DNA of 31,981 bases from a virus, in IMG/VR virus record IMGVR_UViG_3300035188_000536, positions 1 through 31,981 of that record. One strand, 5' to 3'. Below the pieces are notes generated by a model. The model was not told the origin of the DNA, did no database searches, and worked only from the letters and a program-made list of their open reading frames with translations. A program made the translations under genes and the position numbers. This document shows, one piece after another, positions 1 through 31,981 of this stretch. Positions within the stretch are counted from its first letter, which is position 1. Every line of letters starts with the position of its first letter.

Positions 1-1
1 A

Positions 2-1705
2 GTAGATGAAGTTTGTTGTGGTGACTTGATTGGTGCTTGTTGTGAAAAATCAGGACCTGAATATAGTTGCACACAAAAACATCCATCTGAATGTACTGGT
101 ATATTCCATGGTGCTAACACACAATGTACTGAAGTAGAGTGTTGTGGTAAGAATTTTATAGAAACTTATTTTAACTCTTCTACTGATTGTAGATTAACAA
201 GTAATCAGCCATGTCTTCCAATCGGTACGAAAATTGGTGGGGGATATCTAGTTGGTGTCGTTGGTATGCCATCACCTTGTTCATCATATGGAAACCCATT
301 AGTTGCTTATGGCCAACCATTGGCGTGTAGAGTCCACCCAAGAGGTAGTGTAGTTGGTCCAAATTCTTTCTACTGGAATTTCAAAAATTGTGGTGGTGCT
401 AATGGTTCCACATTAGGTGCATTTGGTGCTTACGCAAGCGATGTTAATTTTGAATATTTCTTAAGAACTAAATCCTCAGATACTGTTAATTTGAATTATG
501 CAGATAATGCTTTAAATAAATGTTTATTAAAGTTTGGTACTCCATATATTCAACAAACTTATAAAGATATTACAAGCATTCAAGGTGTTCAGACAACAGT
601 TCAATGGTTAGATAATATTCAATATGTTGGATCAATGGAATATAATTTATCAAATGGATTTTTTGCATATCCTGTCGGTGGTGCTGAAGTTTCCTTGAAT
701 TATATTATCCCAGAAAAACACTCAAACGAATCACCTAATTATAAGTATCTTGCAGAAAAATATTATAGTGCTAATAATATTCACATGTTATGGGCATTGA
801 TCGTAGCCCCAGATGATGCATACTCATCCAGCAATCTAATCTGGGGTATGGAAGAAGGCAGAGCAAGATTAGAAGGTTATAACGAAGAACCAATAACATC
901 TTTTGCTGTAGATGGTTTATTGATGACAAGAATTTTTGACGAATCTTCTAAAGAAAATCCAAATCTATGGTTTAGAGATCCACAAGGTACTGGAAAAGAT
1001 TTAAAGGCTTATGATAGATTTGCTTTCTATAATCCAACAAATATAACAAAAAGAACCAATTGGAATCTTTCTGTTGTTGAAAATACAATCGAAACTAATA
1101 TTAATGTCTTTAAGCAAAATTATTCTGAAATGTGGGATACACACAATCCAGAAAATTCCTGCACAAAACAAATTTCTATATTGAATCAAACCAGTTATGA
1201 AGGATATAACGATTGGTATATACCATCTATAACTGAATTGAATTACATTTATGAGAATGTGGATGCTATTAATGCTAGTATTTTAGTAAATAGCGAACAG
1301 TTAATTGATACAAATAGTGATTACTGGAGTTCAACAACTGTTTCTTACTTGAAGAGTTGGAGCGCATCAAATCATTTAGATTATACATCATATCAAATAG
1401 AAGAAACACCAACCTCACAAAATAAAAATTCTAAGTATAGATTTATTGCTTCTGATTTCTCTGGTTTAAATGATAAGAAAGCCTATGAATTATCACTCAA
1501 TGTTTCTGCTGGTGAAAACATGTTGATCCAATCATTTGTTCAGAATGGTAATAATGCAGGGTTAGTTTCATCTAAGAATAGAAAATTATTTGGAGCGAAA
1601 CTCAGACCAGTAAGAAGAATTCCAATTATTATTGGATCTTCATCAGATAACATTGAAACTATTTTAAATGCTTATGATTTTTCTAATTGTAATTCATGCC
1701 CCTAA
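2..1705 (+). CDS. Cysteine-rich fibre/adhesin-like protein with C-terminal DUF1566 (Lcl-like) domain, 5' partial
   Basis: The frame is open to the left edge (…VDEVCCGDLIGACC…), so the gene begins outside the window and the TTG at 26 is not its start. The visible N-terminus carries a CC-type cysteine repeat like those in the next gene (GACC, then C, C, C and CC over about 45 residues). Near the C-terminus, counting from the TTG, lie the hallmarks of DUF1566/Lcl-C domains: DWYIPSITELNYIYEN at about 394-410, YWSS at about 432, and a terminal LRPVRR at about 526-531. Such domains occur at the ends of phage fibre and bacterial surface proteins and have a lectin-like fold in characterised members. 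The role as a virion adhesin is inferred from this and from the adjacent collagen-like cysteine-rich gene. No signal peptide can be judged because the start is missing. Confidence 0.75.
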   Translation, partial: VDEVCCGDLIGACCEKSGPEYSCTQKHPSECTGIFHGANTQCTEVECCGKNFIETYFNSSTDCRLTSNQPCLPIGTKIGGGYLVGVVGMPSPCSSYGNPLVAYGQPLACRVHPRGSVVGPNSFYWNFKNCGGANGSTLGAFGAYASDVNFEYFLRTKSSDTVNLNYADNALNKCLLKFGTPYIQQTYKDITSIQGVQTTVQWLDNIQYVGSMEYNLSNGFFAYPVGGAEVSLNYIIPEKHSNESPNYKYLAEKYYSANNIHMLWALIVAPDDAYSSSNLIWGMEEGRARLEGYNEEPITSFAVDGLLMTRIFDESSKENPNLWFRDPQGTGKDLKAYDRFAFYNPTNITKRTNWNLSVVENTIETNINVFKQNYSEMWDTHNPENSCTKQISILNQTSYEGYNDWYIPSITELNYIYENVDAINASILVNSEQLIDTNSDYWSSTTVSYLKSWSASNHLDYTSYQIEETPTSQNKNSKYRFIASDFSGLNDKKAYELSLNVSAGENMLIQSFVQNGNNAGLVSSKNRKLFGAKLRPVRRIPIIIGSSSDNIETILNAYDFSNCNSCP

Positions 1706-1711
1706 TTAATG

Positions 1712-1719
1712 GATAAATA
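1712..1719 (+). promoter_or_regulatory. Late promoter box GATAAATA
   Basis: This is a 7/8 match to the T4 late box TATAAATA, recognised by gp55-loaded host RNA polymerase. It ends 5 bases before the ATG at 1725. With T4 spacing (box at -13 to -6) the predicted +1 is the A of the start codon. The 15 bases ATAAATATTATTATG recur identically at 27624-27638. No Shine-Dalgarno is present. Confidence 0.5.
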
Positions 1720-1724
1720 TTATT

Positions 1725-4700
1725 ATGTCAAGTAGCGCAATCGGCTTTCAAAATATAAATAAAGGTCCAACAGGAGCAACAGGAGCACGTGGAGCACAGG
1801 GACCAATAGGCCCAACAGGTGGTCTTGGTGGTCCTACTGGACCAACTGGTAATATTGCTCCATATATTTTAAATGTATCTTTAACTGGTCAAACAGCTAC
1901 TGTACAATTATCAGATGGTGTGCAATATTTAGTTTCTGGTAATTTTTTAGGTGCTACTGGTTCTGATACTACAATTATTAGTATTAAAGATCCTTTAGAT
2001 CCTGGATCAGATGTAATTACATATAGTTTATTGGCTTCTGGTAATAATACCAATTCATTTGTAATGCGTGGTATTTCTGGATTCGGTTCTCTAGTAGTAA
2101 CAGAAAATGCAAGTACTATTTTTATAGATTCAATCTATACACCTAGTAGCGGAAGCCTTGATTCTTTTGGTCTTACAAATAATACTTTAGTCTATCTAAA
2201 ACAACGAGATCAAATCTCCAGCACAACGATTGGTATAACATCTGGTAATTTTTATGATGGTGTATTGAATTTTGAAAAATCTGGTTCTACACCAGCATCT
2301 CCAAGTTTCTCTAAGTTACTACCTAGATCAAAAGTAAAGTACTTAACACCAACTTATAAAACATCAACACCACAACCAATTGTATTAAATATTGATGATG
2401 CTGGTGTATTTTATGTCAGAACACCAAATGGTATTTCAGCATTTAATGGAAATTTCAAATCTAGTGAGGTAGTATCTTTTACTCTCATCACAGAAAGTGA
2501 TGATATCTGGAATTTCCCATCGAATGTTTATTTTGAGAATGGTGAAAATTATCTAACATGTGGTAAATCCATACTTAATTTAACCTCATTTGACCAGGGT
2601 ACATCATGGTACGCGACAGTTGCTGCTAGAGGTATTGATGCTTCTGTTACCAATTGCCAAATTCGAGGTGTACTTGGTTCGTGTTGTTATACTGGTGTTA
2701 CTGGATCTCAATGTGTTGATTATGTTACAAAAAATCAATGTGATATTTTAAGCGGTACATTCAACCCATTACAGCCTTGCGAGACAGCCTGTGGATACAC
2801 TTTTGGTATTTGTTGTTCTAATGGTCAATGTATTGAAGATGCAAATTACGCAGAATGTTTAGCCTTCGGTGGTAGATTCTTATTTGGTGTGACATGTGGC
2901 TCATTTGGTGCTAGTCTAGATCCCGATGCTACAAACGCAACGCGATTATGCTATGATTCTTGCCAAAATCAAAAAGTAGCTTGTTGTAAAGATGGTGTAT
3001 GCTTAGGTGATGAGTTCACAAAAATAGAATGTGAAAATATTCTTGGTGGCGTTGCCTTTGTAGGACAACCATGTTCATCTGTTGATTGTTGCGAGCAAAA
3101 TGTAAAAATTGGTGCTTGTTGTAAAAATCAAGAATGCTCACAAAAAACTTTGAATGAATGCAAAGCCATTGGCGGTGTATTCATGGGTGAAGGTGAATTA
3201 TGTGAAAATGTAAATTGCAAATGTATTGGTGATGCAAGATATGGAAATTGTTGTTATTGTCAAGGCACATCTAAGCTATGTAAAGTAACAGCAGAAGACG
3301 ATTGTGAAACTGGGCTTTGGACTTATAATTCTTCATATACTTCTAACACTCCTAGTTGTAATGCTGATGGTTTCAGTGGTTGTCTGGAAGACCTCACACT
3401 AAATTGTGGAGGTGATTTCTTTAAATGTTGTTATTGCGAAGATGGTGTTACTAACTGTTCAAATTTAACACAAGCACAATGTGCTAGTTTCAATGGTATA
3501 TTCACTCAAGGTATACAATGCACACTTACTAATTGTGATCCATGTGAATCTGATGGAGGTAATCCATGTGCAGATTGTGTAGTAGAAGTTCCTGGTGTAT
3601 GTTGTAAGTGTGATGATCCAAATGTACCATGTCTACAAGTTGCTGATGTAAAAAATTGCCCATCTGAATATACTCAAAATACAAAATCAACCTTTTGTGT
3701 AGATAATCCGTGTCGTTGTAATACATCCAGTTCTGATTGTGATTTAAGAACAGAATCACCACAAATATCTTGTCCCCCATTACCAGCATCATTTGATGTT
3801 TTAGCTGAACATGAAGTTGATACTGCTTCTTCAACTAGAAGAAATATAATAACTAAGAATATAGCAGATAATAATTCTAATACTTTTAAACCTATGGGTG
3901 GAGTATTAGTAAAAGATTTTTATATTGATATTAATGGTAGTGGATTTCAAAAAATAAATAATGGTAAAGATTTAAAATTCTGTTTAACATTAGACTTAGA
4001 TACATTCAGAAATCCATCAGATACAAGCGGTCTAGGTGATGATTCTGTTAGAGTTTATATTTTAAGATCTTGGTATCCGAAATTCTTTGCACAAAATTAT
4101 GCAAATTATAAAAATTTTCATTACAGTGGTGTTGATGATAATTTTGATCAATTTTCATCTGTAATTACTCAAGTTCCAGCAAAAACAGATTTTCAAGAAT
4201 CTAGTGCAACTGAAAATGGTTCTTATTGGGGATATTTAGCAGAACTTGATCCTGAAAAAACAGGAGTATCTGAGTTTACAGAGGCTGATGTTTTATCTGG
4301 TTATATTAATAAAAATGAACAATATTCAATAAAACATTATACGGATCCTTATTCTGCTCCTGCATCATATAATACTGATGATTTAAGAATGGAATTAAAT
4401 TGCCCTTTATTTGGATTAAATACTAGAGGCAAGGCTGTTAATGAATCAGATTTAATTCCAAGTGGATTTAATTCTTTTTCTCCAATAAAAAATATTTTAA
4501 ATAATAACGCAAATTCACAAAATATTTATCCAAATCCAGAAGAAGTTGATTCCACTGGCTATTATGACTCTGTTGATATAGGAATTAAATATACTTTAGG
4601 GCAGTTAAGCCTTCCAGAGAGCATGTTATATCCTATAAATTACCCAAGAATAGTTGGGACGATTGGAAATGATAATCTAGGATTAACTTATAATTCAACT

Positions 4701-6755
4701 TCTGGTATAGCAAGATCAAATTATCTTTTATTTAATAAATCAGCAATAAATTTATATAATTTTTCAACTTCCAACGGTAATAATTATTCAATTTATAGAT
4801 TTGCTGGCTACAATGATATTGGTATAGCACAACAAATTTCAACAACTGAGAATAAATTCAATAATATTACTGATATAGGGTATTATACAAATCAAGCAAT
4901 TTTAACAAATTTTGCTAATTTAGGCGGAAAATTTGATATTGCCTCTAATATAAAAACAAAAAATGTTGGTCATCCAATAACAATGGATTATGACGGTGAT
5001 TTTTATCTACAAGGATTCCCTGCACAATCAAGAACAATTAGATATCAAGATGTTAATAAAATAGAATCACCTATTAAATATACAAAAAATTCTGCTATAA
5101 TATTTGATTCTGGAGTTATTACAAGACGTGGAAATACATTAAAAACATTATTCCTTGGTACAGGAGAAAATACAAATTTTATACAAACATTTACCACTGA
5201 TATTTTAGAACCACATGGTACTAGAATTTACACTGGAGCAATTAATAATCCAGCAGATGTAGATAATGGTAGAAAAAATGCAAAAACTATATCAAAATTT
5301 TTAATTGAAGATTCTGGAATCCCTGGAGAACCGAATCCAAACAATGCATATAATTTTTGTATAACATTACCAAACTATAAAGATTATGTTTTTGATTCTA
5401 CAAATATTCAAAATGAAGCTCTTATAGAGAACTCACTAACTGCTGGTAGATTTACAAATTTTGAGAACAAAATAAGAGTTGTTGTTTTCAGTTATGCACA
5501 TGAACCAAGCACTATTAATAAACCTATTGATAATGTTAAATTAATGGTTGAAAATGATGATCCAGATACTCTAACATCTTATGCAGAAAATTATATTGAT
5601 AATATTCAATCACAACAAGTACCAAATTCAGTAGCAAATTATACTATAAGTTTTAATGATCCAAATTTATGCGTTGATCAAGATGATCCATGTGAATTAT
5701 GCTCAGATCATATAAATAATGAATATGAATCGAATTGTTATTCGATTTTTAGCGCACGATATAATTGGAATCCAACAACATCTGGTTGTTATGGTATATG
5801 TAATAATACCACATTTGATCCTAGTAGTGGTTTAGGTACTAGTGAAGGTAGATGTTTTTTTGCTGATATTTGTGATCATCATATAGCCTTAGCTTGTTCT
5901 TGTGGAGATAAAGATTCATGTTCATGTAAAGGTGAATCTATAATGTTTCCATCTATTAGACGTAACTGTAATGCTTTTGGCAATATTCCAGAATGTACTG
6001 GCGAACAATTAAATTCTTGTAGCCTATACAGAAACTCTGTAGGATATAATGGAATTGCATATCCATCATGGCCAGGAGAAGTAAGAGAATTTCTTACAAA
6101 TAGTGGATTTGTTTATCATAATTTTCCAGTGGATCAATTTGAAGAAGCTTTTGATGAATATACCAGTGGATTTGTTGTAAAGGTAAAACCAATCACTCTT
6201 GATGGTAAACAATTTTATACAGATGGTTTTAATGTATTTAATAAAAATACACTATGCGATGGGCCAGATACACTTGGTGAAGATTGTTCTTCACCTTTAA
6301 CAAATAAAAGAACATCAACAATTTATCATCGTCAAGGCTGTATACCTGGTACTGTAAATGCTGGTATAACTTTAGAACAAGGTCTAGATACAACAAATGG
6401 TACTGTTTGGTTTGGTCGATCATCCAATAAATGCATATTTTCAAATACATCATGTAATTTTGGCTCTGATGATCAACAAACAGACTTAGAAATTGTCAAA
6501 GAAAATATAATTCCTGCTATGAGTGTTTTTACAGGACCATTTTCATATCAACATGCAAATGCTCCATGTAGTATTACAACAGCAGATTATTTAAATAATT
6601 ATCAAGAAGTTTTACAGGGAACATGCCCATCATCATCATTTACAGATACATTTATAAATAAATTGATTCCAATCGAAGGATCAGAGCCACTTTGTATTCC
6701 TTTAGAGTGTTCTGTTATTGATTGCTCTCAATATGAGGATTGTAGCCCAACATGA
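1725..6755 (+). CDS. Giant cysteine-rich virion protein with collagen-like N-terminus
   Basis: At 1676 residues this is the largest gene in the window. Residues 14-42 are Gly-X-Y triplets (GPTGATGARGAQGPIGPTG…), as in trimeric collagen-like phage fibres. Residues about 318-675 hold a series of cysteine repeats with the pattern G-x-C-C-x(n)-C-x(7-9)-C-x(5)-GG-x(5-8)-C-x(3-4)-C. Residues about 690-1300 are Asn/Ser-rich, beta-type and nearly Cys-free. A second Cys cluster lies near 1320-1420 (CELC, CSCGDKDSCSCKG) and the protein ends CSVIDCSQYEDCSPT. I recognise the modules but not the whole protein. A long tail fibre, whisker or capsid decoration is likely. The start has no Shine-Dalgarno and lies directly behind a late box. 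The stop overlaps the next ATG (ATGA), so the two are probably co-translated. Confidence 0.7.
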   Translation: MSSSAIGFQNINKGPTGATGARGAQGPIGPTGGLGGPTGPTGNIAPYILNVSLTGQTATVQLSDGVQYLVSGNFLGATGSDTTIISIKDPLDPGSDVITYSLLASGNNTNSFVMRGISGFGSLVVTENASTIFIDSIYTPSSGSLDSFGLTNNTLVYLKQRDQISSTTIGITSGNFYDGVLNFEKSGSTPASPSFSKLLPRSKVKYLTPTYKTSTPQPIVLNIDDAGVFYVRTPNGISAFNGNFKSSEVVSFTLITESDDIWNFPSNVYFENGENYLTCGKSILNLTSFDQGTSWYATVAARGIDASVTNCQIRGVLGSCCYTGVTGSQCVDYVTKNQCDILSGTFNPLQPCETACGYTFGICCSNGQCIEDANYAECLAFGGRFLFGVTCGSFGASLDPDATNATRLCYDSCQNQKVACCKDGVCLGDEFTKIECENILGGVAFVGQPCSSVDCCEQNVKIGACCKNQECSQKTLNECKAIGGVFMGEGELCENVNCKCIGDARYGNCCYCQGTSKLCKVTAEDDCETGLWTYNSSYTSNTPSCNADGFSGCLEDLTLNCGGDFFKCCYCEDGVTNCSNLTQAQCASFNGIFTQGIQCTLTNCDPCESDGGNPCADCVVEVPGVCCKCDDPNVPCLQVADVKNCPSEYTQNTKSTFCVDNPCRCNTSSSDCDLRTESPQISCPPLPASFDVLAEHEVDTASSTRRNIITKNIADNNSNTFKPMGGVLVKDFYIDINGSGFQKINNGKDLKFCLTLDLDTFRNPSDTSGLGDDSVRVYILRSWYPKFFAQNYANYKNFHYSGVDDNFDQFSSVITQVPAKTDFQESSATENGSYWGYLAELDPEKTGVSEFTEADVLSGYINKNEQYSIKHYTDPYSAPASYNTDDLRMELNCPLFGLNTRGKAVNESDLIPSGFNSFSPIKNILNNNANSQNIYPNPEEVDSTGYYDSVDIGIKYTLGQLSLPESMLYPINYPRIVGTIGNDNLGLTYNSTSGIARSNYLLFNKSAINLYNFSTSNGNNYSIYRFAGYNDIGIAQQISTTENKFNNITDIGYYTNQAILTNFANLGGKFDIASNIKTKNVGHPITMDYDGDFYLQGFPAQSRTIRYQDVNKIESPIKYTKNSAIIFDSGVITRRGNTLKTLFLGTGENTNFIQTFTTDILEPHGTRIYTGAINNPADVDNGRKNAKTISKFLIEDSGIPGEPNPNNAYNFCITLPNYKDYVFDSTNIQNEALIENSLTAGRFTNFENKIRVVVFSYAHEPSTINKPIDNVKLMVENDDPDTLTSYAENYIDNIQSQQVPNSVANYTISFNDPNLCVDQDDPCELCSDHINNEYESNCYSIFSARYNWNPTTSGCYGICNNTTFDPSSGLGTSEGRCFFADICDHHIALACSCGDKDSCSCKGESIMFPSIRRNCNAFGNIPECTGEQLNSCSLYRNSVGYNGIAYPSWPGEVREFLTNSGFVYHNFPVDQFEEAFDEYTSGFVVKVKPITLDGKQFYTDGFNVFNKNTLCDGPDTLGEDCSSPLTNKRTSTIYHRQGCIPGTVNAGITLEQGLDTTNGTVWFGRSSNKCIFSNTSCNFGSDDQQTDLEIVKENIIPAMSVFTGPFSYQHANAPCSITTADYLNNYQEVLQGTCPSSSFTDTFINKLIPIEGSEPLCIPLECSVIDCSQYEDCSPT
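1764..1850 (+). repeat. Collagen-like Gly-X-Y coding repeat
   Basis: About seven consecutive Gly-X-Y triplets are followed by an imperfect continuation (GGP-TGP-TG), in residues 14-42 of the giant fibre-like protein. In phages such stretches form short collagen-like triple helices and suggest a homotrimer. Confidence 0.75.
2676..3749 (+). repeat. Array of CC-type cysteine repeats within the CDS
   Basis: Diverged repeats of about 40-60 residues cover residues about 318-675. Anchor motifs are GSCC, GICC, VACC, GACC, GNCC, KCCYC and GVCC, each followed by single cysteines and often a Gly-Gly before the next cysteine. The spacing is regular at first and becomes irregular towards the end. The repeats are diverged at DNA level, so this is an old protein repeat and not a recent tandem duplication. 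Confidence 0.7.
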
Positions 6756-8272
6756 GTATTCAATTTAGATCCAGAATCCGAAGTACTTTTGATTACGGCA
6801 AGCAATTGAAGCAATCAGGTAAATGTTGCTTTGCTGATGGTTCATCAGAACTCATTACATTTTATGAATGTTTTTCTAGATCTGGTACTTTTATTACAGA
6901 TGTGGATGCTCCATGTCCAACATCAGCAAAAAAAGGATATTGCTGTGCTTGTGCATATTTAAGTGATTCTCAAAGACAAGAAGTTGTAAATAATCTACCA
7001 TATAACACATCAAATTCTTTCTGGGATGGTACGTTTGGAATACAATCGAATATTACAGAATGTGAATGTAATAGAATAGGTGGATTGTGGAGTGAGACTA
7101 ATTCTACATCATCTTTATGTGATAAGAGTGTTCAGATAGATGGATCAAACTATGATATTGATGCAAGAATACCAAATGCTTGTTGTTCATTTATTATACA
7201 GAACGGTGCTCCAAATGGTGTTACTTGTCAGAATGTTTGTTCGGAACGAGCCTGTGCAAATTTAGCAATAGTTGAATCTGGTCCTAATGATCCATTTGCA
7301 GATACTGTGTTTATACCAAATAAAGTCTGTGGTAAATCAATAGTTTCTGGTGTTGCTGCTGCTTCTTGTGGAACAACAATAATTACTTCAAGATTGATAT
7401 CCACCACAGATGCTTTTGCTGAAGATCTTCTTGGTCCTTGTTATCAATTAAATGAAGAAACATTAGAATATACTTGTTCTGTTCAGCCAGAATATAGATG
7501 TTCTGGGTACTGGGTAAACCCAGAAACTATTGATTCCAATGTTGCTTATTGTGATCACGCATATACACCAAAAAGTTTTACAAAAACATCCAGTTATATA
7601 AATCCTATTCAATATACAGAGTCGGAATTTGATTCGCTTGGTCTTTCAATAGGTGATGAGTTTCAAGGCGGAATTTATATTGGAAAATTTGCCCCAAAGA
7701 AACCAAATGCTACCACAATATCCAGAGTATATGGAGCATTGAATTTTTCAACACCATCGTCAACTTATGTTGATGTCTCTGGTGAATCCGAATATTCTAA
7801 ATGGGGAATCATTGTAAATAAAAATTTCTTAAAATCACCATTAATTTATTCTACAGATCCGATCAATAATTTCACAAATTCTTATTATGATGGCTATATG
7901 AACTGTTATGGTGATCGTTATCAAAATAATAGAATAGAATCATCTACCATCAATACAATCCGTGGAAAATTAAGAAATGGATTTATAGATTATTATGTAC
8001 CATCTATAGTGGAAATGATGTTCTTATCAGAACAATATAGAAATAATACAACACTACAAGATATTTTGACGATTGATGGCACATTTGCATCATCTACATT
8101 TGTAACCGATAAATATCTAAAAGCATTTCCTACTGGTGTGAATATATTTAATAATATGAATTTATTATATGGTCAAATAATAGGAACTGGTGAAAATCTA
8201 GGAAAGAATATAACATTCAATATAAATAGAACTGTGAACTTCTTCTTGTTTAGAAGAATAATATTAACATGA
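6752..8272 (+). CDS. Cysteine-rich fibre-like protein with degenerate DUF1566-like C-terminus
   Basis: This 506-residue protein overlaps the preceding stop by four bases (ATGA), which suggests translational coupling. Cysteines cluster in the first 265 residues (GKCCFADG, GYCCACAY, ECECN, ACCSF). The C-terminal half has IGDEFQGGIYIGKF at about 301, a segment YYVPSIVEMMFLSEQYRN at about 414-431 resembling the WxxPSxxEL segment of DUF1566, and a terminal FFLFRRI replacing the usual RPVR. The first gene of the window has the same architecture with better-preserved motifs. The three genes probably form one fibre or adhesin operon. Receptor binding is inferred from the domain type, not shown. Confidence 0.6.
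   Translation: MSIQFRSRIRSTFDYGKQLKQSGKCCFADGSSELITFYECFSRSGTFITDVDAPCPTSAKKGYCCACAYLSDSQRQEVVNNLPYNTSNSFWDGTFGIQSNITECECNRIGGLWSETNSTSSLCDKSVQIDGSNYDIDARIPNACCSFIIQNGAPNGVTCQNVCSERACANLAIVESGPNDPFADTVFIPNKVCGKSIVSGVAAASCGTTIITSRLISTTDAFAEDLLGPCYQLNEETLEYTCSVQPEYRCSGYWVNPETIDSNVAYCDHAYTPKSFTKTSSYINPIQYTESEFDSLGLSIGDEFQGGIYIGKFAPKKPNATTISRVYGALNFSTPSSTYVDVSGESEYSKWGIIVNKNFLKSPLIYSTDPINNFTNSYYDGYMNCYGDRYQNNRIESSTINTIRGKLRNGFIDYYVPSIVEMMFLSEQYRNNTTLQDILTIDGTFASSTFVTDKYLKAFPTGVNIFNNMNLLYGQIIGTGENLGKNITFNINRTVNFFLFRRIILT
8221..8228 (+). promoter_or_regulatory. Possible late promoter box TATAAATA inside upstream gene
   Basis: A perfect TATAAATA lies in the 3' end of the preceding gene, about 53 bases before the ATG at 8281. 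It could give late transcripts of the small Cys/Gly-rich gene. Several perfect boxes occur inside genes by chance in DNA this AT-rich, so the support is weak. Confidence 0.3.
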
Positions 8273-8280
8273 GGTCTACT

Positions 8281-8817
8281 ATGGGATGCAATTGCAATAA
8301 AAATAAAAACAACGAACCCCAAGATAATAAGCAACAATTCAGAAAACAAGAAATACCAGAGCAAAGTCTGGTAAAAAAAAAGATGTCAATGCTACAAAGC
8401 TTCGCAACAGCAGTAGCATCAAGAGGACTCCAAGATAATAAAGTGAATATGCCTCTTAAGCAATTAAGAGTAGTATCATGTTTTGGCAATGAGCAACAAG
8501 GTGGGGTTTTACCTCCATGTGAACATCTGAAAGAGTCAAAGACACCAGGAAAGCATTTCTGTGGGGGTTGTGGTTGTGGTGATAAAGAAGGTACTTGGCT
8601 TATGGCAGAAGCCGATAAGTACTCGAAACTTGATTATCCGAAGCTTAATTGCCCATTAGCGATGCCTGGGTTTAGCAACTATCAACATTCTAAAGAAGAT
8701 GAAGGTGTAGAGCCAGTTACAAGAAGATGGTTTATAGAAAATAAGATTTCCTATAATGATATACAACAGATTCCAGTAACTGTTCATGAATCGAAACAAG
8801 GTCAGCAGCCAAGCTGA
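8281..8817 (+). CDS. Small Cys/Gly-rich protein, possible metal-binding domain, function unknown
   Basis: I chose the ATG at 8281 because GAGG at 8271-8274 is well spaced for it. An in-frame ATG at 8269, overlapping the previous stop, is the alternative and adds four residues. The 178-residue product starts MGCNCNKNKNN, then has a basic, Gln-rich stretch. The core holds Cys67, Cys80, Cys94, Cys97, Cys99 and Cys124 (CFGNEQQGG, PPCEHLKESKTPGKHFCGGC, GCGD, LNCPLAMPGF). Clustered Cys with nearby His suggests a zinc or iron-sulphur site. I do not recognise the family. It lies between the fibre operon and gene 13, so it may be a virion or assembly protein, but that is position-based inference only. 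Confidence 0.65.
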   Translation: MGCNCNKNKNNEPQDNKQQFRKQEIPEQSLVKKKMSMLQSFATAVASRGLQDNKVNMPLKQLRVVSCFGNEQQGGVLPPCEHLKESKTPGKHFCGGCGCGDKEGTWLMAEADKYSKLDYPKLNCPLAMPGFSNYQHSKEDEGVEPVTRRWFIENKISYNDIQQIPVTVHESKQGQQPS

Positions 8818-8821
8818 GAAT

Positions 8822-8854
8822 AAAAACTCCTTATAAATAAATAAGGAGTTTTTT
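8822..8854 (+). promoter_or_regulatory. Hairpin masking the gene 13 ribosome binding site, late box in its loop
   Basis: AAAAACTCC (8822-8830) pairs with GGAGTTTTT (8845-8853). The 3' arm contains the gene 13 Shine-Dalgarno GGAG (8845-8848), 7 bases before the ATG at 8856. The loop contains TATAAATA (8832-8839). The T-run also makes it look like a weak intrinsic terminator for the upstream operon. Confidence 0.6.
8832..8839 (+). promoter_or_regulatory. Late promoter box TATAAATA before gene 13
   Basis: This is a perfect T4 late box. With T4 spacing the +1 falls at G8845, the first base of the GGAG ribosome binding site, so the late transcript would lack the 5' arm of the hairpin. Confidence 0.7.
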
Positions 8855-8855
8855 A

Positions 8856-9659
8856 ATGGCAGGACCAAATTCAAGAGAAAGCTTAATCGAATATGCTCTT
8901 AGAGCATTGGGCCACCCAGTTATTACCATTAACGTGGATGATTCTCAATGTCAGGATAGATTGGACGAAGCTTTGCAATTTTTTTCAGAGTACCATTTCG
9001 ATGGTGCTGAAAAAGCGTTTTTCCGTTATCAGATTACCGCACAGGATATAGCAAACAAATATATTAATGTTTCCAACATAGGTCCAACAAATGGTCCTGG
9101 TGGAGATGGTCCAGATGGAAATGATATTCTATCTGTAGTCAAGTTATTTCAGTTTGGTAACTTTGCTAATGTTGATATGTTTGATCTCAAATACCAACTG
9201 GCTCTTGTAGATTACTTCGGTGTAAACACATCTGTAGGTAATGGTCATGCTATGGGTCTTGCAGCCTATGACTCAACGAAAAGATATATTAAATTGATTG
9301 AAGATTTCTTTCAACCAGAAAAAGCTCTGAGCTTTAGTAAGGTTACTGGAAAAATTCATATTCATGGTGATTTGTCAGTTATCAATCCTGGTGATTATAT
9401 CATACTTCAAACATATGTAATAATAGATCCACAGCAATATACTAAAATTTATAACGATAGAATGCTTAAAAAGTATATCACCGCATTGATCAAACGTCAA
9501 TGGGGTGCGAATATGGCAAAATACGACGGAGTTCAATTACCAGGTGGTATTAGTTTCAAGGGTGGGCAGATTTATTCAGAAGCCTCTGCCGAAATTTCAC
9601 AAATTGAAAACGAACTAATTCAGTCTCATGAATATCCACCAGAATTTTTTGTAGGTTAA
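8856..9659 (+). CDS. 13: Neck protein gp13
   Basis: T4-like gp13 forms the neck (head-completion) ring with gp14 and joins the DNA-filled head to the tail. The 267-residue product starts with the family signature SRESLIEYALRALGHPVI, followed by INVDDSQCQDRLDEAL and YHFDGAEKAFF. This is the cyanophage-type gp13 pattern and is somewhat shorter than T4 gp13 (309). It opens the structural operon behind a late box and a ribosome-site hairpin. Gene 14 starts two bases after its stop. Only the assignment to gp13 is firm; I see no catalytic motif and expect none. Confidence 0.92.
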   Translation: MAGPNSRESLIEYALRALGHPVITINVDDSQCQDRLDEALQFFSEYHFDGAEKAFFRYQITAQDIANKYINVSNIGPTNGPGGDGPDGNDILSVVKLFQFGNFANVDMFDLKYQLALVDYFGVNTSVGNGHAMGLAAYDSTKRYIKLIEDFFQPEKALSFSKVTGKIHIHGDLSVINPGDYIILQTYVIIDPQQYTKIYNDRMLKKYITALIKRQWGANMAKYDGVQLPGGISFKGGQIYSEASAEISQIENELIQSHEYPPEFFVG

Positions 9660-9660
9660 T

Positions 9661-10587
9661 ATGGCAATAAATCCATACTTTGGTGATTTTAGAAACGAAC
9701 AAAGACTGTTAGATGATCTGACAGTCGAAACAATCAAGGCCATGGGCCGTGATGTTTATTATATTCCAAGAGAATATGTTAAATTGGATAGAATCTTTGG
9801 TGAAGATATTTTATCACAATTTAAACAAGCATATTTAATTGAAATGTATGTTATGGATGTTGTAAAATTTCAAGGTCAGCGTGATGTTGCCACTAAATTT
9901 GGTATTGATATCACAGACAAATTAGATCTTCAAGTATCTATTACTAGATTTAAACAAGAAATATATTCTAAAAATTCAGATATTTTAAAACCAAGAGAAG
10001 GTGATTTAATTTATTTTCCACTTTCTAAACACTTATTTGAAATAAATGTTGTGGAAGATGAAATTCCATTTTACCAATTTGGTATTTTGACAACTTATAC
10101 ACTTAAGTGCGAACTCTTCTCTTACTCTAACGAAACCATTGAAACAGGAATTACTGAAGTGGATGAAGTTGAAACCAAGAGAAAAATGTATCTTTCAAGA
10201 ATTACATTGGGAGATTCTGCATCACCGTCAACAATATTTAAGGTTGGTGATGTTGTTTATCAAGTCGCTGGGGTTACGAATGGAAATTATGCTGATGCAA
10301 CATACACAGCAGTTGTTGCCGATTTTGTAAATGGCGCAACAAAGTATGTTTATGTTTCAGATGAAAATGGAACTTTACAATTAGGGGCATCCACAGAAAC
10401 AATTCTAGATAAACCTAAAAATGTTAAATATTATGTCACAGCAAATAATACAACGACAATAAATGTCACTAAAGATCCTAAGATTCTTGAATCTAGTGGT
10501 GATAATAAAGAACTTGATGTAGATCAAAATGATAATGATCTATTTGATTTTTCAGAAACTGATCCATTCTCAGAAGGCAAATATTAA
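9661..10587 (+). CDS. 14: Neck protein gp14
   Basis: The gp14 family signature is clear at the N-terminus: NPYFGDFRNEQRLLDDLTVE, then GRDVYYIPREYVKLDRIFGED. gp14 works with gp13 at the neck. At 308 residues it is longer than T4 gp14 (256). The extra length lies after about residue 175, in a Val/Thr/Gly-rich stretch with FKVGDVVYQVAG and a terminal Asp-rich tail that looks like an added beta module. The start follows the gp13 stop directly, and its stop TAA shares one base with the gp15 ATG (TAATG), so the three neck and tail-completion genes are likely translated as a set. Confidence 0.92.
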   Translation: MAINPYFGDFRNEQRLLDDLTVETIKAMGRDVYYIPREYVKLDRIFGEDILSQFKQAYLIEMYVMDVVKFQGQRDVATKFGIDITDKLDLQVSITRFKQEIYSKNSDILKPREGDLIYFPLSKHLFEINVVEDEIPFYQFGILTTYTLKCELFSYSNETIETGITEVDEVETKRKMYLSRITLGDSASPSTIFKVGDVVYQVAGVTNGNYADATYTAVVADFVNGATKYVYVSDENGTLQLGASTETILDKPKNVKYYVTANNTTTINVTKDPKILESSGDNKELDVDQNDNDLFDFSETDPFSEGKY

Positions 10588-11336
10588 TGTTTACAAAACT
10601 AGAACCATTTTACAATAAATCTATACGAAAGACTGTTGTAGCCTTTGGTTCTTTATTTAATCAAATTTATTTCAATAGAACTGATGCTTCTGATAATGTA
10701 ATTGAAACATCAAGAGTTCCGCTAATCTATTCACCAAAAGAAAAATTTATTCAAAGATTAAAATCAGAAACAAGTTTGACTGATGAAACTCATACAAGAA
10801 TGAATTTACCTAGAATGGGATTTGAGATAACTGGATTTCTTTATGACTCTCAAAGAAAATTAAATAGATTAAATCAAAAAATTTCTACTATTGATGGTGT
10901 CATTACAAGCAGTTATATAGAAGTTCCTTATAATATAAACTTTGGTCTTTATTTATTTTCTAGAAATTTAGATGATAATCTACAAATAGTTGAGCAAATA
11001 TTACCTTACTTTGCTCCTGATTTCACAGTAACTTTAAATATGAATCCACTAAACCAAAAGGTGGATGTACCAATAGTTTTAAATAGCTTAAATATTGTTG
11101 AGGACTATGAAGGTGATTTTGATACCAGAAGAACTGTAAATAGCGTTTTTGATTTTACAGTTAAAACATATCTTTATGGTCCAATTAAGGAATCATCAAC
11201 AGTTCTTATCGAAGATGCAAATATACGTCTATACGATGGTCAAAATACTGTAGCCGAATCTATTAAGATATTTGATGTTGGATATACAGGAGATTCGTCT
11301 ACACTAAGTGGAATAACATATTATGAAAACCCCTGA
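10587..11336 (+). CDS. 15: Tail sheath stabiliser/completion protein gp15
   Basis: T4 gp15 forms the hexameric ring that closes the finished tail and contacts the neck. This 249-residue product (T4: 272) has the family start FYNKSIRKTVVAFGSLFNQI, the segment PRMGFEITGFLYDSQRKLNR, and the central YNINFGLYLFSRNLDDNLQIVEQ. The ATG shares a base with the gp14 stop, and the end overlaps gene 16 by 14 bases. The gene lies between 14 and 16, as in T4. Confidence 0.9.
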   Translation: MFTKLEPFYNKSIRKTVVAFGSLFNQIYFNRTDASDNVIETSRVPLIYSPKEKFIQRLKSETSLTDETHTRMNLPRMGFEITGFLYDSQRKLNRLNQKISTIDGVITSSYIEVPYNINFGLYLFSRNLDDNLQIVEQILPYFAPDFTVTLNMNPLNQKVDVPIVLNSLNIVEDYEGDFDTRRTVNSVFDFTVKTYLYGPIKESSTVLIEDANIRLYDGQNTVAESIKIFDVGYTGDSSTLSGITYYENP

Positions 11337-11763
11337 TGAAGAACCAGTTGAAAAAATTTCAAAAGCTTTAGATGTTTTTTATGATCCGGCCCAAAGTCCA
11401 GCCAAAGAAATAAAATCTGAAGTCAAGAAAATCAAAGCAGAAAAACTTGATGTTGATTTTTCTTTAGCCAGAAGTAATATGAAAGAGCTTCTGAATAATG
11501 GAATGAATGCTCTGGATGGCATTATGAAAGTCGCTGAGGCCAGTGATTCCCCAAGAGCCTATGAAGTAGCAGCATTATTGATAAAAACATTATCAGATGT
11601 TAATAAAGATTTAATTGGTATTCATGAGAAAAATGCGAACATTCAAAAAGAAAAAATTACAAATATAACAAATAATTCTATTTACGTTGGATCTACTACA
11701 GATTTACAGAATTTAATTAATAAAGAAAGAGCGCAAAATAAAGATGGCGATCAAACAGAGTAG
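11323..11763 (+). CDS. 16: Terminase small subunit gp16
   Basis: gp16 forms ring oligomers that select concatemeric DNA and stimulate the gp17 packaging motor. The product has 146 residues (T4: 164). The conserved central helices are visible (MNALDGIMKVAEASDSPRAY, followed by EVAALLIKTLSDVNKDLIG), matching the T4 region with AEAT…ARSYEV. The flanks are charged and low in complexity. It overlaps gene 15 by 14 bases and gene 17 by 20 bases, the usual coupling of the two terminase genes. Confidence 0.88.
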   Translation: MKTPDEEPVEKISKALDVFYDPAQSPAKEIKSEVKKIKAEKLDVDFSLARSNMKELLNNGMNALDGIMKVAEASDSPRAYEVAALLIKTLSDVNKDLIGIHEKNANIQKEKITNITNNSIYVGSTTDLQNLINKERAQNKDGDQTE

Positions 11764-13459
11764 AGGTCCAGGCTATCTTGGTAATAAAAATCTTAAACCA
11801 GCTGGAGTTAAGATTGAATTTACACAAGAACAAGTTGAAGAATATATTAAATGTGCGAAAGATCCTATCTATTTTGCCAAAAAATATGTTAAGGTTGTAA
11901 CTCTTGATAAAGGTGTCACTCAATTTGATTTATATGATTACCAAGAACGCTTGGTAGAAAAACTTTGTAATAATCGCTTCGTGATCGGAAAACTAGCCCG
12001 ACAGTCTGGTAAAACAACAACTGTTGGTTGCTGCTATCTTTTACATAAAATTTTATTTAATCAAAATATGAGTGTGGCTATTCTAGCTAATAAATTAAAT
12101 ACTGCTAGAGAAATTCTATCTCGTATTCGTGAAGCATATGAGCATTTACCTTGGTGGCTACAGCAGGGTATTATGGAATGGAATAAAGGATCAATTCAAT
12201 TAGAAAATGGATCTAAGATTCTTGCATCTGCTACCTCATCATCTGCTATTCGTGGTGGAAGTTACAATATAATTTTTTTGGACGAATTTGCATTCGTCCC
12301 AACAACAGTAGCAGAAGAGTTCTTTTCATCTGTTTATCCAACCATTACTGCTGGTCAGAGTACTCAAATGATAATCATTTCTACCCCGAAAGGGTTGAAT
12401 ATGTTTTATCAATTATGGAAGGGTGCTACTTCTAAGCAAAATGAATATGTGCCATTTGAGGTAAATTGGCAAGAAGTTCCTCAATATCCAGGTGGTCCAT
12501 TGCGCGATGAGGCTTGGAAAGAACAACAAATCAAGAATACTTCAGAAAGACAGTTTGATGCGGAATTTAACTGCTCATTCATTGGCTCTGCCAATACATT
12601 AATTGATGCTCAAAAATTAAATCAATTAAGTTATGGTAAACCAAAACAAAGAAATGCCGAAGGTCTTTTAATATATCAAGAACCAGTAAAAGGTATAGAA
12701 GAAAAAGGTACTAAAGATAGAGACTATTTTATCACCGTAGATGTTGCCAGAGGGCAGGGTGGTGATAATAGTGCCTTTACCGTATTTGATATATCGGACA
12801 TGCCATATCGAATCGTAGCACGGTTTAAAAGCAATACAGTCTCACCTCTTTTATTACCATCATATATTCGCTCTGTTGGTAAAAAATACAATACAGCACA
12901 TGTTCTTGTTGAGGTAAATGATATTGGAAGTCAAGTAGCCGATATTTTACACTACGATCTGGAATATGAAAATTTAGTGAAAGCAGCATTCAAAGGTCAT
13001 AAGGGTCAAACCATTACCGAGACAGGAATGGGAGCGAAGCGGGTACAACTTGGTGTAAGAACAACGGTCCCTGTCAAAAAATTAGGATGTGCTGTTTTAA
13101 AGAATTTAATAGAACAAGATAAGTTGTTGGTTGAAGATGCAGACACGATAGATGAGTTAACAACTTTTATAGCAGATGGTCAATCATTTGCTGCCGATGA
13201 AGGTCATACAGACGATCTTGTAATGACTCTAGTTTTGTTTGCATGGGCGACAAGACAAGATTTCTTTGAGGCGTTAACAAATAAAGATGTTCGTGTTGAA
13301 CTTTTTGAAAAGGATATCGAAAAAATTGAGAATGAAATTATTCCAATGTTTGTAGAGGACGGCTTCGGTGAAAGAAGCGAGTGGGATGGAGAAGACCGCT
13401 GGTTCGATGAAAAAGACCCAAGAAGAAACCAATTTGGTACACAATATTGGCTTTTTTGA
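11744..13459 (+). CDS. 17: Terminase large subunit gp17 (packaging ATPase and nuclease)
   Basis: The product has 571 residues (T4: 610). The ATPase domain has Walker A ARQSGKTT at 85-92, Walker B IIFLDE at 176-181 and the coupling motif ISTPKG at 212-217. The RNase H-like nuclease domain has TVDVARGQGGDN at 331-342 with Asp333, VEVNDIG at 389-395 and the late acidic pair DD at 490-491. All key residues are present, so it should be an active headful-packaging motor acting at the portal. Between its stop and gene 18 lie 55 bases with a perfect inverted repeat. Confidence 0.97.
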   Translation: MAIKQSRGPGYLGNKNLKPAGVKIEFTQEQVEEYIKCAKDPIYFAKKYVKVVTLDKGVTQFDLYDYQERLVEKLCNNRFVIGKLARQSGKTTTVGCCYLLHKILFNQNMSVAILANKLNTAREILSRIREAYEHLPWWLQQGIMEWNKGSIQLENGSKILASATSSSAIRGGSYNIIFLDEFAFVPTTVAEEFFSSVYPTITAGQSTQMIIISTPKGLNMFYQLWKGATSKQNEYVPFEVNWQEVPQYPGGPLRDEAWKEQQIKNTSERQFDAEFNCSFIGSANTLIDAQKLNQLSYGKPKQRNAEGLLIYQEPVKGIEEKGTKDRDYFITVDVARGQGGDNSAFTVFDISDMPYRIVARFKSNTVSPLLLPSYIRSVGKKYNTAHVLVEVNDIGSQVADILHYDLEYENLVKAAFKGHKGQTITETGMGAKRVQLGVRTTVPVKKLGCAVLKNLIEQDKLLVEDADTIDELTTFIADGQSFAADEGHTDDLVMTLVLFAWATRQDFFEALTNKDVRVELFEKDIEKIENEIIPMFVEDGFGERSEWDGEDRWFDEKDPRRNQFGTQYWLF

Positions 13460-13467
13460 TTAAATTC

Positions 13468-13490
13468 TCTAAAATAATATATATTTTAGA
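13468..13490 (+). other. Inverted repeat between genes 17 and 18
   Basis: TCTAAAATA (13468-13476) and TATTTTAGA (13482-13490) form a perfect 9-bp stem with a 5-base loop ATATA. The stem is AT-rich, so folding is weak. It may be a leaky terminator, an RNA processing or stability element, or a protein site. The gene 18 ribosome binding site AAGGAG follows about 14 bases downstream. Confidence 0.45.
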
Positions 13491-13514
13491 CGAAAATATT
13501 TTTAAGGAGAATTT

Positions 13515-14708
13515 ATGGCACGACCAAATGTATCAGTTACAATATTAGATGAATCACTGGTTGTCCCGACATCCGAAGAAGGATCACCAACCATCGGAGC
13601 CATGGTTTCGGTTAACGGTCTTAGTTTGTTTGGTACTACAACAGAACAAAATTTAGGTTATTATCTAGTAAATGATATTCCTGATTGGTTTTCAAGACTT
13701 CAGACATTTACTCAGACAGAAAATGCATTAAATGGAGCAAGTGGTGTTACTTTTATAGCCAGCTATCTCGCAACTAATGGAGCTACTGGGTGGACAGACG
13801 AATGGTATTCTGTTTATAATTTCTTACAATATGGAGCACCATGTTATGTTGGGTTTAACAATGCTGGTGCTGGTTTATCAGGATTCTTTAGTCTTGATGT
13901 AGATGTTATCTTTGAAGGTACTACAGCATCAAGAGAACAAACAAAATCATTCTTTAATCATAGAGTAGCTAAAGAAGCTCCAGCATTTGGTGTTTTCAGT
14001 CTCATATCAGCAGATGATGGTTTATCTCTAGATGCTACTAATTTAGGAAACCCAGCCGCTCTTACTGGTTTGAGTTCTCCTGAATTTGGATCTTTTGTAT
14101 ATGGTCAAAAAAATCAACTTAATGTATCTGGAAATAGCACAAATCTAATCAAATCTACTTTGGCAGCAGATGTTGCTGGTTGTTTAGCAAGAACAGATCG
14201 TGTTTCTTACCCATGGTTCTCACCAGCTGGTACAAGAAGAGGTCAAATTCTAAATGTTGTTTCGTTGACTCAGAGTTTAACCGAAACACAGCAAGATAAT
14301 CTTTATGATAATAAAGTAAATCCAATTGCAACATTTGTCGGTGAAGGAACAATACTTTTTGGTGATAAGACTTTTGCAGCAGCAACATCATCACTCAATT
14401 CAATTAATATTTCTAGATTGGTAATCTATTTAAAGAGAGCATTGACTCCTCTTGCTAGAGGTATTCTATTCGAACAAAATGATGCCTTAACAAGAAATAG
14501 ATTCTCCAATGCAGCTGATTCTATTTTAAGAGATATTCAGTCACAAAGAGGACTTAATGCTTATAAAGTAATTTGTGATGAATCTAATAACACAGCTGCT
14601 GTAATTGCTGCTAAAGAATTTGTTGCCGATATTTTAATTCAACCAATTCCTTCAGTTAATTTTGTAAAAATTACTATAACTAATAAAGATTTAAGTGATA
14701 CTCTTTGA
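13515..14708 (+). CDS. 18: Tail sheath protein gp18, compact form
   Basis: The C-terminal third matches contractile sheath proteins: LTPLARGILFEQNDALTRNR, SILRDIQSQRGLNAYKVICD, NNTAAVIAAKEFVADILIQP, then PSVNFVKITIT. This is the region that forms the conserved inner sheath domain and the inter-subunit linkers. The N-terminus (PNVSVTILDESLVVP) fits the family too. At 397 residues it is far shorter than T4 gp18 (659) and close to P2-type sheaths (396), so the outer, surface-exposed domains appear to be missing or minimal. An AAGGAG precedes the ATG. It lies between 17 and 19, as in T4. Confidence 0.93.
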   Translation: MARPNVSVTILDESLVVPTSEEGSPTIGAMVSVNGLSLFGTTTEQNLGYYLVNDIPDWFSRLQTFTQTENALNGASGVTFIASYLATNGATGWTDEWYSVYNFLQYGAPCYVGFNNAGAGLSGFFSLDVDVIFEGTTASREQTKSFFNHRVAKEAPAFGVFSLISADDGLSLDATNLGNPAALTGLSSPEFGSFVYGQKNQLNVSGNSTNLIKSTLAADVAGCLARTDRVSYPWFSPAGTRRGQILNVVSLTQSLTETQQDNLYDNKVNPIATFVGEGTILFGDKTFAAATSSLNSINISRLVIYLKRALTPLARGILFEQNDALTRNRFSNAADSILRDIQSQRGLNAYKVICDESNNTAAVIAAKEFVADILIQPIPSVNFVKITITNKDLSDTL

Positions 14709-14726
14709 TATCAATAAGGAGTAAAT

Positions 14727-15299
14727 ATGGCAAACGGATTATCGGATTTTAGAAACAATTTCTTCGGGGTAAGACAAAACCGTTTTATGGTTAATTTTAC
14801 CTTTCCCTCAGGAATAGGTACTGGTCTTGATTTAGATACAGCACAAACAATATATTGCAAAGCCACTCAAACCCCACCAAGTGCGATAGGTCAAATTCCA
14901 GTTATGTGGCAAGGAAGACCTGTTAAATTCTCTGGTGAAAGAGTTTATGGTGATTGGGCAATTGTTGTTTATGAAGCAGCGGGTAAGAAATCATCACACA
15001 ACCTCAAAGCTGCGTTTGAGCGATGGATCAATAAAATGGATGAAAGAAATACCCATCAAATTAACTATAATGTAGTTACTAATTGGGATTTATATTATGA
15101 TGATATTCAAACCTCAAGATCTGGTCAACCAGGACAGCTCCCAGGAAATTACAGTAAACACATTAAGTTAATTAATTGTTTCCCTACAGAAATTTCACCA
15201 GTGGATTTATCTTATGATACTGAAAATACATTCGTTGAATTTACTGTGAATATGTCATTCGATTACTGGGAACCAATGACAACAGCAGCAGGATCATGA
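14727..15299 (+). CDS. 19: Tail tube protein gp19
   Basis: gp19 hexamers form the inner tube through which DNA passes. The 190-residue product (T4: 163) has FRNNFFGVRQNRFMVNFTFP, the family features CKATQTPPSAIGQIPV and GERVYGDWAIVVY, and the terminal FTVNMSFDYWEP, the counterpart of the LALDYWE end of T4 gp19. An AAGGAG lies a few bases before the ATG. A second tube-fold protein is encoded after gene 23. Confidence 0.93.
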   Translation: MANGLSDFRNNFFGVRQNRFMVNFTFPSGIGTGLDLDTAQTIYCKATQTPPSAIGQIPVMWQGRPVKFSGERVYGDWAIVVYEAAGKKSSHNLKAAFERWINKMDERNTHQINYNVVTNWDLYYDDIQTSRSGQPGQLPGNYSKHIKLINCFPTEISPVDLSYDTENTFVEFTVNMSFDYWEPMTTAAGS

Positions 15300-15311
15300 C
15301 CTATATAAATT

Positions 15312-16865
15312 ATGGACTTAAATTTATTTGGCTTTTTATTTGGTAAAAAACAAAATGATCCTTTACAGTCAACTGTAGATGATCAGAAAACAACACCGTC
15401 TTTTGTTCCACCCGACGATTACGATGGAAGTGTCGTAGTCGATGCGGGTGGTTTCTTATCAACTGTATTTGATTTTGGTGCTCAGTATAGAGATGAAAAT
15501 GCTCTTATTCAGCAGTACAGATCAATGTCTTTATACCCAGAAGTTGACTTGGCTATTGAAGATATAGTAAATGATTCTATTGTTTTTGATGATACCAAAA
15601 AATGTATAGAATTAAATCTAGACCAAGTAGCTTTATCTGAAAATATCAAATCCAAGATGTTTACAGAATATAAAAACATCTTAAAATTATTAAATTTTTC
15701 AAGTAATGGATATGAAATTTTTAGACGCTGGTATATAGATGGTCGTCTTTATTATCATTGTATGATCGATATTAATCGACCAGAAAAAGGTATACAGGAG
15801 TTAAGACCAATTGATCCACTTAAGATGCGAAAAGTACGCAAAGTGGAGAGAGAAAATCAAATAATTAATGGGGTACAGACTCCAATTGTTAAAAAAATTG
15901 ATGAATATTATGTTTATACAGATATAGATCCAGATGCTATTTTACCAACCTCAAATATTGGTATGAAGATAGCTGTGGATTCTGTTGCTTATGCTACTTC
16001 TGGTCTTGTCGATCACGCAAGCAAAAGAGTAATTAGTTATTTACATAAAGCCATACGTCCTCTAAACATGCTTAGACAAATAGAGGATGCTGTTGTAATT
16101 TATAGAATGTCTAGAGCACCAGAACGAAGAGTATTTTATGTAGATGTTGGTTCTTTGCCAAAACAAAAGGCCGAACAATACATGAGAGAACTCATGAATC
16201 GTTATCGAAATAGATTAATCTATGATCAAAAAACTGGTGAGATTAAAGACGATAGAAGCCATCTTTCGATGCTTGAAGATTACTGGATTCCTAGAAAAGA
16301 AGGAAACCGTAGTACCGAAATAACCACTCTTGATGGTGGTCAAAATCTTGGTCAAATGGAAGATGTGGAATATCTTCAAAGAAAACTCTATAGAGCCTTG
16401 AATGTCCCGATCTCTCGTCTTGAGACTTCTACTGGTTTTAATATGGGTAGAACCTCAGAAATCACTAGAGATGAGGTTAAATTCTATAAATTCATAGAAA
16501 GAATGCGCCATAAATTTGCGAATCTTTTCTTGGAATTATTGAAGAAACAATGCATTCTTAAAGGTATTTTGACCCAGAATGATTGGGAAAAAATATCACA
16601 GGATATCATCTTTAATTTTAACCGAGACTCATATTTCAATGATCTGAAGGAAAATGAAATTCTTCGTGAAAAGGTAGAAATGTTAAATGTAATGGCAAAT
16701 TTCACAGGAACATTCTATTCTACAAATTATATTCGTAAGAATATTCTTAAAATGACAGATCAGGAAATAGCCCAAATAGATCAGGAAATAGAAGTAGAAA
16801 GACGTAAGCAGTTAGAGCAACAGATGCAGGCACAGGCAGCTATGCCACCTGAAGAACAGCAATGA
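15312..16865 (+). CDS. 20: Portal protein gp20
   Basis: gp20 is the dodecameric portal at the head vertex, the site of prohead initiation and DNA entry. The 517-residue product (T4: 524) shows typical stretches: YRSMSLYPEVDLAIEDIVND, FEIFRRWY-type (YEIFRRWYIDGRLYYH), RMSRAPERRVFYVDVGSLPK, MLEDYWIPRKEGNRSTEI, TLDGGQNLGQMEDVEYLQ and LETSTGFNMGRTSEITRDE. The C-terminus is Gln-rich (LEQQMQAQAAMPPEEQQ). The stop overlaps the next small gene by four bases (ATGA). Confidence 0.96.
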   Translation: MDLNLFGFLFGKKQNDPLQSTVDDQKTTPSFVPPDDYDGSVVVDAGGFLSTVFDFGAQYRDENALIQQYRSMSLYPEVDLAIEDIVNDSIVFDDTKKCIELNLDQVALSENIKSKMFTEYKNILKLLNFSSNGYEIFRRWYIDGRLYYHCMIDINRPEKGIQELRPIDPLKMRKVRKVERENQIINGVQTPIVKKIDEYYVYTDIDPDAILPTSNIGMKIAVDSVAYATSGLVDHASKRVISYLHKAIRPLNMLRQIEDAVVIYRMSRAPERRVFYVDVGSLPKQKAEQYMRELMNRYRNRLIYDQKTGEIKDDRSHLSMLEDYWIPRKEGNRSTEITTLDGGQNLGQMEDVEYLQRKLYRALNVPISRLETSTGFNMGRTSEITRDEVKFYKFIERMRHKFANLFLELLKKQCILKGILTQNDWEKISQDIIFNFNRDSYFNDLKENEILREKVEMLNVMANFTGTFYSTNYIRKNILKMTDQEIAQIDQEIEVERRKQLEQQMQAQAAMPPEEQQ

Positions 16866-17086
16866 AAGTTTATTTTTATGATAAAGAAACCTTGAAAAAA
16901 GAGCTTAGAAATAAATCAAATAAAGCTCTTATGGTTAGATTTAAAGGTCATACACAGGTTTCTATACCAAAAAATATATTAGAAATTATTCAAAATTTGT
17001 CAAAAAAAGATAGAACTTTTATGAAAAAACTACTTTCTAGTGAAAATAATTTCATTTTCTTTTTGACAAATTTCATAAAAAAATAA
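16862..17086 (+). CDS. Small basic protein at the gene 67 position, function unknown
   Basis: This is a 74-residue, Lys-rich protein whose ATG overlaps the portal stop (ATGA). It has no recognisable motif; the end SSENNFIFFLTNFIKK is hydrophobic and may be a helix. In T4 the gene after 20 encodes the acidic core protein gp67, but this product is basic, so homology is not supported. The coupling to gene 20 suggests expression with the portal and perhaps a role in prohead initiation or core formation. That is inference from position. Confidence 0.6.
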   Translation: MKVYFYDKETLKKELRNKSNKALMVRFKGHTQVSIPKNILEIIQNLSKKDRTFMKKLLSSENNFIFFLTNFIKK

Positions 17087-17089
17087 ATA
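17082..17089 (+). promoter_or_regulatory. Late promoter box AATAAATA before the prohead core gene
   Basis: This is a 7/8 match to TATAAATA overlapping the end of the 74-residue gene. The predicted +1 is near 17095, just before CGGAG, giving a short leader to the ATG at 17110. It fits the relaxed NATAAATA form described for cyanophages. Confidence 0.45.
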
Positions 17090-17109
17090 AAAATACGGAG
17101 AATATAAAA

Positions 17110-17616
17110 ATGAAACCATTAAACGAAGCAGTGATACATTTAATTAATGAAGATGTTGTAAATGCCAAGAAACTTATCGAAAACGAACTTTACATTCGTC
17201 TAGGGACTATTCTTGAAGAAAAATTAAAGAATTATGCACCAACAATCTTTACTGAAAAAATGGCAGCTAAAGATTACGATGGTGATAAGAAGATTGAAAC
17301 ATCAGAACAAGAATTTCTAGGTTCTAGAGATAAGGCAATCAAAAAATCAATGCAATCTAAATCAATGAAAGCTAAATCGATGAAAGAATCAATTGAAGAA
17401 TCTGAGGATGATCTCCTTGAAGAAGATGCTTTTATCGAAGAATTGCAAGCACTTGTCGAATCAATAGAAAATGATATTGGTGAAGAACTCACCGAATCTG
17501 AAATCGAAGAACTTGCAAATATTTTATTAGAAGAGAGTGATCCAGATGAAGACGAGGAAGAAGATTTCGAAGAAGATTTTGAAGAAGAAGACTACGAAGA
17601 AGAAGAAACCAAATAA
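17110..17616 (+). CDS. Prohead core protein (gp67/gp68-like), acidic, with EF-hand-like loop
   Basis: The 168-residue product lies between portal and protease, the slot of the T4 core genes 67 and 68. Residues 55-66 read DYDGDKKIETSE, a good EF-hand/dockerin calcium-loop pattern (acidic at 1, 3, 5, 9 and 12, Ile at 8). Residues 79-93 contain three KSMxx units. The C-terminal third is highly acidic and ends in a run of Glu/Asp, as expected of a scaffold core protein removed by proteolysis. I/LxE tripeptides that gp21 could cleave are present, for example LIE near residue 22. Core function is inferred from position and composition. Confidence 0.7.
   Translation: MKPLNEAVIHLINEDVVNAKKLIENELYIRLGTILEEKLKNYAPTIFTEKMAAKDYDGDKKIETSEQEFLGSRDKAIKKSMQSKSMKAKSMKESIEESEDDLLEEDAFIEELQALVESIENDIGEELTESEIEELANILLEESDPDEDEEEDFEEDFEEEDYEEEETK
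17344..17388 (+). repeat. Three 15-base tandem repeats (KSMxx)
   Basis: Three adjacent 15-base units start AAATCAATG, AAATCAATG and AAATCGATG. They encode KSMQS, KSMKA and KSMKE in the prohead core protein. The unit is short and in frame, suggesting slippage-type expansion of a basic helix between the EF-hand-like loop and the acidic tail. Confidence 0.65.
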
Positions 17617-17627
17617 AGGAAATAAAA

Positions 17628-18275
17628 ATGCTTTTAATAAAAGAAAATAATGATTCAGATATCGTAATCTCTGAAGGTGTAGATAACGGTGCAAAATCAT
17701 GGTTTATTGAAGGCAAAATGATTCAATGCAATAAACCAAATAAAAACAACCGTATGTACGTTACAGAACATATGGATGCTGAGGTTTCACGATATACCCA
17801 AAATTACATTAAAGAAAATAGAGCTTTGGGTGAGTTAAATCACCCACCAACCGCTGATATCGATCTTTCAAGAGTTTCCCATAAAATAGTTAAATTGGAA
17901 AGAAATGGTAATGATTTTTACGGAAAAGCAAAAATCTTATCATCTACCCCAATGGGAAATATTGCTGAGAATTTAATCAAAGAAGGCGTTAAACTCGGTG
18001 TTTCTACGAGAGGGTTAGGTTCTTTGGTCAAAATGAATGGATACAACCAAGTGCAGCCAGATTTTAAACTTGTTGCAGTTGACTTGGTATCAGATCCATC
18101 AGCTCAGGATGCCTATGTAATGGCTCTTAGAGAAGGTAAAGAATGGGTATGGGCCAATGAATTTTTGCCAGAAGGTCAAGTAAATCAACAATATAAAGCT
18201 TTAAAAAAGGCAAGCAGCAAAAAATTAGAAGAAACAGCTGCTAAAATTTTTAAAGATTTTATGCGTTCATTATAA
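17628..18275 (+). CDS. 21: Prohead protease gp21
   Basis: gp21 is the serine protease (S21 family, herpesvirus assemblin-like fold) that cleaves capsid and core proteins after I/L-x-E during head maturation. Length 215 matches T4 (212). The likely catalytic His72 is in GELNHPPTADI and Ser126 in KLGVSTRGLGSL, followed by the family segment VAVDLVSDPSAQDAYV. A GGAAAT precedes the ATG. The gene lies between core and scaffold genes, as in T4, and its targets (gp22, gp23 and the core protein) are its neighbours. Confidence 0.95.
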   Translation: MLLIKENNDSDIVISEGVDNGAKSWFIEGKMIQCNKPNKNNRMYVTEHMDAEVSRYTQNYIKENRALGELNHPPTADIDLSRVSHKIVKLERNGNDFYGKAKILSSTPMGNIAENLIKEGVKLGVSTRGLGSLVKMNGYNQVQPDFKLVAVDLVSDPSAQDAYVMALREGKEWVWANEFLPEGQVNQQYKALKKASSKKLEETAAKIFKDFMRSL

Positions 18276-18327
18276 GTGGAAAAATAATTTTTGCTAAATA
18301 ATAATATAATAATTTAATGGAGAATAT

Positions 18328-19326
18328 ATGAAACAAAAGAAAGCAGTTTTCGCAGCAAATGGAGCAGGAACAAGCACTGAAACTGGGTTTGAACCTCAAG
18401 ATGCTGGGACCGAAGTTATTCCAGATGGAACAGCACAAAGAAACATGGCATCACTAAGACCAGGTGGTGGTATTTCTGGTATGTTGGTAATGAAATCAAA
18501 ATCAGGTACAGCAATGTATCCAGAACAAGATAGTGAAGAAGATGAGAGTGATATGGAAGAACAAAAAGAATCCGTAGAACTTGATATCTCCGATTTTGCA
18601 AATGCTCTTTTTGAGGGTGAAGAATTATCAGAATCCTTCAAACAAAAATGCATTGCAATTTTTGAAGCAGCCGTCAATGAAAAAGTTTCAGTAATGGAAC
18701 AAGCCATGATTGAAGCTTCAAAGAAGATTATAGAAGAGCAAGTCGCTTCTTCAGTTGAAACAATCACTGAAGGTGTTGACAAGTATCTCACCTATGTCTG
18801 TGAAGAATGGCTCAATGAAAATCGTCTTGCTGCTGAACAAGGCATGAAGACTGAAATTGTTGAGAACTTTATTCACGGTCTTAAGGATCTCTTTGAGAAT
18901 AGCTTCATTGATGTTCCAGATGAAAAATATAACGTCGTTGATGAACTCTTCGAAGCCAACAGCGAACTTGAATCAAAACTCAATGCACAAATTAATGAGA
19001 ACATTGAACTCAAGAATACTTTAATTGCTCATCAATGCGCCGAAGCATTCGTTCAGGAATCATCTGGTTTAGCTGATACAGAAATTGAAAAACTAGCCTC
19101 ACTCGCTGAAGGTATTGAGTTCTCAACCGTAGCCCAATATAGAGAAAAAGTAAAATTACTTCGTGAATCATATTTCAATGGTTCAGAACAATTTAATTCT
19201 CAACTTGATGAACATGTTTCATCACCAACCCAACCAATTGTAGAGTCTGGAAGTGATATGGATTATATCGTCCGTTCAATTTCAGAACAAGTTAAAAACT
19301 CAAATTACAAAGTTAAGAAGTCTTAA
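18328..19326 (+). CDS. 22: Prohead scaffold core protein gp22
   Basis: gp22 is the main internal scaffold around which gp23 assembles; gp21 later degrades it. The 332-residue product (T4: 269) has the diagnostic segment VDKYLTYVCEEWLNENRLAA followed by MKTEIVENFIHGLKDLFENS. The rest is Glu/Lys-rich and helical, with a predicted coiled coil around LFEANSELESKLNAQINENI. The N-terminal 90 residues are Gly/Ser/Glu-rich and longer than in T4. An ATGGAG precedes the ATG. Many LxE sites are visible, consistent with processing. Confidence 0.92.
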   Translation: MKQKKAVFAANGAGTSTETGFEPQDAGTEVIPDGTAQRNMASLRPGGGISGMLVMKSKSGTAMYPEQDSEEDESDMEEQKESVELDISDFANALFEGEELSESFKQKCIAIFEAAVNEKVSVMEQAMIEASKKIIEEQVASSVETITEGVDKYLTYVCEEWLNENRLAAEQGMKTEIVENFIHGLKDLFENSFIDVPDEKYNVVDELFEANSELESKLNAQINENIELKNTLIAHQCAEAFVQESSGLADTEIEKLASLAEGIEFSTVAQYREKVKLLRESYFNGSEQFNSQLDEHVSSPTQPIVESGSDMDYIVRSISEQVKNSNYKVKKS

Positions 19327-19338
19327 AAAATAAAAAAT

Positions 19339-19346
19339 TATAAATA
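19339..19346 (+). promoter_or_regulatory. Late promoter box TATAAATA before gene 23
   Basis: This perfect box lies in the 41-base gap between genes 22 and 23. Predicted +1 is near 19352, and the Shine-Dalgarno AGGAG (19356-19360) lies in the short leader before the ATG at 19368. T4 gene 23 is also driven by a strong late promoter. Confidence 0.75.
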
Positions 19347-19367
19347 AAAAAGTATAGGAGAAAATAA

Positions 19368-20792
19368 ATGGACTTTAATAGCGTTACACCCTACGACACA
19401 CTTTTAGAAAAATGGAATGCGGTCATAGATCATCCAGATCTTCCCAACATCGATGATGTTTATCGTAAGAAGACAACCGCAGTTCTTCTTGAAAATCAAA
19501 GAAAAGCACTCAGAGAGCAAGCTGGTTTCTTAACCGAAGCTCCAACAAATGCAATGAATGCTGGTGGTTTTGCAAGTACATCAGTTGCTGGTGCAAACTC
19601 AGCACTTCAAGGTTACGATCCAATTCTCATTAGCCTTGTTCGTAGAGCAATGCCAAATGTCGTTGCATATGATGTCGCTGGCGTTCAGCCAATGACCGCA
19701 CCAACTGGTCTTATCTTTGCAATGAGAGCAAGATATGATGGTCAAAATGGTCTAGAAGCAATGTATGATGAACCAATCGCTTCATTCTCAGGTGTTTCTG
19801 GTGCTACTGGTATTGATCCTAATGGTTATTCTGGTGGTTATACCTATTCAAACCCACTTGGCGCAGCTGGTGGTACTGGATGGACTAATGTTACAGCATT
19901 AAGAACAAATCAATTTAATTTCTTCCGTGGTTTCTTGACTGGTCAAGCAGAAAATCTTTCAAGTGGTCCACAAAGTACATCTGCTGGTATAGCAACTGGT
20001 TTCCGTGAAATGGCATTCAGCATTGAACGTGTCGCTGTAGAAGCTCGTACACGTGCTCTCAAGGCAGAATACACCACAGAACTTGCACAAGATCTCAAAG
20101 CAGTTCACGGTCTTGATGCAGAATCAGAACTCGCAAATATTCTCTCAGTTGAAATTCTCAACGAAATCAATAGAGAAATCATTCGCGCAGTCTACGCTTC
20201 GGCTAAAGCTGGTGCTCAACAATCAGATCTTTCTAAAGCAGGCGATTATAGCCTTGTATCAGACTCTGATGGTCGTTGGTCAGCAGAGCGTTATCGTGGT
20301 CTTATGTACCAAATCGAACGCGAAGCAAACGTAATTGCTAAAGAAACTCGTAGAGGTAAGGGTAACTTTATTCTTTGCAGTGCAGATGTTGCATCAGCAC
20401 TTGCAATGGGTGGATTCCTCAATCTCTCACCAGCACTCAATGTTCAAATGAATGTTGATGATACTGGTAACGTGTTTGCTGGTGTTCTTAACGGTAAATT
20501 TAAGGTTTATATCGATCCGTTCGTTCCAGCTGGCGTTGATTTCGTCTGTGTTGGTTATAAGGGTCAATCACCATATGATGCTGGTATGTTCTACTGCCCA
20601 TACGTTCCTCTCCAAATGGTACGTGCAGTTGGTGAAAATACCTTCCAGCCAAAGATCGGCTTCAAGACTCGCTACGGCATGGTTGCAAATCCATTCGCTG
20701 GTGGTCGTACCGCTAATGTTGGTCTTGGTGATGGTCTAAACACCTACTACCGTCTATTCCGTGTTATTGATCTTCACGGTAACTCAGCCTGA
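19368..20792 (+). CDS. 23: Major capsid protein gp23
   Basis: This is the HK97-fold capsid protein of T4-like phages, 474 residues (T4: 521). Family stretches include YDPILISLVRRAMPNVVAYD, GVQPMTAPTGLIFAMRARYD, FSIERVAVEARTRALKAEYT, ELAQDLKAVHGLDAESELAN and FVPAGVDFVCVGYKG. The N-terminus has FLTE at 54-57, which fits the gp21 site I/L-x-E, so maturation probably removes about 57 residues. Codons are richer in C-ending and CGT forms than in neighbouring genes, as expected for a very highly expressed gene. It has its own late box upstream and a strong terminator downstream, so it can be made as a separate transcript. Confidence 0.97.
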   Translation: MDFNSVTPYDTLLEKWNAVIDHPDLPNIDDVYRKKTTAVLLENQRKALREQAGFLTEAPTNAMNAGGFASTSVAGANSALQGYDPILISLVRRAMPNVVAYDVAGVQPMTAPTGLIFAMRARYDGQNGLEAMYDEPIASFSGVSGATGIDPNGYSGGYTYSNPLGAAGGTGWTNVTALRTNQFNFFRGFLTGQAENLSSGPQSTSAGIATGFREMAFSIERVAVEARTRALKAEYTTELAQDLKAVHGLDAESELANILSVEILNEINREIIRAVYASAKAGAQQSDLSKAGDYSLVSDSDGRWSAERYRGLMYQIEREANVIAKETRRGKGNFILCSADVASALAMGGFLNLSPALNVQMNVDDTGNVFAGVLNGKFKVYIDPFVPAGVDFVCVGYKGQSPYDAGMFYCPYVPLQMVRAVGENTFQPKIGFKTRYGMVANPFAGGRTANVGLGDGLNTYYRLFRVIDLHGNSA

Positions 20793-20820
20793 TAATCAGG
20801 ACTGATTGAAAAAATAAAAG

Positions 20821-20853
20821 CAAAGGGTTGGGTAAAACCAACCCTTTGTTATT
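20821..20853 (+). terminator. Strong intrinsic terminator after gene 23
   Basis: CAAAGGGTTGG (20821-20831) and CCAACCCTTTG (20838-20848) form a perfect 11-bp stem with a 6-base loop GTAAAA, followed by TTATTTTT. It is the strongest terminator in the window and separates the structural block from the next transcription unit. The next late box begins within a few bases of its T-tract. Confidence 0.9.
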
Positions 20854-20855
20854 TT

Positions 20856-20863
20856 TATAAATA
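20856..20863 (+). promoter_or_regulatory. Late promoter box TATAAATA abutting a start codon
   Basis: This perfect box directly follows the gene 23 terminator and ends 5 bases before the ATG at 20869. With T4 spacing the +1 is the A of that ATG. No Shine-Dalgarno is present in the intervening TTGGT. Confidence 0.65.
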
Positions 20864-20868
20864 TTGGT

Positions 20869-21423
20869 ATGGGATTTAATAATATACCAGATTCTGTTAA
20901 ACAATATTTACCTGGAGATTTTTTAACATCAAATCCATCTATTCCAGTAAATACTAATTTTTTAACCAATAATAAATTTATTTTTATTCTTGATCGATGT
21001 CCTACATTAGTATATTTTTGCCAAAGAGCCAACGTACCATCCGTATCTTTGGGTATTTCTATACAGAATACTCCAACAGCAATTCAAATACAAAGACCTG
21101 GTACAAATGTTACTTTAGAAGAATTTCAAGTTGGATTTGCTATCGATGAGGATTTATTAAATTGGCGAGAGATTCATGATTGGATAAAAGCAATAACATA
21201 TTATGGAAATAATTGTTCAATTCTTAAAGAAGAACAACAAACTTCAAATGCTTCGCTATTGATCCTAAATAGTTCATATAGACCATTTTTAAAAGTCAGA
21301 TTCTATGATATTTTCCCAACTTTCTTAAGTGGTATTGATTTTGATACAACATTACCAGATACAGATAATATTATTGCTTCTGTAAATTTTGCGTATTCTT
21401 ATTTTGACTTAGAAACTCTTTAA
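20869..21423 (+). CDS. Second tail-tube-fold protein (gp19/gp54-like)
   Basis: The pattern of this 184-residue product is that of tube-like proteins: NNKFIFILDRCPTLVYFCQR, VPSVSLGISIQ, FQVGFAIDEDLLNWREIHDW, VRFYDIFPTFLSGIDFD, then ASVNFAYSYFDLE at the end. T4-like phages have several proteins with this fold, including gp19 (tube) and gp54 (tube initiator on the baseplate). In cyanophages a tail-completion gene (gp3) can follow gene 23, so gp3 is an alternative. I cannot decide between these. It is isolated by a terminator upstream and begins exactly at the predicted +1 of a late box. Confidence 0.7.
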   Translation: MGFNNIPDSVKQYLPGDFLTSNPSIPVNTNFLTNNKFIFILDRCPTLVYFCQRANVPSVSLGISIQNTPTAIQIQRPGTNVTLEEFQVGFAIDEDLLNWREIHDWIKAITYYGNNCSILKEEQQTSNASLLILNSSYRPFLKVRFYDIFPTFLSGIDFDTTLPDTDNIIASVNFAYSYFDLETL

Positions 21424-21441
21424 TTATATAATTTTTTTATT

Positions 21442-21879
21442 ATGACTATAAATGAATTGAAAAAATTAGTAGAAAAAGATCTTGAGATTGATTCAACAGA
21501 GTTAGGATCTGAAGCATTAAGATCACCACAATTACATAATAAGTATTTGTGTTTTTTACTTGATGAAAAACATAATCTAAATCTTATGGAATCAATCTTA
21601 AAAATTACAGAAAAAGATAAATGGCTTTACTATACAGGTAAAATGAGTGAAGAAGATCTCAAAAAACATAATTGGGAACCCTTTGACCTTGCAGTTATAA
21701 AACAAGATGTTGACCGTTTTATAGAAGCTGATAAACAGTATTCTGATATCAAAATCAAAGTTGAACAGCAACGAGAAAAGGTAAATTACTTAGAAAATGT
21801 CATTAAGATAATGTCCAATCGTGGATGGAATATCAAATCTGCCATTGAGTGGGTTAAATTTACTCAAGGTCTTTCATGA
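21442..21879 (+). CDS. uvsY: UvsY recombination mediator
   Basis: UvsY loads the UvsX recombinase onto gp32-coated single-stranded DNA. The product has 145 residues (T4: 137). Conserved features are the KYLCFLLDEKHNL region, DKWLYYTGKMSEED and the C-terminal NRGWNIKSAIEWVKFTQG, the counterpart of the T4 NRGFLIKNAIEWRKF end. No Shine-Dalgarno precedes the ATG; its context is a U-rich TTTATTATG, like that of gene 44. The stop overlaps uvsW by four bases (ATGA). No uvsX is visible in the window. Confidence 0.93.
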   Translation: MTINELKKLVEKDLEIDSTELGSEALRSPQLHNKYLCFLLDEKHNLNLMESILKITEKDKWLYYTGKMSEEDLKKHNWEPFDLAVIKQDVDRFIEADKQYSDIKIKVEQQREKVNYLENVIKIMSNRGWNIKSAIEWVKFTQGLS

Positions 21880-23336
21880 TTGAAATAGAAAAAGTAGATG
21901 AAAGTTTTATAAAAATAAAATGCGAAGAAGATATCGCACGAGAACTTTCATCCTTTTTCACATTTAAAGTACCAAATCATGAGTATTCACCAGCCTATAG
22001 AAAAAAGAAGTGGGATGGTAAAATTAGATTATTTAATTTGGGATCTAAGACAATATACGCTGGTTTATTAGACTACATAATCAAATTTCTTGAAGAAAGA
22101 AATTACTCATATCAGATAAATTTTGATCAATGTAGGATAGAAGAATCTTCTATTGATGAATGGATTTCTCAGCAAAAAATTTATTCAAATAAAAAAGAAT
22201 TGAAACCACATGATTATCAAATAGATGCCATTAAAAAAGCACTAACAAAGCAAAGAATATTACTTCTTTCACCAACTGGTAGTGGAAAATCATTAATAAT
22301 TTATCTAATATTAAAATATCTTTTAGAAAAAGATCAAAAAAAATATTTAATTGTAGTACCAACAACTGGTCTTGTAAATCAATTATATAATGATTTTGCT
22401 GATTATTCAAATAAAGATGTAAAATTTTTACAAAAAATTCATACAATTTTTGCTGGTAAAGAAAAAATAACAACAAAAAGAATTATTATATCTACGTGGC
22501 AAAGTATTTTTAAAGAGCCAGAGTCATTTTTTAATGAATTCGATGGAATCTTTGGTGATGAATGTCATTTATTCAAAGCAAAATCTTTATCTTTACTTGT
22601 TCGTAAAATGAAGCAAACAAAATACCGTATAGGAACTACAGGTACACTAGATAATACAGAAGCTCATAAACTAATTATAGAGGGTTTATTTGGTAGGTCT
22701 TATGCAGTAACTACAACCAAAGAATTAATTGATGATAATATCTTATCAAAATTAAATATTAATAACATATTATTGTCTTATAACCAATTTCCAAAAAAAC
22801 CATTATATGCACAAGAAATAGAATGGTTAATTACAAATGAATATAGAAATAATTTTATAGCTGATTTAGCATCTAAAATTAAAGGTAATGTTCTTGTACT
22901 CTATAATTTTGTAGAAAAACATGGTATTCCTCTTTATACTAAGATAAAACAAAAGAATAAAAAAGATGTTTTTCAAATTCATGGAAAAACTGATATAGAA
23001 GAACGAGAACTAATAAGAAATATTGTTAATAATCATACCAATAGTGTTCTTGTTGCATCTTACGGAACATGTAGCACTGGTATTAATATTAAAAATATCA
23101 ATGCTATTATTTTTGCTTCTCCCTCTAAATCAGTTGTGCGCGTCTTACAATCAATCGGTCGAGGATTAAGAAAATCTGAAACCAAAGATAATGTTGTAGT
23201 ATACGATATTAGTGATGATTTACACTATAAATCATATCGAAACCATACGCTAAGACATATGGATGAGCGTTTGACCATATATAATAATGAGAAGTTCACA
23301 TATAAAACTATAAAAGTGAAGCTAGGAGACATATGA
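21876..23336 (+). CDS. uvsW: UvsW helicase (SF2)
   Basis: UvsW unwinds D-loops, R-loops and branched DNA, helping the switch from origin- to recombination-dependent replication. The 486-residue product (T4: 502) has a Q-like motif KPHDYQIDAIK at 110-120, Walker A SPTGSGKS at 132-139, DECH at 228-231, motif III GTTGTL at 253-258 and motif VI QSIGRGLRK at 425-433. The residues needed for helicase activity are present. It overlaps uvsY upstream and the next gene downstream by four bases. Confidence 0.95.
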   Translation: MIEIEKVDESFIKIKCEEDIARELSSFFTFKVPNHEYSPAYRKKKWDGKIRLFNLGSKTIYAGLLDYIIKFLEERNYSYQINFDQCRIEESSIDEWISQQKIYSNKKELKPHDYQIDAIKKALTKQRILLLSPTGSGKSLIIYLILKYLLEKDQKKYLIVVPTTGLVNQLYNDFADYSNKDVKFLQKIHTIFAGKEKITTKRIIISTWQSIFKEPESFFNEFDGIFGDECHLFKAKSLSLLVRKMKQTKYRIGTTGTLDNTEAHKLIIEGLFGRSYAVTTTKELIDDNILSKLNINNILLSYNQFPKKPLYAQEIEWLITNEYRNNFIADLASKIKGNVLVLYNFVEKHGIPLYTKIKQKNKKDVFQIHGKTDIEERELIRNIVNNHTNSVLVASYGTCSTGINIKNINAIIFASPSKSVVRVLQSIGRGLRKSETKDNVVVYDISDDLHYKSYRNHTLRHMDERLTIYNNEKFTYKTIKVKLGDI

Positions 23337-24061
23337 ACAAGAATACAAAAATCTTCAAACTAGTTAGTGGTGAAGAAATAATTGGTAATCTTTTAAATAA
23401 TGACAGTGATTCTGTTCTTAAAATTGAAAATCCTATGGTTTTTAAAACAGCAACTATGTTGGACACAAGAGGTGTGCCACACGATGTTACAATCTTAAAG
23501 GATTGGATGTATCGATCAGATGAAAAAATAGCAGATCTACCGAAAGAACAAATTTCAATTTTATTCAATCCAAACGAAAAAACTTTAGAATTATATAAAA
23601 TTGAAATATCTAAAAATGACACATCATCCCAAAAAATTCTTGATACAGATGAATTAAAAAATAATTTTGTGAATCCTCTTGATAATATTATGGATTCTTT
23701 TATGAATAATTTGACAGATCTTGCTAGACAGGAACCATCAAGAAAAAGACGTAAATCTAAAAAGAGAAGACCACCACCAGAACAAGATGAAATATCACTA
23801 GAAGCCTTAATTCCAGACGAACTTAAGGAAAGACCTATGATTTATCTTTCTATGGTCATACCACCAGAGTGTATAATGAATTTACTAACCGCTGGTATTT
23901 TAGATCCAGAACAATTATTAGAAATAATTGAAGAAGTAAAGAAAAAAAATAATTTTACTGGTGATGAGAAGAAGAGAGAAGATTTTGGTAATAAGTTATC
24001 TGATTGGAATCCAGATCCAAAATCTGCTGATTATAATGAAGAGGATCCACTAGATTCTTGA
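23333..24061 (+). CDS. Probable Sm-like domain protein with extra C-terminal region
   Basis: The 242-residue product starts NKNTKIFKLVSGEEIIGNLL, then has IENPMVF and later ISILFNPNEKTLELYK. This run of short beta strands with xKLxxGEEIIG is the pattern of small Sm-like (Lsm/Hfq-type) proteins found in marine T4-like phages; I recall a published structure of such a protein of probable cyanophage origin. Residues about 130-160 are strongly basic (RKRRKSKKRRPPP). A separate C-terminal segment (LKERPMIYLSMVIPPECIMN) is hydrophobic and helical. RNA binding is a reasonable inference from fold and charge but is not shown. It is translationally coupled to uvsW and followed by a 140-base gap. Confidence 0.55.
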   Translation: MNKNTKIFKLVSGEEIIGNLLNNDSDSVLKIENPMVFKTATMLDTRGVPHDVTILKDWMYRSDEKIADLPKEQISILFNPNEKTLELYKIEISKNDTSSQKILDTDELKNNFVNPLDNIMDSFMNNLTDLARQEPSRKRRKSKKRRPPPEQDEISLEALIPDELKERPMIYLSMVIPPECIMNLLTAGILDPEQLLEIIEEVKKKNNFTGDEKKREDFGNKLSDWNPDPKSADYNEEDPLDS

Positions 24062-24106
24062 TTACTTACTATTAGTAACTAAGTATGTTTACTTTATCCC
24101 TTTCTC

Positions 24107-24120
24107 TCCCCACAAGGGGA
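24107..24120 (+). terminator. Small GC hairpin in the gap before gene 55
   Basis: TCCCC (24107-24111) and GGGGA (24116-24120) form a 5-bp GC stem with an ACAA loop, followed by an AT-rich stretch without a clean T-run. It stands out in this AT-rich DNA. It may end or slow the uvsY-uvsW transcript before the gene 55 promoter. The stem is short, so confidence is limited. Confidence 0.4.
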
Positions 24121-24156
24121 ATTATAATAGACTTTTAAAAACTGTCAAGTAAAAAC

Positions 24157-24184
24157 TTGAAATTTTACAGGAATCTGTTATAAT
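24157..24184 (+). promoter_or_regulatory. Sigma70-type promoter with extended -10 before gene 55
   Basis: TTGAAA (24157-24162) is followed after 16 bases by TATAAT (24179-24184), with TG one base upstream (TGTTATAAT, an extended -10). It is the best host-type promoter in the window. Predicted +1 is near 24191, directly at the GGAG of the gene 55 ribosome binding site. It would drive early or middle transcription of gene 55 and the following recombination and replication genes. Confidence 0.7.
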
Positions 24185-24200
24185 GAAAGAGGAGTACAAA

Positions 24201-24764
24201 ATGGCAGAAGATATAGTAGAAAAAGAATTAAAATCATTAAGACATTACGTTGATAACCAAAAATTCCTTAAATCCATGAATGAATGGAAAAAGGAAGTCA
24301 AAAAGGCCGAAAAGAAAGGTCAGAAGCGACCCCCGGTAACGGATTATATAGCAGAATGCTTTATAATGATCGCTGAACATCTTTCTCAACGGCCTAATTT
24401 TATTAATTATCCTTTTAGAGAAGATATGGTTGGTGATGGTATAGAAAATTGTATAGCATACGCTCACAATTTTGATTCAGAGAAATCATCAAATCCATTC
24501 TCATATTTTACACAAATAATTTATTACGCTTTTTTGCGTCGAATAGAAAGAGAAAAGAAACAATCTTTCATAAAATATAAATGCTTACAGATGAATGATG
24601 TTGATGGAAAATTTGTAGATTGGCTACAAAATAATCAAGGATCATCTACTTTTGGTGAATTTCTTCAACACACATTTTTCTTATCTGAAAACGATATAGA
24701 AAAAATGGAAGCCAAAGAAAAAGTAAAGAAAAAACGTGGTAAAAAATCAAAAAAGAAATCATGA
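24201..24764 (+). CDS. 55: Late-transcription sigma factor gp55
   Basis: gp55 is the phage sigma that directs host RNA polymerase to TATAAATA late boxes, together with gp33 and the gp45 clamp. I chose the ATG at 24201 because AGAGGAG (24188-24194) precedes it at good spacing and an upstream in-frame ATG at 24183 lies inside the -10 box of the promoter. The 187-residue product (T4: 185) has PPVTDYIAECFIMIAEHLSQ, then NYPFREDMVGDGIENCI and NPFSYFTQIIYYAFLRRIER, the sigma region 2-like core of the family. The C-terminus is Lys-rich. It overlaps gene 47 by four bases. Confidence 0.93.
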   Translation: MAEDIVEKELKSLRHYVDNQKFLKSMNEWKKEVKKAEKKGQKRPPVTDYIAECFIMIAEHLSQRPNFINYPFREDMVGDGIENCIAYAHNFDSEKSSNPFSYFTQIIYYAFLRRIEREKKQSFIKYKCLQMNDVDGKFVDWLQNNQGSSTFGEFLQHTFFLSENDIEKMEAKEKVKKKRGKKSKKKS

Positions 24765-25825
24765 AAATTGCTATTATTTCAGATACACATTTTGGAGTTC
24801 GTAATGATTCTCCGATATTTTTAAATTATTCTTTGGATTATTTTGAAAATATATTTTTTCCATATTTAAGAGAAAATAATATTACAAATGTAATTCATAT
24901 GGGTGATTTACTTGATCGTAGAAAGTATGTTAATTTCAATACTTTAGGTCAAGTAAGAACCAGATTTATGAATAAATTTGATGAATATGGTATTACATTA
25001 CATATCACTTTAGGAAATCATGATGTTTTTTATAAAAATTCAAATCATGTAAATTCTATAAAAGAATTATTTTCCTATGGATATAATAATATTAAATTAT
25101 ATGAAGAACCATCTGATATTGTATTTGACGGCATGTGTATAGGCATAGTTCCATGGATTACTCCAGAAAATTTTGATGATTGTGTGAATTTCATTCAAAA
25201 TAATTCATGTTCTATTCTATGTGGTCATTTTGAGATCAATGGATTTGAAGTTATTTCTGGTATTCGACATGAAGGCGGTGTAGAAAGTTTTATCTTCAAT
25301 AATTATGATAAAGTATTTTCTGGTCATTTTCATTTGAAACAAACACACAAAAATATTCATTATCTCGGCACACAATACCAGTTATCTTTTGCTGATGTTG
25401 GAAGCAAAAAAGGTTTTCATGTATTTGATACACAAACCAGAGAAATAACCTTTATAGAGAATAAAAAGAATCTGTTTTATACTCTTCGATATGATGATGG
25501 TGATGAAGCTTTCGTCAAGGCATTAACAAAAGCAAAATATGATAAGTACAAAGACTCATATATCAAAATTGTTGTTGTAAATAAGAAAAATTCAAAACTT
25601 CTAGATACGATGGTAGATTCTTTAAATTCTGTGGGTGTTTACGGAATTCAAATTATTGAGGATACCAGTATCTCATCAAAAATGGATGATACAGAAGTAG
25701 ATGTAAGCGAAGATACAATCACAATTATTTCGAAGGAAATAGATGGAATGGAACAAATAGAAGACAAAAATAAGTTAAAACTTATTATTAAGGATCTTTA
25801 TATGGAGAGTCTTAGTAGTGAATAA
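24761..25825 (+). CDS. 47: Recombination nuclease subunit gp47 (Mre11-like)
   Basis: gp46/gp47 is the phage Rad50/Mre11 pair that resects DNA ends for recombination-dependent replication. The 354-residue product (T4: 339) has all metallophosphoesterase motifs: SDTH at 7-10, GDLLDRR at 48-54, GNHD at 85-88, CGHFE at 154-158 and SGHFHLKQTH at 187-196. It should be catalytically intact. Its end overlaps a short ORF starting GTG at 25818, and gene 46 follows. Confidence 0.95.
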   Translation: MKIAIISDTHFGVRNDSPIFLNYSLDYFENIFFPYLRENNITNVIHMGDLLDRRKYVNFNTLGQVRTRFMNKFDEYGITLHITLGNHDVFYKNSNHVNSIKELFSYGYNNIKLYEEPSDIVFDGMCIGIVPWITPENFDDCVNFIQNNSCSILCGHFEINGFEVISGIRHEGGVESFIFNNYDKVFSGHFHLKQTHKNIHYLGTQYQLSFADVGSKKGFHVFDTQTREITFIENKKNLFYTLRYDDGDEAFVKALTKAKYDKYKDSYIKIVVVNKKNSKLLDTMVDSLNSVGVYGIQIIEDTSISSKMDDTEVDVSEDTITIISKEIDGMEQIEDKNKLKLIIKDLYMESLSSE

Positions 25826-25937
25826 TGATAAAAAAACAGCTGACGAGTTATTGTTTGAAGAAGAAAAACCAGTATTTAGATCAATGGTAGCGGAAGGTGT
25901 ACTTTTAAATGATATTATTCAAAAAGATAAAGTTTAA
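25818..25937 (+). CDS. 39-residue ORF between genes 47 and 46
   Basis: A GTG at 25818 starts a 39-codon frame ending TAA at 25935-25937. It overlaps the end of gene 47 by 8 bases and the start of gene 46 by 29 bases. GGAG at 25804-25807 is placed for this GTG (10 bases). The product begins NNDKKTADELLFEEEKP and ends AEGVLLNDIIQKDKV, amphipathic and charged. Without it, the 83 bases between 47 and 46 would be empty. T4-like phages often carry small ORFs here, but I cannot assign homology or function. Confidence 0.5.
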   Translation: MNNDKKTADELLFEEEKPVFRSMVAEGVLLNDIIQKDKV

Positions 25938-27627
25938 GAATTTTGGTTCTTTTGGTAATAATTGGACTGAAATCGATTTAAATAAAAATTCCACAACATT
26001 AGTCTGTGGTACAAATGGTAGTGGTAAATCATTCGCTTTGCTTGATACTATTACATTTGCATTATTCGGTAAACCATTTAGAAAAATTAATTTAGCACAA
26101 TTGAATAATTCGATCAACAAGAAAAATTGCACTGTCGAATTAGAATTTTCTATTGATAAGGATGACTATAAAATTATTCGTGGTTTATCTCCAAAAATCT
26201 TTGAGATACACAGAAACAATAAATTGATCAATCAAGATTCTAAAAATATTGATTATCAAGATGTTCTCGAAGAACAAATCCTGAAAATGAATTACAAAAC
26301 ATTCACACAGGTAGTAATTTTAGGAAGTTCTGCTTTTATACCGTTCATGCAACTCACGGCTTCAGACAGAAGAGCCGTAATAGAAAATATTCTTGATATT
26401 AATATTTTCACAACAATGAATGTTATTCTTAAGACAAAGGTTACTATTGCAAAAGAAAATATTACAGATATTGTAAATAAAATAGAACTACAGAAACAGA
26501 AAGTTGAATATCAGCAAAAAATTGTAGATAATCTAACATTACGTCTTAACAATGATGTTAAGAAGATTCAGGAAGAAATAGATCACCACACAATAGAAGA
26601 AAATAATTATTTACAAGAAATTGAAAAATTACAACAAGAAAAAAATTCTATAGAATTAAATAGTAAGATACAAGATATTTTGAATCTTTTTAAACAGAAT
26701 GAAACTACAATATCGCAATTTACATTTAAGATATCTGATCTAGAAAAAGAAATTAAGTTTTATGAAAAAACAGAGAATTGTCCTAAGTGCAAAACACATT
26801 TATCAGAGAGTCTAAAGAAAGAAAATATTGATTCGTTAACAGATAATATTACTTCGTTAGAAACTAAAATAAATTCTTTGGCAGAATTAAATACAGATAA
26901 TCAAAAAATTATCTCAACAGAACAAAAAAATAAAACAAGAATAGCCAATATTGAAGGTAATATTAAAGATATAAATTCTTCCATAAGAGAAGTAAAATCT
27001 TTGATTGCATATAAAAATAAACAACTTCAAGAATCAACAAAAATAGAAATAGATTTATCTAGAGAAAAAGCAGTTCTCAAAATGGAAAAATCTGAATTAC
27101 TTAAATTAAGTAAAGAATCTGAAGTATTAAAAGAAGATTTATCTTATCTTAAGTTGGCTGGTGATATTCTAAAAGACAATGGTGTTAAGATTAAAATAAT
27201 TAAACACTATTTGCCTTCTATGAATAAGTTCATCAATAAGTATCTAAGATCTATGGATTTCTTCATTCAGTTCAATATAGATGAAGAATTTAATGAGGTT
27301 ATAAAAAGTAGACACAGAGATGAATTCAGTTATATGAATTTTAGCGAAGGTGAAAAGATGCGTATTGATTTAGCACTTCTATTAGCATGGAGAGAAATCG
27401 CTAAAATGAAAAATAGTGTAAACTGCAATTTGCTTATTTTAGATGAAATTTTTGATTCTTCTCTTGATTCTGTAGGAACAGACGAAGTTTTAAGATTGTT
27501 GAATGCTCTTGGGGTAAAAACAAATGTATTTGTAATAAGCCATAAGGCAGATCAAATAGTCGATAAGTTTACGAATACAATAACTTTTGAGAAGAAGAAT
27601 AATTTTAGTAAAATGACCATTTCATAA
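25909..27627 (+). CDS. 46: Recombination ATPase subunit gp46 (Rad50-like SMC)
   Basis: This is the ATPase partner of gp47, 572 residues (T4: 560). Walker A GTNGSGKS lies at 34-41, followed by FALFGKPFRKINLAQLNNS and VVILGSSAFIPFMQLTASDR. A long coiled coil spans about 170-440 and is interrupted by the zinc hook CPKC at 291-294. The C-terminal lobe has the ABC signature NFSEGEKMRIDLALLLAW at about 476-493 and Walker B LLILDEIFD near 508-516, ending with the VISHK switch. All functional elements are present. The start overlaps the small ORF, and the ATG has no strong Shine-Dalgarno. Confidence 0.95.
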   Translation: MILFKKIKFKNFGSFGNNWTEIDLNKNSTTLVCGTNGSGKSFALLDTITFALFGKPFRKINLAQLNNSINKKNCTVELEFSIDKDDYKIIRGLSPKIFEIHRNNKLINQDSKNIDYQDVLEEQILKMNYKTFTQVVILGSSAFIPFMQLTASDRRAVIENILDINIFTTMNVILKTKVTIAKENITDIVNKIELQKQKVEYQQKIVDNLTLRLNNDVKKIQEEIDHHTIEENNYLQEIEKLQQEKNSIELNSKIQDILNLFKQNETTISQFTFKISDLEKEIKFYEKTENCPKCKTHLSESLKKENIDSLTDNITSLETKINSLAELNTDNQKIISTEQKNKTRIANIEGNIKDINSSIREVKSLIAYKNKQLQESTKIEIDLSREKAVLKMEKSELLKLSKESEVLKEDLSYLKLAGDILKDNGVKIKIIKHYLPSMNKFINKYLRSMDFFIQFNIDEEFNEVIKSRHRDEFSYMNFSEGEKMRIDLALLLAWREIAKMKNSVNCNLLILDEIFDSSLDSVGTDEVLRLLNALGVKTNVFVISHKADQIVDKFTNTITFEKKNNFSKMTIS

Positions 27628-27630
27628 ATA
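27623..27630 (+). promoter_or_regulatory. Late promoter box CATAAATA abutting a start codon
   Basis: This 7/8 match to the T4 late box overlaps the end of gene 46 and ends 5 bases before the ATG at 27636, placing the predicted +1 on the start codon. ATAAATATTATTATG (27624-27638) is identical to the sequence at 1713-1727. Confidence 0.5.
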
Positions 27631-27635
27631 TTATT

Positions 27636-27953
27636 ATGAGTAATCCTGATAAACTTAATTATAGAGGAAATTTTAAAGAATATGATTCCCGTGGGTATGA
27701 AATAACATATAATGTGGGGGATGTCGTTCTTTATGATGGTAAAGAATATATTGCCATAGAGAGAAACAAAAGATCTCTTCCAATAAAGAAAAATTCTGGA
27801 TGGAAAGAACTCTCTGGTGATATAGAAGATTATCATTATTCTGACAGTATTCCCCTAAATGCTAATGTCGGGGATAGATGGGTTGACAGATTAACTGGTG
27901 TGATGTATACTTACATTGAAGATAAAAATGGATTTCATTGGGTAGAATTTTAA
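27636..27953 (+). CDS. Small carbohydrate-binding-like protein, probable virion accessory
   Basis: The 105-residue product has two modules. Residues about 24-58 (YNVGDVVLYDGKEYIAI, then SGWKEL) resemble the short aromatic CBM5/12 (chitin-binding type) pattern. Residues about 74-105 (NANVGDRWVDRLTGVMYTYI, then GFHWVEF) match the GDRWxDxxTGxxYxYxxD…WVE motif seen in phage fibre and tail proteins. I infer a virion accessory or adhesin part, although the gene sits inside the replication block. A late box lies directly before it. Its stop overlaps the next ATG (TAATG). Confidence 0.55.
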   Translation: MSNPDKLNYRGNFKEYDSRGYEITYNVGDVVLYDGKEYIAIERNKRSLPIKKNSGWKELSGDIEDYHYSDSIPLNANVGDRWVDRLTGVMYTYIEDKNGFHWVEF

Positions 27954-28132
27954 TGGACAAGAATAAAAATCAACAACCAAAACCACGAACGGATCGTGGA
28001 GTTCATAACAAAGAAAAGAATGGAAAGAAGCATCGACTCAAGCAAGATCTGCGTAATTACGTAGGTAATACTAATGATCTTGATGAGTTTGATGACTTTG
28101 ATGAAGTTGAAAATTTTGAAGAATTTAAATGA
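27953..28132 (+). CDS. 59-residue charged protein, function unknown
   Basis: The ATG at 27953 overlaps the preceding stop (TAATG), so it is favoured over an upstream in-frame TTG. The first 40 residues are Lys/Arg/Asn-rich (MDKNKNQQPKPRTDRG…), and the last 17 are strongly acidic (LDEFDDFDEVENFEEF). No known domain is recognised and the protein may be disordered. It precedes the sliding clamp gene by nine bases, so it is probably co-expressed with gene 45. Confidence 0.55.
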   Translation: MDKNKNQQPKPRTDRGVHNKEKNGKKHRLKQDLRNYVGNTNDLDEFDDFDEVENFEEFK

Positions 28133-28141
28133 AAGATTACT

Positions 28142-28828
28142 ATGAATACAGCGACACAAATTACGTTGAGCAAGACAACACTTGCTATCCTGAAGAATTT
28201 TGCATCACTCAATTCGAATATCCTGGTAAACCCAGGAAATACAATCAAGACAATCACACCTTCGATGAATGGTATGGCTGAAGCGATTGTAGAAGAAACA
28301 TTCGATACTCAATTTGGTATTTGGGATCTGAATAAGTTTCTTGGAGTGATTAGTCTTTTTACAAATCCAACTTTTGAGTTTGGTGAGAAGTCTGTTACAA
28401 TTTCAGGTAGCAATAATTCTGTTGTTAATTTTGGTTACTCTGAACCACGACTTTTGACTACACCTACGAAGAATGTTAATATGCCAGAGATTGCAGTAGA
28501 AGTGAACATTACACAGGAAATGTTCTCTGAACTTAGTCGAGCAAGTTCTATCATGCAATTACCTGATATTTCATTCGCTGGTAATGAAGATGGTATCTTC
28601 GTTGAAGTATCAGATAGGGCTGATCCATCAAGTAATAGTTGTAAGATTCGTCTTGATGACAACTTAGATGATAAGGACTTTGCATTCCATTTCAAGATGG
28701 AAAATATCAAACTCCTTCCAGGAAACTATAAGATTTCTTTCGCCAAGCAACTTGCTGGGCGATTTGAGAATGAGAATATTCAGTTGACCTACTGGTTTGC
28801 GATGCAACCAGATTCTTACTGTAAGTGA
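28142..28828 (+). CDS. 45: Sliding clamp gp45
   Basis: gp45 is the trimeric DNA polymerase clamp and also the mobile enhancer of late transcription with gp55 and gp33. The 228-residue length equals that of T4 gp45. The N-terminus LSKTTLAILKNFASLNSNIL matches the T4 LSKDTTALLKNFATINSGI, and later segments FGIWDLNKFLGVISLF and KMENIKLLPGNYKISF correspond to T4. It is followed within seven bases by gene 44, as in T4. The start context is ATTACTATG with only a weak GAAAG upstream. Confidence 0.93.
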   Translation: MNTATQITLSKTTLAILKNFASLNSNILVNPGNTIKTITPSMNGMAEAIVEETFDTQFGIWDLNKFLGVISLFTNPTFEFGEKSVTISGSNNSVVNFGYSEPRLLTTPTKNVNMPEIAVEVNITQEMFSELSRASSIMQLPDISFAGNEDGIFVEVSDRADPSSNSCKIRLDDNLDDKDFAFHFKMENIKLLPGNYKISFAKQLAGRFENENIQLTYWFAMQPDSYCK

Positions 28829-28834
28829 TTTATT

Positions 28835-29785
28835 ATGAAAACAAACCCAGAACACTTTCTCTTTGTAGAGAAATATCGACCCAAGACTATCGATGAATGC
28901 ATTCTTCCCGTGTCCTTGAAGCAAACCTTCAAGGACATGGTTGCTAAGGGTGAGCCACAAAATTTATTGCTTTTTGGTACTGCTGGTACTGGAAAGACCA
29001 CAGTAGCCAAAGCATTATGCAATGAAATGGGATGTGATTGGATCATCATCAATTGCTCTGAAGAGGGTAATATTGATACTCTACGCACAAAGATTCGGCA
29101 GTTTGCTAGTACAGTTTCTTTTTCTAATGGTGTCAGGAAAGTAGTTATTCTTGACGAGTTTGACTATTCAAATGCGAATAGTATTCAACCAGCCCTTCGT
29201 GGAGCAATTGAAGAGTTTGCAAATAATTGTAGATTTATTATTACTTGCAACTACAAGTCTAGGATTATTGAACCTATCCATTCACGATGTACTTGTATTG
29301 ACTTTACAGTTTCTCAAGAGGAAAAGAAGCAAATCTGTACGCAACTTTATACTCGTTGTGAGCAAATTCTTAAGAATGAAAAGATTAAATATGAATCTCA
29401 AGTTCTAGCAAAGCTTATCAATAAGCATTTCCCAGATTTTCGTAGAATTTTGAATGAACTTCAGCGATATTCTGTATCTGGAATTATTGATCATGGTATT
29501 CTGGTAAATGTTACAGATTTGGAAGTCAAAAATCTTATTGACTTTATGAAAAAGAAGGACTTTTCTTCTGTGCGTAAGTGGGTAGCGGCTAATGTCCATC
29601 TATCACACACGGATATTTTTCGAAAAATCTACGACAATCTAGCAGAGGTTCTAACCAAGCAATCTATCCCACAGGCCATTATTGTGATCGGTGAATACCA
29701 ATATAAGGCTGCATTTGTAGCAGATCAGGAAATTAATATGGTAGCGTGTTTAGTAGAATTGATGATGAGTTGCGAGTTTAACTAA
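28835..29785 (+). CDS. 44: Clamp loader ATPase subunit gp44
   Basis: gp44 forms the AAA+ core (four copies with one gp62) that opens gp45 and loads it at primer ends. The 316-residue product (T4: 319) has Walker A GTAGTGKT at 48-55, Walker B VVILDEFD at 103-110, sensor I FIITCNY at 134-140 and the SRC motif with the arginine finger at 150-152. All AAA+ clamp-loader motifs are intact. The ATG lies in a U-rich TTTATTATG context without a Shine-Dalgarno, a feature of RegA-controlled starts in T4. Its stop abuts the gene 62 ATG. Confidence 0.95.
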   Translation: MKTNPEHFLFVEKYRPKTIDECILPVSLKQTFKDMVAKGEPQNLLLFGTAGTGKTTVAKALCNEMGCDWIIINCSEEGNIDTLRTKIRQFASTVSFSNGVRKVVILDEFDYSNANSIQPALRGAIEEFANNCRFIITCNYKSRIIEPIHSRCTCIDFTVSQEEKKQICTQLYTRCEQILKNEKIKYESQVLAKLINKHFPDFRRILNELQRYSVSGIIDHGILVNVTDLEVKNLIDFMKKKDFSSVRKWVAANVHLSHTDIFRKIYDNLAEVLTKQSIPQAIIVIGEYQYKAAFVADQEINMVACLVELMMSCEFN

Positions 29786-30162
29786 TGGATCTTGGTGAAT
29801 ACTTAAATTCTATTAATAAGTCCAAAAAGGATATAATCGGTTCAAATGAACAGGGAGAACGGGGTTATATCCCTTTTGTTATCAATAAGTCACTTTCTTA
29901 TCACAAAGATGCTATTTTTCATGCTAATTTTATGAATTTAAAGCCCAATCTTGATAAGAAAATGCAGTATGATTATTATCTGCACTCCTTACCAAAGGGT
30001 AATAGATATGCAAAGTGGCATAAAGACGATAAAGGCTCCATAGAGCCTATTATGGAGTTTTATGGATATTCTAGAGCCAAAGCTACAGAAGTGGCTAAAA
30101 TCCTTTCAGAAAGCCAGCTAGAGGCCATAAAAGAGTCATTAAATAAGGGTGGAAAGTCCTAA
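29785..30162 (+). CDS. 62: Clamp loader small subunit gp62
   Basis: The 125-residue product overlaps the gene 44 stop by one base (TAATG). The diagnostic match to T4 gp62 is YDYYLHSLPKGNRYAKWHK against T4 FNYLMAAVPRGKRYGKW, with a C-terminal helical region (RAKATEVAKILSESQLEAIK). It is much shorter than T4 gp62 (187), as in other marine T4-like phages. The 44-62 order and coupling are as in T4, where translational coupling helps set the 4:1 stoichiometry. Confidence 0.85.
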   Translation: MDLGEYLNSINKSKKDIIGSNEQGERGYIPFVINKSLSYHKDAIFHANFMNLKPNLDKKMQYDYYLHSLPKGNRYAKWHKDDKGSIEPIMEFYGYSRAKATEVAKILSESQLEAIKESLNKGGKS

Positions 30163-30165
30163 AAA

Positions 30166-30173
30166 TATAAATA
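30166..30173 (+). promoter_or_regulatory. Late promoter box TATAAATA before regA
   Basis: A perfect late box lies in the 33-base gap between genes 62 and regA. Predicted +1 is near 30179, and GGAG (30187-30190) precedes the ATG at 30196. Confidence 0.6.
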
Positions 30174-30195
30174 ATTTATATTTTATGGAGTTAAA

Positions 30196-30600
30196 ATGAC
30201 AGAAGATGACGATATTTTTGATGGCCTTGGTGTAGAGATTAATCTTAAAAATAAAGAAGATTTTCTTAAGGTAAAAGAAACATTGACAAGAATTGGAGTT
30301 TCTTCCAAAAAAGAGAAGAAATTATTCCAATCTTGTCATATTTTACATAAACGTGGTAGATACGCGATTATGCATTTTAAAGAAATGTTCTTACTTGATG
30401 GTCTTGAAAGCGACATATCAAATGATGATATAGGTCGTAGAAATACCATTGTAAGGCTTTTGGTTGAATGGAATCTAATAGATCCAGTAGATGCAGATGA
30501 ATACAAAGAACCACAGATTTCTTTGGCTAGACTTAAAATTATACCACATAAAGAAAAACAAGAATGGCAATTGATACCTAAGTATCACATAGGTAAGTGA
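30196..30600 (+). CDS. regA: Translational repressor RegA
   Basis: RegA binds mRNA near start codons and represses translation of many early phage genes, including replication genes and its own. The product has 134 residues (T4: 122). Apart from an acidic 12-residue N-terminal extension it follows T4 RegA closely: VEINLKNKEDFLKVKETLTR, then KLFQSCHILHKRGRY, MHFKEMFLLDG and the end EWQLIPKYHIGK. The 44-62-regA order is conserved. Unusually it has both a GGAG site and a late box, so it may also be made late. In T4 it is followed by gene 43; here glycosyltransferases follow. Confidence 0.95.
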   Translation: MTEDDDIFDGLGVEINLKNKEDFLKVKETLTRIGVSSKKEKKLFQSCHILHKRGRYAIMHFKEMFLLDGLESDISNDDIGRRNTIVRLLVEWNLIDPVDADEYKEPQISLARLKIIPHKEKQEWQLIPKYHIGK

Positions 30601-30626
30601 CCTAAATAGATAAAAGGATTTATACT

Positions 30627-31469
30627 ATGGAATATGTGCAAGCAATCGGTGCTCCTTTTTCTATTAACTTTTCTTCTAATTCTAACCTAAAACCTAAAAA
30701 TTTTGAATGGACGCAAGAAGACAGTCCAATCAAAGTTTTTATTGATTCTGCTATTCCTCATGGGATAAACTATAGGAAAAAACCAGGTGAGAAAAAAATT
30801 GCATGGATCTGCGAATCAAGAGCTATCTTTCATTCTTGGTCAGTACCTCGCAATGTGCTTGATCAACTTATTCCACAGCTTGAAGAGAATTATGATGCTA
30901 TTTATTTTGCAGATAGGGAATATTGCAAGAAAAGTTCGAAATTTCATTTCTCATTTGCTGGAAGTAACTTACCTTGGGTAAAAGAACATAAAGTTTTTTC
31001 GAAATCTAAATTATGTTCTATGTTTGCTTCATCTAAAAAAGTAACTCCAGGTCATGCTTTACGGCATCAAATAGCTGAGAATCTTAAAGGTAAAATTGAT
31101 ATATTTGGTGGTGCTGCCAATACACAAAGAGTTGGTTCAGCAGAGTCACCATGGGATTCAAAATTTCAATATCTTAATGATTATATGTTTCAGATTGTCG
31201 TAGAAAATGATAAGTATGAAACTTACTTTACAGAAAAATTAACAGATTGTTTTGCAACTGGAACTATACCTGTGTATTGGGGTGCTCCTGATATTGGTAA
31301 GTATTTCAATACAGATGGTATGATAATAATCAATGATCAAATAGATTTAAATTTATTGACATCTGATTATTATTATAGTAAAATAGATGCAATAAAAGAA
31401 AATTTTGATATAGTACAAAAAATGCGAGGATCAGATGATATTCTTTATGATCTGATAAAACAACTATGA
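30627..31469 (+). CDS. GT10 (alpha-1,3-fucosyltransferase-like) glycosyltransferase
   Basis: The C-terminal half of this 280-residue protein has the GT10 donor-site pattern: FQIVVENDKYETYFTEKLTD, then CFATGTIPVYWGAPDIGKYF at about 208-227 and GMIIIND. Upstream IAWICESRAIFHSW at 58-71 and the KIDIFGGA segment also fit GT-B family 10 enzymes. These transfer sugars such as fucose from nucleotide donors. In a phage, possible targets are virion proteins, host surface glycans or modified DNA; the sequence does not tell which. An AAAGGA lies upstream of the ATG. The stop overlaps the next glycosyltransferase (ATGA), so the pair probably acts together. Confidence 0.8.
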   Translation: MEYVQAIGAPFSINFSSNSNLKPKNFEWTQEDSPIKVFIDSAIPHGINYRKKPGEKKIAWICESRAIFHSWSVPRNVLDQLIPQLEENYDAIYFADREYCKKSSKFHFSFAGSNLPWVKEHKVFSKSKLCSMFASSKKVTPGHALRHQIAENLKGKIDIFGGAANTQRVGSAESPWDSKFQYLNDYMFQIVVENDKYETYFTEKLTDCFATGTIPVYWGAPDIGKYFNTDGMIIINDQIDLNLLTSDYYYSKIDAIKENFDIVQKMRGSDDILYDLIKQL

Positions 31470-31981
31470 AAACACCGCTAGTAAGTTTTTTTGCTGATAT
31501 AGATGGTCGAACATATTATAGCGATCATGCAAAACGATTCATTAAAAATTGTAAAGATTTAAATATTCCTTTTATAATAAGAGAACTTCAATCTAAAGGT
31601 GATTATAGATCTAATTGTTTATCAAAACCAAGATTCATCTATGAGATGGCAAGAGAAATTAATATTCCATTTGTATGGATGGATATTGATACGATTATTC
31701 ACAAATCTCTAGATGTATTTGATGATTTAGCACCAAATTGTGATTTAGGATTTGCATTTCCAAAAATACCAACAAAAGATGACCCGTCAATGGCTTTACC
31801 AAAAGCATCTCCTATTTTTGTAAATAATACAGCAGCTTCTATTGAATTTTTATATGAATGGATGAAATTATCTGAGCAAGTAAAAAATCAAGATGTTAAA
31901 TTATTTGATCATGAAGTTTTAGTATCATTGTTTATAAAAAATATTAAAAAAATAAGAGTTGGTTGTTTACCAAAATCATAT
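31466..31981 (+). CDS. DxD glycosyltransferase-like protein, 3' partial
   Basis: An ATG at 31466 overlaps the preceding stop (ATGA). The frame stays open for 172 codons to the right edge. The product begins MKTPLVSFFADIDGRTYYSD and has NIPFVWMDIDTIIHKSLDVF at about 66-85, a DxD motif (Asp73, Asp75) after a hydrophobic strand, as in GT-A type nucleotide-sugar transferases that bind a divalent metal. It is followed by DLGFAFPK and a HEVL segment near the visible end, also typical of such folds. The family cannot be fixed from the fragment. It is probably co-translated with the GT10-like enzyme. Confidence 0.7.
   Translation, partial: MKTPLVSFFADIDGRTYYSDHAKRFIKNCKDLNIPFIIRELQSKGDYRSNCLSKPRFIYEMAREINIPFVWMDIDTIIHKSLDVFDDLAPNCDLGFAFPKIPTKDDPSMALPKASPIFVNNTAASIEFLYEWMKLSEQVKNQDVKLFDHEVLVSLFIKNIKKIRVGCLPKSY

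Follow-up and report, generated by a model that had tools for sequence, protein, structure and literature searches.

What does a late gene gain when a T4-type late promoter box stands only five bases in front of its start codon, and where would its mRNA begin? The question is raised by a 31,981-base virus record (the whole stretch of DNA that was analyzed, hereafter the window), in which the gene order is typical of a T4-superfamily phage: gp13, 14, 15, 16, 17, 18, 19, 20, 21, 22, 23, gene 3, uvsY, uvsW, gp55, 47, 46, a small gene, 45 and 44. A clamp-loader small subunit and then regA follow 3' of gene 44, as judged from synteny and an initial annotation of the sequence. Compared with cultured phages, the gp23 of the window is nearest to those of the Melnitz methylophages and cyanophage S-SSM7 (57%).

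Three NATAAATA boxes in the window are each located exactly 5 bases 5' of an ATG. The initial annotation had placed these arrangements at 1712–1727, 20856–20871 and 27623–27638, and all three coordinates proved exact; its count of one box sequence twice and another once was likewise recovered (ATAAATATTATTATG twice, ATAAATATTGGTATG once), as were the lack of a Shine-Dalgarno (SD) motif at the three candidates and the GGAG of the other boxed genes. The latter (gene 13, the gene at 17110, gene 23 and regA) have leaders of 12–22 nt. The boxes and the genes that they head are as follows.

1712–1719, plus strand: predicted late promoter box GATAAATA; same arrangement in L061 and L062
1725–6755, plus strand: open reading frame for a 1676-aa collagen-repeat, fibre-like protein, predicted leaderless, +1 = A1725; weak PHROG tail-fibre/collagen matches (E 0.005–0.008)
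8833–8843, plus strand: leadered late box(es) of gene 13, contrast class; AAGGAG in the leader
17083–17089, plus strand: leadered late box of the gene at 17110, contrast class; CGGAG
19340–19346, plus strand: leadered late box of gene 23, contrast class; AGGAG
20856–20863, plus strand: predicted late promoter box TATAAATA for gene 3, which would occupy -13 to -6; relatives keep spacing 5 with varied spacer bases
20869–21423, plus strand: gene 3 homologue (tail completion/terminator, tube fold), predicted leaderless, +1 = A20869; phrog_45, E 1.4e-27
27623–27630, plus strand: predicted late promoter box CATAAATA, containing the gp46 TAA stop; of 12 homologous loci with a readable start, 11 keep spacing 5
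27636–27953, plus strand: small gene between 46 and 45, CBM_5_12-like (Pfam), predicted leaderless, +1 = A27636; conserved N-terminus
30167–30173, plus strand: leadered late box of regA, contrast class; TGGAG; regA identity from the initial annotation and HTVC008M synteny

Among the 30 gene starts of the window seven are boxed, at spacings of 5, 5, 5, 12/16, 20, 21 and 22. For one fixed spacing, the upstream composition predicts 0.038 boxes in 30 starts, and three were seen (P ~9e-6). The 7-mer as such shows no excess in the window (17 occurrences versus 24 expected from shuffles), and a loose box pattern allowing 2 mismatches is no commoner there than in shuffles and is uninformative alone; the non-random feature is the position of the box, not the frequency of the 7-mer.

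In T4 the late box occupies -13 to -6 (PMC1524935), and its first T is numbered -13 in PMC2988020. A box at -13 to -6, with five bases between, would place +1 on the A of the ATG, and the earlier proposal to that effect follows from this published T4 placement. On the sequence evidence set out below, we consider it probable (roughly 0.87) that the boxes are gp55-type late promoters located at the start codon, from which leaderless late mRNAs are predicted to arise.

Spacing in uncultured and cultured relatives

Comparison of the five-base spacing with other spacings in related genomes, and with shuffled boxes, had been suggested as a check, and it was strongly positive in two sets of loci. In the first set, comprising 146 related IMG/VR loci, ATAAATA was scored upstream of ATG-opened ORFs of at least 80 aa at non-redundant starts, and the counts at spacings 0 to 10 were 1, 1, 1, 1, 1, 43, 8, 1, 1, 1 and 2, with the peak at exactly 5 nt. 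A second, broad spacing class was observed at ~15–30 nt, together with SD motifs. Following stricter removal of redundancy, 36 starts remained at spacing 5, versus a mean of 0.7 and a maximum of 3 for permuted boxes. The second set, composed of loci fetched later with gene 48 and gene 46 and from which the earlier starts were excluded, gave counts of 1, 1, 0, 0, 1, 60, 17, 2, 4, 0 and 0. One permuted box scored 13 at spacing 5 in this set, probably as a one-base shift of the spacing-6 sites. Spacing 6 is itself somewhat in excess (8 and 17 in the two sets) and a few cases occur at 4 or 7, so that +1 may shift by one base.

The view that AT-rich upstream regions create a box at spacing 5 by accident could draw on the window alone, where neither the 7-mer nor the loose pattern is commoner than in shuffles. 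It is refuted by the spacing histograms, and the position-specific counts in relatives, the permuted boxes and the annotated starts described below leave it next to no likelihood.

Of 57 gene 48 loci examined, 56 have the box at spacing 5, as do 21 of the 22 upstream sequences that are distinct; homologues whose match misses the N-terminus (most of L251–L274) are excluded from this count. The spacing is still kept in the box variants TATACATA and CTAAATA. At exactly 5 nt, ATACATA and CTAAATA were observed 6 and 7 times, respectively (permuted mean 0.25, maximum 2), and 4 and 13 times in the second set. The letters of the box drift between phages and between genes, and its distance to the ATG is fixed.

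Several other observations were made on these loci. A ~163-aa gene near gene 48, possibly the head completion gp4, carries CTAAATA at spacing 5 (L195:5476, L205:797, L207:194, L208:4235 and L220:1127), and the genomes with this CTAAATA-headed gene use NATAAATA for their own gene 48. The uvsW-like starts in L011:4492, L012:3365 and L109:5969 have the box at spacing 6, not 5. A single origin of the spacing-5 state on the gp23 tree was unsupported: 13 changes were needed, at least 10 of them forced by starred branches, a number that is overstated in that variant boxes were scored as "no box".

Among the cultured phages, whole-genome counts at spacing 5 were 9 in HTVC008M (permuted mean 0.0), 7 in Mosig (0.3) and 0 in T4. 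A CDS start is annotated at all nine pattern sites in HTVC008M and at 7 of 8 in Mosig; leaderless starts are modelled by a gene finder that is cited in the Mosig announcement (PMC7892664), which makes the Mosig start annotations less independent. Three of the four pattern sites in Melnitz are real starts. Matches in Syn9, S-SSM7 and RB43 fall in short random frames, as do those in P-SSM2 except for one 76-codon and one 43-codon frame, while ACG-2014f and S-SRM01 have one real spacing-5 start each. The spacing-5 class is a property of pelagiphage-like, methylophage and freshwater or marine uncultured T4 relatives; it is absent from T4 and rare in cyanophages.

The spacing-5 genes of HTVC008M encode the tube cap, gp25, the baseplate wedge initiator, the tape measure, gp2, a 2OG oxygenase, a CsgF-like protein and a regulator, and include the gene after 23. 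Those of Mosig are gene 3, gp2, a nitroreductase, a desaturase, a hydrolase, a gene with an Asp/Arg-hydroxylase domain and a small gene. A virion-only class is rejected by the 2OG oxygenase, CsgF-like, nitroreductase and desaturase genes, which are also at spacing 5. The predicted leaderless genes had been proposed as a distinct class of late genes, with all three candidates virion-like; they do form a distinct and conserved class, which is mostly but not strictly one of virion proteins.

Start codons and translation signals

The start codons at spacing 5 were ATG in 43 cases and GTG or TTG in none, versus 107, 7 and 6 at leadered starts. SD motifs were present in 3% of 109 spacing-5 genes, 80% of 203 leadered genes and 37% of 1,377 box-less genes. 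A T occupies position -1 in 85% of the spacing-5 genes versus 36% of the box-less genes, and position -4 in 90% versus 40%; this is an initiator-like promoter signature rather than a translational one. At leadered boxes the predicted +1 base is A in 60% (T4) and 67% (pelagiphages), in keeping with an RNA 5' end five bases past the box, and an ATG is found at +1 in only 6 of 142, near the expectation from composition, by which a mere initiation-sequence preference as the source of the ATG at +1 is rejected.

These data bear on whether the AT-rich octamer could instead be a translation element, either a substitute for the SD or an AU-rich S1-binding site, that acts on read-through mRNAs with the 5 nt as a ribosome-binding spacing. 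The octamer does occupy the usual place of the SD (-13 to -6), and the genes at 1725 and 27636 are close behind their upstream genes. However, the same octamer also heads leadered genes at 12–33 nt, with a separate SD in 80%, and SD-less, box-less genes are common without it. Moreover, an AU-rich enhancer would need no exact spacing, a strong terminator is located directly 5' of gene 3, and the octamer matches both the known gp55 box and the known variant CTAAATA, the published late box of Aeh1 (PMC1524935). A translation element is accordingly improbable, and late promoters placed at the start codon are preferred.

Gene 3 and the genes at 27636 and 1725

The gene 3 site combines the box with one further feature.

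20819–20850, plus strand: intrinsic terminator of gene 23; 13-bp stem, loop of 6, -21.5 kcal/mol

In a tblastn search, the product of 20869–21423 matched the cyanophage gp3 "tail completion protein", and the 23-3-uvsY-uvsW synteny with cyanophages supports the identity of gene 3. The T-run of the gene 23 terminator runs straight into the gene 3 box. In L009, L053 and L056 the stem is altered on both sides and the pairing is kept. Relatives of gene 3 down to 65% identity have the hairpin and T-run, then TATAAATA, five variable bases and the ATG; the length of the T-run and the five bases vary, and the distance from box to ATG is constant. Loci fetched with gp23 again presented the gp23 stop, a hairpin, the box, 5 nt and gene 3, with hairpins that are unrelated. 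Since the hairpin should end the gene 23 transcripts, the main late mRNA of gene 3 would have to start at the box.

Expression could alternatively proceed mainly by translational coupling or read-through from the upstream genes, the late promoter adding little. At 27636 the stop codon of gp46 is part of the box, 8 nt 5' of the ATG, and the 1725 gene begins 19 nt past the previous stop; no terminator was found between either gene and its upstream gene, and both may have a leader-bearing read-through mRNA as well. For gene 3, however, this route is impossible unless the terminator is read through, and it leaves unexplained the fixed spacing of 5 across box variants and genes. As the main route it is slightly less probable than the translation element considered above, and initiation at the box remains the favored reading for all three genes.

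The remaining alternative, that the starts are misassigned and the true start codons lie downstream, behind leaders, finds a parallel in Melnitz, L022, L031 and L035, which have an ATG at +1 and yet a later gene 3 start. Differences by codon position from codon 2 on were 0.15/0.11/0.43 in gene 3 and 0.24/0.23/0.44 in the 27636 gene, while the five-base spacers showed 0.47 and 0.49 differences per site, respectively, with their length unchanged. Codon-type conservation that begins at codon 2 argues against misassigned starts, as do the lack, in the close relatives, of an in-frame ATG in the first 60–90 nt of gene 3 and the 27636 gene, and the agreement of the independent HTVC008M and Mosig annotations (the latter with the reservation given above). 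Misassignment is thus very improbable, and the ATGs that follow the boxes are retained as the predicted leaderless starts.

Two variations on the gene 3 arrangement were observed. In Melnitz and related loci (L161:3838–3870, L022, L031, L035 and L038), the gene 3 box also has an ATG at +1, which opens a frame of 8–14 codons that overlaps the true start of gene 3, and an AAGG-like motif stands between the two; this frame is possibly a leaderless upstream ORF. In one T4-like contig lineage (L073, L075, L076, L079, L089, L284, L304, L309 and L323), TATACATA replaces TATAAATA before gene 3.

The loci homologous to the 27636 gene have seven different five-base sequences at spacing 5. The CBM_5_12 match of its product (E 3.7e-4, 20.9 bits) is under the curated cut-off; the gene has no relative in the phage collection, and close relatives are present in IMG/VR. 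A start related to that of the 1725 gene occurs in L064–L067 at spacing 6. All three candidates had been described as resembling virion proteins; for gene 3 this identity is firm, and the 1725 and 27636 genes are plausible virion genes. Positions 2–8272 of the window are occupied by three adjacent, very long reading frames with cysteine-rich products, which belong to no clear family and have only weak fibre, Lcl_C and phrog_4245 matches.

Predicted leaderless late mRNAs and known systems

The late promoters of T4 are dependent on gp55, gp33 and gp45, of which gp45 is the late transcription activator, and T4 late mRNAs carry leaders. Both the gp55 late sigma factor and the gp45 clamp are encoded in the window.

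24183–24764, plus strand: gp55 late sigma factor, expected reader of the boxes; phrog_234, E 7e-59
28142–28828, plus strand: gp45 sliding clamp; phrog_223, E 3e-65

No family found in the 32-kb window corresponds to the gp33 co-activator. A late promoter factor is annotated in both Mosig and HTVC008M.

We infer that gp55-RNAP uses the boxes in the phage of the window. The placement of these gp55-type promoters would make the A of the start codon the first transcribed base, an exact position that is carried over by analogy from T4. Spacing-5 genes would thereby give late mRNAs that open with AUG at the 5' end and lack both leader and SD, and that would presumably be read by the leaderless (70S) initiation route. 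Such genes would constitute a distinct, conserved late class beside the leadered, SD-carrying class of the same genomes.

The resemblance to T4 late promoters extends to the box TATAAATA, the gp55 and gp45 genes carried by the window and the late structural genes downstream. In contrast, the T4 box is located ~12–35 nt before the start codon, mostly with an SD, and none is found at 5 nt. Leaderless mRNAs of bacteria and phages, e.g., that of lambda cI, have the AUG at the 5' end, lack an SD and strongly prefer AUG over GUG and UUG, and the spacing-5 genes are alike in their AUG at the predicted 5' end, absence of an SD and AUG preference. Unlike lambda cI, a single repressor gene, they would represent a whole lytic late structural class, with promoters for a phage sigma factor at constant spacing. 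Cyanophage late promoters share the NATAAATA box (S-PM2 and Syn9; PMC2984593) and the 23-3-uvsY-uvsW order, but the box with five bases and an ATG is rare at real starts in the cyanophages tested. The CTAAATA box of Aeh1 is also used here, particularly before the ~163-aa gene by gene 48 in pelagiphage-like loci, whereas the available text on Aeh1 (PMC1524935) makes no mention of leaderless placement.

Phage-encoded ribosomal protein bS21 was detected, among 24 records tested (a small and related sample), in Melnitz, Mosig, HTVC008M and a further leaderless-rich genome (W12, W13, W19 and G012) and in no others; T4 and the cyanophages within these records lacked it. A dedicated late translation mode, in which the late, mostly virion mRNAs would be leaderless and the others leadered, perhaps with the aid of bS21, is a tentative and rather doubtful extension.

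The open-access literature searched contained no account of late mRNAs without leaders in T4-like phages, and an earlier study had no success in predicting late promoters in pelagimyophages (PMC7029224). The late box followed by 5 nt provides a search rule for such promoters and pins start codons precisely. It describes a putative promoter fused to the start codon and conserved gene by gene in SAR11 phages and their uncultured freshwater and marine relatives, and the lytic-phage mRNAs that it predicts to be leaderless form a defined group that is testable in cultured pelagiphages.

Upstream of gp55 in the window (24121–24184), two divergent sigma-70-like sites were observed back to back; the minus-strand site is a perfect TTGACA-16-TATAAT and the plus-strand site matches at 11 of 12 positions.
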